NCBI RefSeq assembly: GCF_014696675.1
Contig: NZ_JACJQN010000025.1
Location: forward strand, 1 to 64,000
Source: Phormidium tenue FACHB-1052
Lineage (GTDB): Bacteria; Cyanobacteriota; Cyanobacteriia; Phormidesmidales; Phormidesmidaceae
Length of the DNA stretch: 64,000 bases
Direction: 5' to 3'
Positions 1 through 64,000 of this stretch are shown here, one piece after another. The position numbers and the translations under genes are program-made. Under the pieces are notes generated by a model. The model ran no database searches and was not told where the DNA came from. It was given only the letters and a program-made list of their open reading frames with translations. Positions within the stretch are counted from its first letter, which is position 1, and each line of letters opens with the position of its first letter.

Positions 1-101
1 CTCAGTGGGACGAAGACAACGTGCAACAAGTGCTGCGACAGCGGTGCGCGTATCTAAACAATTACTTCTCAAAATGAGTCTCGCAAGACTGGGATGCACC
101 C
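1..101 (+). mobile_element. Right end of an insertion sequence with a transposase C-terminus
   Basis: An open frame enters from the left edge and ends at a TGA at 75-77. It gives 24 residues (QWDEDNVQQVLRQRC then AYLNNYFSK) that read like the tail of a DDE transposase; the family cannot be fixed from this. A short hairpin (AGTCT/AGACT, 77-90) follows. The outer end is probably at about 101, where read outward on the minus strand the tip is GGGTGCATCCCAGTCTTGCG. The boundary is inferred because the helicase reading frame on the other strand loses family-like sequence exactly here. Confidence 0.55.
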
Positions 102-1499
102 TGAAGCAACTATCTGTGATGCTCTTTGCATTAATCCATCAAAATCTTCTTCACCTGTTGCTTGAAGACGTTCGAGATAGGCTTTATAGAACACCTTGGC
201 TAGTTCTAAAAAACGCTCTTCAACTTCATTAACACAAGTGTGATAAGCTATTCTTTCAGCTAGGTCTTCAACTGAAAGAATTAACTTTCGACATCGTTGA
301 ATGAAATTTTCCATCGCTGTGGTAAATCGGTCAATAGCTCGGTCTTTGATGCGGAGCCATATTTCCTCTTCACTCAAACGACAGCCAGGAATCTGGCACT
401 TCTCAAGAGACTGCTTTAGCAGAGCATAGAAGCCTTCGATTCCATTTTCTGTTAAGTCATTAGGATAAAACTCAAATAGCTGCCAGCTATCTTGATTATC
501 CCAATATTGTCGTTTCTTATCTGACATTTCATCATAGTTAGGGTCACCCCTCAGCCCAAAGTATTCAATAATTACGCCTTGATTATCCCCAGTAAAAATT
601 GTGAAGTCAGGACGATAGTTGATTCCACTCCACCAGAAACTACGTTCATACTTGTAATTAATACCGTGTTCAAATAAGAAATCTGCAATTATTTTTTCAC
701 CAAATGACTTAACATATTCTCCTCTAAGGCTCTCTTTTGGTAGAGAACGACGATATTTCAGTATTTCTTGAGGACTTTTATTGTAACCACCAGTAATGAT
801 ACGCTCCCAATCCTCACGAAAATGGGCTGTCATCAAATCACGGATCTCTTCCCAATAATCTGGATCGTGCAGATAATCATCAATAACTGTCTGCAAGGCA
901 CGACTTTTACTTTGCTCTCCATCCGGTTCATTAAAAAGAATATCTTCTTCAGGATGAACAAGTGCATAAGCTAAAGCATGAAACGTCATAACATGAGGAG
1001 TAGGATCTTGCAGTTGTTTAGTTAGACGATCACGTATTTCATGTGCAGCTTTTTTATTAAAAGCTAACAACAACATTTCATTTGGAGAAACGCCACAATG
1101 TTTTTGTAAAAACAGGGCTCGACTAACTAAAGTGCGGGTTTTACCACTGCCAGCCCTCGCAACCACTTGAACGTGGTCTTCAACTGCACCAATCGCTCTT
1201 GACTGTTCATCATCTAATTCGAACGCTAAGTTTTTAGATGTCCACAATTTTACAAAATTTCTCTTTCTCTGTTCGAAATCACTAAGAGAAATATATTTAG
1301 CGCAATTAGACTCATAGAAAGATCTGGCGTTTAGAAAATCTTTCTCAAATATTTCTTCTAATCTTTTTAATAACGACTGAATTTTTTCTATTGTGCAAGG
1401 ATCAAGAAGGTCATAAGCAGATATTCCTGGTCTTACCTCTTGAAATTCTTCAATAAATCTATTTTTGGGATAACTTGCAGGTCCACCAAAATTCTTCAA
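69..1499 (-). pseudogene. UvrD-type helicase with embedded nuclease-like region, 3' end cut by an IS
   Basis: The 476-residue frame has a Q-motif-like segment (DDEQSRAI, residues 97-104) and Walker A ARAGSGKT (114-121), then helicase motif Ia-like sequence (LLAFNKKAA) and MTFHALA. Residues about 265-345 look like a PD-(D/E)XK insert: RPDF at 296-299 and IIEYFG at 310-315. The frame runs into EEDFDGLMQRASQIVAS, which in superfamily I helicases is normally followed by the Walker B motif, but here it meets foreign sequence and stops. Motifs II-VI are missing, so the protein is probably inactive as a helicase. The genuine helicase part is about 102-1499. It is AT-richer than the core genes downstream, suggesting acquired defence or repair DNA. 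The rest of the gene should lie beyond the IS, outside the window. Confidence 0.7.
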
Positions 1500-1915
1500 G
1501 AAAATGTGGTGCGTATTTATAAGTGATACTTCACCCTTTCCTCATGTGCAATGGCTCACTTCTCGCCCAGCCAGACACTGCCAAAGATGATCGTTTCCAC
1601 CAACAGCTTTGGCAAATTCTTGAACATTATCAATCTGTAAGTTGTCCCTTGTGCTGATATTTTCTATTGAGGATTTACTGTGGTTTTCGTGCAATTAATT
1701 GTAAGAACCTCGGCACCCAACCCTAGCTTTCCCCTAGATCCGGAGCGGGGACACATATGCACCCACAAATCTTTACTCATTATCACGTTATAGCAGTCTT
1801 CTCACACCGTTGTCAGCGTAGCCTAGTTCAACAGTCGCAGATTCTTAGCGCAATGCATCTCACAAATTGCCTCTCGGTTCCGTCCCCACCGACAACTTGA
1901 GGCGGCATAACAACT

Positions 1916-2064
1916 TATTATGCTGACAGTTTCTATATAACTACCCTTGAGAAGACAGTTATACCGACGGTTTCCGTATAATTCACCCTCTATAGGCAGT
2001 TATGTGGATATTTGCCGTATGTATCTTTGCTAGGAGTAGTTACCCAGAAATTTTCCGTACAACT
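1916..2064. repeat. Four tandem 27-bp imperfect dyad repeats with 40-41 bp spacing
   Basis: Units start at 1916, 1957, 1998 and 2038. Unit 2 begins AGTTATACCGACGG and ends TTTCCGTATAATT. Against unit 2, the others match at about 20, 17 and 19 of 27 positions by eye. Each unit has outer arms of the type AGTTATAC...GTATAACT, so each is an imperfect inverted repeat as well as part of a direct array. Spacing is close to four helical turns, placing all units on one face of the DNA. This fits repeated protein-binding sites such as transposon-end or integrase sites, iterons or operators; it is too short-spaced for CRISPR. Confidence 0.6.
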
Positions 2065-2233
2065 TCACAAAAATAGAGGGGCATGAGCATCTACTATTGA
2101 CGCAATGCTGCTCTCCATACAGGCGGTTCAGCCAGTCTTGCAGAACCGTCAAAACCTTCTGGGCTGCAACGCACTCCTCATCCACAGCGAGTTACTCCAC
2201 TGTCGTAGATGGTGGGTCGGTAATTTGTACAGT

Positions 2234-2269
2234 ACAAAAACTGGGTAGGGTGGCGGTGACCCACCCTAC
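2234..2269 (-). terminator. Hairpin with T-run after aroF
   Basis: The arms GTAGGGTGG (2245-2253) and CCACCCTAC (2261-2269) form a strong stem. On the minus strand it begins 13 bp after the aroF stop and is followed within a few bases by TTTTT. This GTAGGGTGG type of stem also occurs as a dispersed repeat in cyanobacteria, so it may be both. Confidence 0.55.
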
Positions 2270-2281
2270 AGGTAATGGGGG

Positions 2282-3352
2282 CTAGCCCAGCGGTGCCGCT
2301 TGCAACGACGGCTCTACCGCGCTGGCTAACTGCCGCAGCATAGCCGCTGTAGTGTCAAAATCCACACAGGCATCGGTAACGCTTTGGCCATAGGTGAGCT
2401 GCCGCAAATTGTCAGGGATCGACTGATTGCCCGCCTTCAAGTGGCTCTCAATCATCACACCCAAAATGTGGCGTGAGCCACCGCGCACCTGGGCGGCGAT
2501 GTCATCTAGCACATTGGTCTGGCGGTTGTGGTCTTTGTTAGCGTTGGCGTGGCTGCAATCGACCATCATGCGGTGATTGAGCTTGAGCTTGACCATCTCT
2601 TCGGCGGCTTTGACCACGTGCGCGGCGCTAAAGTTAGGGCCGTCTTTGCCGCCCCGCAGCACTAGGTGCCCATCGGGGTTGCCGGTGGTGGTGACAATGC
2701 TGGCCAGACCGCTTTGATTGATGCCCAAAAAGTGGTGGGGGCGGCTGGCGGCAACCATAGCATTCATCGCCGCTTGCAGGCTGCCGTCAGTGCTGTTTTT
2801 AAAGCCAATCGGCATCGAAAGGCCCGAGGCCATTTCGCGGTGGGTCTGGCTTTCGGTGGTGCGAGCGCCGATCGCAGTCCAGGCAATTAGGTCGGCAATG
2901 TACTGCGGCGTCACCGGGTCGAGCAGCTCGGTGGCGGCGGGCAGCCCCAGGTGGGCCAGGTCGAGCAGCAGCTTGCGGGCCAGGCGCAGGCCGGTGTTGA
3001 TGTCGTAGCTGCCGTCGAGGTGGGGGTCATTGATCAGACCCTTCCAGCCCACGTTGGTACGGGGTTTTTCAAAGTAGACCCGCATGATGATTTCGAGCTG
3101 GCCCGAGAGTTCATGGCGCAGGTTGACTAGCTTTTGGCCATACTCGTAGGCGGCGTCGATGTCGTGCACCGAGCAGGGGCCGACGATGACGAGCAGGCGG
3201 CGGTCTTCGTTGTAGAGAATGTGGCGAATGCGATCGCGCGCCTCGGCCACTAGCGTCGCCGCCTCCGCCGACATCGGCAACTCGTGGTGCAACAGCGCCG
3301 GGCTGACTAAAGGGCGAGTCTCAACAACGTGAAGATCCTGGGTTTGGTGCAT
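2282..3352 (-). CDS. aroF: 3-deoxy-7-phosphoheptulonate (DAHP) synthase, AroG-type class I
   Basis: Condenses phosphoenolpyruvate and erythrose 4-phosphate in the first step of the shikimate pathway to aromatic amino acids. The 356-residue length is normal for the family. Visible signatures are the metal-binding IVGPCSVHD (Cys60), EKPRTNVGWKG around residue 95, GFKNSTDGS, the PEP/E4P-binding VLRGGKDGPN, and MVDCSHANANKDHNRQ, which supplies metal or substrate ligands. The N-terminal extension resembles the feedback-regulated bacterial isozymes, but which amino acid inhibits it cannot be read. ATG start. It stands alone, with a hairpin after its stop. The choice between aroF, aroG and aroH names is conventional. 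Confidence 0.93.
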   Translation of the reverse strand: MHQTQDLHVVETRPLVSPALLHHELPMSAEAATLVAEARDRIRHILYNEDRRLLVIVGPCSVHDIDAAYEYGQKLVNLRHELSGQLEIIMRVYFEKPRTNVGWKGLINDPHLDGSYDINTGLRLARKLLLDLAHLGLPAATELLDPVTPQYIADLIAWTAIGARTTESQTHREMASGLSMPIGFKNSTDGSLQAAMNAMVAASRPHHFLGINQSGLASIVTTTGNPDGHLVLRGGKDGPNFSAAHVVKAAEEMVKLKLNHRMMVDCSHANANKDHNRQTNVLDDIAAQVRGGSRHILGVMIESHLKAGNQSIPDNLRQLTYGQSVTDACVDFDTTAAMLRQLASAVEPSLQAAPLG

Positions 3353-3452
3353 TGAATTTTTGGCCTAATAAATATCGGCTCCACCCCGGAGCCGCCAATA
3401 AAATGGTAGCTTACCTTACCTCCAGGAGGAGTTAAGGCGTAGGGGCGAGTTT

Positions 3453-3953
3453 TTAACCAACCGTGATTTCGGCGGGCGCTTCAGCGGGAGAGCCCAGGGG
3501 AGGCAGCATCTCGATTTCGGCACTGTTGTAGAGCACCATCGTGGTGGAGGCGTTTTCTTCAAAGCCGATGCGCTTATAAAATCCCTGCTGGTGGGTGGTC
3601 ATTAAATAGACCCGCTCGACGCAGCTCATGTGGGGGTGGGCTACCAGGGTTTCCACTAGCCTGCGGCCCAGGCCGCCGCCCTGGTAGTCAGGCGAGATCA
3701 CCACGTCCCAAATGGTGGCGCGAAACACACCGTCGGAGGTGGCACGGGCAAACCCAATTAGCGTAGCGTCATCCCAGGCGGTGACAACGGGGTAGCTGTG
3801 GGCGATCGCCGTCTCCATATCCTGCCGCGTGCGATCTTTGGCCCAAAACGCCGCCATCTGAAACAGCTTCACTAACTGGTCTAAATCAGCGGTAGAAAAC
3901 TGATTAGCGTACTGAAATTGAATAGCGCTGCAATCTATCAACAACCTGCTCAC
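3453..3953 (-). CDS. GNAT family N-acetyltransferase
   Basis: A 166-residue single GNAT domain. The acetyl-CoA-binding motif A is clear at about residues 87-103 (VVISPDYQGGGLGRRLVE, with the GGGLGR pyrophosphate loop), and the C-terminal FYKRIGFEE is motif B. It resembles the cyanobacterial/plastid Ycf52-like acetyltransferase group (YPVVTAWDDATLIGFARA region), whose members acetylate amines or protein N-termini. The substrate is unknown. The start is GTG in the frame beginning MSRLLID; a later start would remove part of the domain. It lies 100 bp upstream of aroF on the same strand and could be co-transcribed. Confidence 0.8.
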   Translation of the reverse strand: MSRLLIDCSAIQFQYANQFSTADLDQLVKLFQMAAFWAKDRTRQDMETAIAHSYPVVTAWDDATLIGFARATSDGVFRATIWDVVISPDYQGGGLGRRLVETLVAHPHMSCVERVYLMTTHQQGFYKRIGFEENASTTMVLYNSAEIEMLPPLGSPAEAPAEITVG

Positions 3954-4308
3954 ATCCCAATCAGGGCTAAGGTTCAGTGGGGTTAGCTTAATCGCAAAAA
4001 CTACGCTGGTTCTGTCGCTTAGTTAGCGAAGCACCATTCTGCCAGAGTAGACAATTCACAGCCGAATCAAGATCTACCGGCTTGTATATTTGCGAGAGCA
4101 AAGTCGAGGGTGCGCCCAGCGCTATGCTCTTCAGACAGAATAAACAGAATTTTTGAATAACGGTATACCAAAACTCGAATTCTGTTGACATTGCTAGGAA
4201 GCCCTGACAACTGTATGCAGAAGGCGGAGAGAGTGCAGAGTTCGAGGTGTGAGGTTCAAGGTCTGGGAGTGCGCCTTAGACCCCATGCCCGAGACCCAAA
4301 ACCCCAAA
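3954..4308. other. 355-bp intergenic region, no gene seen
   Basis: The only frame here (3988-4191, minus) has no recognisable family features. No strong hairpin or repeat was seen, apart from a GAGTGC/GTTCAAGG-rich stretch near 4230. The promoter of the GNAT gene should lie at its left end. Confidence 0.5.
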
Positions 4309-4917
4309 TCATACCGTCGTGCTCTGCTGACGCAGCTTCCACACGACGCTAGAGACTAAATTTGTCACTGTGTGGGCCACGATTGGCACTAGCAGGTTGC
4401 CGGTTAGCACCGCCCCGATCGCCAACACCAAACCAATCGCCGTAGCCCACACCACGTAGGTCCACTGCTGCAAACTACTCAGGTGCAGCACTCCAAAGCT
4501 GGCCGCCGACACGACAATGCCCAGGGTATTCATGCCAATGGCGGGCAGCATGACGCCGCGAAACAGCAGTTCTTCGCTCAGCCCCGGCAGTAGCCCCAGC
4601 CAGATTAGGTCAGGCCACTGCAATGGCTGAAGCACCAGGGTCAGGTAGGTATCTGCGCTGTGGCGGTAGGCGGGCCACAGGCGATAGACCACACCGCTGG
4701 CCAGGGTGATCGCCACCCCTAGCCCTACCCCCAGCAGACCATCAGCCCAAGATAGCCGCATCGGCATCAGTTCTACTGGGTCAAAATACAGCCAGGCTTT
4801 AGAAATTAGCAGCAGCACCACCGCCGTGACGCCCATCGCCACCAGTACCTGCACTCGGGTCAGGGGCTCAAGCTGGGGATCGGGCTGCGGGTCTGGGCTG
4901 GGGGGCGGCTGGGTCAC
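4309..4917 (-). CDS. CPBP family intramembrane metalloprotease
   Basis: A 202-residue membrane protein of the CPBP/Abi (Rce1-like) family. The family motifs are present: EELLFRG with Glu115-Glu116 and Arg120, FGVLHLSS with His145, and VAHTVTN with His182, the expected zinc or catalytic residues. The hydrophobic segments at about 22-45, 60-80, 103-112, 130-146 and 155-190 fit a polytopic fold. The N-terminus is proline-rich (about residues 4-17) and probably cytosolic. Relatives process CAAX proteins, bacteriocins or plastid envelope proteins; the substrate here is unknown. The start codon is GTG. Confidence 0.85.
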   Translation of the reverse strand: MTQPPPSPDPQPDPQLEPLTRVQVLVAMGVTAVVLLLISKAWLYFDPVELMPMRLSWADGLLGVGLGVAITLASGVVYRLWPAYRHSADTYLTLVLQPLQWPDLIWLGLLPGLSEELLFRGVMLPAIGMNTLGIVVSAASFGVLHLSSLQQWTYVVWATAIGLVLAIGAVLTGNLLVPIVAHTVTNLVSSVVWKLRQQSTTV

Positions 4918-5011
4918 AGAGATCTCAACGCTGAGGGCATTGTTATCTTAACGAAGCGATCGGCGAAATCCGTTTTAATTCATCAGTCGCTGCCAGCCAG
5001 GCGCAATCGGG

Positions 5012-7204
5012 CTATGGGTTGTCGTCCATGGGGTCTGCGTTCTGCTGGGCGGGCGGAGTTTTGATAAAGGGCCAGGTGAAGTAAAACGTCGTGCCTTCGC
5101 CCACGGCAGAGGTCAGCCACACGCGGCCATTTTCGGCTTCGACGATTTTTTTGACCACCGCCAGGCCAACGCCGGTGCTTTCAAAGTCGTCGCGGGCCTT
5201 AAGGGTTTGAAAGATGGTAAAAATTTTCTCGTGGTACTGGGGGGCAATACCGGGGCCATCGTCGGCGACGGCAAATTCGAGCCACTGGCCCTGGTCTTGC
5301 CAGGTAACGCGCACGGTGCCGCGAATGTTCGAGCGGGCTTCGCCAACGCTCTCTGGGCCGCCGTCGCCAGCGCTGTGGTGGTGCTTGATGGCGTTGTTGA
5401 TCAAGTTGGCAAACACTTGCCCCAGGGCCGTTTTGTGGCTGTAGAGGGTGGGCAGATCGGTGGGCACCTCTACCTTAAACTGTTCTGGCGGGTCAAGGGA
5501 ATCGATCACGTTGTCGAGTAGCTGGTTGAGGTCTACGGCCACCAGGCTGCGCTGGCGACGGCCCACCCGCGAATATTCCAGCAGACCGTTGATTAGGGCT
5601 TCCATGCGCTGCACGCGGCTGCGCAACAGGTCGAGCTGGCGGCGGTTTTCAGTCGGTATTTGCCCCTCCAAGTCTTCACCAATCCAGTCGGCCAGGTTAG
5701 AGATCGCCCGCAGCGGAGCTTTCAAGTCGTGGGACGCCACGTAGGCAAACTGATCTAGCTCAGCGTTGCGCTGCTCTAGCATGGCGGTGGTGTGGGCCAG
5801 CATCAGGTTGGTGTTGGCCATTTCGTCGGCCCGGCGCAGCAGCTCTTCTCGAGCCGCCTTGCGGTCTTCGATGTCTTCAATGATGGCGATGAAGGCCAGG
5901 GGGCAGTCGGCCTCGTCGCTTTCGACCGATGCCGTAACCAGCGTCCAGACAGGGGTACCGTCCTTGCGGAGGTAGCGTTTCTCAAACTGGCAGGGGGTTT
6001 GCTCGGTGAGTAGCTGGTGGTAGTAGTGCTCATCTTGCAGGCGATCGCCCTCATGGGTAATCGACTGAAAGGAGCGATTGATCAGCTCCTCAGGTCGGTA
6101 GCCCAAAATATCGCAGAACTTCTGGTTGACCTGAATCCAATGCCCTTGCCAGTCGAGGCGAGCCATGCCCACCGCCGCCTGCTCGAACACCGCTCGAAAC
6201 CGCCGTTCGCTGGCCTGCAAATCTAGCTCGGCCTGCTTGGCGACGGTGATATCTTGCACGACGCCGACCAGGCGTTGGGTGCGCCCCTCTTTAACTGCAA
6301 CCACGCGACCGTAGGCGCTGATCCAGTGCCAGGTGCCGTCGGGCCACTGGAGGCGGTACTGGCCGACAAACTCACTTTGGTTGGCGATCGCCTCATCGAC
6401 CAGCGCCTGAATCCCTGGCAAATCCTGCGGGTGTACCCGCTCGGCCCAGACCTCAGCCGTGGAAGCAACGGTGCCGGGTTCAAAACCCATAATCTGCTCA
6501 GTCTGCGGCGACCAAACCTGCGTATTGGTGTCGAGCTGCCAGTCCCAGGAGCCCATTTGGGCAGCGCTCAGGGCGAGGTTGAGGCGCTCCGCCGTCTCTT
6601 GCAGGTCGGTAGTGGTGCTCTGTAGGGTCATGCGGGCCTGGCGCTCTTGCTCCAGCAGCGTTTCGATCTGCTGCTTCGCCGCTTCGAGCTGGGCGGTGCG
6701 GCGCTGCACCCGGTCTTCTAGGGTCTGGTTGAGCTGGCGCACCTCTTGCTCGGCGGTGCGCAGGCTGGCTTCGGCTTGCTTGCGATCGCCAATTTCATCC
6801 TGGAGCGCCCGATTCATATCCATCAACTGGGTGGCATTGGGCAGGGCCAGGGCCAGGGGCAGCCGGGGCACCAGCTCCAGCGCCGTGGCCAGCGATACCA
6901 GCGCGGTCAGCGCCTTCATCGTCCCTGACACCCAGTAGGTAGGGAACCACAGCGTCCACACCCCAAGCAGGTGAGTAGCACCACAGGCCGCAATAAAGGC
7001 CGCAAATAGCCAAAATAAAGGCCTAAAGGGCACATCGGGCCGCTTTTGCACAAAGTAAATCAAGGCTCCCGCAATCATCCAGTACGACAGCGCAATCAGC
7101 GCGTCGGACAGCAGGTGCAGCCACACCAGGCCCGGCTGCCACAGATAGCAGTGTCCGTGGGGAATATATGGCCCCAATCGCAAAGACTGCCAGTATTCAA
7201 CCAT
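5012..7204 (-). CDS. Ethylene-receptor-type sensor histidine kinase (ethylene-binding domain, two PAS domains, kinase)
   Basis: A 730-residue membrane sensor. Residues 20-115 form three hydrophobic helices matching the ETR1 ethylene-binding domain: Asp34 and Tyr41 in LLSDALIALSYW, and Cys74/His78 in FIAACGATHL. In ETR1 and Synechocystis SynEtr1 these Cys/His residues hold Cu(I). A coiled coil (about 130-200) leads to PAS domains at about 207-325 and 333-450. The HisKA phosphoacceptor is His492 (VASHDLKAP), followed by HATPase_c with N-box Asn604 and DDGPGIAP. There is no fused receiver, so it must signal to a separate regulator. The gene faces a LuxR-type regulator across 216 bp, the likely partner. 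ATG start at 7204. Confidence 0.9.
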   Translation of the reverse strand: MVEYWQSLRLGPYIPHGHCYLWQPGLVWLHLLSDALIALSYWMIAGALIYFVQKRPDVPFRPLFWLFAAFIAACGATHLLGVWTLWFPTYWVSGTMKALTALVSLATALELVPRLPLALALPNATQLMDMNRALQDEIGDRKQAEASLRTAEQEVRQLNQTLEDRVQRRTAQLEAAKQQIETLLEQERQARMTLQSTTTDLQETAERLNLALSAAQMGSWDWQLDTNTQVWSPQTEQIMGFEPGTVASTAEVWAERVHPQDLPGIQALVDEAIANQSEFVGQYRLQWPDGTWHWISAYGRVVAVKEGRTQRLVGVVQDITVAKQAELDLQASERRFRAVFEQAAVGMARLDWQGHWIQVNQKFCDILGYRPEELINRSFQSITHEGDRLQDEHYYHQLLTEQTPCQFEKRYLRKDGTPVWTLVTASVESDEADCPLAFIAIIEDIEDRKAAREELLRRADEMANTNLMLAHTTAMLEQRNAELDQFAYVASHDLKAPLRAISNLADWIGEDLEGQIPTENRRQLDLLRSRVQRMEALINGLLEYSRVGRRQRSLVAVDLNQLLDNVIDSLDPPEQFKVEVPTDLPTLYSHKTALGQVFANLINNAIKHHHSAGDGGPESVGEARSNIRGTVRVTWQDQGQWLEFAVADDGPGIAPQYHEKIFTIFQTLKARDDFESTGVGLAVVKKIVEAENGRVWLTSAVGEGTTFYFTWPFIKTPPAQQNADPMDDNP

Positions 7205-7420
7205 GGCCGATCCCTATCGTGAGAGGTATTGATTTCGCAGATAGATTTTGACGGCGTAACCCTTGGGTAGAGCAAAGTCTATCCGGAGATATAGACCCCA
7301 CCTGGCCTAGGTCTGCCCAGCGGTACGTGCTGATGCTCTATAGTTAGTCCATAATCAGGGCACTCTGGGCGATGACGAGCCGCCCACAACCTTTTTAATG
7401 CCTCGTTAGGAGGCCATCTA

Positions 7421-8137
7421 ATGACAGACATTCGCATTGTACTCATTGAAGACCACGACCTGACTCGACTCGGCCTCAAGGCCGCCCTACAGCGCGTACC
7501 CGGCATGACGGTTGTGGGTGAAGCCGCCAACGGGGCTCGGGGGCTGAGCCTGCTTGAAACCGAGCGACCCGACATTGCTATCGTCGATATTGGTCTGCCC
7601 GACATTGACGGCATTGAGCTAGTCGAGCGCCTGCGCCAGAGCCAGAGCGGCCTGGAGGGCAACCCGACCCGCGTGCTGATGCTCACCATGCACGACAGCG
7701 AAGCCGCCGTTATGGCCGCTTTTGCCGCCGGTGCCGACTCCTACTGCATGAAGCAAACCGAGTTAGACGACCTAATTGTGGCGGTGCGGGAGACCAACGA
7801 AGGCAACTCCTGGATTGACCCAGCTGTGGCCAGCGTGGTGCTGCGCCAAGTGCGCAAAACCCCCGCCGGGGCTATGGCTATCGGCAATCGCACGGTCTCC
7901 ATTGAAGCGATCGAGCCTGAATTTGAGCAAATTCTAGAATCCTACCCGCTGACCGAGCGAGAGCTAGAAATTCTAGAACTGATTGTGGGTGGGTGCAGCA
8001 ATGCTGAGATTGCTGAGCGCTCCTACATCACCGTTGGCACGGTTAAGACCCACGTGCGCAGTATTCTCAACAAGTTAGGGGTAGACGATCGCACCAAGGC
8101 TGCTGTCCGCGCCCTGCGATCGGGGCTGGTGACCTAG
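7421..8137 (+). CDS. LuxR/NarL-family response regulator
   Basis: A 238-residue two-domain regulator. The receiver domain spans residues 3-125, with acidic pocket Glu10/Asp11 and phosphoacceptor Asp56 (IAIVDIGLPDIDG). The switch Lys is in YCMKQTE. The C-terminal LuxR-type helix-turn-helix covers about 174-236 (LTERELEILELI...SNAEIAERSYITVGTVKTH). A linker of about 45 residues joins them. It is transcribed divergently from the ethylene-receptor-like kinase, which lacks a receiver, so the two probably form one phosphorelay. In Synechocystis the SynEtr1 partner is an AraC-type regulator, so the output class differs. RBS GGAGG lies just upstream of the ATG. Confidence 0.9.
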   Translation: MTDIRIVLIEDHDLTRLGLKAALQRVPGMTVVGEAANGARGLSLLETERPDIAIVDIGLPDIDGIELVERLRQSQSGLEGNPTRVLMLTMHDSEAAVMAAFAAGADSYCMKQTELDDLIVAVRETNEGNSWIDPAVASVVLRQVRKTPAGAMAIGNRTVSIEAIEPEFEQILESYPLTERELEILELIVGGCSNAEIAERSYITVGTVKTHVRSILNKLGVDDRTKAAVRALRSGLVT

Positions 8138-8142
8138 GGGCC

Positions 8143-8164
8143 TAAGGGCACGCCCGTGCCCTTA
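8143..8164 (+). terminator. Perfect 10-bp hairpin after the response regulator
   Basis: TAAGGGCACG and CGTGCCCTTA pair perfectly across a 2-nt loop, starting 5 bp after the stop at 8137. No T-run follows on the plus strand, so it may be a weak or factor-assisted terminator. Confidence 0.55.
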
Positions 8165-8245
8165 ACCTGAGACCTGATCAATAGTTTTACAGCTGGCTAT
8201 ACCCTTGAAACAAGGCCCCTAGTCGACTGTCATTCACAGCACCCT

Positions 8246-8647
8246 ATGGATACTACCCCCTCTACTTTGCTGCCCACAGCCGGTCAGATTCAGCGGCACT
8301 TAACTCAGCAGTTTCAGCGGCTATATCGCGAACAGCTCAACCACGCCACCGGCAAGATTACCTGCCAACTCATTGACGACAAGCTGCTGCTAGTGATCGA
8401 AGATTCGGTCACTAAGCCTGAGCAGTTGCTCGTTCAAAACGGGGATGCAGCCCTCGCCGAACAGGTGCGAGCCGATCTGGCAACGGCGCTGCGTCCCCAA
8501 ATTATTCAAATTGCTGAGGAGGCTCTCGATCGCGACGTGGTCGATATTTTGACCGACGCGACCTTAGCGACAGGCCGCACCGGCATTGTGATTATTCTGT
8601 CTGCGCCGCCCGATCTAAGACCCGCCGCCAAGGCCGCTCAAGCCTAG
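8246..8647 (+). CDS. DUF2294 family protein
   Basis: A 133-residue soluble protein. The pattern QIQRHLTQQFQRLYREQLNH ... CQLIDDKLLLVIEDSVTKPEQLL ... ALRPQIIQIAEEALDRDVVDI fits the DUF2294 family, found in cyanobacteria and Firmicutes and of unknown biochemical function. No signal peptide or membrane segment is seen. It is separated from the upstream regulator by a hairpin, so it probably has its own promoter. Its TAG stop overlaps the stop of the convergent receiver gene in one CTAG (8644-8647). Confidence 0.7.
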   Translation: MDTTPSTLLPTAGQIQRHLTQQFQRLYREQLNHATGKITCQLIDDKLLLVIEDSVTKPEQLLVQNGDAALAEQVRADLATALRPQIIQIAEEALDRDVVDILTDATLATGRTGIVIILSAPPDLRPAAKAAQA

Positions 8648-9138
8648 CCGACGGGCTGCCCTAGACCAATAAAGCGACCGATTAGCTGTTCGACCGACTG
8701 CACCAAAAAAGGCTTGCTGATGTAGTCGTCGAACCCAGCCGCTAAAATTCTGTGGCGGTTGTCGCTCCCTGCCAGGGCGGTCACAGCCACCACCGGAATA
8801 TTTTGGGTATTGCCGTCGGCGCGCAGCTGCCTGAGCAGGCTGTAGCCATCGACCTCAGGCAGATGAATGTCAGACAAAATTAAGCTGGGCCGCTGCTGCT
8901 GAGCGGCCACCAGAGCGGCAAAACCATCGGCGACAAAGCAGGCCTGGCAAGATAGCTGTTCTAAAATGTAGGCCATTAGCGTTAGGCTATCGTCGTCGTC
9001 ATCGACAACCAGCACCAGCGGCACTTGAGACTGCACGGGGTTCGACAGGGGGGCTGTTGTTTGCGCAACCACAGGACTATCTCCTTGTTGGGGCCTAGGG
9101 GGCAGACTAGTTGGCACTAGACGCTGCGAGAGAGGCAT
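8644..9138 (-). CDS. Stand-alone response-regulator receiver protein
   Basis: The receiver domain begins at PLVLVVDDDDDS. The phosphoacceptor Asp is in LILSDIHLPEVDGY and the switch Lys in DDYISKPF. No output domain follows, so it works by protein contact or phosphotransfer (CheY-like). I place the start at the ATG at 9138 (MPLSQRLV). The longer frame to 9255 would need a TTG start and adds low-complexity sequence. About 30 residues rich in Pro/Gln precede the domain. The partner kinase is unknown; the nearby hybrid-less kinase at 5012-7204 is one possibility. Confidence 0.82.
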   Translation of the reverse strand: MPLSQRLVPTSLPPRPQQGDSPVVAQTTAPLSNPVQSQVPLVLVVDDDDDSLTLMAYILEQLSCQACFVADGFAALVAAQQQRPSLILSDIHLPEVDGYSLLRQLRADGNTQNIPVVAVTALAGSDNRHRILAAGFDDYISKPFLVQSVEQLIGRFIGLGQPVG

Positions 9139-9494
9139 TCCGCCCGTGGTCAAAAGAGCACGTAAAGGGATTGGCTTGGTGAAGATTTTGAGGTCTGCCG
9201 TAGCCTTTAGCCGATCAGGGCCGAAGGTAGAGCATGGCAGAGCTGCGAAGAACAAAAAGCTTTTGTTTTTCTTAATCTTTAAGCTATGTTAGCACAGCCA
9301 TTTTATTGATATAGCTTTCAACAATAATTAACCGCCTAGCAATAGAGGTTAACAGTTGGCTGGTCTGGTGCTGGTTAGCCTGTCCCGGCCCGGCCTGTTC
9401 AAGGGCGGATTCTACCCGGCCTCAATGCGGCAGGTTTGTTAGACTGTGAAGGTTCCAACGGGACGATCCCTCACCCCACCAAGGATTCACTGGC

Positions 9495-10979
9495 ATGACG
9501 GTTGCACCCTTCCCAACCCCGCTGCTTAAGACCAACGACCTGCTCCAACGGGACTACGCTGCCCCTCGCGATCGCTTCGACAGTGCCTGGGAGGCCACCC
9601 TATCGACTCTGCTGGGTTTAGGTCGTGCCGCCGGGGCCGACTTCGTTGAATTTTTTCTAGAGCGCAACAACTACATTAGCTGCCAGGCCGAAGACGACGC
9701 CATTACCAGCCTGTCACCCCGGCTAGTAACGGGGGCCGGGGTGCGCGTGTTTCGCGATAAGGCCGACTGCTACGTCAGCACCAACGACCTCACCTTTAAT
9801 GGTCTCAAGGCAGCCCTCGACAAAGCCCTCGCCATTATGGGGCTGACCTTGCCCGGCCCCCACACCAACCTGGCCGAAATCAACCTGGAGCTGCTGCGCG
9901 ACTACGCTACCGCCAAGGGCAAAGACGCCTGGCTGAGCCAGTGCAGCTCAATGCAGGAAATGGGCGACGTGCTGCTGGCCGCCAATGGTGCCCTGGGCCA
10001 GCAGGCCAGTCACGTGCAGTCGCGCCGCGCCGTCTATTTTCGCGATTGGCAAGAGGTGCTGGTGGCCGCCAGCGACGGCACCTTTGCCCGCGACATTCGC
10101 CTTACCCAGTCGGTGGGCTACAACCTGCTGTGCGCCGACGGCGAGCATCGTTCCTCCATTGGCCAGCGGGCTGGCGACACCAGCGACCCCGGCTTTTTGA
10201 GAACCTGGGATTATCAAACCGCCGCCGCCGATGTGGCCGAGTCGGCGGGCAAAATGCTCTACGCCGACTACGTCGAGTCGGGTAGCTACCCGGTGATTAT
10301 GGCCAACAAGTTTGGCGGTGTGATCTTCCACGAAGCCTGCGGACACCTGTTGGAAACCACTCAGATCGAGCGAGGCACCACCCCCTTCATCGACAAAAAG
10401 GGCCAAAAGATTGCCCACGAAAATCTCACCGCCTGGGATGAAGGGCTGACGACGGACGCTTTTGGCACCATTGATATGGATGACGAGGGTATGCCCGCCC
10501 AGCGCACTCTGCTGATCGAGAACGGCATTCTAAAGAACTTTTTGAGCGATCGCGCTGGCTCTATGCGCACCGGCCACCCCCGTACCGGCAGCGGTCGCCG
10601 CCAGGGCTTTACCTACGCTGCCGCCAGCCGCATGCGCAACACCTACATCGCCCCCGGCGACTATTCGGTAGAGGAGCTGTTTGCCTCGGTGGAAAAAGGC
10701 ATCTACTGCAAGCAGATGGGCGGCGGCAGCGTTGGCCCCACCGGCCAGTTCAACTTTGCCGTATCCGAAGCCTACCTGATCGAAAACGGCCAAATCACCA
10801 AACCCCTCAAGGGCGCGACCCTGATCGGCGAAGCCACCGAAATTATGGACAAAATTTCTATGTGCTCCAACGATTTAGACCTGGCGGCGGGCTTCTGCGG
10901 CTCGATCAGCGGCAGCATCTACGTCACCGTGGGGCAGCCGCACCTGAAGGTTGACTCAATTACCGTCGGTGGACGATAG
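9495..10979 (+). CDS. tldD: Metalloprotease TldD
   Basis: A 494-residue TldD/PmbA-family protein. The HExxxH zinc motif HEACGH is at residues 279-284 ([19 protein letters not shown]); the third ligand is expected in the conserved C-terminal half ([14 protein letters not shown], then [18 protein letters not shown]). In E. coli, TldD and TldE form a heterodimer that unfolds and degrades small peptides, processes microcins and helps clear the CcdA antitoxin. Its partner tldE lies 223 bp downstream on the same strand, consistent with an operon or tandem unit. ATG start. Confidence 0.93.
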
Positions 10980-11202
10980 AGGGGTAGGGAGTGAGGGGTA
11001 GGGAGTAAGACGGAGCAATTGTAGGTTGGGTGCAACGCAGTGAAACCCAACAGCCTTAACCTCTGGGTGGGTTTCGCTAGCCCTCCAACCACCTACTCTC
11101 CCTGCCCTAGATAGAAAACCTACGGCGATCGCAGTCGTTCCCAATCTTCCCCATCCCCCTTATCTTCCCTACCTCCCCTACCCCCTTACTTCCCCACTCC
11201 CT

Positions 11203-12546
11203 ATGCCCACCATCCAAGACATCGCCGCCTACGCAGAAGCTAGCGCCAAAAAACTCGGCATCTCTAAATACGACGTGTACGGGTCTTCTGTAGACGAGAC
11301 CAGCGTGCAGGTCGATAAGGGCGACCCTAAGCAGGTCAAGGCCTCGAACCGCTCCAGCGTGATTGTGCGGGTGTGGAACCCGGACGGCAAGGTGGGGGTG
11401 ACCTCCACCAGCGACGTTGACCCGCTGGGGATGGATCTGGCGCTGCAAACTGCCCAAGAGGCCAGCGCCTTTGGGGTCGATGACCACATTCCCGACTTTA
11501 GCCCCGAAGCCGTGGCTCCCACTGCCGATGTGCAGGTGGAAACGGTGCCGCCCGCTCCGGTGGGAGATTTAATTTCGACCCTAGTCGATGCCGAGAAGCA
11601 GTTGTTGGCAGCGCATCCGGCGATCGCCAGCGTGCCCTACAACGGTCTGGCCCAGCGGGCGATCGATCGCTTCTACCTCAACAGCGCTGGGGCTTTGCGC
11701 CAGGAGGCTCGCTCCTACGCCTCGCTGTATCTCTACAGTAAAACCGAGCAGGAGGGGCGCAAACCCCGCTCGGCTGGGGCGATGCGGGTCAACCGGGGCC
11801 TGCCGCTGCTGGATATTGAAGGCTGTTTGAAGGAAGCTACGGAAAAAACCATCAGCCACCTCGACTACGACAAAGTGGCCTCAGGCAAGTACCGGGTGGT
11901 GTTTTCTGGGGAGGCGTTTTTGAGCCTGCTGGGGGCATTCTCGAATATGTATAACGCCCAGAGCATTTTGGATAACCGCAGTTTATCCACAGTCGATTCG
12001 CTGGGGACAGTGGTGGCCTCGCCGCTGCTGTCGGTGTACGACGATGCTTTGCACCCCGAGAATGTCAGTGCCGAAACCTTTGACGGTGAAGGCACCCCCA
12101 CTCGTCGAGTGCCAATCATCGAACAGGGTGTGTTGACCCAGTTTTTGCACAGCGCCGGTACCGCCAAGCGCATGGGGGCCAGCCCTACGGGCCATGCCAG
12201 CATTGGTGCAAAGGTTTCCGTTGGCCCCAGCTATTACCAGGTGCTGCCGGGGGCCGAGGCCTCAACCGAGTTCAACTTGGAAACTGCCCAGAACGTGATT
12301 TTCATTGATGATTTGCAGGCGCTCCACGCTGGGGTGAATGCGCTTCAGGGGTCATTCTCGCTGCCCTTTGATGGGTGGCTGGTGAATGGCGGCGATCGCA
12401 CCAGCATTGAGTCGGCCACCGTCGCGGGGGACTTCTGCGAGCTGCTCAAGGCGATCGTCCACATTGAGCCCGAGGCCGAAATCACCCCCGGCGGTCTGTG
12501 CCCACGCATCTGGGTCGATGCGCTATCCATCACGGGAGAAGGCTAG
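11203..12546 (+). CDS. pmbA: TldE/PmbA subunit of the TldD/TldE protease
   Basis: A 447-residue protein of the TldD/PmbA family without the HExxxH motif, as expected for the non-catalytic TldE partner. Recognisable stretches are the N-terminal YAEASAKKLGISKYDVYGSS, the RKPRSAGAMRVNRGLPLLD region and the C-terminal LPFDGWLVNGGDRTSIESAT. It follows tldD; the 223-bp gap holds an imperfect GGTTGGG/CCCAAC inverted repeat common in cyanobacteria. Its TAG stop shares CTAG (12543-12546) with the stop of the convergent membrane-protein gene. Confidence 0.92.
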   Translation: MPTIQDIAAYAEASAKKLGISKYDVYGSSVDETSVQVDKGDPKQVKASNRSSVIVRVWNPDGKVGVTSTSDVDPLGMDLALQTAQEASAFGVDDHIPDFSPEAVAPTADVQVETVPPAPVGDLISTLVDAEKQLLAAHPAIASVPYNGLAQRAIDRFYLNSAGALRQEARSYASLYLYSKTEQEGRKPRSAGAMRVNRGLPLLDIEGCLKEATEKTISHLDYDKVASGKYRVVFSGEAFLSLLGAFSNMYNAQSILDNRSLSTVDSLGTVVASPLLSVYDDALHPENVSAETFDGEGTPTRRVPIIEQGVLTQFLHSAGTAKRMGASPTGHASIGAKVSVGPSYYQVLPGAEASTEFNLETAQNVIFIDDLQALHAGVNALQGSFSLPFDGWLVNGGDRTSIESATVAGDFCELLKAIVHIEPEAEITPGGLCPRIWVDALSITGEG

Positions 12547-13103
12547 GAGGCCACCCAGTTCTGCACGCCTGCCTGCACCAGGCCAATGCCCACCTGCACC
12601 AGGGTAAAGCCCACCCCGGCCAGCAGGGCCGCTTTGAGCAGGCCAATGTTGAGCCCGGCGCGGACGGCGGCGATCGCCCCCAGCAGCGTCCATCCCGCCA
12701 GAGCCAGGGTAATCGGCCTCCCCAGCAGTGGAATCACTGTCAGCAGGTTCAGTATCTGCGGGCTGTAGGCAAACCCTACCGGGATCAGCAGCTCCCGGTA
12801 GGGGGGTGCCGATGGAGCTAGCCAGGTGTTGAGCTTCCAGAGGGCGTAGGTCCAAAGGTAGTACCCAGCTAGCACGGCTAGGGTGTTGATTAACACCCCA
12901 GCCGCTAGCTGCGGCAAGGAAGGCCGGTAAAGCAGTAAAATGAGCCCGCTGCCCAACCCGTGGGAGAGGGCGGCAAGCCCAACAATGCCTCGGGCAAACC
13001 GGGCCGCTTTGGGGTAGCGGTGGCTGTGCTCATAAAAATCTTGGTTGAGCGTCAGGGCATCGGCTAGCACCTGCCTCAGCCCCTTGCTCGAATGCCTCTG
13101 ACC
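12543..13103 (-). CDS. YIP1-like integral membrane protein
   Basis: About 186 residues from the ATG at 13103 (MGQRHSSKGLRQVL); the longer frame to 13337 would run through the promoter of the divergent gene. After a polar N-terminus (LNQDFYEHSHRYPKAARFA), several hydrophobic helices follow, with a short polar loop of Yip1 type (SAPPYRELLIPVGFAYSPQI). Yip1-domain proteins are membrane factors of unknown role in bacteria. The gene converges on pmbA with overlapping stops and starts 52 bp from the divergent hydrolase-like gene. Confidence 0.65.
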   Translation of the reverse strand, partial: GQRHSSKGLRQVLADALTLNQDFYEHSHRYPKAARFARGIVGLAALSHGLGSGLILLLYRPSLPQLAAGVLINTLAVLAGYYLWTYALWKLNTWLAPSAPPYRELLIPVGFAYSPQILNLLTVIPLLGRPITLALAGWTLLGAIAAVRAGLNIGLLKAALLAGVGFTLVQVGIGLVQAGVQNWVAS

Positions 13104-13155
13104 CATAAATGTGTCCGTTATCGCCTGGCCCAGTCTACCCCTGGGGCCGCTGCCA

Positions 13156-14166
13156 ATGAAATCTCTGCTGCAAACTCTGATCGCGCGATCGCTGGGTGAC
13201 ACCAGCAAGCTGTTGACCGCCCTGGGGATATTCTTTTTGATCTGGGGGACAATTTCTCCGATTAGCACCCTGTCGTGGTGGCTGCGGGATGGCAATGGCT
13301 TGACTGACCAGCGCCCCGACCTGCCTGACGGGGCCACGACGACAGAGGCGGGGCCACAGTGCTATTTAGTATTTTTGGCTGGGGTGGGCAATGTCGCCGA
13401 CGTTGACCTCGACCCAGGGGAAGAAGCCTTTTTGAACCAGATGGCGGCAGCGGTGCCCGACTGCACTGTAGTGCGGGGGGTGTTTCCCTACTCGGCGGTG
13501 AGCGATAACGTTGGCAGTCAGCCCCTCTTTCGCTGGCTGTGGCAGCTCAGCGATCGCCCCGGCCAAGAAGACAGCCTGGCCCGTCTGGTGCTCAAGATTC
13601 GCAACCTATGGCGGCTGGCCCTTTCCGCCGATGACCGCTACGGCCAGGCCTATAACCGAGGTGCGGCGGCCAACATCCTTGAGCGCATGGCCGAGGCCGA
13701 GGCAATTGCTCTCGAGGCCGACGAGCCGATTCAATTGGTGCTGGCGGGTACCAGCGGCGGTACGCAGGTCGCTCTAGGGGCAGCTCCCTACCTGCACCAG
13801 TGGCTACCGATGGAGATTACGGTGCTTTCGTTTGGGGGCGTCTTCGACGGTCAAGAAGGGTTCGAGGCGGTGGAGCAGGTCTACCATTTCCACGGTGACC
13901 ACGACTGGATTGACAACCTGGGAACCGTGCTGTTTCCCTCGCGCTGGGGCTGGACGGTGGGCTCGCCCTACAACCGGGCGCTGCGGGCGGGTAAGTATGA
14001 GGCGATCGCCAGCGGCCCCCACGACCACGACGGCGATCGCGGTTACTTTGGCCAAGACCCCGTGGAGGGTAGCGGCCCCGAGGCCACCACCTACCTCGAC
14101 CTCACCCTAGAGCAGGTTCAGGCTTTACCCCTCTGGCCCGGCCCAACAACCGATGGTGCTCCATGA
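13156..14166 (+). CDS. Putative alpha/beta-hydrolase-like membrane-anchored protein
   Basis: About 336 residues from the ATG at 13156 (MKSLLQTL). One N-terminal membrane segment (KLLTALGIFFLIWGTISPIS) could anchor it or act as a signal anchor. The body shows YLVFLAGVGN, then LVLAGTSGGTQVALGAAPYL, a nucleophile-elbow-like G-x-S-x-G (GTSGG), and a late HFHGDHDWIDNLG that could carry the catalytic Asp/His. Function and substrate are unknown. It overlaps cbiD by ATGA (14163-14166), so the two are probably translated together. Confidence 0.6.
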   Translation: MKSLLQTLIARSLGDTSKLLTALGIFFLIWGTISPISTLSWWLRDGNGLTDQRPDLPDGATTTEAGPQCYLVFLAGVGNVADVDLDPGEEAFLNQMAAAVPDCTVVRGVFPYSAVSDNVGSQPLFRWLWQLSDRPGQEDSLARLVLKIRNLWRLALSADDRYGQAYNRGAAANILERMAEAEAIALEADEPIQLVLAGTSGGTQVALGAAPYLHQWLPMEITVLSFGGVFDGQEGFEAVEQVYHFHGDHDWIDNLGTVLFPSRWGWTVGSPYNRALRAGKYEAIASGPHDHDGDRGYFGQDPVEGSGPEATTYLDLTLEQVQALPLWPGPTTDGAP

Positions 14167-15287
14167 ATTCTGCGACCTCCTCCCCCCGATCTGGCCATAC
14201 GCTGCCGGTGTTTGCCTGCGCCGGGGCGATCGCGGCTCTGAGGCACTTGATCGACGCAGGCGATCGTCCCTCGATTATCACCCTCGATCTGCTCAATCCG
14301 CCCCACCCTGCTGACATTCCCATTGCTCAGCTCGCCCCCCTGCCCGACGGCTCGGTGCTGGCCGTTACCCACAGCGACCCCGGCGACAATTTAGATCTCA
14401 CCCGCCATACCCCGCTCTGGTCTGTGGTGGCTTGGGGGAATGATGCTCAGACTGACCCCATTCAGCTAGAGGGAGGCGAAGGCATCGGCAAGCAGCGCGA
14501 TCAAGACGGGGCACCAGCCATCTATCGCTACGCCAAAACGTTGATTACCCACCACCTAGCTCCCCTACTGCCACCAGGAAAGACCCTTCGCGTCACAATT
14601 ATCTTGCCCGAGGGTCGTGTCCTGGCAGAGCGCACCTCTAACGCCGCCTTTGGTGTCGTAGAAGGGCTTTCGCTGCTGGGCACCAGCGGTATTTCTGAAC
14701 CCTTGAGCGCACCGGGGCAGCTTGAGCAGTCGAGGGAGATTCTGCGGAGCAAAGCTGCCCAGCATTCTCACCTGGTGTTTTGCCTAGGCGAAAACGGACT
14801 GGATCTAGCGGTGACGTTGGGGATCAACCCTGACTGTCGGGTGAAAACCGCCAACTGGGTGGGGCCAATGCTGGTGGAAGCGGGCCAACTAGAGGTGGCC
14901 GGAGTGCTGCTGCTTGGGTATCACGGCAAGCTGATCAAGCTAGCTGGGGGAATCTTTCACACTCACCACCACGTCGCCGACGGTCGTCAGGAGATTCTTG
15001 CCGCCTGCTGCGCTGGGCAGGATGTGCCGCTACCCGTCATTCAGGCCATTCTTAACGCCACAACGGTGGAGGCTGGACTGGAAATTTTGAGAGGGCAGGA
15101 TAGCGGGCTGGCCCAGCGCGTCTATCAGCACATGGTGGAGCGCATTGATGAGCGGGCTGCTGCCTACGTCCATGCCCATAGGGGCAGCCCTTTAACAGTG
15201 GGATCGATGGTGTTTGACCGCCAGCGGCAGATCGTGGCCAGAAGCGATCGCGGCCAGACTCTGTTCAATCAAGTTTTGATAGACTAG
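14163..15287 (+). CDS. cbiD: Cobalt-precorrin-5B C1-methyltransferase
   Basis: A 374-residue CbiD, the SAM-dependent enzyme that methylates C1 during anaerobic corrin ring synthesis towards cobalamin or pseudocobalamin. Supporting sequence: SGHTLPVFACAGAIAALRHL at the N-terminus, VTIILPEGRVLAERTSNAAFGVVEGLSLLGTSG split across residues 140-180, and GYHGKLIKLAGGIFHTHHH. The start is an ATG overlapping the upstream stop (ATGA). No other cobalamin genes are nearby, as is usual in cyanobacteria, where the pathway is scattered. Confidence 0.92.
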   Translation: MNSATSSPRSGHTLPVFACAGAIAALRHLIDAGDRPSIITLDLLNPPHPADIPIAQLAPLPDGSVLAVTHSDPGDNLDLTRHTPLWSVVAWGNDAQTDPIQLEGGEGIGKQRDQDGAPAIYRYAKTLITHHLAPLLPPGKTLRVTIILPEGRVLAERTSNAAFGVVEGLSLLGTSGISEPLSAPGQLEQSREILRSKAAQHSHLVFCLGENGLDLAVTLGINPDCRVKTANWVGPMLVEAGQLEVAGVLLLGYHGKLIKLAGGIFHTHHHVADGRQEILAACCAGQDVPLPVIQAILNATTVEAGLEILRGQDSGLAQRVYQHMVERIDERAAAYVHAHRGSPLTVGSMVFDRQRQIVARSDRGQTLFNQVLID

Positions 15288-15580
15288 GAGAAATATTTTT
15301 TTACAAAAATCCCATAGCAGTCTTTTATTATTTATTCCTCATGCCGTGCTAGGGCAAAGCGCGGCTGCTGTTTCTTACCCAAAAAGCATTCAGGGTTGTT
15401 TATTTTAGTTGTCTAAGAGCCAGGCCAGCCTTGGCTTAGCAATCCGTCTCACCCAGCCGCATTTATAGAATGCGTATCCTATGGCATCCTTAGGTACCCT
15501 CAACTTTTTAGGCCAGTAGACCCCCTACATCCTGATCGCACCGCACTCGAATTCACTATCACCCGCAGGATTAACCCATC

Positions 15581-17194
<1,614 letters not shown>

Positions 17195-17208
17195 ACTCTA
17201 AATTTGCT

Positions 17209-17240
17209 GTGAGCCGGATTAATGAATTGTCCCGGCTCAC
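17209..17240. terminator. Hairpin between convergent guaA and the kinase gene
   Basis: GTGAGCCGG (17209-17217) pairs with CCGGCTCAC (17232-17240). It lies 14 bp after the guaA stop and overlaps the last codons of the convergent gene, so it could serve both directions. No T-run is present. Confidence 0.5.
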
Positions 17241-17773
17241 ACCGAATGTTGATCATAGGAGAGTAGCCACTCCTCGGTCGCTTTGGGCGATCGCAGATGC
17301 ACGGTAGACAGATGGGCATATTCCGGTTGCTGAAACAGGGCCGGATACTGCTGGCGTTTTTTCCAGTAGGTGCGCAACAGCCAGATCAGAATTGAATCGC
17401 GGCTGAAAAACGACTGTCGAAACGTCTCTCGATTGCCGTTCCAGAGTTCTTCTTGGTAGAGCGATCGCCGCAGCGTGCGCTTTAGCAGCCGCCCCAGCAC
17501 CAGCCCAAACGGGTAATCCAAAAATACGATCGTGTCGGCTCTGGCCCAAACAAGGTCGCGCACGGCGCTGTAGTTGCCGTCTACAACCCAGCGATCGCCG
17601 CTCAGAGCTGCCGTTACCCGATCGTAAAAGACTTGAGGCTCCGCAGGAGTCCAATTTGGCTCCCACTGTAGGGCATCCAGCTCGACATGGGGAATCAGGC
17701 AGCGTTGAGCAACCTGTCGCGCTAGAGTTGTCTTACCTGATCCCGTTGTGCCAACGATGGAGATGCGTGCCAT
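17237..17773 (-). CDS. P-loop kinase, DNA topology modulation (FlaR-like) family
   Basis: About 178 residues from the ATG at 17773. The frame opens MARISIVGTTGSGKTTLARQ with Walker A GTTGSGKTT, followed by the family pattern PHVELDALQWEPNW and WVVDGNYSAVRDLVWARADTIVFLDYPF. This places it in the small adenylate-kinase-like group often labelled topology modulation or FlaR protein. The true substrate is unknown. The start codon shares the palindrome CATG (17771-17774) with that of the divergent UPF0175 gene; upstream in-frame ATGs at 17785 and 17800 are alternatives. Confidence 0.72.
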   Translation of the reverse strand: MARISIVGTTGSGKTTLARQVAQRCLIPHVELDALQWEPNWTPAEPQVFYDRVTAALSGDRWVVDGNYSAVRDLVWARADTIVFLDYPFGLVLGRLLKRTLRRSLYQEELWNGNRETFRQSFFSRDSILIWLLRTYWKKRQQYPALFQQPEYAHLSTVHLRSPKATEEWLLSYDQHSV

Positions 17774-18020
17774 GCAGTTGTCCATTCCCGAATCCATCAT
17801 TCAATCCATTCGGTTGCCCGAAAGCCGTATCGAGGCAGAGCTTCTAAAAGAACTCGCCCTGGCCCTTTATGCCCAAGAGCTGCTGTCCTTTGGCAAAGCT
17901 CGTGAACTTGCCAGCCTTGATCATCGCCAATTCAGCCAGCTTCTAGGCGATCGCCACATCACCCGACATTATTCAGAATCTGAACTTGAAGAAGATCTGG
18001 ACTATGCCCGTCGTCAGTAA
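17772..18020 (+). CDS. UPF0175 family antitoxin-like protein
   Basis: About 82 residues from the ATG at 17772 (MQLSIPESIIQSI). The sequence LLKELALALYAQELLSFGKARELA matches the UPF0175 family, small DNA-binding-like proteins normally paired with a DUF3368 PIN-domain toxin. That toxin frame overlaps the 3' end here (18004 versus 18020) but is broken. In-frame ATGs also lie at 17748, 17757 and 17763; the shortest form matches the family N-terminus. The antitoxin appears intact. Confidence 0.78.
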   Translation: MQLSIPESIIQSIRLPESRIEAELLKELALALYAQELLSFGKARELASLDHRQFSQLLGDRHITRHYSESELEEDLDYARRQ

Positions 18021-18498
18021 CACCTCGCCTCTCTTAAACCTGGCAATCATTGACCATCTGTTCCTGCTACCTCAACAATTTGGGCAAGTCTACATTCCCT
18101 TAGCCGTTCTCTCAGAGCTGAAGGTCAACGATAAATTACCCGGTTCTGGTGCTCTACAGACTGCCATTAGTGAGGGTTGGCTGATCGCCCAAACTTTGAC
18201 AGACAGATCATTGGTTAGCCTGCTGAAGTAAGACCTGCACCAGGGTGAATTTGAAGCCATTGCCCTAGCAGTTGAACTGGCTGCCGAGATAATTTTACTC
18301 GACGAGAAAGAGGCTCGCCGAGCGGCTAGAGCATTAGGCCTAGGCGTTACGGGAACTTTAGGCGTTTTGCTCAGGGGGCAATACGAAGGAAGCATACCTT
18401 CCCTCAAAGCTGTAATAGACCGCTTGCAGCAAGAAGCTAATGTTTGGGTGGCACCAGCGCTGCGGGCTCAACTCTTACGGGAAAGCGGTGAGTCATAG
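18004..18498 (+). pseudogene. DUF3368 PIN-domain toxin, interrupted by an in-frame TAA
   Basis: The frame begins MPVVSNTSPLLNLAIIDHL, the usual start of DUF3368 PIN nucleases. It stops at TAA 18229-18231 after SLVSLLK. In the same frame it continues DLHQGEFEAIALAVELAA, then ILLDEKEARRAARALGL and VTGTLGVLLRGQYEGS, to TAG 18496-18498. Both halves are needed for the acidic PIN active site, so the nonsense codon should inactivate the toxin. The change is consistent with one substitution, for example CAA or GAA to TAA. It overlaps the UPF0175 antitoxin by 17 bp. Confidence 0.78.
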
Positions 18499-18505
18499 GT
18501 TAGAC

Positions 18506-21058
18506 CTAACTCAGCTTGCAGGTGAGCTTGCCGTCGGACTCACCGCCGATTTCCCCGTAGTCCACCAGGCCGACGGGGAAGGGGTTGACTTTCCAGATGT
18601 CGCTGCAATATTCGGCGATCGAGCGATCGCTCGAAAAGCTTCCCATCCGCACCGAGTTGAGAATCGCCATGCGTGTCCAGCTGTCGGCATCGCTGTAGGC
18701 GCGGCCCACCGTCTCTTGGCAGTCAATGTAGGCCTGGTAGTCAGCCAGCAGCATGAACGGATCGTGGTACAGCAGCTTGTCGAGCAGGGGCTTAAACAGA
18801 TCGCCATCGCCGTGGGAGAAGTGGCCGGAGGCAATCAGGTCGATCGCATCCTTGAGCATGGGGTGGCGCTGGTAGTAGCTGTAGGGATCATAGCCGTCGG
18901 CTTTGAGCGCCACCACCTCGGGGGCGGTGAGGCCAAAGAGAAAGAAGTTCTCAGCGCCGACGGCGTCGCGAATTTCCACGTTGGCGCCGTCTAGGGTGCC
19001 GATGGTTAGCGCTCCGTTCATGGCAAATTTCATGTTGCCGGTGCCCGAGGCCTCAAAGCCTGCGGTGGAGATTTGCTCGGAGAGGTCGGACGCCGGATAA
19101 ATGCGCTGGCTGTTGGTGACGTTGTAGTTGGGTAGAAAGATCACCTTGAGCTGATTGCGCAGGTCGGGGTCTCGGTTGACCATGTCGCCTACGGCAGTGA
19201 CCAGCTTAATCATCAGCTTGGCCATATGATAGCCGGGGGCCGCTTTGCCGCTAAAGATAAAAGTGCGCGGCGTGATATCTAAACTGGGATTTTGCTTTAG
19301 CTGGCTGTAGAGGGTGACAATGTGTAGCACGTTGAGGTGCTGGCGCTTGTACTCGTGAATGCGCTTCACCTGCACATCAAACAGTGAGGCAGGGTCGACT
19401 AAAATGCCGTGCTGACGATGGATGCGGCCAGCCAGCTCGCGCTTGACAGACTGCTTGATCGCCCGCCACTCGGCTCGAAAACCGGCATCGTCGGCCAGGG
19501 GTTCGATCGCCTTGAGTTCGTCGAGGTGCTTGATCCAGCGATCGCCAATCCGGCTCGTGATCAAGGTACTCAAGCGCGGGTTGCTGAGCACCATCCAGCG
19601 GCGGGGGGTGACGCCGTTGGTCTTGTTGCAGAACTTTTCGGGGAAGAGTTCGTAGAAGTCGCGCAGCACGGTCTCTTTGAGCAGTTCGCTGTGCAGGGCG
19701 GCGACGCCGTTGATGGTGTGGCTGCTGACGCAGGCCAGATTGGCCATGCGCACGTAGCGATCGCCGCTTTCGTCAATCAGCGACATGCGAGCCAGGCGGG
19801 CCGCATCCTTGGGAAACTTCATCCGCACCAGGTCGAGGAAGCGGTTGTTGATTTCGTAGATGATCTGCAAATGGCGGGGCAATAGCTGGCCAAACAGGCT
19901 AACGGGCCATTTCTCCAATGCCTCGGGTAACAGGGTGTGGTTGGTGTAGGCCAGGGTCTTTTGGGTAATTTCCCAAGCCAGGCTCCAGTCGAGGCCGTGC
20001 TCGTCGAGCAGCAGGCGCATGAGTTCGGGAGCGGCGATCGCCGGGTGGGTGTCATTTAGCTGAATGGCAAACTTTTCGTGGAACTGCTCCACGGCCATGC
20101 CCTGCCCTTTCAAAATGCGAAACATGTCTTGCAGGGAGCAGGAGACAAAGAAAAACTGTTGCTCTAGGCGCAGCTGCTTACCGGCGGTCTTTTCGTCGTT
20201 GGGGTAGAGCACCTTGGAGATGTTTTCTGAGGCGACTTTTTGCTCGACGGCGCCGTAGTAGTTGCCCTGGTTAAACACCGCAAAGTCAAAGGACTCAATC
20301 GCCTCGGCCTTCCACAGGCGCAGGGTGTTGGCGGTGTTGACCTGGTAGCCCAGAATCGGCGTGTCGTAGGGCACGCCCAGCACCTCGCGATCGGGCACCC
20401 AGCGCACCCGGTAGCGGTCCTGGTCGTCGGTGTAGGTTTCGGTGTAGCCGCCCAACTTGACCTCCACCGACCACTCGGGCCGCACCACCTCCCAGGGGTT
20501 GCCGTAGCGCAGCCACTTGTCGGTGCGCTCGACCTGCCAGCCATCGCGCAGGTCTTGCTCAAAAATGCCGAACTCGTAGCGAATGCCGTAGCCTACGGAG
20601 GGTACCTCCAGCGACGCTAAAGAATCGAGATAGCAGGCCGCTAGTCGGCCCAGGCCGCCATTGCCCAAACCTGGCTCCTCTTCCTGCGCGAGGAGGGTGT
20701 CAAAGTTTAGCCCCAGTTCCTCCATCGCTTGCCTGACCGGCTCGTAGATGCCCATGTTGATCAGGTTGTTGCCCAGGTGCGGCCCCATGAGAAACTCCGC
20801 CGACAGGTAGCAGACGGTGCGGGCGCGGTGCTGGGTGTAGCTCTCGGCGGTGCCATTCCAGCGGTGCAGCATGCGATCGCGCACCAGATACGCTAGGGCC
20901 ATGTAGTAGTCGTGCTGGGTAGCCAGCGACACCGGCTTGCCCTGCACATAAAACAAATTGTTGAGAAACGCCCGCTTAATGCTCTCGATATCGGTGGCGG
21001 TGCGCTCTTTGTCTAAGGCGGTGGATACAGCAACGTCTACAGGGGAAGGGGTATCCAT
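18506..21058 (-). CDS. glgP: Glycogen phosphorylase
   Basis: Phosphorolytically releases glucose 1-phosphate from glycogen. About 850 residues from the ATG at 21058 (MDTPSPVD), the normal size; the frame could extend to 21106. Seen: the N-terminal LNNLFYVQGKP, the LGNGGLGRLAACYLDS active-site region, NDTHPAIAAPELMR, CNKTNGVTPRRW, VKRIHEYKRQ, and the pyridoxal-phosphate lysine site EASGTGNMKFAMNGALTIGT. The gene stands alone, with its end 7 bp from the broken toxin gene. The allosteric N-terminus is short, suggesting no phosphorylation control. Confidence 0.97.
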   Translation of the reverse strand: MDTPSPVDVAVSTALDKERTATDIESIKRAFLNNLFYVQGKPVSLATQHDYYMALAYLVRDRMLHRWNGTAESYTQHRARTVCYLSAEFLMGPHLGNNLINMGIYEPVRQAMEELGLNFDTLLAQEEEPGLGNGGLGRLAACYLDSLASLEVPSVGYGIRYEFGIFEQDLRDGWQVERTDKWLRYGNPWEVVRPEWSVEVKLGGYTETYTDDQDRYRVRWVPDREVLGVPYDTPILGYQVNTANTLRLWKAEAIESFDFAVFNQGNYYGAVEQKVASENISKVLYPNDEKTAGKQLRLEQQFFFVSCSLQDMFRILKGQGMAVEQFHEKFAIQLNDTHPAIAAPELMRLLLDEHGLDWSLAWEITQKTLAYTNHTLLPEALEKWPVSLFGQLLPRHLQIIYEINNRFLDLVRMKFPKDAARLARMSLIDESGDRYVRMANLACVSSHTINGVAALHSELLKETVLRDFYELFPEKFCNKTNGVTPRRWMVLSNPRLSTLITSRIGDRWIKHLDELKAIEPLADDAGFRAEWRAIKQSVKRELAGRIHRQHGILVDPASLFDVQVKRIHEYKRQHLNVLHIVTLYSQLKQNPSLDITPRTFIFSGKAAPGYHMAKLMIKLVTAVGDMVNRDPDLRNQLKVIFLPNYNVTNSQRIYPASDLSEQISTAGFEASGTGNMKFAMNGALTIGTLDGANVEIRDAVGAENFFLFGLTAPEVVALKADGYDPYSYYQRHPMLKDAIDLIASGHFSHGDGDLFKPLLDKLLYHDPFMLLADYQAYIDCQETVGRAYSDADSWTRMAILNSVRMGSFSSDRSIAEYCSDIWKVNPFPVGLVDYGEIGGESDGKLTCKLS

Positions 21059-21469
21059 AGGTGATCGATCCTGGGTCAGGGTGCAGTGAGTGACTCTATT
21101 GATCAAATGAAACTAGGCGATCGCGCAGTGTGGCCTAGGGCACGATTTAATCTTAGTTTAAGGATGCCGAAATGTATGGAAACAATCGCTTTAAGCACCT
21201 GTTGCCATCTTCCTGTAGATTCTGGCAGATGCTTTTACCCATGCTTATCCCACCCCGTTGGCGGATATTTCCCAATAGAAACCATCAGCTCGATGTCTGT
21301 TTCAATTAGTTCAAAATACTGATGCCCAGCTTCACTGTCAGCTAATGTGTTTAGTTTTTCAGCGATCTGAAAACGACAAAGAGGTCTGAGTCATGGAAAA
21401 GACTCCCAAAGCTGAGTGGTCATAGAACAAGGGCAGAGAATTGGGAGATGCTTTACATCAGCAGCCCAC
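21059..21469. other. Upstream region of glgP, no gene seen
   Basis: About 410 bp with no supported gene. The 78-codon frame at 21086-21322 (plus) has no family features. The glgP promoter should lie in the left part. No clear operator or structured RNA was recognised. Confidence 0.5.
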
Positions 21470-22003
21470 TCAGGATACTGGCTCCGTATCGGGGGGCAGG
21501 CGTAGTACGAGATACTCCTCATCAAAATAGGTGCCGTCAATACATAGAGAATCACGTTCTAGCCCAAAGGACTCAAACCCCCGCGACTGGTAAAGGGAGA
21601 CCGCTGCAACATTGCCCGCCGTGACGCTGAGCACGATCTGCCGCAGGCCGCCCAGCTTTCGAGCGTGAGCGATCGCTGTATCCAGCAGACTAGAACCAAC
21701 CCCCTGACCACGAAACTCCGGCGAAACATACATGCTTCTCAGAGACCCAACGTGAACCCGCTTCGGGCGATTTTCTCGCGAAAACCCGAGCATGCCTATT
21801 AGGTGGTTGCGATCGCTAAACGCCCCAAAAACGCCGCCACCGGCATCATTGTTGGTGTGCAGTCGAGCGGCAAAATCGGCCAGCGAGAGCTGCGCTTCCT
21901 GCTCATAGCTAGAGATAAAGGCCGATGGCGACTCCCGTAAGGCAAGGAGCCGCAGATCGCGATAGGCCGCGACATCCTCAGCGGTTAAAAACCGAATTTC
22001 CAT
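21470..22003 (-). CDS. GNAT family N-acetyltransferase
   Basis: A 177-residue single-domain acetyltransferase. The acetyl-CoA loop is at about residues 95-110 (YVSPEFRGQGVGSSLLD, RGQGVG), and the C-terminal NVAAVSLYQSRGFESFGLE is motif B. The N-terminal IRFLTAEDVAAYRDLRLLAL is typical of small-molecule or antibiotic-type GNATs. The substrate cannot be inferred. It lies downstream of a G/C-rich inverted repeat that probably separates it from nrtS. Confidence 0.85.
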   Translation of the reverse strand: MEIRFLTAEDVAAYRDLRLLALRESPSAFISSYEQEAQLSLADFAARLHTNNDAGGGVFGAFSDRNHLIGMLGFSRENRPKRVHVGSLRSMYVSPEFRGQGVGSSLLDTAIAHARKLGGLRQIVLSVTAGNVAAVSLYQSRGFESFGLERDSLCIDGTYFDEEYLVLRLPPDTEPVS

Positions 22004-22056
22004 GGCTGTGGGTTAGACATAGACGATCCCGGCGTTGCTAATCAGCAGTATGATTT

Positions 22057-22129
22057 GCCCCCCTAGCCCCCCAATTCTGGGGGGAACCAGACGACTTCAA
22101 AGTCCCCCAAAATTGGGGGGTTGGGGGGC
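22057..22129. repeat. G/C-rich inverted repeat (dispersed cyanobacterial hairpin)
   Basis: The left arm GCCCCCCTAGCCCCCCAATT plus CTGGGGGGA (22057-22085) pairs with the right arm at 22103-22129 (TCCCCCAAAATTGGGGGGTT then GGGGGGC). Each arm is also self-complementary. It sits between nrtS and the GNAT gene and could end nrtS transcription. Elements of this form occur in many copies in cyanobacterial genomes. Confidence 0.65.
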
Positions 22130-22191
22130 CGATGCAGCAACTGTTGCTTTTGCAAATTCATTCCTCAATTCAGCAACGCCCGATCCCTCAC

Positions 22192-22434
22192 CTACTTTTC
22201 GAGCCCCCTACTGCCCCCTCGCCCCATAAACTGCCCGTGAATGCTCACCGCGTAGGGCACCAGGTAGGTTAACCCCGCAGAAACCCAGCGGGAGCGGGTC
22301 ATGGTATTGCTGCGCACTGCCGCACCGTGGTTAATGGCAAACAACAGCGTGCCAATCACCAGGGCAACCCGCAACCCGCGCACCGCCAGGTAGGGGGTGA
22401 CTAGCGCTGCCAGGTAACCTTTCGTTGCCTCCAT
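22192..22434 (-). CDS. nrtS: NrtS-like small nitrate/nitrite transporter subunit
   Basis: An 80-residue protein with two predicted membrane helices. The core LRVALVIGTLLFAINHGAA followed by RSRWVSAGLTYLVPYAVSIHGQ is the NrtS pattern: a small cyanobacterial nitrate/nitrite transporter that acts as a homo- or hetero-oligomer. Only one copy is visible here, whereas some genomes have tandem nrtS1/nrtS2. It follows the flavoprotein gene on the same strand with a 92-bp gap. Assignment is by family pattern, not by context. Confidence 0.75.
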   Translation of the reverse strand: MEATKGYLAALVTPYLAVRGLRVALVIGTLLFAINHGAAVRSNTMTRSRWVSAGLTYLVPYAVSIHGQFMGRGGSRGLEK

Positions 22435-22526
22435 GGTGTTGATGCCTGTAGAGATGCTGACTAAGTAGAACCCCTCTCCGCTGGGAAAGGGGTAGGAAGA
22501 AGGCTAACCCTGAGAACGAGCCGGAC

Positions 22527-23531
22527 TTAGGACACCAGTTCCTTCGTGCGACGCTCTTCCCACTTGCGCGGGGGGCTGGTGCGGCGAATGTTGCGCCAGA
22601 TTTGAGTAGCGGCCAGGGTGCCATCGGCAACGGCCACCGTTACCTGGTTGACGCCCTGCTTGAGATCGCCGATCGCAAAGATGCGATCGTGGGTGGTTTG
22701 GCACATCGTGTTCGTGACCAGATTTTCCCCATCCCACTCCAGGCTAGGGATGCCCTTGAGGTATTGGTTGTGGTAGATCGAGCCCATGTTGATCAAGCCA
22801 GTGGTGGCTTCGACTACGGTGCCGTCGGTCAGCTCTACGCCGCTCATCTTATGGTTTTGGCCGAGGAACTTGGCGATCGGTGCTTCGTAGAGGGGGTAAC
22901 CGTAGTCGGCCAGCTTGGCCCGCATTTCGTCGCCGACGGTGCAGAGGCCGTGGGTGAGCACCGAAATGTAGGGGGTAAACCAGTCGAGCACAAAGGCCGC
23001 GTTGATCTGCGACTCTTTGCCCGCGATTAGCACCGCTTTTTGATCCCACATGTCAAAGCCATCGCAGATCATGCAGACGTGTAGGGTATAGCCTGCGTAG
23101 TCATAGACATTCTGCATGTCGTCGAGCTGGGGCAGCACATCGATCACACCGGAGGCCGCAATTAAATATTTGGCGCGAAACACGGGGTAAATGCTGTCAA
23201 CTTTACCCACTTTGACCTGCACCGCCAGATGGTCGCCTTCGTCAACCACGTCTTCAACGAAACCGCGCAGGTAGTCGGCCCCCCATTCCACCGCCTGCTT
23301 GGCTCCGTGGACGAGCATGTTGCGACCGGGGGTATCGGGGTCTACACCGACCACGTTGCGCACCTCCTGCATCCACAGCGATCGCCCCTTGCCCTTTTCG
23401 ACCACCAAACATTTAAGACCGTAGCGGGCCAGATAAATAGCCGCTGACAACCCTCCCATGCCACCGCCAACCACGATGGCATCGTAAACCTGGTCTGTCC
23501 GTTCATGGAGATTTTGACGGGAGAGTTTCAT
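22527..23531 (-). CDS. Thioredoxin-reductase-like flavoprotein lacking a canonical NADPH motif
   Basis: A 334-residue FAD protein. It has the FAD dinucleotide motif VVGGGMGGLSAA (20-31) and the redox pair C153-x-x-C156 in HVCMICDGFD. The C-terminal FAD motif IFAIGDLKQGVNQVTVAVADG is split around residue 290. Where thioredoxin reductases have GGGxSA for NADPH, this one has AVLIAGKESQINAAF (166-180), which lacks the glycine pattern. That fits the pyridine-nucleotide-independent cyanobacterial relatives (the DDOR/Slr0600 group) rather than a classical NTR. The electron donor is therefore unclear. It lies upstream of nrtS and two genes from a peroxiredoxin, but separated from it by a terminator. 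Confidence 0.75.
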   Translation of the reverse strand: MKLSRQNLHERTDQVYDAIVVGGGMGGLSAAIYLARYGLKCLVVEKGKGRSLWMQEVRNVVGVDPDTPGRNMLVHGAKQAVEWGADYLRGFVEDVVDEGDHLAVQVKVGKVDSIYPVFRAKYLIAASGVIDVLPQLDDMQNVYDYAGYTLHVCMICDGFDMWDQKAVLIAGKESQINAAFVLDWFTPYISVLTHGLCTVGDEMRAKLADYGYPLYEAPIAKFLGQNHKMSGVELTDGTVVEATTGLINMGSIYHNQYLKGIPSLEWDGENLVTNTMCQTTHDRIFAIGDLKQGVNQVTVAVADGTLAATQIWRNIRRTSPPRKWEERRTKELVS

Positions 23532-23696
23532 AGCGGTGACTGATGGAGAGGACTGCGCTCGGCCTAAGCGGTAAGAACAGATCAGGCCATGGTTCTAGGC
23601 TAAAGGATTTGAAAAAATCGCAATGAGAATTGTTGAACACCTACACAGGTCAATCGGATAGGGCTTGTAGCTTTTGCCCGCTTTGACCCCCGATCT

Positions 23697-23733
23697 AAAA
23701 AGGCAAAGGGGATTTTGACAACCCCCTTTGCCT
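23697..23733 (-). terminator. Strong terminator of the peroxiredoxin gene
   Basis: AGGCAAAGGGG (23701-23711) pairs with CCCCTTTGCCT (23723-23733). On the minus strand the stem is followed directly by TTTT. It sits 32 bp after the peroxiredoxin stop. Confidence 0.85.
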
Positions 23734-23764
23734 AAATACTCACCCAGGGTGAGCCAGAGGGCAA

Positions 23765-24346
23765 TTAGCCAACGAAGGCTAAACGAGGCTCAGAGACCCC
23801 AGCCGACTCGGTGCCTTTGATGTAGGCCATCATGGTGTCAGCATCAGACACTTCAAAGGGGTCAATGGGGCAGTTGTCGCCAAAGTCAGACTCAACAAAG
23901 ATTTTTTCAATGTTGCCGTCGTTGACGAGCATGGAGTAGCGCCAAGAGCGCATGCCAAAGCCCAGGTTAGATTTGTCAACCAGCATGCCCATCTTGCGGG
24001 TAAACTCGCCGTTGCCGTCGGGCAGCAGGAAGACGTTTTTAGCGCCCACCTTTTGGCCCCACTGGAACATCACAAAGGCGTCGTTGACGGAGACGCAGAC
24101 GATAGCGTCAACGCCGTGGGCCTTGAACTCTTCGTACAGCTCTTCGTAGCGGGGCAGGTGGTTAGAGGAGCAGGTGGGGGTAAAGGCACCGGGTAGCGAG
24201 AACACCACGACCTTCTTACCAGCGAAGATATCGCTGGTGGTCAAATCTTGCCAGCGGTAGGGGTTAGGCCCGCCCACAGACTCGTCCCGCACGCGGGTCT
24301 TAAACGTAACGTCGGGCACCTGTCCAGTAGCAATAAGCGCAACCAT
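23765..24346 (-). CDS. Type II (Prx5-like) peroxiredoxin
   Basis: A 193-residue thiol peroxidase that reduces peroxides, probably with glutathione or thioredoxin-type donors. The peroxidatic Cys59 is in [17 protein letters not shown]. The Prx5 fold is supported by [14 protein letters not shown] and [12 protein letters not shown]. The closest known pattern is Synechocystis Sll1621, which lies next to the PerR-type regulator Slr1738. Here too the gene faces a Fur/PerR-family regulator across 245 bp containing a 21-bp dyad. A strong terminator follows. Confidence 0.9.
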
Positions 24347-24402
24347 AAATTACCTCTTCGTAGTTCTACAACAGTTAACTGCGTTTCCAGCCTTCGCTGC
24401 TC

Positions 24403-24423
24403 AACTCAGAATAATTCCGAGTT
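24403..24423. promoter_or_regulatory. Candidate PerR operator between prx and perR
   Basis: AACTCAGAAT-A-ATTCCGAGTT is a 21-bp dyad with 9 of 10 positions matching and a single central base. It lies 57 bp upstream of the peroxiredoxin start and 169 bp upstream of perR. The geometry (odd length, AT-rich centre) fits Fur-family binding. Confidence 0.5.
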
Positions 24424-24591
24424 AAGAAATCTTCAATAAGCATATTAACTCAAAAATCAGACTTTTTGTAAAGCAAGACTAATTCTTAGATGAGAATGCT
24501 AATCTGGTAAGGGTAGGTTATTGTGGTATGTCAAGCCTTTGCCTGTGCTGGGTGCGGCTGTCGCAGTGCTGGAGTTCTGGAGCCAGGGAAA

Positions 24592-25014
24592 ATGTTGTCC
24601 CAAGCGGATCAAATCGTCACTATGCTGAAGTCTCGGGGGCTGCGCGTCACCCCCCAGCGCTTTGCCGTGTATGCCAACCTGCTGGGCCGCTGCGACCACC
24701 CCACCGCCGACGATATTCTCCACGATCTCAACCAAGACGCCCCGACTTCGTCCCAGGCGACGGTCTATAGCTCGCTGCAAGCGCTGCGCGGTGCCAACCT
24801 CGTGCGCGAGGTGCTGCTCGAAGAGGGGGTGTGCCGCTACGACGCCAATGTGGGGCCGCATCACCACTTTCGCTGTCAGATCTGTGGGGCGATCGCCGAC
24901 ATTCCTTGGGAAACCCTAGCTAGCGTCAACCTGCAAACCCTCAGCCCTCGCTGGCAAGTCGAGGGCTATGAGGTGACGGTGCGGGGTGTGTGCGATCGCT
25001 GTCAGCCTGAGTAG
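24592..25014 (+). CDS. perR: Fur-family transcriptional regulator, PerR type
   Basis: About 140 residues from the ATG at 24592 (MLSQADQIV), which has a purine-rich stretch (CCAGGGAAA) upstream; the frame opens earlier at 24523. The winged helix is LRVTPQRFAVYANLL ... TVYSSLQALRGANLVRE. The regulatory metal site is GPHHHFRCQICG, and the structural zinc site uses two CxxC pairs (CQIC and CDRC). Divergence from a peroxiredoxin gene, with a dyad between, argues for PerR (peroxide sensing) rather than Fur (iron). Confidence 0.85.
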   Translation: MLSQADQIVTMLKSRGLRVTPQRFAVYANLLGRCDHPTADDILHDLNQDAPTSSQATVYSSLQALRGANLVREVLLEEGVCRYDANVGPHHHFRCQICGAIADIPWETLASVNLQTLSPRWQVEGYEVTVRGVCDRCQPE

Positions 25015-25016
25015 GG

Positions 25017-25143
25017 CAATTTTAGGTTTGCGATTTTGGATTTTGGTCTGGGCGACCGGCACAGGCGATAAACTGCTGCTAAGCAAGCCATAGAATGTCG
25101 GGGCTAACCCGCTCCAAAATCGCAAATCCAAAACCTAAAATTG
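25017..25143. repeat. 127-bp inverted-repeat element after perR
   Basis: The left arm (25017-25046, starting CAATTTTAGG) and right arm (25114-25143, ending CCTAAAATTG) share nearly all of 30 bases in inverted orientation, with a small internal shuffle of GCGATTTTGG and GGATTT blocks. The centre is unrelated GC-rich sequence. It begins 3 bp after the perR stop, so it could end transcription, and resembles a small non-autonomous element. Confidence 0.6.
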
Positions 25144-25153
25144 GCACAAAACT

Positions 25154-25393
25154 ATGACTACCCCCACCCCGATCACCAGCCCCTGGCAGATGAAACCCTG
25201 GTGGTGTCAGCCCTGGTCAATTGTGCTGACGGGGGTTGCGATCGTGGGCGGTAGCTGGCTGCTGCTCCACCGTCTCTGGCTGACGGCCCTGGTTGCAGCT
25301 CCCATTGGCGTATGGATGGGTTTTTTCTTGCTACTCTGGCCGCGCCTCATGCGCGAAGCGGGCTATCTAGATGCTCCGCCGGTTGATCAGTAA
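25154..25393 (+). CDS. Small two-helix membrane protein (DUF6737-like)
   Basis: 79 residues. A tryptophan-rich N-terminus (SPWQMKPWWCQPWSI) leads into two hydrophobic helices (VLTGVAIVGGSWLLL and LVAAPIGVWMGFFLLLW), then PRLMREAGYL. This matches a conserved cyanobacterial family that I believe is DUF6737; function unknown. It lies 139 bp downstream of perR behind an inverted repeat. Confidence 0.65.
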   Translation: MTTPTPITSPWQMKPWWCQPWSIVLTGVAIVGGSWLLLHRLWLTALVAAPIGVWMGFFLLLWPRLMREAGYLDAPPVDQ

Positions 25394-25488
25394 CCTCACT
25401 AATCTTTTTGACAGATCGATCCCGATTGGTAGGCACCTGACATTGCTGCCCATACAGCAACAACATCAGGTCATGCATAAAGCAATAC

Positions 25489-26445
25489 CTAAAAGGGCAG
25501 CTTTTTCTTGCTGGCTTTTTCGCTGTCGTAGTCGAGTTCCTTCAGCTTTTTCATAATGCGGCTGAAGTACTCTTGCATATAGTCTTCGAGGGTGGTGATT
25601 TCTTCCTTAGGAATGCCAAACACCTGGTAGACCTCGTCCATGGGGGCATCAAGGGGCTGACTACCGGCAACGACTTCTACAAAGGCGAGGCGATCGGCAA
25701 AGTTCCAGCCCCACTGAAAGAACTGAGCCACCTTGCGAATCGCCCGCAGCAGCTCCAGGGAAATGCGCGAGACCCTAGCCTCTTGACCACACTTGCGCTC
25801 GCACAGGCGCATGATTTCGTATGCACCCCAGGCGCGGGTGCCCGCCAGGGGAAAGCTGCGGTTCTCCGTTTCGGGCACCGAGAGCGCCTTGACTGCAAAC
25901 CGGGCAATATCTTGGGTATCCATATAGGCAATGGGGGCCGCTTCGCCCATCACCCAGATCGGCTGCTTTTCGAGGATGGGTATGGCGTACTGGCCAATGA
26001 GCCCCTGGAGGAAGCCGCAGGGCTGCAAGATGGTGTAGTTGAGCCCTGACTCGGCCAAAAATTTTTCAGTGCAGCGCTTGACGTTCATCAGCGGCACGTG
26101 GGGAAACTTGTCGGAGTTTAGAATGGAGAGAAAGATGAACCGCTTGATGCCCGCGTCGCGGGTGGCTTTAATCAAATTGACCTTGCCCTGCCAATCAACC
26201 TGCATGACCGACTCAGAGGGCCGGGCTGTAGACGCGTCGATGACTGCATCAACACCCTCTAGGGCAGGGGGCAGCGTCTCAGGCTTGGAGAGGTTGCCCC
26301 GCACTAGCTCTACCCCCCACTCTCGCAGAAAGGCGGCTCGCTGGGCGCTCCTCACCAGGCAACGAACTTCGTGCCCCTCATCCAGGGCACGGCGGGCAAT
26401 TTGCCTGCCAAGGGTGCCAGTAGCGCCAACGACCAATACTTTCAT
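25489..26445 (-). CDS. ycf39: Ycf39, NAD(P)-binding photosystem II assembly factor
   Basis: A 318-residue atypical short-chain dehydrogenase (NmrA-like). The Rossmann motif GATGTLGRQIA is at residues 8-18. Ycf39 (HCF244 in plants) binds chlorophyll carriers and helps insert chlorophyll into newly made D1 during photosystem II assembly. The sequence is full length, including the conserved PCGFLQGLIGQYAIPI region and LAGTRAWGAYEIMRLCE. It lies 76 bp downstream of petM on the same strand, so the two may form one transcript. Confidence 0.93.
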   Translation of the reverse strand: MKVLVVGATGTLGRQIARRALDEGHEVRCLVRSAQRAAFLREWGVELVRGNLSKPETLPPALEGVDAVIDASTARPSESVMQVDWQGKVNLIKATRDAGIKRFIFLSILNSDKFPHVPLMNVKRCTEKFLAESGLNYTILQPCGFLQGLIGQYAIPILEKQPIWVMGEAAPIAYMDTQDIARFAVKALSVPETENRSFPLAGTRAWGAYEIMRLCERKCGQEARVSRISLELLRAIRKVAQFFQWGWNFADRLAFVEVVAGSQPLDAPMDEVYQVFGIPKEEITTLEDYMQEYFSRIMKKLKELDYDSEKASKKKLPF

Positions 26446-26521
26446 GAGGGAATTGATACAAAAGTTTAACTTCCTCTAAGAATATCAGATGGCTCCACTG
26501 GTTACACCCCTAGAGCCAAAT

Positions 26522-26626
26522 CTACTCTTCGCCGCCCTGCACCCGCAGCAGCAAAAACCCAATTCCCAGGCCCAATAGGGTCAGGGTAAAGATAATGATC
26601 GCCGTATTAAAAATTTCGCCGCCCAT
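26522..26626 (-). CDS. petM: Cytochrome b6f complex subunit PetM
   Basis: A 34-residue single-helix protein: MGGEIFNTAIIIFTLTLLGL, then GIGFLLLRVQGGEE. This is the PetM pattern: short N-terminus, one transmembrane helix, and a C-terminal QG-x-E-E. PetM is a small peripheral subunit of the cytochrome b6f complex in thylakoids. A good ribosome binding site (GGAAGGAGAG) lies just upstream of the ATG at 26626. The adjacency to ycf39 supports the call. Confidence 0.92.
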   Translation of the reverse strand: MGGEIFNTAIIIFTLTLLGLGIGFLLLRVQGGEE

Positions 26627-26739
26627 ACGCTCTCCTTCCACAGCACTATAGTAATTGAGCCAGTTGCCCAGCCCGCCGGGGAATGGCTTATCCCCTGGCC
26701 GCCCTCATTTTAGACCAGATTGGTATCACCCCCTGCGCT

Positions 26740-27813
26740 ATGACTATCCGCCAAACCTCGCTGTCGAGCCTGTCTGCGTCGCGCCCTCGCTTAGCGATTC
26801 CCCTGGGCGATCCGGCGGGCATTGGCCCTGAAGTGATTCTCAAGGCGCTGAGGGCGAGGGATTGGTCGGCGATCGCAGCCATTACCGTGCTGGGCACGCG
26901 ATCGCTCCTGCACCAAGCCCTGGGTGCTCTCCAGCAATCTCTCTATGCCGGGCCGCTACCGAACTTGGACTCTCTAGATTTTGTGGATATTGCGCCGCCG
27001 CTGTCTTTAGAAACGGTGACCTTTGGCCAGGCCAGCGCCGCTACCGGGGCCGCCAGTTTTGCCTATCTGCAAGCCGCCATTGAGGGCGCTGTAGCGGGGC
27101 AGTACGATGCGATCGTCACCGGGCCGATCGCTAAATCGGCGTGGAAAGCGGCTGGGCACCACTATCCTGGCCAGACAGAACTTTTGGCTGAGGGAGCAGG
27201 GTGCGATCGCTTTGGCATGGCCTTTGTGGCCCAGTCGCCCCACACCGGCTGGTGGCTGCGCGCATTGCTGGCTACTACCCACATCCCCCTGCGCCAGGTG
27301 CCGGAGGTGCTGACACCAGCGCTGCTCACCCAAAAGCTCGATCTGCTAGTTCACAGCCTAAAACAAGACTTTGGCCTGACGCAGCCCCGCATTGCCGTGG
27401 CGGGCCTCAACCCGCACAGTGGTGAAGGCGGGCAACTAGGCCGCGAAGAGGTGGACTGGCTCATCCCCTGGCTGGAGGTTCAGCGCCAGCGCTATCCCCA
27501 GGTGCAGCTCGATGGCCCGATTCCTCCCGATACGATGTGGGTGCGCCCTGGGCAGGCCTGGTTTGGCACCGAGGGAAGGGCGCTAGAAACGGCCCACGAC
27601 GCCTACCTGGCTCTCTATCACGATCAGGGGCTAATTCCAGTGAAGCTGATGGCCTTTGATCGGGCGGTGAATACGACGGTGGGCCTGCCCTTTGTTCGAA
27701 CTTCGCCCGACCACGGGACGGCATTTGACATTGCGGGGCAGGGGATTGCCGATGCTAATAGTATGGTGGCGGCGATGGAGGTAGCGGTGGCGGTGATGAA
27801 CAGTCGGAGGTGA
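26740..27813 (+). CDS. pdxA: 4-hydroxythreonine-4-phosphate dehydrogenase
   Basis: Acts in the DXP-dependent vitamin B6 pathway. About 357 residues from the ATG at 26740 (MTIRQTSLS); an upstream ATG at 26683 would add 19 residues. Seen: [19 protein letters not shown], the substrate region [21 protein letters not shown] with metal-binding His residues, [24 protein letters not shown], and [19 protein letters not shown] near the end. The metal-binding His residues of the family are in [14 protein letters not shown] and SPDHGT. Confidence 0.95.
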
Positions 27814-27996
27814 GGGAGAGTGGGGGAGGTAGGGGAGTTTTGGGTGATTAATTTTGAGGGTTGAGTTTTTGATGCGGGGTATGAATTCAAAATTCAAAGT
27901 TCAAAACTTAGACCTGGAACTTAGAACAGGTTTGTCTGGCACATCTTCCACGGTGCGTGCGGTAACGTACTAGGGTTGATGGCATCTGCGGTGGGT

Positions 27997-29736
27997 ATGA
28001 CGACTTCCAACGACCTCCATGACCAACTCCATCGCTTGGATGGTCAGGGCTATGGAGCGTATAAGGCGATCAAGGGGGAGTATGACTTTGGTCATTTTGT
28101 GATGCACATTGACCATGTGCAGGGAGACCCCTTTGCGGCTCCGAGTCGGGTGCGGGTGGTGGTACCGCAGGCGGTGGCGGGGTTTCCCAAGAGTTTGTGG
28201 GAGTTGCCCTGTCGGGCGATCGCCCTAGCTGACTACCTTACCCGTGAATTTTACCGGGCAACTCAGGTTCGCCAGCACCAGTCAGGTTCGGGCAAAAGTG
28301 GATTGATTGGCATTGTGCGGCCCAGCCAGGCCATGCTCAATCGCAGTGCGGCCAGGGTAACGGAGGAGGCCGTGGAGCTAAGGTTTACTGTGGGGTTGCC
28401 TGCCTTTGGGCGGCGGATTGCGGGGCGGCAGGCGGCGGAGTTGTTGTGTCAGGCTGTGCCCGATTTGGTTGAGAAAACCTTGTTTTACAGCGCGTTGGAT
28501 GGGGCACAGATTCAGCACCACGCCGATACGGCGGAGGATGCGGAGGCGCTGCGATCGCAGCTCTCGGCCCACAACCTAGTTGCCTTTGTCGCCGATGGTG
28601 CCATTTTGCCCCGGCGCAGCGGCGTGGATGAGCGCCCCCTGGTGGCTCAGGCCGTTCCCTTCACAGCCCCCGAATCGCTGCGGGTGACGTTGCGCTGTCC
28701 CCATGCAGGGGCGGTGACAGGAATGGGCATTCCTGCGGGTATTACCCTAATTGTGGGGGGCGGCTATCACGGCAAATCGACCCTGCTGCGGGCGATCGAG
28801 ATGGGAGTATACAACCATATTCCCGGTGATGGGCGGCACCAGGTGGTGACGGATTCAGCAGCAGTTAAAGTGCGGGCCGAGGATGGCCGCAGCATTGCGG
28901 GGGTGAATATTTCACCGTTCATTGGCAGTTTGCCCCAAGGCAAATCGACGCAAAATTTTTCCACGCCCAACGCTAGCGGCAGCACCTCCCAAGCTGCCAA
29001 CATGATTGAGGCGATCGAGGCGGGAGCGACGGCGCTGCTGGTGGATGAAGACACCTCAGCGACGAACTTCATGATTCGCGATCGCCGCATGCAGGCGCTA
29101 ATTGCTAAGGATCGCGAGCCGATCACCCCCTTCATCGATAAGGTGCGGCAGCTCTACACCGACTACGGCATCTCTACCGTGCTGGTGATGGGGGGCAGCG
29201 GCGACTACTTTGATGTGTCCGATACCGTCATCGCCATGGATGAGTTTTGCCCGCAAGATGTGACTGAGCGGGCCAAGGCGATCGCGGTAGAGTTTAAGAC
29301 AGAGCGCGATCGCGAAGGCGGTCAGGGTTTCGGCAGCCTCACGCCCCGCATCATTCAGCCCGATAGCATTGACCCTAGCCAGGGCAAGCGCAGCGTCAAG
29401 CTCAGGGTGCGGGATGTGGATCAACTCCAGATTGGCACCGAGGCGATTGATCTATCGGCGATAGATCAACTGGTGGAGCCAGGGCAGGTGCGGGCGATCG
29501 CAGCGGCGATCGTCTACGCCCAGCGCTACCGCATGACCTCAACCACACCACTGCTTGAGGTCATCACCGCCGTCATGGCCGACCTCGATCAGTATGGGCT
29601 CGACTGTCTGACCGATTGGCCCATGGGCGACCTGGTTGGGTTTCGCGGTCTAGAGCTAGCTGCGAGCCTCAACCGGCTGCGCACCCTCAAAACCACCAGA
29701 TCGCCCAATCCAATCCCAACTTCTAAGCCAGCTTAG
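27997..29736 (+). CDS. ABC-class P-loop ATPase (COG3044 family)
   Basis: About 579 residues. The N-terminus (LHDQLHRLDGQGYGAYKAI) and DFVMHIDHVQGDPFA-like stretch match the COG3044 ABC-ATPase family. Walker A is GGGYHGKST (VGGGYHGKSTLLRAIE), and the ABC-like block TALLVDEDTSATNFMIRD holds Walker B. No membrane segments. Function unknown; relatives are soluble and widespread. The start is uncertain: ATG at 27997 is chosen, with ATG at 27979 possible. Its stop overlaps the convergent glycosyltransferase by 14 bp. Confidence 0.85.
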   Translation: MTTSNDLHDQLHRLDGQGYGAYKAIKGEYDFGHFVMHIDHVQGDPFAAPSRVRVVVPQAVAGFPKSLWELPCRAIALADYLTREFYRATQVRQHQSGSGKSGLIGIVRPSQAMLNRSAARVTEEAVELRFTVGLPAFGRRIAGRQAAELLCQAVPDLVEKTLFYSALDGAQIQHHADTAEDAEALRSQLSAHNLVAFVADGAILPRRSGVDERPLVAQAVPFTAPESLRVTLRCPHAGAVTGMGIPAGITLIVGGGYHGKSTLLRAIEMGVYNHIPGDGRHQVVTDSAAVKVRAEDGRSIAGVNISPFIGSLPQGKSTQNFSTPNASGSTSQAANMIEAIEAGATALLVDEDTSATNFMIRDRRMQALIAKDREPITPFIDKVRQLYTDYGISTVLVMGGSGDYFDVSDTVIAMDEFCPQDVTERAKAIAVEFKTERDREGGQGFGSLTPRIIQPDSIDPSQGKRSVKLRVRDVDQLQIGTEAIDLSAIDQLVEPGQVRAIAAAIVYAQRYRMTSTTPLLEVITAVMADLDQYGLDCLTDWPMGDLVGFRGLELAASLNRLRTLKTTRSPNPIPTSKPA

Positions 29737-30895
29737 GATTGGCAGGTTCAAGGCTGTCTACAGGTATTCCCGCTGCAACCCGACGTAGCAGCTGAGTTAG
29801 CTGTTCTACCTGCGCTTCGCTAGTGTGGTTGGCTAAGAAATATTGATAGGCCCGTTTAGCTTTGGCCTCTGCCTCTTCAGGATGGGCCAAAACATACTCA
29901 ATACAAGTTCGCAAACCCTGGACATCGCCTGGTTCAACACCCCAGACGAGATCCAGGTCTGCCAGTTCTGTGGCCAAACCCACCGTTTTGGTAATAATTA
30001 CGGGGCGGCAACAAGCCATCGCTTCCATCAGCGTGGTTAACCCCGCCGCAATCACATTCTCGACCAAGCAAACAACTGTAATATCGGCACTGCGGTACAA
30101 ATCGCGCAGTTCGACCCAGTCAAAATGCCGCATCTCCATATTTTGGGGCACAGATTTTGGAATGCGGCGCTGCTGTTTAGACGAGGCATTTGGCGAGACG
30201 GCGCAAACTCTGACATCGAGGTCGAGGTCTTGGGTTGCCGCCGCCAGAGTAATATAATCTCGCTGTTCTAGACCTGCACTGCCAATCAGCGGGCGGGGCT
30301 TAGCCATGGTGCCCGCCTCAGGGAAGAAAAATTGTTTATCGGTCTGCTCCCGCAGAATGACAACCTGATTATTGGCCAGATTGAACATTTTCTTCAGCGT
30401 TTTTGCCTTCAATCCGGTGTTGACAGCGAAGGTGTGAATCAAGCGATAGAGCTTAAGCGTATGAAAAATTAGCCTAAACGATCGCCTTTCTGGAAACATA
30501 ACGCTAGTGACTAGGCGGGGCCGATTTACCCTAAATAATAAAAGCAGAGCAAGCGGCATTGCCACATCTTCGCCACAGCAGTAGATAGTATCTTCCGGCT
30601 TGACCTGATCCAAAATTTCTTTAGCTAGAAACAAGGACGGCAGTTTGCGACCCACTCGTCGAAACAATCGCTTTGAATATAGTTTTTGAGGAATTTTGGC
30701 CTGAATAGACTTGACTACGCTAAGTTCATTAAAATCAGGCTGATGAATTTGGGCCTCTAAAGCATCCTGGAGTTGTAAAACGGTGTGTCGAGGCCCTTTG
30801 CCCTGGGCCGCCCGATCGATAAACTGATCAAAATCAAACTTGGTGCTGGTTACAATATGGAACTTTCCTGAAGAATCGGATTCTGAGTAAACCAT
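29723..30895 (-). CDS. Glycosyltransferase, GT4-like
   Basis: 390 residues. The C-terminal half has the GT-B glycosyltransferase pattern: PRPLIGSAGLEQRDYI, then DITVVCLVENVIAAGLTTLMEAMACCRPVI, where a Glu in TLMEAMA binds the donor sugar, and PEEAEAKAKRAYQYFLAN. The N-terminal acceptor domain is divergent. The sugar and acceptor are unknown. A second glycosyltransferase lies upstream on the same strand, suggesting shared work on a surface polysaccharide. No signal peptide. Confidence 0.8.
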   Translation of the reverse strand: MVYSESDSSGKFHIVTSTKFDFDQFIDRAAQGKGPRHTVLQLQDALEAQIHQPDFNELSVVKSIQAKIPQKLYSKRLFRRVGRKLPSLFLAKEILDQVKPEDTIYCCGEDVAMPLALLLLFRVNRPRLVTSVMFPERRSFRLIFHTLKLYRLIHTFAVNTGLKAKTLKKMFNLANNQVVILREQTDKQFFFPEAGTMAKPRPLIGSAGLEQRDYITLAAATQDLDLDVRVCAVSPNASSKQQRRIPKSVPQNMEMRHFDWVELRDLYRSADITVVCLVENVIAAGLTTLMEAMACCRPVIITKTVGLATELADLDLVWGVEPGDVQGLRTCIEYVLAHPEEAEAKAKRAYQYFLANHTSEAQVEQLTQLLRRVAAGIPVDSLEPANPKLA

Positions 30896-31218
30896 AGCAT
30901 TTAGTAAAATAAGGTGTTATTGCAAACGAATGTTTTTCTCAATATCACCTGGCCATCAACAAGACGTTGGCTACCCTAAATTAGCTGTGAATCAAATCAC
31001 AGCTAATTTATAATCTAGCTTGCTCAACTCTAAAGGTGTTTGGCCAGGGCGGAGATGCAGTGGAGATGCAATTGAAAACCTTACCTATGCGCCGTGGGGG
31101 CTTAGGCATGCTTGGGCAGAATCTAGAAAATAGCGATTAGCTAGTCTGATTTCTGATAACTGACTCTATATGGGGGCAATTTCAGATTGGCGATGTCAGT
31201 CTTCAGACCTAATTAAGC
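30896..31218. other. Intergenic region between the two glycosyltransferase genes
   Basis: 323 bp without a gene. It contains the perfect hairpin at 30977-31010 and AT-rich sequence before the downstream start. The size and hairpin suggest the two glycosyltransferases have separate promoters. Confidence 0.5.
30977..31010. terminator. Perfect 14-bp hairpin downstream of the 31.2-kb glycosyltransferase
   Basis: TAAATTAGCTGTGA (30977-30990) and TCACAGCTAATTTA (30997-31010) pair perfectly across the loop ATCAAA. There is no T-run after it on the minus strand, so it may equally be a protein site or an RNA stabiliser. Confidence 0.5.
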
Positions 31219-32283
31219 CTACTTTGCCCACTGGAGTTTGGGGTTGCTAGGGATCTTTCTCGCTTCAGCGACTTGATTGAGAATGCGTTCTAAATGTCGC
31301 CCTGCACAAGGGTCAGAAAAATGCTCTTGGGCGTAGGCGCGGGCGTTCTCACCGAGTTTTTGGCGCAGTGCGTCGTCGTGCCACAAAAGATCGATGGCCT
31401 CAGTCATGCTCTCTAAAGAGTTGGGCTCGACGAGCCACCCAGTTTCGCCATGGATGATGTAGTCTTCGGCACCGTAGAAGTTGGTCACAATGAGCGGACG
31501 CCCCATAATCATGGCTTCCACAAGGGTGACTTGTCCGGCAGCCGTCACACCCTCTTTGGGCTGTAGCGGCACAACATTCAGCCGGGCCTGCTGGCCCAAG
31601 CGCAAGCACTCAGCTTTACTAATGCCAAAGGGTAGCTCGACCTGCTCAGGGATGCTCATGCCCTCAACGGCACCTTTGCCCGTGGCGACCACGGTTTTAA
31701 TATTGAGCTTTTTAACCGCTTCAAACAGGGTTGGAAAGTCGCGGTGGGCCGACCCGAGGGAAGCAATGAAGGGCGTATCTCGGTCTTCTTCGTACTCGAT
31801 AGGAATATCGGGCACCTGATAGGGCAGAAACTCAAATCGGTCGGCGGGCAGTCCGAGCCACTCGCTGTAGATGTCAATCTCGCGGCGGGTGTGCACGACA
31901 AAATAGTCAATGTTGCCAAGGCTCATCTGAGCTAGCTTGCGCCGAAGACCCGTGCTACAGGTGCCCACGTTAAACAGCCAGGCCACCACCGGCTTGTTAG
32001 AAAACCGCACCATTTGCTGAAGGCCAACGGCCGATGCCACCTGCGGAAAGACCGTAATAATGCCGTCGGTATCAGAGTTGAGGGCGTCAGCCGCCTGCCG
32101 CATGTAGATGAACCAGTCGCCGATGGGGGTGAATTTTGATTTGCGATCGTGCCACTTGGGCAGCGGCTTTTGCCGCGGAATGAGCTGAAACTTGTGGTCG
32201 TTGCCTGGCACAAAAGGCTCTAGCCAGTTAGCCGTTTTTATATTCTCAAGGTCAAAAAAAGGTGCAGCGATCGCCCACTTCAT
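31219..32283 (-). CDS. Glycosyltransferase, GT4-like
   Basis: 354 residues in a GT-B fold. Seen: ASLGSAHRDFPTLFEAVKKL (start of the donor domain), QVTLVEAMIMGRPLIVTNFY with the sugar-nucleotide-binding Glu in LVEAM, and DYIIHGETGWLVEPNSLESMTEAI. These are typical group 1 features. Acceptor and donor unknown. ATG start at 32283. Confidence 0.85.
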   Translation of the reverse strand: MKWAIAAPFFDLENIKTANWLEPFVPGNDHKFQLIPRQKPLPKWHDRKSKFTPIGDWFIYMRQAADALNSDTDGIITVFPQVASAVGLQQMVRFSNKPVVAWLFNVGTCSTGLRRKLAQMSLGNIDYFVVHTRREIDIYSEWLGLPADRFEFLPYQVPDIPIEYEEDRDTPFIASLGSAHRDFPTLFEAVKKLNIKTVVATGKGAVEGMSIPEQVELPFGISKAECLRLGQQARLNVVPLQPKEGVTAAGQVTLVEAMIMGRPLIVTNFYGAEDYIIHGETGWLVEPNSLESMTEAIDLLWHDDALRQKLGENARAYAQEHFSDPCAGRHLERILNQVAEARKIPSNPKLQWAK

Positions 32284-32435
32284 AAATACAACCCCATTAG
32301 CTGGCAGTAGGTAATTTAACTATGTACAACATATAACCGTTAAGTCTGCGGTCTCAGCCTACTAGAGTTAATACCTAGTGTACTTTTCACCTAACTGGAT
32401 TCATTTTAAGGGTTTAGTAAACCTCGAAGGGCGAT

Positions 32436-32957
32436 CTATGGAATGTTAGAGCTGAAACTGCTCTGAATCCAAGCCTCTAGGCGCGATCGCGCAATTGTTT
32501 CGATTTCTAACAGGGCCGTCGCGATTTCCTCGTCCGTAGAATTGCGTAATCGCTGGCTAAAGTTTGCCAAAATAGAGGTTTTTGTATGGCCTGCTACCGC
32601 CAAAATAAACGGAAAACCAAACTTGTTTTTATAGCCTAAATTGAGGCGCTGAAAGAGTTCGTACTCCTCGGCGCTCAAGGTGTTGAGACCGGCTTTGCTC
32701 TGTTCTGCCACGGAGGCCTCTGCCATGGTCACCCGCGCGCCCAGGTCGGGGTGAGCCTTAATCAAGGCTAGTTTGTCTGCTGTCGAGAGGGCTTGGGCGA
32801 CCTTTACCATGCGCTGGTGCAGGTCAGCCACCGAGGTAAAGGGGCGCTGGGCCCAGACTTGGGCGGCGATCGCCGGGGTGTCTTCAAAGGCGGGGCCGAT
32901 GGCGGCGACAAAGTCGGCCTCGGCCATGGCATTGAGCTGGTCTAGGGTGTAGGGCAT
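32436..32957 (-). CDS. uraD: 2-oxo-4-hydroxy-4-carboxy-5-ureidoimidazoline decarboxylase
   Basis: The 173-residue OHCU decarboxylase catalyses the last step from urate to S-allantoin. Matching regions are MPYTLDQLNAMAEADFVAAIG, WAQRPFTSVADLH, LALIKAHPDLGARV with the active-site His, and LGYKNKFGFPFILAVAGHTK. No urate oxidase or HIU hydrolase gene is adjacent, so purine catabolism is split across the genome. purK lies directly upstream on the same strand (57 bp), linking purine synthesis and breakdown in one direction. Confidence 0.9.
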   Translation of the reverse strand: MPYTLDQLNAMAEADFVAAIGPAFEDTPAIAAQVWAQRPFTSVADLHQRMVKVAQALSTADKLALIKAHPDLGARVTMAEASVAEQSKAGLNTLSAEEYELFQRLNLGYKNKFGFPFILAVAGHTKTSILANFSQRLRNSTDEEIATALLEIETIARSRLEAWIQSSFSSNIP

Positions 32958-33014
32958 AGGTGAACGGGTGCTGTCCTAAACGCGTTGGCCGGTAGGTGAG
33001 TAGGGAGTGAGGGG

Positions 33015-34175
33015 TTAGGCACCGTACCAGACGGCCTCGATCGCGGCGGCAGCATCCCTGGGCTCTGCATTGGCATCGAGCCGCAGGGTAATGTGCCCCA
33101 GCTTGCGTCCGGGGCGAATGGCTTTGTTGTACCAGTAAAGGGTAGCTTCAGGCCATTGTTTCAGGGTCTCAAGCTTCTGGTGGTGGCTGGCTTCAGATTC
33201 GTCTAGGCCCAGCAGATTGACCATGACGGCCTGGGGGCAGTTGAGCGCGGTGGGGCCGAGGGGGCGATCGCTCACCGCCCGCAGCTGTTGCTCAAACTGG
33301 GAGGTCGCGCAGGCATCGAGACTGTAGTGGCCCGAGTTGTGGGTGCGGGGGGCAATTTCATTGATGAGCAGCCGGTCGTCCGTGGTGAGAAAGCACTCGA
33401 TGCCGACGATGCCCACTAGCTCAAGCGCTTCGACCAGGGTACGGGCAATGCCCTCTAGGCGGCTGGCGACCCCGTCTCTCACCCTGGCCGGGGCAAAGAC
33501 GCGGCGGCAGATTTGATCAACCTGCTGGGTCTCTACGGTGGGGTAAACGGCAATATCGCCCTGGGCAGAACGGGCCACCATGACGGCTAGCTCCTGCTGA
33601 AAGGGCACAAATTCTTCAAGCAGCACGGGGGTGTGGTCGAGCTTGTCCCAGGTGGCGCTGAGCTGGGCCGCGTCTTTAATCACTGAGGTGCCGTAGCCGT
33701 CGTAACCCAGGCGGCGGGTTTTCATCACCAGCGGAAAGCCGATCGCCTCGGCCCTGGCGGTGAGTTCGGCGTCGCTTTCGTCGCCCTCTAGAAAGTCGTA
33801 GCGGGGGTTGGGCAGGCCAATGCGCTCAAAAAATTCTCTCTGGTGGCGCTTGTCGAGCACCAGGGCCAGCACGTCTAGGCCAGGGCGAAAGACAGCGCCC
33901 TCTTGCGCCAGAGCTTGAAGCCCCTCGCAGTCGATAAACTCGTTCTCAAAGGTAATCACATCGCACTGGGCCGCGAGGGCGGCGGTGGCGGCGACATCGG
34001 CCACGGGGGCCAAGAGGGTGGATTGGGCGATCGCCACGGCAGGATCGGTATCCTGGGGCGTCTGCACCACCAGCTCTAGACCGAGCTGCTGCGCCGCTGG
34101 CCCCATCATCCAGGCGAGCTGGCCGCCGCCAATGACACCGACTCGCTGAATTGGGTTGGGGGTTGCCTGCTCCAT
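33015..34175 (-). CDS. purK: 5-(carboxyamino)imidazole ribonucleotide synthase
   Basis: Uses ATP and bicarbonate to convert AIR to N5-CAIR in purine synthesis. About 386 residues from the ATG at 34175 (MEQATPNP); the frame opens at 34202. ATP-grasp fold: N-terminal RVGVIGGGQLAWMM, VMKTRRLGYDGYGTSVI, LLEEFVPFQQELAVMVAR, LLINEIAPRTHNSGHYSLDAC. The N-terminal GGGQL and C-terminal APRTHNSGH are strong purK markers. Confidence 0.95.
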   Translation of the reverse strand: MEQATPNPIQRVGVIGGGQLAWMMGPAAQQLGLELVVQTPQDTDPAVAIAQSTLLAPVADVAATAALAAQCDVITFENEFIDCEGLQALAQEGAVFRPGLDVLALVLDKRHQREFFERIGLPNPRYDFLEGDESDAELTARAEAIGFPLVMKTRRLGYDGYGTSVIKDAAQLSATWDKLDHTPVLLEEFVPFQQELAVMVARSAQGDIAVYPTVETQQVDQICRRVFAPARVRDGVASRLEGIARTLVEALELVGIVGIECFLTTDDRLLINEIAPRTHNSGHYSLDACATSQFEQQLRAVSDRPLGPTALNCPQAVMVNLLGLDESEASHHQKLETLKQWPEATLYWYNKAIRPGRKLGHITLRLDANAEPRDAAAAIEAVWYGA

Positions 34176-34247
34176 GGTGCGCCTACCGTTGTGCAAACCC
34201 ACATTATCCTACGGCGCTTCAACAGAATATTCTGTTGATCAATAACC

Positions 34248-36533
34248 TTAGGCGACCTGACTCATGCGGCGAATTTTGAGCACGTCGGTCATCTTGCGAA
34301 TTTGCCCAAAGGTTTGCTCCAGGTGGGCATGGTCTTTGACGTCGAGCCCCAGATCGATCTCGGCGGTTTGGCCGGGGAAGGTTTTGACCTGGGCCTTGTG
34401 GACGTTGATTTGCAGGTCTGACAGGTGGGAGAGAATGTCTTTGAGCACACCCACGCGATCGATCACCTCAATGCGCACCTCCACCGGGTAGGTGTGGCGA
34501 GATCCGCTCTGGTCAACCGGGTTCCAGCTGACGGGAATGATGCGATCGCCCGGAATATCGGCCAGATTAGGGCAACCCTGGCGGTGGATGGCGATACCCC
34601 GGCTACCCAACGATACGCTGCCCATAATCGGTTCGCCGGGCAGCGGGTTACAGCAGCCCGCAATGTGGTGCACCAGCCCCTCAATTCCCAAAATTGGATC
34701 TTTAGAGGGGACGGGGCGGGGGCGATGGGGGTTGGCAACAGCCCCGGCCAAAAACCGATCAGAGTCTTGCAGTGACGACTCAGACGACAGCGTCTCTAGG
34801 GGCTGCTTGGCTTTGACGGCCTCCCGCAGGCGGTTGACAAACGAATTAAGCGTCACCTCGCCGTAGCCTAGCCCGGCCAGAAAGTCGTCGACGCTCTGGT
34901 AATTGCAGCGCTCGGCGGCCAACTGGGCGGGTTCAGACTTGAGCAGGGCGTCGAAGCCGGTGCGGCCCAGCTCTTTTTCGAGCATGTCGCGGCCTCGGGC
35001 AATATTTTCGTCGCGGTGCGATCGCTTATACCACTGGCGAATGCGGTTGCGGGCACTGGGGGTGACGACAAAATTGAGCCAGTCGAGACTGGGGTGGCTA
35101 TTCTTTTGGGTAATGATTTCAACGATGTCGCCATTCTCTAGCGGCGTGTCGAGGGTGACGATGCGACCATTCACCCTGGCCCCGGCGCAGTGGTTGCCCA
35201 CCTCGGTGTGAATGCGGTAGGCAAAATCTACGGACGTTGCCCCCCGGCTCAACGGCACCACATCGCCGTCGGGGGTGAAGACGTAGACGTCTTCGTCAAA
35301 TAGATTGCCCTTAACGTTTTCGAGAAATTCCTTGGCATCCTTAAGATCGTTTTGCCACTCCAAGAGCTGCCGCAGCCAGGTAAATTTTTCGTCGTCGGCG
35401 TTGATGCGGGTGTTGGTGGAAGCGCCGGTTTCTTTGTACTTCCAGTGGGCGGCGATGCCGTACTCGGCGATGTGGTGCATCTCAAGGGTGCGAATCTGCA
35501 CCTCAATCGGCTTACCCTTGGGGCCAATTACCACCGTGTGTAGCGACTGGTAGCGGTTGGGCTTGGGCAGGCCAATGTAGTCTTTAAACCGACCGGGGAT
35601 GGGCCGAAAGGCGTCGTGGACAATAGCCAGGGCGCGATAGCAGTCTTCGTTGGTGCCCACAATCAAGCGAATGGCAGCAATGTCGTAGATTTCGCTAAAG
35701 TCTTTTTGCTGCCGCTCCATTTTGCGGTAGATGCCGTAAAGATGCTTGGGGCGACTGTTGACATCGACTACCTGAATTTCAGACTGGTGCATGCGTTGGC
35801 GCAGGGTTTCGGCTACCTGCACCAGCCGCGCCTCGCGATCGGCTCGCTTTTCGGTGACGTGGCGCTGCATTTGGCGGTAGGCGTCGGGCTCTAAATATTT
35901 AAATGACAGATCTTCCAGTTCCCACTTGAAACGGCCAATCCCCAGGCGGTTGGCCAGGGGCGCAAAGATCTCCATGGTTTCGCGGGCAATGCGGCGGCGT
36001 TTTTCGTCGCTGAGATGCTCCAGGGTGCGCATGTTGTGGAGGCGATCGGCCAGCTTCACCACAATCACCCGAATATCCTGGGCCATGGCCAAGAACATAC
36101 GGCGAAAATTTTCGGCCTGGCGCTCGGTTTTGCTCTCAAAATTAAACTTCGAAAGCTTGGTGACCCCTTCTACCAGCTGTCGCACCTCATCGCCAAAATG
36201 GCCTTCCAGTTCTTCGGGAGTAATGTCGGTGTCTTCGACAATGTCGTGAAGAAAGCCAGAGGCAATCATGGCGCTATCGCCGCCTAGGTCGCGCAGCAGC
36301 CCGGCTACGGCGATGGGGTGACAAATGTAGGGCTCGCCCGAGGCGCGGTACTGCCCCTTGTGCAGGGTGTAAGCAAACTCAAAGGCCTGGCACACCAACA
36401 GGTTGTTGGATTTATCCTCCGGGTCTCGGGCCGGGTCATCTTGACTGTCATCGTGGTGGGTTAGCACGCAAGTTTCGAGCCAACCGGGCAGGGTGCAGTC
36501 ATCGGGTAGGGGTGGATGAACTGTTGCAGTCAT
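34248..36533 (-). CDS. spoT: Bifunctional (p)ppGpp synthetase/hydrolase
   Basis: A 761-residue long Rel/SpoT protein controlling the stringent response. The hydrolase HD domain (about 60-210) has ICHPIAVAGLLRDLG and FLHDIVEDTDIT, the HD pair expected for hydrolysis. The synthetase domain (about 260-400) has RFKDYIGLPKPNRYQSLHT and IEVQIRTLEMHHIAEYGIAAHW. A TGS domain (VFTPDGDVVPLSRGATSVDFAY), a zinc-finger-like CCNPLPGEPI segment and a C-terminal ACT domain (VRIEVIDRVGVLKDILSHLS) follow. All parts look intact. It is probably the single Rel of this organism. Confidence 0.96.
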   Translation of the reverse strand: MTATVHPPLPDDCTLPGWLETCVLTHHDDSQDDPARDPEDKSNNLLVCQAFEFAYTLHKGQYRASGEPYICHPIAVAGLLRDLGGDSAMIASGFLHDIVEDTDITPEELEGHFGDEVRQLVEGVTKLSKFNFESKTERQAENFRRMFLAMAQDIRVIVVKLADRLHNMRTLEHLSDEKRRRIARETMEIFAPLANRLGIGRFKWELEDLSFKYLEPDAYRQMQRHVTEKRADREARLVQVAETLRQRMHQSEIQVVDVNSRPKHLYGIYRKMERQQKDFSEIYDIAAIRLIVGTNEDCYRALAIVHDAFRPIPGRFKDYIGLPKPNRYQSLHTVVIGPKGKPIEVQIRTLEMHHIAEYGIAAHWKYKETGASTNTRINADDEKFTWLRQLLEWQNDLKDAKEFLENVKGNLFDEDVYVFTPDGDVVPLSRGATSVDFAYRIHTEVGNHCAGARVNGRIVTLDTPLENGDIVEIITQKNSHPSLDWLNFVVTPSARNRIRQWYKRSHRDENIARGRDMLEKELGRTGFDALLKSEPAQLAAERCNYQSVDDFLAGLGYGEVTLNSFVNRLREAVKAKQPLETLSSESSLQDSDRFLAGAVANPHRPRPVPSKDPILGIEGLVHHIAGCCNPLPGEPIMGSVSLGSRGIAIHRQGCPNLADIPGDRIIPVSWNPVDQSGSRHTYPVEVRIEVIDRVGVLKDILSHLSDLQINVHKAQVKTFPGQTAEIDLGLDVKDHAHLEQTFGQIRKMTDVLKIRRMSQVA

Positions 36534-36993
36534 AAGAGTGCCAGTGACCTATCAGGGATTGCGGATGGACTAGAAAATTGCCAAAAACAGGAATTTGTAT
36601 TTGAACACTGTATTCAAGTCTAGACAAGACTCAAAAAGATAGATTTTTAATAAAGTAGAAGCGCCTCAAGACAGCTAAGGACGCCTACCGACCCGTTTGA
36701 ATTGGATTAAAAAAACAAACAGAAATCGTACAAGCGTTCTGTCAAGAGGCCATGTAATGGGGCCACAACAAAGTAGCTCGCCGAGATAGAAATAACCTAC
36801 ACCATAACTTTGAGAAAAATCCCATCGACAGCCCAGGCCGCAATAAATACTTAAAGCTGACTGGGGGTTGATGGATAGTTATGTATTAACCTTAACATTT
36901 GTCCCCGATAAGGGGAATCGGCAATTTATCTCTAGCTATCGTAAAACTATTGTCAAGCTGCTACCGATATAGCCCTGAAGGGGTGATCTATCC
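36534..36993. other. Divergent intergenic region between spoT and the PatD-like gene
   Basis: 460 bp, AT-rich, without a supported gene. Both flanking genes are transcribed outward, so it should contain both promoters. I could not single out convincing -35/-10 pairs or dyads by eye. Confidence 0.45.
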
Positions 36994-37335
36994 ATGAAGA
37001 ATGCCCTAGAAACCCTGCGATCGCACCTCCAAACCTTAGTTAACCTAGTGCAGTCTGCCAATCCTGACGGGTACTCACTCCAGGCGCAGTTTTTGCTGGC
37101 TCAGCAGCAGTTTCAGCAGCAGATACTGCCCCTGGGCGAAGATCTGCCCAGCGCCCAGCCCGTGCTGACTGAGATCAATCGCACCCTGCGGCTGCTGGCG
37201 ATGGATGTGGCGTTTTTGCAGACGGCTCGTCAGTCGACTACAACCCAGCAGCGGCAGCAGCAGATGCTGGAAAAACTGGGTCAGTTGCTGACCTTTTGCC
37301 AGGCTTTGGAGCAGGCGATCGCCAAACCGACTTAA
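36994..37335 (+). CDS. PatD-like heterocyst frequency control protein homologue
   Basis: 113 residues, all helical by composition and Gln-rich. The run LAQQQFQQQILPL, then INRTLRLLAMDVAFLQTARQSTTTQQRQQQMLEKLGQLLTFC (in parts), resembles PatD, named for control of heterocyst frequency in Anabaena. Homologues exist in non-heterocystous cyanobacteria, so the name does not prove differentiation. A zinc-ribbon gene follows 47 bp downstream on the same strand, probably co-transcribed. Confidence 0.6.
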   Translation: MKNALETLRSHLQTLVNLVQSANPDGYSLQAQFLLAQQQFQQQILPLGEDLPSAQPVLTEINRTLRLLAMDVAFLQTARQSTTTQQRQQQMLEKLGQLLTFCQALEQAIAKPT

Positions 37336-37382
37336 CGCCCCAGCCTAGGTGGTTTAATATTAGGGGTTCGTTGGGTTGATGG

Positions 37383-37970
37383 TTGGGAGTAGGTGCTTTG
37401 TATCAGTGCCCAAAGGAAGGGGATATTGACCTTCAAGACAGTCAGCTAGCACCGGGGCTAGCGGTCCATGGCTGCCCTAGCTGTGGCGGCAGCTGGATTC
37501 CTCCGGAGAACTACGCGGACTGGCAAAGGCAACAGAATGATCCCGAGGAACCGGTTCAAGTGGCGGTGCTACCTCTGTCGCTGAGCACCTCGTTTCAGCC
37601 CGCCGCGCTCGACAACCGGGCGGCCCTGTGCCTCGACTGCCGCAGCTATTTGGTGCGAGGGCGCATTACCCTGCCCCAAGGGTCGTTTTACGTCGAGCGC
37701 TGCCCCAATTGCAACGGCATCTGGTGCGATGGCGGTGAGTGGGAGGTCTTGCAGCAGCTCGATTTGCAGGCCCACATCAACTATATTTTTTCTGCCGATT
37801 GGCAAGCCCAGGTGCGTGAGCTAGAGCACACCGAACGAGAAAAACTGGCCACCATTGACAAGCTAGGCCCCGATGTTGCCCAGCGCGTGTTTGAGCTGGC
37901 TGACCTGTTAGAGCAGCACCCCAACGGGGATTTCGGGGTGGCGTATTTGATGCGGCGGGTGGATCAGTGA
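37383..37970 (+). CDS. TFIIB-type zinc-ribbon protein
   Basis: About 195 residues with two zinc-ribbon-like parts. The N-terminal one has YQCPKEG and HGCPSCGGSWI; the second has LCLDCRSYL and ERCPNCNGIWCDGGEWEVL, the zf-TFIIB pattern found in small bacterial proteins of unknown role. The start is doubtful: TTG at 37383, while the nearby ATG at 37379 is in another frame. The C-terminal part is helical and acidic. Confidence 0.7.
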   Translation: MGVGALYQCPKEGDIDLQDSQLAPGLAVHGCPSCGGSWIPPENYADWQRQQNDPEEPVQVAVLPLSLSTSFQPAALDNRAALCLDCRSYLVRGRITLPQGSFYVERCPNCNGIWCDGGEWEVLQQLDLQAHINYIFSADWQAQVRELEHTEREKLATIDKLGPDVAQRVFELADLLEQHPNGDFGVAYLMRRVDQ

Positions 37971-38104
37971 GTGGATGGGTGGATGGGTAGACGGGTGATG
38001 GGTTAGATCACTGACACAGGCATTTGCCCTCTCCGGTCTGCATTTTTCGCACCACCCCAATTCGCTACTACCGCCTCCCTTACCCATCCACCCCCTACCC
38101 CTCC

Positions 38105-39733
38105 ATGCCAGACTCCCTGCTTGCTCTCGAAAGCTTCTCGGTCACCTACCCAGGCCAGGAAGCGCGTGCGGTGGATCGGGTGTCTTTAGACCTGTCGCCA
38201 GGGGAAAAGCTAGGTCTGGTGGGCGAGTCGGGCTGCGGCAAGAGCACCCTGGGGCGAGCGGCGCTGCGGCTGTTGCCCAAGGCCACGGAGTTGGGGGGGC
38301 GGGTGTGGTTTAACGGCGAGTCGGTGATTGACTTTGGCCCTCAGCGGCTGCGGCAGTTTCGAGGTGAGGCGATCGCCCTAGTCTTTCAAGATCCGATGAC
38401 GCGGCTCAATCCGTTGATGACCATCGGCGACCACTGCGTAGAGACGCTGCGTGCCCATCGCCCTGAGGTGTCCTACGGTGAAGCCAAGGCGCGGGCGATC
38501 GCCGTTCTAGAAAAAGTCAATATTCCCCCTAACCGCTTTGGCCAGTACCCCCACGAGTTTAGCGGTGGCATGCGTCAGCGGGTGGCGATCGCCCTGGCGA
38601 TGATTCTAGAGCCCAAGCTGATCATCGCCGACGAGCCCACCACCAGCCTAGATGTAACGGTGTCGGCCCAGATTCTCGATGAGCTGACGCGGCTGTGCGA
38701 CGAGCTGGGCACGGCCCTGGTGCTGATCTCCCATGACCTGTCGCTGGTGGCGGAATACTGCGATCGCGTCGCCGTCATGTACGAAGGCCGGGTGGTGGAA
38801 GAGGGCACGGCGGCTACGGTATTTCAAAACCCTAAGCATAGCTATACGCGATCGCTAGTGGAGTCGGCCCTGCAAATGCAGCAGGCCGAGGGACTGTTCT
38901 ACACCGCCACCGCTGTAAAACCCATTTTGCGGCTGACGGATGTAAAGCAGCACTACACCCTAGAGGCCAACCCGATCGCCCGGCTGCTCGGTGGTCAGGA
39001 GTCCAAGGTGATCAAGGCGGTGGACGGGGTGACGCTAGAGATTTACCCTGGCGAGGTGGTGGGGCTGGTGGGCGAATCGGGCTGCGGCAAGAGCACCCTG
39101 TCGCGCACCATTCTGCAACTGGTCAAGCCCACCGCCGGGCAGGTAGAGTTTTGTGGCACCGACCTCACTACCCTCTCCCGCGAGGCCATGCGGCAGCAGC
39201 GGCGACAGCTGCAAATGGTGTTTCAAGACCCCCATGCCTGCCTCAACCCAATGATGACCGTGGGCAAGAGCATCGCCGACCCACTGCTGATCCACGGTCT
39301 GGCCACGGTCGCTGAGGCCGAAAAGCAGGCCCACGACATGCTCGCCCGCGTCAGCCTCAACCCCACCGCCGACTATTTCAACCGCTTTCCCGGCGATCTG
39401 TCGGGGGGGCAGCAGCAGCGGGTGGCGATCGCCCGTGCCCTGATCACCCATCCCAAGCTGGTGATCTGCGATGAGCCGGTGAGCATGCTCGACGCCACGG
39501 TGCAAACCCAGGTGCTCGATCTGATGATTGCCCTCAAGCATGAGTTTGATCTTACCTATCTATTTATTACCCACGACCTATGGGTGGCGCGGTTTATGTG
39601 CGATCGCATTGCCGTCATGCAGCAGGGCAAAATTGTGGAAATTGCTCCCACTAAAACGCTGTTTGAATCGCCCCAGCACCCCTACACGCAAACCCTATTG
39701 CAAGCCGCCCCAGTGCTGGCTAAGGGAGCCTAG
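38105..39733 (+). CDS. Fused oligopeptide/dipeptide-type ABC transporter ATP-binding protein
   Basis: About 542 residues with two complete ABC domains, like a DppD-DppF or YejF fusion. Domain 1: Walker A GESGCGKST, signature FSGGMRQRVAIA, Walker B LIIADEPTT. Domain 2: Walker A GESGCGKST, signature LSGGQQQRVAIA, Walker B LVICDEPVS. It couples ATP hydrolysis to uptake of peptides or similar solutes by permeases encoded elsewhere. I place the start at ATG 38105 (MPDSLLALESF), as the frame upstream is low-complexity. The intergenic region before it carries TGGATGGG repeats. Confidence 0.92.
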   Translation: MPDSLLALESFSVTYPGQEARAVDRVSLDLSPGEKLGLVGESGCGKSTLGRAALRLLPKATELGGRVWFNGESVIDFGPQRLRQFRGEAIALVFQDPMTRLNPLMTIGDHCVETLRAHRPEVSYGEAKARAIAVLEKVNIPPNRFGQYPHEFSGGMRQRVAIALAMILEPKLIIADEPTTSLDVTVSAQILDELTRLCDELGTALVLISHDLSLVAEYCDRVAVMYEGRVVEEGTAATVFQNPKHSYTRSLVESALQMQQAEGLFYTATAVKPILRLTDVKQHYTLEANPIARLLGGQESKVIKAVDGVTLEIYPGEVVGLVGESGCGKSTLSRTILQLVKPTAGQVEFCGTDLTTLSREAMRQQRRQLQMVFQDPHACLNPMMTVGKSIADPLLIHGLATVAEAEKQAHDMLARVSLNPTADYFNRFPGDLSGGQQQRVAIARALITHPKLVICDEPVSMLDATVQTQVLDLMIALKHEFDLTYLFITHDLWVARFMCDRIAVMQQGKIVEIAPTKTLFESPQHPYTQTLLQAAPVLAKGA

Positions 39734-40177
39734 ACAACCTGGTTGCCGTGTCAAACTTAACTAAAATTTTGGCAAAGACTATAGCCAAGATTGTGTTGGT
39801 CAGGCTATCAAGAAACCCTCAAAATTCTCAGTATTTGAGGAGAGGCATCTCTATTAGATTCTATTAGATTAGCTACAACCATGGCTCGGTTTCTGTCTTT
39901 ATAGCTATATTTCTCAACTGTAAAGCATAGGGAATTTATACGCAATCCGAATGGGTAAGCCCCGATTTATAATCAGGAACCCCATAGGGGCGTAGCCTGC
40001 TACGCTCCTAACAAGCCGGGGATATTCATGCAGGATTTGGTATTAGAGACTTTGGCGGTTCTTTGGCAAACAAGTTTAGCCCTGCCGTAGCCTACTTTTC
40101 GTGAACCGCCAGACTCCAAAGCCCAGACTTTCGGTTACTCTCTTGGAATTCCTCCGTTATAGTTTTTCAGGGCATCC
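39734..40177. other. 444-bp intergenic region
   Basis: No gene is supported. It contains a perfect tandem CTATTAGATT x2 (39851-39870) and the hairpin GCGTAGC-CT-GCTACGC (39990-40005), the latter a common cyanobacterial dispersed motif. The frame at 40101-40295 has no family features. Confidence 0.5.
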
Positions 40178-42001
40178 ATGCAACAGCTTCCCTTTATTAT
40201 TCAAAAATTTGTCTTTCAGCAAGAGAGCCTGGCCGCTATTGTGGATATGGATGATGCCAGCGGTGTTGAGGGCAAAATTCCGGGCTACTTTGTGATGAGT
40301 AGTGCTCCACCCAACATTGAAGAAGCTGAAGAAGCCAGCGAGACCATTCAGCAGCAGGCGGCCCAAGGCATCAACGACATTGCTGACCACCTGCACCGGA
40401 TGATGGCCAGCTCCGCCGATGGAGCGGCTGAACTGGTGATTACCGTCCATGGTTATAACACCAGTCGAGACGGGGTAGAAGCTTGGTACAAAAATATTTT
40501 CAAATACATCAATCGGCACGACCCGGCGATCGCAGTCCAGACCAACCGAGTGTTTGTGGGCTACCGCTGGCCCTCCGAGAATGTCGCTCTGCGCAACCCT
40601 AAGAAAATTTTGCAGGCTCTGCAAGCCCTGCCGCCGCTGCCCCGCGATGTGTTTATAACTGGCGGATTCTGTGCCCTGGCCCTGCTGCTGATTGAGCTGA
40701 CAGCCTTTGGGGAGACGATTGGAGGCTTTGTGCTCAGTCTATTTCTCGTGCTGCTTTTTGTGCTGGGCATGCTGATGCTGGCTCTGGTGGTGCTGCGGCT
40801 GGTGGTGTACTTTCGCGACAGCTACCGAGCCAATAACTTTGGGGTGTTAGATCTAGTAGAACTGCTACGCCAGATTGATCAAGCGATTGTCAAGCGCACC
40901 GCCGCCGAGATGTTTCCCAATACGGTGGGTGAGGCTGATGATCTAAATGCGATCGCCCAGGCCCGGGGCTATTGGCAGCGGCGATCGCAAAACAAGGTGA
41001 GGCTGAGCTTTATTGGCCACAGCATGGGTGCGTTTGTAGTCACCAACGTAGTGCGCATTCTGTCAGATGTATTTGACACCGCATCGATCGAAAAATGCCC
41101 CGATGACCACGTTGGCGATGTATTTAGCCTAGGGCGTTTGATCCTCGCCTCGCCCGATATTCCAGTGCTCACCATTGTCTCTAGCCGAGCCAATTTTTTG
41201 GCCTCTTCTCTGCGGCGGTTTTCGGAATCGTATCTGTTTAGTAGCGAGGGCGATATTGCTCTGCGCACGGCTTCTACCACCGCAAATTACATCGCGTTTC
41301 CTAGCCGAACTGAGGCACGGGGCTATCGACTCGGCAATGTGGCGCTACAAAATACCCATGGAGGAGTGGATGATTACGGGCTGATTAATCTGGCTTCATT
41401 AGACCAAGACTTTTCTCCAACTTTGCCCATTGACGAGGCGATCGCTCGGTCTAATAACAACGTTATGGAGCAACTATTTTTAACCTATGAACGCTTTCAA
41501 AAGCGGGGTGTGGTGACCATGGCTTCTTTGTTTAAAGCACAGGCTTCTGGGGACAGTAATCGTGCTAGCGTAGCTGACTTTTTTACCTACTTTGACTGCA
41601 CCGACTATGTCGACTTTAAATACGACCCCAACACCAATACCTGCTCGGCTAAACCCACCGGCATTTTGACCCGCGCCCTGGGTCATGCAATTCTCAAACC
41701 CTGGGACTATTTTTTGCTGACCCTCGACTACGCGCTGGGCAAACGCGATGTGCACGGCGGCTATTTTCAAGGTCAGTTTAGCCAGCAGCTCCTCTATGGG
41801 CTAGCGTTTTTGGGCTTTGATGGCTATCTGCAAACCTTTGATGCTGACGCTCAGGTGGCGTTGAGCCAGCTGCATCTGGCCTGCCAGAGTCGCAGCATTC
41901 AGGGGCATCTGTCGCCGGTTTGCTATCGGGTCAGCATTCAGGGAGGCAATTTGGAAGGCACCAAGGCTGAGATGCTGGAGACTATTGATGCTGATGTGTA
42001 G
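40178..42001 (+). CDS. Alpha/beta hydrolase with an internal transmembrane hairpin
   Basis: A 607-residue protein. The N-terminal part has AELVITVHGYNTSRDGVEAWY (oxyanion-type HGYN) and FVGYRWPSE. Two strongly hydrophobic helices follow at about residues 160-210 (GGFCALALLLIEL and VLSLFLVLLFVLGMLMLAL). The nucleophile elbow GHSMG (LSFIGHSMGAFVVTNV) comes only after the membrane hairpin, so the hydrolase fold is split by it. Substrate unknown; the HGYN and GHSMG pair resembles DUF900-type esterases. The C-terminal 250 residues match nothing I recognise. Confidence 0.7.
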   Translation: MQQLPFIIQKFVFQQESLAAIVDMDDASGVEGKIPGYFVMSSAPPNIEEAEEASETIQQQAAQGINDIADHLHRMMASSADGAAELVITVHGYNTSRDGVEAWYKNIFKYINRHDPAIAVQTNRVFVGYRWPSENVALRNPKKILQALQALPPLPRDVFITGGFCALALLLIELTAFGETIGGFVLSLFLVLLFVLGMLMLALVVLRLVVYFRDSYRANNFGVLDLVELLRQIDQAIVKRTAAEMFPNTVGEADDLNAIAQARGYWQRRSQNKVRLSFIGHSMGAFVVTNVVRILSDVFDTASIEKCPDDHVGDVFSLGRLILASPDIPVLTIVSSRANFLASSLRRFSESYLFSSEGDIALRTASTTANYIAFPSRTEARGYRLGNVALQNTHGGVDDYGLINLASLDQDFSPTLPIDEAIARSNNNVMEQLFLTYERFQKRGVVTMASLFKAQASGDSNRASVADFFTYFDCTDYVDFKYDPNTNTCSAKPTGILTRALGHAILKPWDYFLLTLDYALGKRDVHGGYFQGQFSQQLLYGLAFLGFDGYLQTFDADAQVALSQLHLACQSRSIQGHLSPVCYRVSIQGGNLEGTKAEMLETIDADV

Positions 42002-42012
42002 TGCTGAGATCT

Positions 42013-42360
42013 CTAGCCCGGATCATGGGTTGAGGCCCAAACCACCTGTTTCCCCTGGCCCCAAAAGCCGTCGTATTTGGTGACGGTGATATCGCCCAAC
42101 ACCTGAGTTTGGCAGGCGAGGCGTAGGTTGCGCTGCGGGTCGTGGGGAGGCAGCGATCGCCGCGCTTTGTCTTTCCAGTTAGCTGCTGAAACGTCGCCCT
42201 CGATCGCCACTGCGCAGGTGCCGCAGGTGCCAAGACTGCGGCAGTTGATCACCTTTGCCTGACCGTTGTAGAGATCGACGCCATGGGCCAGCAAAACCTG
42301 ACGCAGATTGGCCCCGGCCTCGCACTGCATGGTCTTTCCTTGGGCGGTGACGGTGGGCAT
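42013..42360 (-). CDS. [2Fe-2S] ferredoxin, plant type
   Basis: 115 residues. The cluster ligands are INCRSLGTCGTCAV (three Cys in C-x5-C-x2-C) and the distant LACQ. The N-terminal VTAQGKTMQCEAGANLRQVLLAHGVDLYNG is the beta-grasp part. It differs from the photosynthetic PetF in loop length and has a basic segment (WKDKARRSLPPHDPQ). The electron partner is unknown. The gene is convergent with the hydrolase gene, ending 11 bp from it. Confidence 0.87.
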   Translation of the reverse strand: MPTVTAQGKTMQCEAGANLRQVLLAHGVDLYNGQAKVINCRSLGTCGTCAVAIEGDVSAANWKDKARRSLPPHDPQRNLRLACQTQVLGDITVTKYDGFWGQGKQVVWASTHDPG

Positions 42361-42491
42361 GGCATTTCCTGGCAGACAAAGAATATCTACGTTTTATAAC
42401 GCGATCGCCTCGGTGTTCTCAAGCATTCCTGGCCCAGGGCTTACTCTAGATAACTGTGATACTACAGATATTCCCTAGGGCACCACTGGCT

Positions 42492-44237
42492 ATGGTTGAA
42501 CAGCGCGATAGGCACCCGACCCCTGAGGGGCAACGCCCGCCCATTCATATTTACGACACCACCCTCAGGGATGGTGCCCAGCGAGAGGGGCTGGCCCTGT
42601 CGATCGAAGACAAACTGCGGATTGCGCGACGGCTCGATGCGCTGGGGGTGCCCTTTATCGAAGGCGGTTGGCCGGGGGCCAATCCCAAGGATGTACAGTT
42701 TTTCTGGCAGCTCAAAGAAACTCCCCTCACCCAGGCCAGCATCACCGCCTTTTGCTCGACTCGCCGCCCCGGCAAAGTCGCCGCCGAAGAGCCAATGCTC
42801 CAGCCGGTGCTGGCCGCCGGCACCGAGTGGATCACCCTCTTTGGCAAATCCTGGGATTTGCATGTCACCACCGGCCTGCAAACCACCCTGGCCGAAAACC
42901 TGGCCATGATTGACGACACCATTCGCTACTTTCGCAGCCAGGGCCGCCGGATCATCTACGACGCCGAACACTGGTTTGATGGCTATAAGGCCAACCCTGA
43001 CTACGCCCTAGAAACCCTCGAAGCGGCGGTCAACGCCGGGGCCGAGTGGCTAGCGCTGTGCGACACCAACGGCGGCACCCTGCCCCACGAAGTCGGCGCA
43101 ATTGTGACTGCTGTCCATACCTGGCTCCAGCAGTTTCCAGAACCCCGGCCCCAGTTGGGCATTCACACCCACAACGACAGCGGCACGGCGGTGGCCAATG
43201 CGATGGCGGCAGTGGAGGCTGGGGCTACCATGGTGCAGGGCACGATCAACGGCTACGGTGAGCGCTGCGGCAACGCCAACCTCTGCACGCTGATTCCAAA
43301 TTTGCAAATTAAGCTGGGCTACCCCTGCATCGCCCCGGCCCGGCTAGAGACCCTGGCCGAAACCAGCCGCTTTATCAGCGAGGTAGTGAATCTGGCCCCC
43401 GACGACCACGCGCCCTACGTGGGGCGATCGGCCTTTGCCCACAAAGGCGGCATTCACGTCAGCGCCGTGGAGCGCGAGCCCAAAACCTATGAGCACATCG
43501 ACCCGGCCACCGTGGGCAACAGCCGCCGCATTGTGGTGTCGGATCAGGCGGGGCTGAGCAATGTGCTGGTCAAGGCCCGCAGTTTTGGCCTAGAACTCGA
43601 TCGCCACAACCCGGCCTCGCGTCAGTTGCTCACCCGGCTTAAAGCCTTAGAGCACGAGGGCTACCAGTTTGAGGCCGCCGAGGCCAGCTTTGAGCTGCTA
43701 ATGCGGGAGGCGTTGGGCGATCGCCCCCGCTTCTTTGACCTCAAAGGCTTCTACATTAACTGCCAGCACCAGGGCAACGGTGACGACCACAGCAGCCAAT
43801 CGCTGGCCACGATCAAAGTCATGGTGGGCGAGGAAGAAATTCTGGCGGCGGCGGAGGGCAACGGGCCAGTGGCGGCGCTAGACACGGCTCTGCGGAAGGC
43901 GCTGCTGACCTTTTACCCGGCGATCGCGAACTTTCACCTCTCCGACTACAAGGTGCGGATCATCGACAGCGGCGCGGGCACGGCAGCAAAGACGCGGGTG
44001 CTGGTAGAGTCGAGCAACGGTGCTCAGCGCTGGACGACCCTGGGGGTTTCGACCAACATCATCGAAGCCTCATACCAAGCCGTCACCGAGGGGCTGGAAT
44101 ACGGTCTGATGATGGAAACTGCGCGCCCTCACTGTGCGATCGGCGGTGAAATCGATCGCTTTGATGCCGACATGGCTTTGCAAAAGACCCGTGAAACGGC
44201 TCTGGCTAAGCTCAAGCAAGAGCTGGGCTTTGAGTAG
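42492..44237 (+). CDS. cimA: Citramalate synthase
   Basis: About 581 residues from the ATG at 42492; the frame opens at 42456. LeuA-like TIM barrel: HIYDTTLRDGAQREGLALS with the catalytic Arg/Asp, PFIEGGWPGANPKD, and GIHTHNDSGTAVANAMAAVE with metal-binding His residues. The C-terminal LeuA dimer domain gives feedback control. Long CimA enzymes make citramalate from pyruvate and acetyl-CoA for isoleucine synthesis. The VQGTINGYGERCGNANL stretch supports the family. Isopropylmalate synthase is the main alternative but is less likely. Confidence 0.9.
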   Translation: MVEQRDRHPTPEGQRPPIHIYDTTLRDGAQREGLALSIEDKLRIARRLDALGVPFIEGGWPGANPKDVQFFWQLKETPLTQASITAFCSTRRPGKVAAEEPMLQPVLAAGTEWITLFGKSWDLHVTTGLQTTLAENLAMIDDTIRYFRSQGRRIIYDAEHWFDGYKANPDYALETLEAAVNAGAEWLALCDTNGGTLPHEVGAIVTAVHTWLQQFPEPRPQLGIHTHNDSGTAVANAMAAVEAGATMVQGTINGYGERCGNANLCTLIPNLQIKLGYPCIAPARLETLAETSRFISEVVNLAPDDHAPYVGRSAFAHKGGIHVSAVEREPKTYEHIDPATVGNSRRIVVSDQAGLSNVLVKARSFGLELDRHNPASRQLLTRLKALEHEGYQFEAAEASFELLMREALGDRPRFFDLKGFYINCQHQGNGDDHSSQSLATIKVMVGEEEILAAAEGNGPVAALDTALRKALLTFYPAIANFHLSDYKVRIIDSGAGTAAKTRVLVESSNGAQRWTTLGVSTNIIEASYQAVTEGLEYGLMMETARPHCAIGGEIDRFDADMALQKTRETALAKLKQELGFE

Positions 44238-44312
44238 GTCCGATTGTCCTGTCCAGTATAGTGAAGAAGACAAAGCTGAGTTTTCGCCAGCGGTCAATCA
44301 GACAGCAAAACG

Positions 44313-44678
44313 ATGCCAACTCCCCCAGAATCGACAGATTACTATGCGGTCTTGAAGGTAAATCGACAGGCGAGCCTGCTGACCATCAAACAGGCCTATC
44401 GAAAACTAGCCCGTCAGCTTCACCCCGACCTTAACCCTAGCGATGCGGCAGCGGTAGAGCAATTTAAAGCCCTAAACGAAGCTTACGAAGTGCTCTCAGA
44501 CCCGGCGAAACGCATCCAGTACGATCGCTATGGTGCCTACTGGAAAAAGGCCGAAAAAGGGTATACGACCACAAACCACTCCGACAGCAGGCAAAACGAT
44601 GACTTTGACGAAATGGAGTTTGGTCGCTTTGGCCGCTTCGAAGACTTGCTCGGAGATCTCCTAAACCGCTATAGCTAG
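44313..44678 (+). CDS. J-domain co-chaperone (DnaJ-like, short)
   Basis: 121 residues. The J domain covers residues 6-70 ([20 protein letters not shown]) with the HPD motif in LHPDLNP. The Gly/Phe and zinc-finger regions of full DnaJ are missing. The acidic tail ([23 protein letters not shown]) may be a client or partner site. It would stimulate an Hsp70 (DnaK). A two-way hairpin follows. Confidence 0.88.
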
Positions 44679-44784
44679 AGTTTTGGCCACTCTCTAGCAG
44701 AATGTAGGTTGCTTAGGGCTGCCAACAAACACCTGCCTAAACCCTAGTGGTTCACAGTCCAACATTCTGAAACCCGATCGCAAA

Positions 44785-44816
44785 AAACGCAGACCAGACA
44801 AATCTGATCTGCGTTT
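44785..44816. terminator. Bidirectional terminator
   Basis: AAACGCAGA (44785-44793) pairs with TCTGCGTTT (44808-44816), with an inner AGA...TCT pair. A-rich sequence precedes it and TTT ends it, so it can serve the J-domain gene on plus and the protease gene on minus. Confidence 0.75.
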
Positions 44817-44851
44817 GAGTTGAGGCGCTTTCTACTCTGCTTAAGCAGTGG

Positions 44852-45970
44852 CTAAGCCGCCTGGGGCGACTGCAACAGCGCTTGAATCGAGGTCTTTTCT
44901 AGCAGACCCGCCAGAGAGCCATCGTTACCAATCACCGCCAGCGCTTGAATTTTCCGGGTCTCCAAGGTCTTAATGACCTCCATCAGCGGTTGCTCAGCAC
45001 CCACGGTCACAATGTCACCAGCCGATTCCATGATGGCCGCCACGGTGGTCTCGGCCCACTGCTCGCGAGGCACCTGCTTGAGGGCATCAACCAGCACCGT
45101 ACCCACCAGCAGGCCGGTTTCGTCGGCCACCAAAAACTTGCGCCAGGCCGAAGGAGCTGCTAATAGAGCGTTGTCGGCAAACTCCCGCAGAGACATAGTG
45201 GTCTCCACAACCGGGCTGTCTTGCGCCAGGGCATCTTGCGCCGTCAGGCCAGCCAATCGACCCTGCACCGTACCAAACTGCGCACTGCGGTTGGCATTTT
45301 GCAGCAGAAACACACCGATCAGCAGCGTCCAAACGCTACCCACCGAGCTGAGACCCAGAACGGAGCCAATGCCCAGGGCGATCGCCGTCCAGCCCAGCAG
45401 TTGACCCGTGCGGCTGGCAAATACCAGACCCTTGTGGGGCTGACCTGTAATCTTCCATACAATTGACTTCAGCACGTTGCCACCATCCAGCGGCAGGCCG
45501 GGGATCAGGTTAAAGGCACCCAAAGCCAGGTTAATGTAGGCTAGCAGCGACACAATGCCTGCGATTGGGCCAGAGAGGGGCAATACTAACCCAGCAATCG
45601 AGAAGAGGCCAAACAGGGCAAAGCTGACCAGGGGGCCTGCGATCGCTACCCAAAATGCCCCCTTTGGCGTCTCAGATTCTTTCTCTAGTGCCGCCAAACC
45701 GCCGAACAAAAACAGCGTAATCGAGTTGACACCAATTCCCTGCTTCATCGCCGCAAAGCTGTGCCCCAGCTCGTGGGCCAGTACCGAGGCAAACAGCGTG
45801 AGCGCCGCCCCCAGCCCCAGCACCCAGGGCAACGATCCACTCAGATAGGGAAATGCCGTCGCTAAACCACTACCGTACTGCCATGTCACCAAGGCCAGCA
45901 CCAAAAACCAAGACACATTTACATAAAAGGGAATGCCAAATAGATTCCCCACCCGTAAGTTGCCATTCAT
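44852..45970 (-). CDS. Site-2 (M50) protease with C-terminal CBS domains
   Basis: 372 residues. Zinc motif HELGH at residues 66-70 (LAHELGHSFAAM), and the second metal site LPLDGGNVL near 171. Six or so membrane helices surround them. The C-terminal 140 residues form a CBS pair (TAQDALAQDSPVVETT and TVAAIMESAGDIVTVGAEQPL), which usually senses adenosine nucleotides. The protein cleaves substrates inside the membrane, for example anti-sigma factors; its target is unknown. ATG start. Confidence 0.92.
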   Translation of the reverse strand: MNGNLRVGNLFGIPFYVNVSWFLVLALVTWQYGSGLATAFPYLSGSLPWVLGLGAALTLFASVLAHELGHSFAAMKQGIGVNSITLFLFGGLAALEKESETPKGAFWVAIAGPLVSFALFGLFSIAGLVLPLSGPIAGIVSLLAYINLALGAFNLIPGLPLDGGNVLKSIVWKITGQPHKGLVFASRTGQLLGWTAIALGIGSVLGLSSVGSVWTLLIGVFLLQNANRSAQFGTVQGRLAGLTAQDALAQDSPVVETTMSLREFADNALLAAPSAWRKFLVADETGLLVGTVLVDALKQVPREQWAETTVAAIMESAGDIVTVGAEQPLMEVIKTLETRKIQALAVIGNDGSLAGLLEKTSIQALLQSPQAA

Positions 45971-46200
45971 AGGGCACCTCGTAATTAAAACTTGAGGACA
46001 GAGGCGTAATCTTGAGACGCATTCCCTATCCGATGACTTTATTGTAACGAACTGTTAACGACTCTCTAATCTGTCAAAGGTGGTGAGAACCGAAGAGATT
46101 GGGGCGGGTTGGCGTAGAGAGGGTGAGGGAGGTGAGGAAGCCAAGCTAAGACATAAAAGCAAGACCCTAAAGACTTCCCCCTCTCCTCACCCCCCTCTCC

Positions 46201-46821
46201 TCACCTCTCACCCCCGACCCTCATCCCATAGGCCAGGATCTCTTTCCCAACGGCAACATAATCCTGCCAGCCCACCTCAGCCTTCGGGTCTTTCACGTCG
46301 TAGACCACCGTACCGGCCAGGGCCGCTTTTTGAAAGGCGCTATAGCGGCGAATACCGCCCGCAAACAGCGGTAGGCCGGTGCTCATCAACAGGGTTCGCA
46401 CCTCGGCTCCAGCTCGGCTTGGGTAAGGGGGAATCATGGTCAGCAAAATGCGGAAGGGGGCTACCGGTAGCCCTGCCAGATGTTCCACCATGAGGGCCAG
46501 GGCGTCGAGGGCCAAAATGTCGGGAGTACTGGGCAGCACCAGCAGATCACAGGCGTCCGCCAGCAGGGCCAGGTCGTCGGCAATGGGACGGGCCTGGGTA
46601 TCGATCACCACATGGCCGTGGGGAGTGGGAAGATCCCTCGCCTGCCATTGATCAACTACTAAGAAAGGCAGCTCACCTCGGCTGGCCCAGGCTAGGGCTG
46701 ACCGGTTGGGGTCGGCGTCGATCAACAGGGTTTCGGTATAGCCCTGCAAAAAGGCAGCCAGGTGAATGGCAGTAGTTGTCTTGCCCACGCCTCCTTTAAA
46801 GCTGGCTACGGTCACAATCAT
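46201..46821 (-). CDS. ParA-family ATPase
   Basis: 206 residues. Deviant Walker A KGGVGKTT at 9-16, Walker A' LLIDADPN, and Walker B VVIDTQARP. No HTH or ParB partner is adjacent, so it is a solo ParA-like ATPase of the type that places cargo, or an orphan partition gene. It lies about 1.5 kb from the tRNA attachment scar and could be chromosomal or a remnant of the element; the first is more likely given composition. Confidence 0.85.
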   Translation of the reverse strand: MIVTVASFKGGVGKTTTAIHLAAFLQGYTETLLIDADPNRSALAWASRGELPFLVVDQWQARDLPTPHGHVVIDTQARPIADDLALLADACDLLVLPSTPDILALDALALMVEHLAGLPVAPFRILLTMIPPYPSRAGAEVRTLLMSTGLPLFAGGIRRYSAFQKAALAGTVVYDVKDPKAEVGWQDYVAVGKEILAYGMRVGGER

Positions 46822-46978
46822 GGCAGGGATTCAGCGCGTTGCAAAAGTCAAACCCAGCAGCAAATGCCAGGGCTGATCGTATTGTCGGTGTTGGCCCGTC
46901 CGCTATCAAAGGCCACCGCTGGGGGGCCGAACTCCCACCCTGAGCTTTTGCCAATGGCTCCGTCTTAACCTAGCTCAG

Positions 46979-47344
46979 CTATGGGGAGACAACTAGAACT
47001 ACACCGCCCATAATTAACCCTACCCCCACCAGCCCACCCAGGGAGAGATCTTCTTTAAACACCACTACCCCAATCAACACCGAGGCTAAATAAATCATCG
47101 ATGAGGCTGGGGCAGCTACGCTGAGGTTGACTCGGGTGAGAACCAAAATATAGAGAACCGCTCCCACACCGTAGGCCATCAGCCCGGCCATCAGCGCTGG
47201 GGTAGTGGCAATGCTCAAAATGTGTTTGAAGGCGTTGGCACCAGTGACCTCGCCCAGCTGCAATGCCCCAACTTTAAGAAATAGCTGCCCTAGGGCACTG
47301 GCCATTACCGCTACCAACAGCAGAGCAAATTCTTGAATAATCAT
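46979..47344 (-). CDS. Small EamA/SMR-like membrane transporter
   Basis: 121 residues with four hydrophobic helices (LLLVAVMASALGQLFL, LMAGLMAYGVGAVLYILVL, VAAPASSMIYLASVLIGVVV, LVGVGLIMGGVVLVV). It is half of an EamA (DMT) fold, so it should act as a dimer. The conserved Glu near the start of SMR proteins is absent. Substrate unknown. It is the last core gene before the attachment-site scar. Confidence 0.75.
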   Translation of the reverse strand: MIIQEFALLLVAVMASALGQLFLKVGALQLGEVTGANAFKHILSIATTPALMAGLMAYGVGAVLYILVLTRVNLSVAAPASSMIYLASVLIGVVVFKEDLSLGGLVGVGLIMGGVVLVVSP

Positions 47345-47654
47345 GGAGGCTTCCTTAGGGCAAATCGGGGTGACACTCGCGCCCTAGGGGCGTATCTTAA
47401 CTGACTTTAGGCCCAGCGAAAACCAGCGGTTCCTATTTTGGCGGCGGCATGCTTCGCAGTCCTATTTGTCATACCCATCTTGCGGTCAGACAAATTCAGC
47501 GACTAACGGAATCACCTGAGTCTGCCCCGGGCAGGCGATGACGGGCGTGACCACACTATTGGCATAACTGCTCTTGAACTCAAACACTTAGCAAGGCTCT
47601 AAATTACCTTGTTGATGGGCAATACAACCCTTGACCTGTATGGGTTTGAGAGAA

Positions 47655-47704
47655 TGGAGAATAGGAGATTCGAACTCCTGACCTCTGCGGTGCGATCGCA
47701 GTGT
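47655..47704 (-). tRNA. 3' fragment of a class II (tRNA-Ser-like) gene, probable att site
   Basis: On the minus strand the sequence gives a variable-arm hairpin (CTGCG-ATCGCAC-CGCAG), then AGGTC, a T arm (AGGAG-TTCGAAT-CTCCT), acceptor strand ATTCTCC and discriminator A. The matching 5' half (GGAGAAT..., D arm, anticodon arm) is absent upstream. This is what a 3' tRNA end left by an integrase looks like. Serine is suggested by the acceptor type and long variable arm; leucine or tyrosine are less likely. The intact gene should sit at the other end of the element. Confidence 0.65.
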
Positions 47705-47759
47705 CCCTAGTCCTTAAAGCCTTTGATATAAGGGCTTTGCAGCTTCTACGTCAAAATCT

Positions 47760-47889
47760 GAGTGCCCAAACGAGTGCCCAAGCCACTTTTTGAGTGCCCA
47801 GGTAGAAGCCTGCGATACCTGGAAACAAGGGTAGGTAAGCCTTTCACTCGCCGAGTAAAGTTATGTAAAAGTACCCAGTGCGGTACCCA
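47760..47889. repeat. Direct repeats beside the tRNA fragment (possible integrase arm sites)
   Basis: GAGTGCCCA occurs at 47760-47768, 47772-47780 and 47792-47800. The related GTACCCA occurs at 47871-47877 and 47883-47889. Repeated short sites within 250 bp of an att core are typical of tyrosine-recombinase arm sites. Confidence 0.45.
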
Positions 47890-48130
47890 AAATCCTTGTC
47901 GTTAGGTGCTTTTGGTCATTATTGGACATGCCTTTCGGTGAGCAAAATAACGGTGTAGAAGGGGTGCTGAAGCAAAAATAATGCCTGATTCCGCACTGAA
48001 TCCGCTCGGCTAGTGAGTGCCTGAGCAAGTCTAATGAAGAAGCAGCATCATCTCAGCTTTGAGGCGCTACAATTCACTCAGAAAGGTGCTCTAGTTAAAA
48101 CAAGACCTGCACTATCTGTAAAAGAACACC

Positions 48131-48574
48131 ATGCCTAGAAGGCCTTCTGCATCCTCCTCCGACGGCTCTTCCAAAAATAAACCAAGAGTGCGCTTCATCT
48201 TTGAGCCCGATCGCACCTCTCCCAATGGCATCACCTACTCTTGGCTGATCCACGATACTTACAACGGTAAAGATAAAGCCGCTACGGCGACCCGTGCTTT
48301 CTAGCTGCCTTTCGCCTACCGGCACTCCGGCAATTACTCGGAGGCCGAGTTGCGCGACCTGGCGCAGCAATCGATCTGGCAGATGGAAGCTCAGATTCAA
48401 CACCTACGCGAGGAATTTGAACTGGGCCTAGCTCGGCCCGACACCACTGAATTGGTAGGAGCCACCGAGGTGGAGAATCTACAGACCGAGACGATCAGTG
48501 GATCCTCTTTGGTACAGCCTGTGACTGTTGCACCTCCGGCTGATTTACTCAATGAGTTCACGGACGCCTTATGA
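48131..48574 (+). pseudogene. Hypothetical gene with an in-frame amber stop
   Basis: The frame begins MPRRPSASSSDGSSK, followed by VRFIFEPDRTSPNGITYSWL, and meets TAG at 48302-48304 after ATATRAF. It resumes LPFAYRHSGNYSEAELRDLA and runs 89 more residues to TGA at 48572. Composition and coding style continue unbroken across the stop, so a CAG-to-TAG change is the simplest explanation. Its stop overlaps the next start (ATGA). Function unknown; the positional link suggests an operon with the following repeat protein. Confidence 0.5.
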
Positions 48575-49242
48575 GCGAGCCACAGTTGCCGAAGGAGCCA
48601 GAGACCGAGAAAGGGCGATTGATGCGCCAGCAATACCTGGCGCTGGCCAAGGCTTCGCTCAAGGATGCTAAGGACTACGAGAGCCTCTACACCCGCTATA
48701 GCGATAATTCGGTAGCAGCGAAGGGATTAGATCAGGAAGTAGCTAGAGCCGCACTACAAACAGGTAAGTCACCGCGACAGGTCATCCAGCTCTTGGCCCA
48801 GGGGCCGTTTACCCAGCAACAGATTCTGGGATTGTCTGACGAGGAGAAGCAAGCAGCGTTGCCCAAACTGCTCCAGTACGCCCAGAAGACCGTGGACAGC
48901 CTTCATCAGCAGCGCTACCTGGAGTATGCCTGCTCGGTAACAGGGAAAACTCAGAGCTATTCAGACCTCTATCGAGACAATGTGAGCAGTGATCTGTCGG
49001 CGATTCAACTCGACCAGAAGGTGACGGCGGCGGCATTAGGTGTAGGAGAATCGGGAGATGGCGTTGCGGCGCTCCTGCTTCAGGGGCCATACTCTCGTTT
49101 TCAGCAGGATGTTCAGGGCACGTCACTTCAGACTGTAGAGCAGTATGCCCGAGGAACGGTGGCCCAGGTGCAGGCGATTCAGGCACTCCAGATGGGGCAA
49201 TCGCAGCGGATGCCGCCTCGCGCCAGGAACTTGGAGCGCTAG
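48571..49242 (+). CDS. Hypothetical repeat protein (two related halves)
   Basis: 223 residues, soluble and helical. Two halves are clearly related: YESLYTRYS...LDQEVARAALQTGKSPRQVIQLLAQGP (first) and YSDLYRDNV...LDQKVTAAALGVGESGDGVAALLLQGP (second), about 100 residues apart. Each half ends with a similar helix. No known family. The ATGA overlap with the broken upstream gene suggests translational coupling; mobile-element proteins of this style often sit near relaxase genes, but none is seen here. Confidence 0.6.
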   Translation: MSEPQLPKEPETEKGRLMRQQYLALAKASLKDAKDYESLYTRYSDNSVAAKGLDQEVARAALQTGKSPRQVIQLLAQGPFTQQQILGLSDEEKQAALPKLLQYAQKTVDSLHQQRYLEYACSVTGKTQSYSDLYRDNVSSDLSAIQLDQKVTAAALGVGESGDGVAALLLQGPYSRFQQDVQGTSLQTVEQYARGTVAQVQAIQALQMGQSQRMPPRARNLER

Positions 49243-49263
49243 GGTTGAGCCGCTGGTGGCCTG

Positions 49264-49497
49264 TTATTCGTCTAATTCGCTGCTGATGTATTGATTGACA
49301 AAAGTCTCTGCAGCTTCTGAGCTCATTGTTTTGAGGACGCGGACGATGTCCAGAATGGTGTCGCCTGTGGGGTCAATCTTGCCGCTGCACCAGCGGTAAA
49401 CGCTATTGCGGCCAACGCCCATGGTTGCCGCGAATCGATATTGAGTGATGCCGTATTGCTCCAGCACCTGCTTGAGAACGTAGCCTGCCTTTCCCAT
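49264..49497 (-). CDS. XRE-family helix-turn-helix regulator
   Basis: 77 residues. HTH at about 16-40 (YGITQYRFAATMGVGRNSVY), followed by RWCSGKIDPTGDTILDIVRVL, the usual Cro/C1 pattern. The 70-bp gap to the divergent gene holds a perfect 10-bp dyad, a likely own operator. Confidence 0.8.
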   Translation of the reverse strand: MGKAGYVLKQVLEQYGITQYRFAATMGVGRNSVYRWCSGKIDPTGDTILDIVRVLKTMSSEAAETFVNQYISSELDE

Positions 49498-49534
49498 ATC
49501 CTCATCATTTCAGAGGAGGGCTAGGCAAGCGAAT

Positions 49535-49562
49535 CCATATATGTTGACGCACACATATATGG
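49535..49562. promoter_or_regulatory. Perfect 10-bp dyad between XRE regulator and divergent gene
   Basis: CCATATATGT (49535-49544) and ACATATATGG (49553-49562) are exact inverted repeats with an 8-bp spacer. The dyad lies 38 bp upstream of the XRE start and just before the divergent reading frame at about 49568. Confidence 0.6.
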
Positions 49563-49567
49563 ACACT

Positions 49568-49918
49568 ATGATGGCGGTAGGATATTTTGAGGTTCACATC
49601 ATGTTGGTTCCCCAAGGGTTTGTTGGTTCAGAGGTTGGCGGTATAGAGCACGACCTTTTGGTCAGCGTTGAGATCAGGCAAAAGTTGAGCAACTACCCCA
49701 GGCACGACCGAGAGCCAGTGAAGCTTTTGGCGATTGGATCTCGGGAGGCGATTCAGGCGATGCTTCAGCAGATGCATATGTGCGGCTTTGCCGAAATCTT
49801 TGAGTGGACTGACTTTTTACCTGCACCAATGCCCGATCGCCCGCTGATGTGCAAGCCTGGGGAGTTGATGAGGATGTTGGTTAAGTATTTCCCAAAGCCT
49901 TCGAGAATAACTGAATAG
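49568..49918 (+). CDS. Hypothetical protein
   Basis: About 116 residues from an ATG at 49568 (MMAVGYFEVHIMLV); earlier ATGs at 49541 and 49559 lie within the dyad. No recognised family. It contains a repetitive helical part (REAIQAMLQQMHMCGFAEIFE) and a Pro-rich segment (LPAPMPDRP). Context suggests regulation by the XRE protein. Confidence 0.5.
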   Translation: MMAVGYFEVHIMLVPQGFVGSEVGGIEHDLLVSVEIRQKLSNYPRHDREPVKLLAIGSREAIQAMLQQMHMCGFAEIFEWTDFLPAPMPDRPLMCKPGELMRMLVKYFPKPSRITE

Positions 49919-50013
49919 GCCTTTGCTCGCCCTCAGGCCAGAAAACGCTAAAAAACATTGCCTTGCTGATCCAGTTTGCTGCCCAATTCCTAGAAAACAA
50001 AACTGGCGTGAAC

Positions 50014-50271
50014 TTACCCGGACAACTTTTGCTTGTTGGAGGTCGGCCCCATTTTAGAGCGAGATAGGCGACGGCTCTCTAAAAGTTCGGCCACTATCGC
50101 CTGTCGAGCAAGATCACCTTCTGCCTCCCACTCGTGCAAGAAGCGCTTTAACGCTACGTTAGCAACGTCTTGGATAGTGGGCGCTGAGCTTTGATACTCT
50201 CCTGCGAGAGAAATACTGATCTCCCTTAACTTCTCGTAAAGCTCAGACGGAACGCGGATATTTGACGGCAA
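50014..50271 (-). CDS. Ribbon-helix-helix-like small protein
   Basis: 85 residues. The N-terminus (SNIRVPSELYEKLREISISL) has the beta-strand plus helix look of RHH regulators, followed by a helix IQDVANVALKRFLHEW. The tail is basic. It diverges from the DGQHR gene, with a 12-bp palindrome between, so it is probably its regulator. An antitoxin role is another option. Confidence 0.6.
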   Translation of the reverse strand: MPSNIRVPSELYEKLREISISLAGEYQSSAPTIQDVANVALKRFLHEWEAEGDLARQAIVAELLESRRLSRSKMGPTSNKQKLSG

Positions 50272-50335
50272 AGTAAAAGATACCTGGCAACGCCAAGATT
50301 TTAGGAGTTGCCAAAGCTTCTTGCTACCATGAAAT

Positions 50336-50347
50336 CATGTATACATG
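50336..50347. promoter_or_regulatory. 12-bp palindrome upstream of the DGQHR gene
   Basis: CATGTATACATG is a perfect palindrome, 47 bp before the preferred start of the DGQHR gene and 64 bp before the RHH gene. It is a reasonable operator for the RHH protein. Confidence 0.45.
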
Positions 50348-50394
50348 TTTACTGAACTGCGAATTGTCCTAATTCTTCCTAGGGAGGCATGGTG

Positions 50395-51240
50395 ATGGAA
50401 TTGTTGCTTCAGGCGGTGCCGGTTAAACGAGGGCTTAAGCGTAATCAGAAAAGTTATGTGGCCACGTTGTCATTTGGCGACGTGGTGCGGTTGATGGAGG
50501 ATGAACGGTTGTATGTGCCCAATGAACCGGATCTGGCTGACTTTGCCCAGCGCAAGTTAAACCCAGTGCGGGTCAACAACATTGCTAAGTACATTCTGGA
50601 TACCTACCAGGATGGCAGTACCTTCTTCCCAGCCATCTGTCTCAATATTCAACCGGATCCTATCTACCGGAATGGAACGATTGTATTGCCTTATGATTCG
50701 ACATCACTACGATTAACAGATGGGCAGCATCGCTGTTGCGGTATTCATAAAGCCATTAAGTTGTTGCAGGAGGAGGGAGCGCCAGAACTTGCGGAGGTGT
50801 CCAGGTTGGAACTGGGGGCGTTAGTATATGCAGCGCTGCCTCTAGAATTGGAGCGTCAGGCTTTTCGCGATCAGAATTTGTTAGCGCAACGTCCTGGGAA
50901 GTCGTTGGCTCATTTGTTCGACATGCGATCGCCTGAAGTTACCATCGCCAAAGAACTCTGCAAGCGTGTACCCCAATTCCGCTCAAATATTGAAACCGTT
51001 GAGAATGGCCTAGGTAAGCACAATCCTAAGCTAATGACGCTTTCGACGTTGGTCACAGCAACTCAGCACATGTATCTCCGTCTTAGTGCCGAAGATCCGC
51101 TGGAATCTAGAATAGATTGGGCAATGACGTTTTGGGCCGCTGCTGCGAGCGCGTTGCCAGATAATCCTTGGCGAGTATTATCTAAAGCCGAAAGAAAACA
51201 GCAGCGGGAAGACTCTATCGTGAGAGCCGCAATTGGATAA
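50395..51240 (+). CDS. DGQHR-domain protein (DndB/DpdB-like)
   Basis: 281 residues from the ATG at 50395 (MELLLQAVPV), 7 bp after AGGGAGG; the frame's earlier ATG at 50389 is too close to that site. The motif TDGQHR is at 108-113 (LRLTDGQHRCCGIHKA), and ALPLELERQAFRDQNLLAQRPGKSL follows. DGQHR proteins are found in phosphorothioate (dnd) and 7-deazaguanine (dpd) DNA modification systems, where they regulate or take part in the modification. No dndA/C/D/E is present here; preQ0 genes lie 3 kb away. Confidence 0.75.
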   Translation: MELLLQAVPVKRGLKRNQKSYVATLSFGDVVRLMEDERLYVPNEPDLADFAQRKLNPVRVNNIAKYILDTYQDGSTFFPAICLNIQPDPIYRNGTIVLPYDSTSLRLTDGQHRCCGIHKAIKLLQEEGAPELAEVSRLELGALVYAALPLELERQAFRDQNLLAQRPGKSLAHLFDMRSPEVTIAKELCKRVPQFRSNIETVENGLGKHNPKLMTLSTLVTATQHMYLRLSAEDPLESRIDWAMTFWAAAASALPDNPWRVLSKAERKQQREDSIVRAAIG

Positions 51241-51272
51241 AATTTGATTGTTGATTCTGGTGGTATGTGGCT

Positions 51273-52060
51273 ATGAATGCTGACTATTCATTTGATTCCT
51301 TCCCAGATCACACTACTCTACCTGATTCAGACAACTGCCATGCGAACAATTTTCAAGAGCACTTCCAAAGCATTTTACTAACCGATTCTATCCACTCTAC
51401 ATTACAGAAAAAACATCCCGATGGTCAATATATCATTGGTCAAGACTGCGGGATTTATTGGCGAAAAATCAGTTTATTAGAGCAAGGCGCTGAATCACCT
51501 GACTGGTTCTATATCCTAATGTTCCAGTCAAGCTAGATGACCAAATGCGGCGATTCTATGTGCTTTGTAAAGAGCTTAAACCGCCCCTAATTATCTCGGA
51601 ATTTGCTAGTGGTGATGGCTCAGAAGAACATGGCAGAACGCCTCTCTCTCAAGCCTCAGGCAGCATAAAGCCAGGCAAGTTTTGGGTTTATGAGAAAATT
51701 ATAAAAGCACCTTATTATGGCATATACAATTTCCTAGAGCCTGACTTGATAGTTTATAAACTAGAAAGTAGCTCTTATCAAAAAATCACCGTCAATAATC
51801 GAGGACACTTTCCAATTCCAGAACTCGGTATAGAGTTAGGCCTGTGGGAAGGCGCGTATCAAAATCAGAGCAGAATTTGGTTAAGATGGTGGGACAGTCA
51901 AGGCACTCTGCTGCTAACTGGAACAGAAAAGGCCCAAATAGCTGAGCAAGCCTGTAAAGCCTCGATTACTCGCCTCCAAAAGATGGGGCTAACCATAGAG
52001 GAAATTGCCGAGGCCTTTACCTTACCTATGGGAGTCATCCAGAACTATGACGAATCTTAA
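51273..52060 (+). pseudogene. Uma2-family nuclease-like gene with a frameshift
   Basis: The first frame (51273-51536) holds MNADYSFDSFPDHTTL ... YIIGQDCGIYWRK ... ESPDWFYI. It then meets TAG, while the plus-one frame continues NVPVKLDDQMRRFYVLCKEL, with LIISEFASGDGSEEHGRTPL and APYYGIYNFLEPDLIVYKLE to 52060. Reading across needs one inserted base near 51515-51525, so a single-base deletion is likely. Uma2 proteins have a PD-(D/E)XK fold and are abundant in cyanobacteria; their role is unclear. The AT-rich composition suggests transfer. Confidence 0.75.
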
Positions 52061-52117
52061 AATCACTTTTAGCAGGCTTGCGCTAGCCTAAAGACAACAT
52101 AGGCCTCAAAGGTTTAA

Positions 52118-53086
52118 ATGGGAAATCTTGCTTCCTTCCTCCAATCTGAGTTTCCTCAGCATGTCCCTGCTGGATGGAGTTGTTCACCCGAATTTCATAT
52201 TTTGCCTCCGGATCTTAGTGAACTTCTGGGTTACTCCTCTAAGGTAGATGTTTTGTTGGAACGAGAATGTGGTCACAAGCGTCTATGGATCGAATTTGAA
52301 GTAAGTAGAGCCGATCCGGTTGCTAATCACGCTAAGTTTGCTACATCTCATCTTTTCCAACCTCAGAGAGAGGGTGATGTTTTTGTAAGCATGATTAGTT
52401 CTCATGTCACACGGGGTCGCCGCAATTTGGCTTCTAATACTATTTGTCTGATGAGAGAAGTAGGAATGAATGCTTTTCAAACCGTCCTTCTACCTTATCT
52501 GCCACCATGTGAGATTAAAAGAATAAATCACCTTGAAAAACAATTAATTGCTCTGGAGAATTTAGATATTTCCGCCGAAATTTCTAGAGCTATGACTGTA
52601 TCTGAGGCTATCATTGATGAGCCAAATAAAAAGCTCTATTTCGCCAGTGATTTATTAGATGTATTTCTTAATCTGAGGCGATGGAATGCTGAGATTTCAT
52701 CTGATGGATTAGCGTTAGAGAAATGGGGGAAGCGGACAATAAAGTATTTTGTTTTCGATCCTTTTTCTCATGAATTTGCTCCATCAAAGTTTTGTGCTTA
52801 CCTGGGGAAAGAAAAGAATCTAGAAGAATCTACTAGAAGTTATTTTAGTCATCGCTTCGCTATGTCAATCGATTTTTATGTGACTTTGGACGGTGTTTAT
52901 AGCCGTTTTGATGGATATAGAGCACAAAGTCATTTAACACAAGGGTTAGGAATGAAATCTGTTAATGGTTCAGAATCAGGTTCTATATCAACCTTTTTTG
53001 AGCGATGGCTCAAAAGTCGTAGTCACGCGATTCGGGTTCACCCCAAAGGGCCAATCTTTCTCGTTTCCCCAGAATGGTTTAGATAG
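52118..53086 (+). CDS. Hypothetical protein with a possible PD-(D/E)XK-type motif
   Basis: 322 residues, AT-rich and of different codon style from the core genes. Residues 42-64 (KVDVLLERE...LWIEFEVSR) give Asp44 followed by Glu59 and Glu61, reminiscent of the nuclease D...ExK core with Lys replaced, then ADPVANHAKFATSHLFQPQ. Family unknown. It could be a restriction-type enzyme or a DNA-binding protein. It has no partner methylase visible. Confidence 0.5.
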   Translation: MGNLASFLQSEFPQHVPAGWSCSPEFHILPPDLSELLGYSSKVDVLLERECGHKRLWIEFEVSRADPVANHAKFATSHLFQPQREGDVFVSMISSHVTRGRRNLASNTICLMREVGMNAFQTVLLPYLPPCEIKRINHLEKQLIALENLDISAEISRAMTVSEAIIDEPNKKLYFASDLLDVFLNLRRWNAEISSDGLALEKWGKRTIKYFVFDPFSHEFAPSKFCAYLGKEKNLEESTRSYFSHRFAMSIDFYVTLDGVYSRFDGYRAQSHLTQGLGMKSVNGSESGSISTFFERWLKSRSHAIRVHPKGPIFLVSPEWFR

Positions 53087-53149
53087 CGCGTGTAGATAGA
53101 TTACTGGGGAGATTGAGCTAAAATCACAACCTCCCCAGCGATGGATTAG

Positions 53150-53398
53150 TTACGACAAAGGATTCTCACTAACGAGCTTCACCAAATACCGCATAACTTC
53201 ACCTTGTCTAGGAGTAATAGTCAAACCATTTTCAGGCACGTAGATTTCCTGACTCCACCGGGCTTGTTCTATGTAATTGAGCACATGCAGCAGAAAAACC
53301 GTTTGCTCAACTGCATTAGGAGAACCCAGTAAAATATGGCGCACCCATTCTCGACCAGGCTGATTATCAGGATTGGCTAGCAGTATCGGGCTTGTCAT
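53150..53398 (-). CDS. Hypothetical small protein
   Basis: About 82 residues from the ATG at 53398 (MTSPILLANPDNQPG). Helical: VRHILLGSPNAVEQTVFLLH, then YIEQARWSQEIYVPENGLTITP and MRYLVKLVS. No family recognised. The frame opens at 53443 with a hydrophobic start that looks non-native. It lies downstream of the inverted-repeat element. Confidence 0.5.
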   Translation of the reverse strand: MTSPILLANPDNQPGREWVRHILLGSPNAVEQTVFLLHVLNYIEQARWSQEIYVPENGLTITPRQGEVMRYLVKLVSENPLS

Positions 53399-53745
53399 CT
53401 GGCTCTGGCGGGCAGACGACCACAGGTAAGGCAAAAACAACATAAGGGATTCCTCAGAAACAGTGGGGAAGGAATCCCAAAAATTTGGCCGCCCCAGACA
53501 TGTGCAATTCGGGACGGCCTAAGCAATAATAGCGTCACCCTCCGAGACAGCTCGCTCTGTCAACGGGGTTAGCCGCTGGTTGGTGCTGGTAACACCTCCC
53601 AGTGGCGCTTAACCAAATTTTTGGGAAGCAAAGCTGCACTCACACAGCTATAAGATAGAAATTTAGCCTATTCATAGCTCAGCCGCAAGTCAAAATTGAT
53701 ACCTATCCTACTTCAGCCTCAAACCTTAACATGCTGACTGATAGC
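53399..53745. other. Intergenic region with inverted-repeat element
   Basis: About 350 bp with no gene; it holds the IR-bounded segment 53475-53626. The que operon ends just to the right, so part may be its transcription end. Confidence 0.5.
53475..53626. repeat. 152-bp segment bounded by 14-bp perfect inverted repeats
   Basis: TCCCAAAAATTTGG (53475-53488) and CCAAATTTTTGGGA (53613-53626) pair exactly. The interior is GC-rich and includes another hairpin (GACAG...CTGTC at about 53546-53561). It could be a small element, a structured RNA, or a terminator-like structure beyond the que operon. Confidence 0.5.
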
Positions 53746-54459
53746 CTATGCTCTCAATGCAGTTTGCTGATCAATCAAGGTCTGGAACGTTTGCGGTGTC
53801 TCGTAGACCTCCTTCAGCAAGGTCGGTTGATATGCAACTATCTCGGCAAACTGTTTGAACAGAAAGCCCTTCAGCCCAACTAGCCCATAGCGGTACCGTT
53901 TCGCCTCCGGGTTTGATAACGGCATGACATAGGTCTTAGCTGCCATACCCTGAATACTATCCGCTTGCCCTCGTGAAGCCAGGAAAACAAAAGTCTGATC
54001 AGTACGAGAGACTAGTGGTAAGGTTGTTGCCCTGAGGTAGTTATCGCCCAGCAGAAAAAAGATGAGATCGTAGGCGGAGATGAGGGATGCGATCGCATCA
54101 TGAACACCCAAATGAATGGCCCAAGCATCGACCTCGTGGGATTTCATGCCGTTAAAAGTGACTTCGTAGGGCACAATCATTTGCCTCTCAGAAATCACCC
54201 CATAGCCTGCTGACAAAATGCTGACATCCAGAGCTTTATGTCCGAGGGCATCACGGAGTTTCTGGACACCTTCCATTAACCGCAGGTGCTGCATTCCGGT
54301 GTACATTTCACCGGCAGGGCAAGCGTAATCTCCCAGTTCAACTTCCCGATCTATGAGCCGAGCCTCATCCTTGAAATCTTCGATCGTGAGTTGCTTCTCA
54401 GGCTTAAACCGCTTTTCCCCAGTGCAGGATGTAATGACTAGAACACGGGGGTAAGGCAT
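53746..54459 (-). CDS. Uncharacterised SCTGEKR protein of the que operon (YaaA/DUF6884-like motif)
   Basis: 237 residues, soluble. The N-terminus [13 protein letters not shown], then [18 protein letters not shown] (about 46-63) and [20 protein letters not shown] (about 80-99) recall the YaaA/DUF6884 layout (LSxxxGLxxP...PY). No TGT, QueF or QueG motif is present. The ATG at 54459 lies inside the end of queC (22-bp overlap), with AGGAG upstream, so it is translationally coupled to preQ0 synthesis. A role in using or inserting preQ0 is likely but unproven. Confidence 0.6.
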
Positions 54460-55160
54460 TCAATCTCCTGGGCATGTAGTCGTCGGCCTATCAACGTTGC
54501 CAGATCAGGGCGTCCGGCGTCAATTAAGGCTTTATCCCGAATCCGGCACGAATCGCAGCGTCCACAGGGTTCCTTGCCCCCTTCGTAGCACGACCACGTT
54601 TCTTGGATGGGAACACCCAAGCTTAGGGCACGATGGACGATCGCGACCTTAGAATCCATCACCAACGGAGCGATCAGCCTAGGGGCCTTACCTTCTAGGC
54701 CAGCCTTGGATGACAGATGAGCCAACTGCTGGAATATCTCTAAATATTCAGGCCGACAGTCGGGGTACCCCGAATAATCGACGGCGTTAATGCCCAGGTA
54801 GATCGCCTCAGCTTGTTTGGCCTCTGCTAAAGAGAGCGCGATCGCAACAAATACCGTATTCCGCCCAGGCACATAGGTCGAGGGAATCACCTCAGACTGA
54901 ACACCGTCCTGGGGCAGGGTCTCATTCATATCTGTCAAGGAGGAACCACCCCACTGGGCCAGATTCACCTCCATCACGTAATGGCCTTGAATGCCCAGGT
55001 GGGCCGCAATTTTGCGCGCAGATTCCAACTCTCGGTCATGGCGCTGGCCGTAGCGGAAGGAAAGGGCTATCGGAGTGTAGCCGTCTGCGATCGCCTGGGC
55101 CGCTGCCGTGGCAGAGTCTAGACCACCCGAAAGTAGGACAATGGCTTTGGGTTGGGGCAT
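54438..55160 (-). CDS. queC: 7-cyano-7-deazaguanine (preQ0) synthase
   Basis: 240 residues. PP-loop [15 protein letters not shown] at 9-23. The C-terminal zinc site is a Cys cluster ([20 protein letters not shown], about 186-206). QueC turns 7-carboxy-7-deazaguanine into preQ0 with ATP and ammonia. It starts 2 bp after the queE stop and its 3' end overlaps the SCTGEKR gene. Confidence 0.95.
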
Positions 55161-55162
55161 AG

Positions 55163-55813
55163 CTATTGGACTCCCAAGAATTTATGAGTTTGAAGGCTAA
55201 CGCGCCACTCTGGATGTTTCAAGACGTAGGCGAACACTTTGTCGCGACTGCCAGGCGTTTCCCACTCGGGTTGCAGCAGCTTAACAACGGTGGATGAGAC
55301 CTGAGTGGCCTGCTGTTCGGCCCATTCCAAATCAACCTCATTCTGGATGACAACCTTGAGTTCGCTAACGTGGGCATAAATGCTTGAATGGGGAGGCTTA
55401 AATCGCTTGGGCGAAAACGTCACCCAGTCAAAGTTGCCGCTAAAGGGATGAGCACCCGATGTCTCAAGGTGTGTCTGGAGACCCGACTCTTTGAGTTGCC
55501 CAGTTAGAGCAGAAAGATCGTGCATCAAGGGTTCTCCCCCTGTGATCACAACGATTTGAGGATTGGCTGATTGGGCCTCAGCAACCAATTCCTCAAGGGT
55601 TCTCAGAGGGTGGCGCTTGGGGTTCCACGATTGCTTGGTGTCGCACCATGGACAACCCACGTCGCACCCGGCTAACCGAATGAAGAAGGCATTTGTGCCC
55701 GCCCACATCCCTTCCCCTTGAATAGAGTGGAACGTTTCAACAACAGGCAGAGCCAAAGTTAGTAGTGGAGATTCAGCCGTCTGGGAGATCGTGGTCGGGG
55801 AGGTCATTTTCAT
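55163..55813 (-). CDS. queE: 7-carboxy-7-deazaguanine synthase
   Basis: 216 residues. Radical-SAM motif CDVGCPWC ([16 protein letters not shown]), preceded by [13 protein letters not shown], and VITGGEPL as the SAM GGE-type motif. Converts 6-carboxytetrahydropterin to CDG. The start (ATG 55813 or 55807) lies within the end of the upstream small gene (overlap about 40 bp). Confidence 0.95.
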
Positions 55814-56183
55814 CTATTGCGTGAACAGCACCAGACTCGGTATAGTTTTGCCACCAATCATCCATCTCATCAGGCATAGGGAGAAGATGGTGAGATAAGG
55901 CATCTCGAATGACCGAGATTTCCCCTTCGTCAGTCCACTCATGGTCAACGCCATGGGGTTGGGATACCGGAATCGGGTACGTAGGCTCTTGGGCGATCAG
56001 TGCAGCGGCGACATCGCGGACATCAAACTGGCACCTAAGATTACCTTCATCACTACTGGTGGAGAATTGAAAGGTCATCGGAGAAGAAGTATCACCATTC
56101 TTATAAACTCGGAATATGGATTGCCCTGCAACTTCGCAGAAGACCTCAGGACTCACATACTCTTCAGTGACAACGACCGGCAT
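55773..56183 (-). CDS. Small acidic hypothetical protein between queD and queE
   Basis: 136 residues from the ATG at 56183 (MPVVVTEEYV), which follows a good AGGAGG site; upstream in-frame ATGs reach 56222. Helix-poor, and acidic at the C-terminus ([13 protein letters not shown]). Family unknown. Its placement inside the que operon, 19 bp after queD and overlapping queE, points to a linked role, for instance an accessory or regulator of preQ0 use. Confidence 0.55.
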   Translation of the reverse strand: MPVVVTEEYVSPEVFCEVAGQSIFRVYKNGDTSSPMTFQFSTSSDEGNLRCQFDVRDVAAALIAQEPTYPIPVSQPHGVDHEWTDEGEISVIRDALSHHLLPMPDEMDDWWQNYTESGAVHAIDENDLPDHDLPDG

Positions 56184-56202
56184 AGGATTCCTCCTTGAGC
56201 GC

Positions 56203-56592
56203 TCAATCATCTTCATACTCAACCCAGGAATTCGGCGTTTCCGAGACCGCCACTTTTAGCTGAATGCCTTCAGGAAGAGACCTTTTCGTCTTTTCGTAGA
56301 TGTACTGGGCAATCATCTCGGCAGTGGTTTCATAGTCTTCAGGCAGCACATCATTCAGCACACAGTGATCTAACCCACCCTTGAGCATGTCTTTCTTCGC
56401 CCAGCGCAGGGTACGAAAGTCAGCCACCATAACCGGATGGGGGCAAAACTCCGACGCTCTAAGCTGAGATGTGGTGGCCTCAACGCGCACCCGATAGGTA
56501 TGCCCATGCATTCGCCCGCAGGGGCCGTCATAGTCTTTGATGTAGTGGGCGGCATCAAAGGAAAATTCTGTTTTGACGCTCCACTTGGGCAT
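56203..56592 (-). CDS. queD: 6-carboxy-5,6,7,8-tetrahydropterin synthase
   Basis: 129 residues. Zinc-binding His residues are in FDAAHYI and GRMHGHTYRV. LDHCVLNDV and the closing SETPNSWVEYED complete the QueD/PTPS-I pattern. First committed step from dihydroneopterin triphosphate to preQ0. It leads the operon; its promoter should lie upstream of 56592, where I saw no preQ1 riboswitch. Confidence 0.94.
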   Translation of the reverse strand: MPKWSVKTEFSFDAAHYIKDYDGPCGRMHGHTYRVRVEATTSQLRASEFCPHPVMVADFRTLRWAKKDMLKGGLDHCVLNDVLPEDYETTAEMIAQYIYEKTKRSLPEGIQLKVAVSETPNSWVEYEDD

Positions 56593-57117
56593 AGCGTATG
56601 GCCTCGGTCAGACTGTAGTACAAGCATTCTATCCTGAAGGCAAGCTTCAGCAGCACGCTCATCAAGAACTTGCTCATTCTAAGGCAAATCTAGATATGGC
56701 GTTGTGGAATATAAATTTGGATTTCTTGACGCTACATTAAGCGATTGCGCGTCTAGAAGTCGCTGAAAACGAGACGGTCTGCCGACAGAGTGCCTTGACA
56801 GAATTGTAGGCTCCACACTTTTACCTGAGGTACCTCGCCTACCTGAGGTACCTCGCCCCAGTGGGGGTGTAGCGCTGAGAGAAATAGCCTGATTGCATGA
56901 CCCAAGTAGCCTTAGGCTCGGTACCCTAAATCGATGGCATTGGGGCTGAGCTTGCGGATGAGGCTGTTCGTGGTCCGGAGCAGCGGGTAGTCATGTGGTA
57001 GCGGGGTTGTGGATCAGGTGCTGAGTAAAGTCTAGACTTTGCTCGATAGCATCGCCGGGAACGGGAAGCCCATAGTTTATAAGGCGATCACTTACTTATC
57101 CTAGAACGTCCCCAAGG
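56593..57117. other. 525-bp region upstream of the que operon
   Basis: No gene is seen. It holds the tandem repeats at 56822-56857 and a G-rich stretch after them. It should include the que promoter and possibly its operator. Confidence 0.5.
56822..56857. repeat. Two exact tandem 18-bp repeats, each with a palindromic core
   Basis: TACCTGAGGTACCTCGCC is repeated exactly (56822-56839 and 56840-56857). Each unit holds the palindrome GAGGTACCTC. Placed 230 bp upstream of queD, a double operator is possible. Confidence 0.55.
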
Positions 57118-57585
57118 TCAGGAGATCTGTTCAATCTGGCACTCAAAGCCCTCGTTGTAGCCCTTGTACCAGCACTGAAGAACACCCTCCGAATCATTTG
57201 TAAAGCGCACAGTCAACCGCTCCAGGGTGATCCAATCATAGCCACCCGTGGTCTCCGGGCACGGCTGCCGCTCTCGGGTCAACACTTGCTTCACCCGCGT
57301 CAACGTTGCCCACCCACAATGAGGAGCCCCGGCATAACTCTCAAACACCTCCGAGATTAGGCCGATCGCATCGGGTGAAAAGCTCTGGGGACACAGCGAT
57401 TCCGGCAACCCAATCGCCGTCGTCAACTGCTCATCTGACCACCAGGCCCACCACTCCTCACGGTGCAGCAGCTGTGCATCTTCTGCCTGTCGAATGTTTG
57501 ACCAGGGCGTCTGATCTAGTGCAGCCAGACGAAGCGCCTCAAACCAGGTCACTGCCACATAGCGACGCGTTAAAAATCGAGCCAT
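57118..57585 (-). CDS. Hypothetical protein
   Basis: 155 residues, rich in Trp (EEWWAWWSDEQL). It begins MARFLTRRYVAVTWFEALRL and has ITLERLTVRFTNDSEGVLQ near the end. No family recognised. Coding style matches the element genes. Confidence 0.5.
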   Translation of the reverse strand: MARFLTRRYVAVTWFEALRLAALDQTPWSNIRQAEDAQLLHREEWWAWWSDEQLTTAIGLPESLCPQSFSPDAIGLISEVFESYAGAPHCGWATLTRVKQVLTRERQPCPETTGGYDWITLERLTVRFTNDSEGVLQCWYKGYNEGFECQIEQIS

Positions 57586-57858
57586 GATGCCCCTACTCCG
57601 CTACCGGCCTACGGATGACCACCGCAGCAAGAGCGCTAATGGCCCCCAATGCTCTGCCCCCAAAGCGTTGATTCAAAATTTTCGTCATCTCAGTCCAACC
57701 CTGTGTGTGCGATGGCGGTGATACGAGCGACTACGACCCTGGGGCAAACAGGCCATCACTCCGCCACCCAAAAATCAGGTAGCAAATATCACCAGTACAT
57801 CACTTGTACTGTGCTGATAGACAGAATCCGGATGAAACGATCAAAGCCGTGTCGAACG

Positions 57859-58284
57859 CTACGACACGACCTCCGGCCCGCCTTCAATCTCCACTTCCAT
57901 CCGCGAGATCGCTTTCTCGTAAACCCGTAAGCCCAACAAAACCAGGCGCACCAGCATTTGGTCAGGATTGCGCTGGCTCGCTTCCGCTAATTCCACAATA
58001 CGCTCAGTGGGGATGTGCTCATTGAATAAGAGCAGATTTGCCTCCAGTTCATGTGCCAGAGGACGGCGGTGCTTTTGGGCACCCTCTCGCAGCTGTTGCC
58101 CCAACTCACTCGTGAGTAGTAGTTCCATGATTTCGGCCAGGAAGGGCGATCGCTTCCGGTTCCCCTCCGCCGCGCACTGAGCCTCGATCGCCTCCAGCAG
58201 TTCAGCGGTCATGTAGAACGTCGGGCGGCATCCGCCTTCTGAGGCATCGGATGACTTATCGTGAGGCACAGGCGACTTGACCAT
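57859..58284 (-). CDS. RHH-like regulator upstream of the type IV secretion operon
   Basis: 141 residues. RPTFYMTAELLEAIEAQCAA (about 20-39) followed by NRKRSPFLAEIMELLLTSEL resembles a ribbon-helix-helix with an added C-terminal helical region. It faces the virB-like operon across 493 bp containing the palindrome TTACATGAATGTAA, so it probably regulates transfer. Confidence 0.55.
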   Translation of the reverse strand: MVKSPVPHDKSSDASEGGCRPTFYMTAELLEAIEAQCAAEGNRKRSPFLAEIMELLLTSELGQQLREGAQKHRRPLAHELEANLLLFNEHIPTERIVELAEASQRNPDQMLVRLVLLGLRVYEKAISRMEVEIEGGPEVVS

Positions 58285-58777
58285 AGGAGCATAGTGACGA
58301 GACCAACTGCCGCTATCCTAGCCTCCTACTCAAGTGGCTGAAAGTCTGCGGTACGGAGATTCATAGAACTCTAGTGCGGATGAAGTAGATCCCCTCTCTG
58401 CTTCACATCCTCTTAATTAAGGATTTGTCATACTCCTGCCGCCTGACATTGGACAAGTCGATGCCCTAGATAGCTTGCAAAGGCTTCGCCCCTGAAGCTC
58501 TTAAAGGTAATCATGGTCAAGCTTGCGTTACATGAATGTAAACAAATCCTAAAAACTGCTTTACTTTTCGAGTCACCTCGTTCAGTATGACCAAGTAGTA
58601 CTTAAAAGATAAAAGTACGATAAAGATTGAGTCACCAATCTTGAGTTCCTGATAAAGTTCCGTGTTTGACCTGCGGGTGGCGAGACCAACGATCTGCCAT
58701 ACGTAGCTGAAAATCGTCCTACTTAATCTGTTCAGGGAGCCATCTACCTACGTCCTAAATCTTTTGGAGTAGGAGAT
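58285..58777. other. 493-bp divergent region upstream of the virB-like operon
   Basis: No gene is supported. It holds a candidate operator at 58528-58541 and a leader hairpin at 58623-58642 (AAGATTG-AGTCAC-CAATCTT). The RBS AGGAG precedes virB2. Confidence 0.5.
58528..58541. promoter_or_regulatory. Candidate operator of the transfer operon
   Basis: TTACAT-GA-ATGTAA is an exact dyad with 6-bp arms, 237 bp upstream of virB2 and 243 bp from the RHH start. Confidence 0.4.
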
Positions 58778-59218
58778 ATGAATCTGGTATCTAACCGCCT
58801 GGGGCATCTACTGCCTCTATTTCAGCGCAGCCGTAAGACTCTTTCTAGAGCTGGAAACCAACTAACTCACTTCAAATTCCGTGGCCTGAGCGGCTGGACC
58901 CTGCTTGGTGTCGTCACCGGCATCCTGCTATTCATCAGCATCACGAGCCACGCCAACCCAGCGATGGCCCAGCTCTTCGATACCGTCGAAGGTGAGGCCC
59001 AGAACATCTTTGGGCAGTACCTGGATGGCGACATCATCAGCTTTATGTTCGGCATCCTGCGCCTGGTGGTGTGGGTGTCAGCCGTGGGCTTTGTCTTCTT
59101 CGCCGTCTACCAGGCGCAACGGGGCGAACAGTGGCAACCGCTGCTGCAAAACGCCTTCATCATCATTGCCGCTGTCGTCATTGTCGAAGGTCTGAGTCGC
59201 TTGTTCTTCGGAGCCTGA
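58778..59218 (+). CDS. VirB2/TrbC-like pilin candidate
   Basis: 146 residues. A signal-type helix (GWTLLGVVTGILLFISITSH) ends near ANPAMA-Q, a likely cleavage site, leaving about 80 residues with two helices (FMFGILRLVVWVSAVGFVFF and NAFIIIAAVVIVEGL). That is the VirB2 layout. It leads the operon with spacing of 1 bp to the next gene. The identification is by topology and order, not by sequence match. Confidence 0.65.
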   Translation: MNLVSNRLGHLLPLFQRSRKTLSRAGNQLTHFKFRGLSGWTLLGVVTGILLFISITSHANPAMAQLFDTVEGEAQNIFGQYLDGDIISFMFGILRLVVWVSAVGFVFFAVYQAQRGEQWQPLLQNAFIIIAAVVIVEGLSRLFFGA

Positions 59219-59219
59219 G

Positions 59220-59528
59220 ATGAGCGACGACTCGCGCCTGTACTGCCCGGTTAACCCGAGCATGGGCCGACAACCTTCTCTTGGCCCCATCCCAGCTAAT
59301 CTGTTCGCCCCCTCGGGCAGCATCTTCGTCGGCTTTTACATCTTGATTGAAGTCTTACTTGGGCTCGGTTTTGTCCCATTCCTGCTGCTCAGCACCTGGG
59401 GTATTTCCACCTGGTGGGTAGTGGTTGGCGAAAAGACCTGGCTCTTTACCCACAAGTTTGTGCCCGTGCCCGATTGGAAACGGGGCCATGTGCCCTATCA
59501 GCGTCATTTATCCAACCACCATGAGTAA
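59220..59528 (+). CDS. VirB3/TrbD-like membrane protein
   Basis: 102 residues with one or two hydrophobic helices (IFVGFYILIEVLLGLGFVPF then LLLSTWGISTWWVVV). Its stop overlaps virB4's ATG (59521 versus 59528). Position between pilin and ATPase matches virB3. Confidence 0.6.
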   Translation: MSDDSRLYCPVNPSMGRQPSLGPIPANLFAPSGSIFVGFYILIEVLLGLGFVPFLLLSTWGISTWWVVVGEKTWLFTHKFVPVPDWKRGHVPYQRHLSNHHE

Positions 59529-62337
59529 ACCAAGGCTTGGAACGCAACGCTACCGCTTTCGCCCTTTTGAAGATGAATCCCACCTGGAATGTCTCTGCCG
59601 CTTGAACCTGCGGGGGCGCAACGTTGGAGCTTATCTGCTCAAGCACCAGCGGCAATACAGCCTGGTGTTCGGCTTTCGCAGCTGGGGCATCCATACCCAA
59701 CTGCAACCGGGGCAGGCAGAACCGACGCTGAAACGACTGGAGGATGGGTTGAAGGGGTTTCGGCCTGGAGACCGATTGCGCATTTACTGGCGATCGTTTG
59801 CTGACGATAAGGAGCGTCAGCAGTCCCTCGAAACCCTGATTCAAACCACCGCTACCCTGGAAAGCCAGTTCCTGCTACTGGCGCAACAACGAGCTACTCG
59901 CGACCTAACGACTGAGAAACAGCGACAGCCCAAACAGCTCTATCTCTTTGCCACCTATCCCCTCGGGTCGGGGCAAGAGCAAAGCGCCGACCACGTTGAA
60001 AAACTACTGGCCTGGGTGGTGGCCCAGTACGACACCTTCAAGGGACTGAAGGAGCAAAACCAGCAACAGTCCTACGTGCAGCTTTTGACTCAGGGTTTTA
60101 CCGATGGCTACCTGCACTGGGAACAGCAGCTCAATGCCCGCATGGGGCTTCAGGTTACTCCGATGGGAACCGAGGAGTTGTGGCAGTACCTCTGGACTCA
60201 GTTCAATTCAACGTCTCTGCCAGAGGTGCCCCAGTGTTTGGAGCTGAGTGATGCTGACGGCGATGCAAAGCTCAGCGAACTGATCCACGATCCGCTGCAC
60301 GCCACCTCCCGCCTGATTCGCGGTGAGAACGGACAACCCAGCCATCCCAAAGCAGACCGTCAGTGGGTGCTGGTGAAAGGCAAATTCGTGGGAGCCGTGG
60401 TGCTGGAATCCAAGCCTGCCGGATTCACCACTCCCGAGCACCAGCTCTACTACCTCTGGCAAGCCCTGGCCCAGTTCCCCGACTGCGAATGTGTCTGCGA
60501 ACTCGCCGCCGCAGATCGCACGATGACCCGTGTCACCCTGCAACGGCTGACCAAACAAAGCGTCACCGCAACGTTCCGTGCCAACCTGCTGCGGGATGTA
60601 GATGTGGCGTCTCAAATGCGGATGAAGCAGGGGGTCGAGGCCCAGGAGCGGATCTATGAGGGAGCGCTCCCCATCTGGGTCAGTGGTTTGGTGCTTCTCC
60701 ATCGCGATAGCCCCGAGTCCTTGGCCGAGGCCTGCCAGAAGCTGACCAATGCCTTCCACCAGGGTGACTTCATTCGGGAAACCGAGATTGCCTGGCAGTT
60801 ATGGCTCAGGTCATTGCCGATTGTGGGCGATCGCCTGATCGACGATGGCCGCAGACAGATGTATCTGACCAACGAAGCCCCAGGGCTGATGCCCGTGGCC
60901 TGTCCCCGCACCATCGACAACCGGGGCATTGAGCTGATCACCCGCGATGGTCAAATGCCGGTCTATCTGGATTTCGTCAATCAGCATCGGGGGATGCTGG
61001 TGTTTGGGGAGACCCGCAGTGGGAAATCGGTGTTGGCGGCGGAGATCTTTGTGTGGGCGATCGCCAACGGCATGAACGTCATCTCCCTCGACTACCCCAA
61101 ACCCGATGGCACCACCACCTACACCGATCTGGTGAAGTTCTTCGGTGACCAGGGAGCCTACTTCGACATCGGCTCTGAGAGCAATAACCTCTTCCAGATT
61201 CCTGATCTAAAATGCTTGCCTGATAACCAGCGGCAAGAGCGTCTGGACGACTACAAAGAGTTTCTGGTTAAAGCCCTCGACACCATGGTGATGGGCACCG
61301 AGACCGATAACCAACTGGGCAAGCGGGTTCATACGGTGCTCTGGCAAGCGCTGTCCACCTTCTTCGAAACCCCCCAGATCCTGGCCCGCTATGATGCGGC
61401 ATTTGAAGCAGGATTCGGTAGTCCAGAGTGGCAGCAAATGCCGACTCTGGCCGATTTTGTCGAGACCGTAGCCAACCTGGATTTAGAAGTAGAATCGGCG
61501 CTGCTCAATGAAGCCGTGGCCACCATCCTGCTAGAGCTGCGGGGCTGGCTCTCCAGCCGGGTGGGCAAAGCTATTTCCCAACCTTCCACTATTCGTACCG
61601 ATGCTCGGCTCACCGTCTTTGCTCTCCGCAACGTTGGTAACAACATCGAAGCGGCGGTGCTGGCCCTCTCGGCTCAATCCATGGCCTTCCGGCGAGCGCT
61701 GGAAGTCTCCGATTCCCTGCTGGCGATTGATGAGAGCCCCATTCTATTCAAGTACAACGGCATCGCCCAGATCATCGGCCAGGTCTGCGCTAACGGAGCC
61801 AAATCCGGCATCCGCCCCCTGATCATCGGTCAAGACCCCGACACCATCGCCCAATCTGTGGCCGGGTCGCAAATCTTGCAAAACCTCAACACCCGCTTGG
61901 TGGGAGCCATTCAGCCCAATGCCCTGCCCTCCTACCAGCGCCTCTTCGGTTACGACCCTAGTCTCTTGCGACCCAACACCGAAGAATCTTTCCGCATCAG
62001 CCCCGGTCGGCTCTGCTCCCACTGGCTGCTCGATGCCGATGCCAGGCTCACCCCCTGCGCCCACTATCCCTCTCCTGAACTGCTAGGGGCTGTCGCCAAT
62101 AACCCCAAAGAACAACGCGCCCGCCAGCGCGTGTTGGCCCAGCATCCCAACAAGTTTGCCGGGTATGCCGCCTTTGCCAAGGCCTATGTCCAGGCGCTGC
62201 GCAGTGGTCAATCCCTCGACACCATCGCACCCACCCAGCCCGAATTTGAACTCATTCGTCCTGTCTCTGAACTGACTCAACCAATTCCTACAAACGGTCA
62301 TCAGCCTCAACCTACCACCCCTCGGAGGTCATCATGA
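59521..62337 (+). CDS. VirB4/TraC-type secretion ATPase
   Basis: About 938 residues from the ATG at 59521 (MSKPRLGTQRYRF). Walker A GETRSGKS at 496-503 and Walker B LLAIDES near 737. It energises assembly of the type IV secretion pilus and channel. The N-terminal half is the VirB4-specific region. The frame opens at 59425 but the start lies at the virB3 overlap. No relaxase or coupling protein is in view. Confidence 0.88.
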   Translation: MSKPRLGTQRYRFRPFEDESHLECLCRLNLRGRNVGAYLLKHQRQYSLVFGFRSWGIHTQLQPGQAEPTLKRLEDGLKGFRPGDRLRIYWRSFADDKERQQSLETLIQTTATLESQFLLLAQQRATRDLTTEKQRQPKQLYLFATYPLGSGQEQSADHVEKLLAWVVAQYDTFKGLKEQNQQQSYVQLLTQGFTDGYLHWEQQLNARMGLQVTPMGTEELWQYLWTQFNSTSLPEVPQCLELSDADGDAKLSELIHDPLHATSRLIRGENGQPSHPKADRQWVLVKGKFVGAVVLESKPAGFTTPEHQLYYLWQALAQFPDCECVCELAAADRTMTRVTLQRLTKQSVTATFRANLLRDVDVASQMRMKQGVEAQERIYEGALPIWVSGLVLLHRDSPESLAEACQKLTNAFHQGDFIRETEIAWQLWLRSLPIVGDRLIDDGRRQMYLTNEAPGLMPVACPRTIDNRGIELITRDGQMPVYLDFVNQHRGMLVFGETRSGKSVLAAEIFVWAIANGMNVISLDYPKPDGTTTYTDLVKFFGDQGAYFDIGSESNNLFQIPDLKCLPDNQRQERLDDYKEFLVKALDTMVMGTETDNQLGKRVHTVLWQALSTFFETPQILARYDAAFEAGFGSPEWQQMPTLADFVETVANLDLEVESALLNEAVATILLELRGWLSSRVGKAISQPSTIRTDARLTVFALRNVGNNIEAAVLALSAQSMAFRRALEVSDSLLAIDESPILFKYNGIAQIIGQVCANGAKSGIRPLIIGQDPDTIAQSVAGSQILQNLNTRLVGAIQPNALPSYQRLFGYDPSLLRPNTEESFRISPGRLCSHWLLDADARLTPCAHYPSPELLGAVANNPKEQRARQRVLAQHPNKFAGYAAFAKAYVQALRSGQSLDTIAPTQPEFELIRPVSELTQPIPTNGHQPQPTTPRRSS

Positions 62338-63143
62338 CGATTCAATCAAAACGCCAACGCATCCGCTATCGCCTTATCCTCGGTATTAGCCTCAGCCTTG
62401 GTTTACTCGGCGTCAGCACCGCTCGTGCATCCCTCCAACCCGGTGGTTGGGGCGAGCAGTGGCAAGACTGGGCCATCGAAAATCTGTCCAATCCTTTAGA
62501 AGACATCCTCGCCCAAATCGAAGAGACGACGGCCTTAGCTGAAGAGACACTTCAGAATGTCTTGGGCGACCAGTGGGAATCTCTGAAAACGGCTCTAGGT
62601 AGCAACCTTCCCGGCCCTAACCGGGTACGAATGGAAGACGCCGTTCCCATCCAAAGCATCCTCGGTACCGACCCCACTACTCAACAACGCGAGGTGGCCA
62701 ACCGCTACGACCAGGAGTTGGCCCGCTCAATGGCCTCGCCCTGGTTGGGCGACCAGGGCCAAACTCGACTTTCGAGTCAGGCTGAACAAACCACGACTCT
62801 TTTAGAAGAGAGTCAGGCCCGCACCCAGCAGGTGCAATCCATGGCCGAAGCCGCCCAGGGAATGAACGTCACCCAAGACGTGATGAAGCAAAACGCCCAG
62901 ATCCAGGCGTCTGTGGCAGCCCTACTCCACGAGCAAACTCAGCTCACCGCTGAGAACAACACGACGCTGACGCAACTCCACCAATTCCAGGGGATGCTGA
63001 CTCAGCTCGCCGCCAACACCAGCGAAGGCATCGACGAAACCAACCGGCGTGAGCGAGTGGAGCGCCAAATTTCTATCTCCGGCTCCGCCCAGGCTCCGAT
63101 CTACATCCCCGGTGCCTTGGGTACCAGTTCTTCTGGAAACTAA
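62334..63143 (+). CDS. VirB5/TrbJ-like secreted helical protein
   Basis: 269 residues. Signal peptide YRLILGISLSLGLLGVSTARA, then a mature part starting SLQPGGWGEQWQDWAIE with long coiled-coil stretches (MAEAAQGMNVTQDVMKQNAQ and LTQLHQFQGMLTQLA). RBS GGAGG; the ATG overlaps the virB4 stop (ATGA). The placement fits VirB5. Confidence 0.65.
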   Translation: MTIQSKRQRIRYRLILGISLSLGLLGVSTARASLQPGGWGEQWQDWAIENLSNPLEDILAQIEETTALAEETLQNVLGDQWESLKTALGSNLPGPNRVRMEDAVPIQSILGTDPTTQQREVANRYDQELARSMASPWLGDQGQTRLSSQAEQTTTLLEESQARTQQVQSMAEAAQGMNVTQDVMKQNAQIQASVAALLHEQTQLTAENNTTLTQLHQFQGMLTQLAANTSEGIDETNRRERVERQISISGSAQAPIYIPGALGTSSSGN

Positions 63144-63149
63144 CGAGCC

Positions 63150-64000
63150 ATGCTCAACACTTTCCTACCATCAAGCATCCTCCCGCTGGCCCAGGTCACA
63201 GGCGGCGACGACAGCGTCCAGCAGCTAGAGGCGGTGCAGCAAGCCTGGGACGCTCGCTGGGAAGATATCTTCGCCACCAGCAGCGGGTTGTACCTCGGCA
63301 TCAACCAGTTTGCCTCCATCATCCTGGTCGGTGCCTTCCTCTTCTTTGCGGTGGGCTGGGTCAAAGAAGCCATCGAGCGAGGTATCTTCCCCGCCCTACC
63401 CAATGTGCTCTGGGTGCTGACTATTGCCGTACTGCTCTTTAACAATGGAGCCCTGCTGGGTTCTGCCACCCTCGGCATCCGCAACCTGATCAACGCTCAA
63501 ACCCAGACGGTGCTTCAAGTACAGGTGGGTGAAGTATCTATGCTTGAAGCCCTCAACGATGTCATCCTGTCCCAACAGGCCAAGGCCGTGATTCAGCAGG
63601 AGTACGCCGCCTGCGATGCCCAGACCGGGCAAGCCCAGGTGGACTGCTTCATCCGAGCCGGAGAACGAGCCCAGCAACGACTGGAAGAAGAATATCGTTC
63701 CCGAGGCTTCTGGAGTGCGGGTCTGCAACGGCTCTGGAGTCGAGTGCAGTAGATCAGCCAGCGGGTGGAGCAGGTCTACGAGTCTGGTGAGGCTCCTGTT
63801 GGTGGCAATCCCTTGGCGGACATTCTGGTGGGAACCGTGCTGCAAACCAGCAGTCAGGCACTGGCAGAGCAGTTCCTCAAGGGTTGGCAGTGGGCCTTTG
63901 CCAATCTGCTGGAAATGGCGATGCTGTTGACCGGGTTGATTGGCCCCATTGCGGTCGCCGGTTCCGTTGTACCGCTCCAGGGTCGCCCGCTTTGGTCGTG
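63150..64000 (+). pseudogene. VirB6/TrbL-like channel gene with an in-frame amber stop, runs off the window
   Basis: The frame from 63150 (MLNTFLPSSILPLAQVTG) has hydrophobic helices (SIILVGAFLFFAVGWV and VLWVLTIAVLLFNNGALL) and stops at TAG 63750-63752 after SRVQ. It resumes in the same frame ISQRVEQVYESGEAPVGG, then LADILVGTVLQTSSQAL and a membrane helix MAMLLTGLIGPIAVAG to the window edge. A CAG-to-TAG change fits. If the stop is real the channel is truncated; readthrough or a sequencing error is possible. Partial at the right. Confidence 0.55.

Follow-up and report, generated by a model that had tools for sequence, protein, structure and literature searches.

DpdA is the enzyme that inserts preQ0 into DNA, and its gene belongs to the Dpd system (dpdABC-DEFGHIJK), which is often found with queDEC and folE. 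DpdA also occurs as the C-terminal part of fusion proteins that match the family "tRNA-guanine transglycosylase DpdA" (NF041059) and that begin with a DUF6884 domain. GrwAB is a modification-dependent restriction system against 7-deazaguanine phages, and the escaper phages described in the excerpt of the source used here are altered in dpdA (PMC12137116). DpnI and DpnII of pneumococcus form an either/or pair for methylated versus unmethylated DNA, as presented in the extract of the paper at hand (PMC3573125). BRIGADE combines a 7-deazaguanine gene cluster with a PLD or, at times, a PD-(D/E)xK nuclease; in the portion of the report available it is described from halophilic archaea only, with YprA helicases, so that the likeness to the locus below lies in the joining of such a cluster with a nuclease and the difference in the host group (PMC12458937).

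The locus studied here is part of a stretch of 64,000 nucleotides from Phormidium tenue FACHB-1052, which is referred to as the window. It resembles the Dpd system in its preQ0 genes, a DndB-family (DpdB-like) protein and a DUF6884 protein with a predicted YaaA fold (DpdC-like), and its relatives carry DpdA, some also DpdE and DpdF. It differs in that DpdA was found neither in the locus nor in the genome, that the window shows no homology to DpdE or DpdF, and that a PD-(D/E)XK-like gene is present instead. In our main reading, to which we assign a probability of roughly 0.55, this is a dpd locus that has had its marking enzyme severed and that now harbours a nuclease-like gene in the vacated place. 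At the level of sequence, it is close kin to loci of the form queD-X-queE-queC-(DUF6884::DpdA), with DpdA missing from a junction onwards and the nuclease-like gene, here called PDnuc, facing the shortened gene. The features are:

50014..50271, minus strand: small protein of 85 aa, 43-54% identical to counterparts in L020, L021, L022, L025 and L026
50389..51240, plus strand: DGQHR/DndB-family protein of 283 aa, candidate DpdB (PF14072, 2.5e-59)
51267..52060, plus strand: Uma2-family gene in two ORFs, 51267-51536 and 51545-52060, the second matching PF05685 (1.1e-5)
52118..53086, plus strand: PDnuc, putative PD-(D/E)XK nuclease of 322 aa, convergent to the shortened DUF6884 gene
53150..53704, minus strand: small multi-copy gene of the genus, a 97-aa ORF at 53150-53443 with a conserved upstream stretch
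53746..54459, minus strand: DUF6884 (DpdC/YaaA-like) domain gene, 237 aa (PF21818, 2.3e-11)
53759..53764, no strand: junction, where homology to the intact fusion of L048 and L049 stops, at about codon 234 of 685
54438..55160, minus strand: queC, 240 aa (PF06508, 4.8e-70)
55163..55813, minus strand: queE, 216 aa (PF04055, 8.2e-10; rSAM_QueE_Ecoli, 1.8e-36)
55773..56222, minus strand: gene X, acidic, 149 aa, no family assignment
56203..56592, minus strand: queD, 129 aa (PF01242, 2.4e-30), 97% and 96% identical to L048 and L049

The minus-strand operon at 53746-56592 consists of five ORFs in the order queD-X-queE-queC-DUF6884, as an earlier note on this DNA had read them, and QueD, QueE and QueC are confirmed by family matches. 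The overlaps of 22 and about 40 bp given there measure 22 bp (QueC/DUF6884) and 41 bp (X/QueE); QueD and X overlap by 20 bp, and the spacing between QueE and QueC is 2 bp. In two other genomes, at the loci L048 and L049, the genes stand in the identical order and the DNA is 91% identical along 3.0 kb, which rules out chance, and the preQ0 operon is on this comparison real. All three preQ0 genes of the Dpd system, queD, queE and queC, are found together, QueE with its CxxxCxxC motif at residue 50 and QueC with both SGGLDS and the Cys cluster. Gene X gave no family match in Pfam, PHROG, PADLOC or NCBIfam at the thresholds used, and among 52 loci, the window counted, it was seen in just four, namely the window, L048, L049 and L051; its dN/dS is 0.27 and 0.31 between the window and L048 and L049, respectively, and 0.72 between the latter two. 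An RNA feature at the locus was dropped, as a search of 49000-58500 at E<=1 returned zero Rfam matches, and so was a sequenced phage as the source of the operon, QueC being less than 60% identical in all 327 matching phage records.

The last gene of the operon, which the earlier note had characterised by the letters SCTGEKR, encodes a DUF6884 domain. In PADLOC the protein matches PDC-M57A first (1.6e-9) and then DpdC (4.2e-9), and its predicted structure (pLDDT 94.6) resembles YaaA (5caj; Z 10.4, rmsd 4.5, 184 aligned residues), so that by family match and model it is a DpdC-like (DUF6884/DUF328-like) protein; Foldseek gave zero matches to the model at E<=0.001. Judged by its alignment with the homologs, the protein represents the first third of a fusion of DUF6884 with DpdA, the DpdA part being absent. 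The fusion has 685 aa in both of the nearest loci, L048 and L049, and the window protein is 95% identical to that of L048, in which residues 288-682 match NF041059 (3.5e-143); it thus corresponds to the N-terminal domain of the NF041059 fusions and lacks the entire NF041059 part. The fusion in L020 matches the other DpdA model, PDLC02807, at 2.8e-130. Nucleotide identity to L048 and L049 is 91.5% and 91.1% over 53759-56770 and 53764-56765, and to the left of the junction the sole blastn match to these loci is the Uma2 gene (64%). The break is sharp and falls within the inter-domain linker. A DpdA remnant behind the shortened gene was considered and dropped, as relaxed tblastn searches of 53000-53800 gave only short, chance-level matches, in contrast to L022/L060, where about 38 codons are retained. 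The dN/dS of the DUF6884 part is 0.125 between the window and L048 and 0.143 between L048 and L049; since the window gene may have been cut short only recently, this conservation is no proof of present use. No other match spans the window junction among the best five matches per genome in 63 genomes of the family. Alternatively, the junction may represent a chimeric assembly, or DpdA may sit on unassembled DNA, the genome assembly comprising 36 contigs.

The earlier note had suggested that the operon product marks the DNA of the element against restriction, which would now require an inserting enzyme of a kind not recognised. The co-occurrence of preQ0 genes, a DndB-family protein and DUF6884 agrees with this, and the proposed link to 7-deazaguanine marking stands as far as kinship goes, through the N-terminal part of a DUF6884-DpdA protein and the DGQHR protein. 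It does not extend to present marking, as the known inserting enzyme is precisely what is lost. The locus itself contains no DpdA or TGT gene, as the note had observed, and a search of the genome with two models (PDLC02807 and NF041059, E<=1) found no DpdA. DpdA elsewhere in the genome was therefore dropped as a candidate: PF01702 detects one full-length TGT only, a 415-aa protein on contig C36 (1.9e-153), which is presumably the tRNA enzyme. We consider present marking of the element's own DNA very improbable. Queries with one cyanobacterial DpdE and one DpdF gave no tblastn match in the window at 1e-4.

Taken by its gene content, what remains is a dpd locus from which the enzyme that marks DNA is missing. 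It has most likely stopped marking DNA, its preQ0 going to tRNA queuosine; the operon would still make preQ0, which would be barred from DNA by the known route. A destination in queuosine is supported by the full-length TGT elsewhere, which together with queD, queE and queC completes the genes expected around a queuosine precursor operon, and by QueE, of which the window copy is the only one in the genome at E<=0.001 when used as query, a search that a very divergent QueE could escape. The earlier note had raised the case that the genome's only que set lies here; this holds for QueE, by that search, but not for QueC, of which a second full copy is present on contig C5 (143319-143960).

The 322-aa PDnuc gene, absent from the earlier note, is the most telling part of the locus. 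Its product had no match in Pfam, PHROG, PADLOC or NCBIfam and no solved relative by sequence. D44, E59-x-E61 and the motif SRADPVANH are invariant in alignments of 6 and 5 sequences, so that the conserved acidic residues expected of a PD-(D/E)XK active site (D44, E59 and E61) are present in both; we take E59-x-E61 to be an ExE variant like that of BamHI. The best AF2 model has a mediocre pLDDT of 70.3, the other four reaching 42-51, and the secondary structure is compatible with an alpha-beta-beta-beta-alpha-beta core. The top VIA match is McrC (6hz4; Z 7.2, rmsd 3.5, 114 aligned residues), below the tool's warning level of 8, under which matches may be mere common arrangements. Further nucleases, among them Can2, Bax1, FokI and BamHI, score lower than McrC (4.2-6.5), and unrelated folds reach values like those of some nucleases, up to 5.9 for ATP citrate lyase and 5.8 for stressosome proteins; Foldseek with the model found zero matches at E<=0.001. 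Based on the model and the motifs, PDnuc is probably a PD-(D/E)XK nuclease. With dN/dS of 0.11-0.26 in four pairs and no stop in any of eight copies, its sequences indicate that it is under selection. PDnuc was also considered as the inserting enzyme and dropped, having no family match, no solved sequence relative and a nuclease-like predicted fold; carriage by phages or viruses was dropped as neither phage records nor viral contigs gave a match.

PDnuc adjoins DUF6884 in nine loci, and full-length DpdA is kept in none of these, compared to 41 of the 47 loci without PDnuc (Fisher 6.6e-7, with kinship ignored and near-copies, L070-L072 and L082-L084, among the 47). The loci were mostly collected through DUF6884; the base set of 55, with L092 left out because its contig ends 382 bp on, gave 7 with and 47 without PDnuc, L121 and L122 were joined to the former by hand, and L022 and L060, which are one contig, were counted once. 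The loci that lack both PDnuc and full DpdA are L063, L089, L091, L095, L096 and L097, the last two being fragments. A Zn-like motif, CxCxxC..RxxH, is present in 41 of 41 full loci and in 1 of 14 others. Contrasts between near-sisters are provided by the window versus L048 and L049, L056 versus L057, and L060 and L021 versus L062; in L056, a 1.08-kb PDnuc stretch takes the place of 2.5 kb of L057, including the 3' end of dpdA. L121 and L021 share 89% identity in PDnuc but 53% in DUF6884, and DUF6884 of L121 is 90% identical to that of L070, a locus with full DpdA that lacks PDnuc, indicating that PDnuc landed horizontally. These sequence comparisons point to repeated landing. On a tree in which 15 of the 48 inner branches were open, the PDnuc label on six rows needs five changes, compared to 5.8 on average in shuffles, 98 of 500 of which were as low, so that the label is clustered no more than by chance.

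Such lateral spread, together with DpdA matches that stop between residues 275 and 339, depending on the query used, in five of the nine loci, is what would be expected if PDnuc were a homing-type nuclease that cleaves dpdA and inserts its own copy at the cut, thereby destroying the gene. We regard such homing as improbable, since no DpdA is left in the window, L085 or L094, and ordinary recombination via shared flanks accounts equally well for the similar ends.

The PDnuc query, by which the gene was found, in capped scans, in 3 of 386 genomes, in 1 of 398 genomes from the phylum to which L085 belongs (the seed genome alone) and in 6 of 217 genomes (two known, two new and intact, and two fragments), also gives a measure of the association with dpd genes. 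All five intact cyanobacterial copies found in this way adjoin DUF6884. PDnuc is not strictly tied to dpd, as the Methylibium plasmid RPME01 carries it with no DUF6884 match and the two fragments had no dpd genes in the stretches fetched.

Plain decay is a possible explanation: the dpd locus would be dying, PDnuc would be unrelated cargo that landed in dpdA, and the que genes would survive for queuosine only, in line with the single QueE. The DUF6884 gene of L056 has two in-frame stops, the shortened DpdA of L122 has a stop, dpdF is shortened in L121 and split over two frames in L122, L094 lacks most of both genes, and the dN/dS of the DUF6884 and shortened DpdA of L121/L122 is 0.31 versus 0.08 for the full DpdA of L048/L049. 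On the other hand, random cargo would hardly have come to adjoin DUF6884/DpdA in several lineages across two phyla, with all 8 intact loci convergent, and both the window and L085 have kept an intact DUF6884 in the absence of DpdA.

The constant convergence also fits a DpdA-independent pair, with DUF6884 as the sensor or modifier of 7-deazaguanine in DNA, PDnuc as the cutting partner, and DpdA dispensable. In L085, a Thioalkalivibrio MAG, both genes are intact, 32 bp separate their stop codons, and DpdA was not found in the genome, as in the window. Such a pair is nevertheless unlikely, since PDnuc is intact next to the broken DUF6884 of L056 and the Methylibium plasmid has PDnuc alone of the two.

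Returning to the dpd locus with its marking enzyme cut off, the lone DUF6884 domain would still fold and be conserved, and its action could extend no further than to 7-deazaguanine that a DNA, for example foreign DNA, already contains. PDnuc would function as a nuclease that selection maintains and that either cannot tolerate DpdA or has no need of it. Against this reading, the shortened DpdA remains an open frame in L058 and L121 and could retain some function, and relaxed selection is not general, as shown by low dN/dS for the part shared by L056 and L057 (0.094), for DUF6884 of L021/L060 (0.146) and for DpdE of L121/L122 (0.158). As mechanism we prefer a type IV, modification-dependent attack on DNA that carries 7-deazaguanine, for which the sole evidence is the exclusion of full-length DpdA, hinting that DNA marking and PDnuc exclude each other. 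More tentatively, PDnuc may represent a new family of restriction nucleases for such DNA, perhaps with DUF6884 as base recogniser, in a DpdA-incompatible switch like that of DpnI and DpnII. Each entry of PDnuc into a dpd locus would then replace the DpdA end and turn the locus from marking its own DNA to destroying the marked DNA that phages and other bearers of dpd carry, and PDnuc would pass among bacteria as an exchangeable locus end. The either/or logic proposed for 7-deazaguanine would be the same as in pneumococcus, as far as the extract describes it, with the differences that the exchange leaves a broken dpdA and that the target of PDnuc is a proposal (PMC3573125). The proposed target is shared with GrwAB, in the excerpted account a GmrSD-like (DUF262) system, PDnuc being a single putative PD-(D/E)XK-like protein; escaper phages change dpdA, and the bacterial loci bearing PDnuc have lost it in part or entirely (PMC12137116). 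If this proposal is true, PDnuc, found in dpd loci only without full-length DpdA, would be a natural candidate for a further anti-7-deazaguanine system, a small single-gene nuclease against marked DNA, and marking and anti-marking would compete for one locus.

Among the left-hand neighbours, the DGQHR protein belongs to the DndB family, of which DpdB is also a member; it is 55-65% identical to its counterpart beside other cyanobacterial dpd loci, and in PADLOC it matches the DndB model only. As a caution, a preQ0 operon next to DUF6884 or DGQHR genes is no proof of DNA modification. The 85-aa protein is probably, as identified by eye, a ribbon-helix-helix regulator conserved beside dpd loci. 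L048 has a single 266-aa Uma2 gene that matches both window ORFs, suggesting that the Uma2 gene of the window is probably broken. Cyanobacteria carry many Uma2 genes, and common ancestry of the flank was therefore dropped as an explanation for the Uma2 gene shared with L048. The window contains no tRNA, and an integration site marked by one was dropped. The 970-aa ATPase-like protein has a Walker A motif, GETRSGKS, recognised by eye; neither a Pfam family (E<=0.01) nor a solved chain matched it, and the type IV secretion label of the earlier note was not confirmed. The small multi-copy gene has more copies in its own genome and in relatives, with 54-59% amino acid identity in L112-L115. Two genes sampled at the far left, a DAHP synthase (2282-3352) and a GMP synthase (15581-17194), are both housekeeping genes, and the contig thus appears chromosomal there.

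The window covers the first 64,000 bases of contig C18 (69,078 bp) in a genome of 5.8 Mb and 36 contigs. The five overlapping minus-strand genes that the earlier note had placed at 53746-56592 are present as claimed. Profile searches secured the identities of QueD, QueE and QueC, and the terminal gene encodes a DUF6884 protein (PF21818) that matches the PADLOC models PDC-M57A (1.6e-9) and DpdC (4.2e-9). The operon and its neighbours are:

53746-56592, minus strand: queD, X (acidic protein), queE, queC, DUF6884
Neighbour, plus strand: DndB/DGQHR protein
Neighbour, plus strand: split Uma2 gene
52118-53086, plus strand: 322-aa protein without family, here called PDnuc

Gene X (55773-56222, between queD and queE) had no match in profile searches against Pfam, PHROG, PADLOC and NCBIfam. 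It evolves faster than its neighbours, and among the compared loci it occurs only in L048 (Nodosilinea sp. LEGE 07298), L049 (filamentous cyanobacterium CCT1) and L051. The window's left end holds a UvrD-helicase-like stretch (1017-1223) with 41% identity over 67 aa to the helicase of the Myxacorys dpd locus.

The DUF6884 protein was matched in 11 of 386 cyanobacterial genomes, including its own, and five of the ten others have an open frame of roughly 700 aa in which an N-terminal DUF6884 is followed by DpdA, the enzyme that inserts preQ0 into DNA (PDLC02807, 2.8e-130 in Myxacorys L020). Such fusions are already annotated as DpdA, plasmid records among them, and the NF041059 DpdA model matches L048 at 3.5e-143. 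The GATOR-GC paper (PMC11888242) assigns a DUF6884 domain to dpdC and a DndB domain to dpdB, and describes Dpd islands, including ones without restriction genes; the Pfam paper (PMC11701544) presents DUF6884 as YaaA-like and probably DNA-binding. The 237 aa in the window represent the DUF6884 domain alone, which is predicted to fold as a complete domain (pLDDT 94.6), and the model aligns with E. coli YaaA (Z 10.4, rmsd 4.5, 184 residues aligned). An alignment of 46 DUF6884 sequences, the window protein included, has 19 invariant columns, C12 and K16 among them. Two Noviherbaspirillum loci (L091:8750-9988 and L095:8781-10001) carry a gene of about 410 aa ahead of DUF6884, with no DpdA behind it; this gene may be another partner.

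The nearest loci, L048 and L049, contain queD-X-queE-queC followed by a 685-aa DUF6884-DpdA gene. DNA identity to them (91.5% and 91.1%) runs from 56770 and 56765 down to 53759 and 53764, respectively, and ends there, at about codon 234, inside the linker. Past the junction, the window contains first a small gene with recurrent copies in the genus, and then PDnuc. Searches of the contigs with PDLC02807 and NF041059 found no DpdA elsewhere in the genome. Judged from dN/dS, the truncated DUF6884 domain is constrained like its intact kin (window-L048 0.125, window-L049 0.152, L048-L049 0.143; about 0.13 on the window's branch in a three-point split by hand). It is possible that the truncation is recent; among the best few candidates per genome in 63 genomes of the family, no other match spanned the junction. 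The stretch next to the cut (53150-53704) comprises a 97-aa ORF and a conserved upstream stretch and belongs to a multi-copy gene of the genus, with other copies in this genome on contigs C36, C31, C2 and C13.

PDnuc lies convergent to a DUF6884/DpdA gene in nine loci: the window, L021, L056, L058, L060, L085, L094, L121 and L122. DpdA is absent from the window, L085 and L094 (in this last locus both genes are fragmentary), about 38 codons of it are left in L060, and in the other five it ends at residue 275-339, varying with the query. Full-length DpdA is thus found in 0 of 9 loci with PDnuc versus 41 of 47 without it (Fisher 6.6e-7, kinship ignored). The PDnuc loci do not group in the DUF6884 tree, and their near sisters without PDnuc carry full DpdA. 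The 93% identity between the Pseudanabaena loci L056 and L057, with and without PDnuc respectively, ends where 2.5 kb of L057, the 3' end of dpdA included, gives way in L056 to 1.08 kb carrying PDnuc. Since L121 and L021 share 89% identity in PDnuc but 53% in DUF6884, and the DUF6884 of L121 is 90% identical to its counterpart in L070, a locus with full DpdA but lacking PDnuc, these sequences indicate that PDnuc was transferred between dpd backgrounds. In a search with PDnuc as query, all five intact cyanobacterial copies adjoin DUF6884; the copies that do not are two fragments and one on a Methylibium plasmid.

The lost end of DpdA carries the motif CxCxxC..RxxH, which occurs in all 41 full loci and in one of the 14 others. 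We take this motif to be the TGT zinc site, and because it is lost, the shortened forms are probably inactive. The picture of selection on the dpd genes adjoining PDnuc is mixed, as far as dN/dS and reading frames tell: in L121/L122 the shortened fusion evolves under weaker constraint (0.31 versus 0.08 for full DpdA) and the DUF6884 of L056 has two stops, while constraint seems to hold for L056/L057 (0.094), DUF6884 of L021/L060 (0.146) and DpdE of L121/L122 (0.158). Among PDnuc loci of the Nostoc type (L021, L060, L121 and L122), DpdE apparently lacks its N-terminal part: where measured, the match begins at residue 102 or 231. Two further proteins, one of 189 aa and one small and regulator-like, separate DpdE from PDnuc in these loci.

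PDnuc is likely a PD-(D/E)XK nuclease, with D44, E59, E61 and SRADPVANH invariant in the alignments. Its structure model is mediocre (pLDDT 70.3); VIA-align placed McrC of McrBC on top (Z 7.2), and Can2, Bax1, EndoMS, FokI, BspD6I, BstEII and BamHI scored 4.5-5.8, as unrelated folds do. Purifying selection acts on the gene, with dN/dS of 0.11-0.26 across four pairs, and none of eight copies has a stop.

The locus would produce preQ0 that DpdA can no longer insert into DNA. Queuosine most likely accounts for the persistence of the que genes, since the genome has a full-length TGT and the QueE of the operon is the only one found with itself as query, as holds also for the genomes of L048 and L049. 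Neither DUF6884 nor PDnuc is accounted for by queuosine. A host lacking DpdA would suffer damage from an ordinary restriction enzyme that the mark blocks; in the window, L060 and L085, PDnuc persists in intact form where DpdA is missing. An enzyme attacking marked DNA would need DpdA to be lost, and from its standing where DpdA is missing we infer that PDnuc may be such an enzyme. GrwAB, which targets 7-deazaguanine phages whose escapers have altered dpdA (PMC12137116), is a precedent for this putative attack, and the either/or pair DpnI/DpnII of pneumococcus (PMC3573125) for the proposed exclusion. Neither PDnuc nor its exclusion of DpdA was described in the literature searched, the key Dpd biochemistry papers lying outside it.

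Many full-length cyanobacterial fusions have nearby a protein of about 290 aa (FLPVFSVDWL...; L020:5469-6386, also in L023, L025, L026, L053, L059, L061, L062, L064-L068 and L070-L072). It matches the PADLOC DpdA models weakly (0.016 and 0.042), may be an accessory TGT-like protein, and was not seen in seven PDnuc loci examined, some of them short. Adjoining the Myxacorys fusion is a second DpdA-type gene (L020:7571-8575, 334 aa; PDLC02807, 4.7e-54), and a similar gene occurs in another compared genome, G391.
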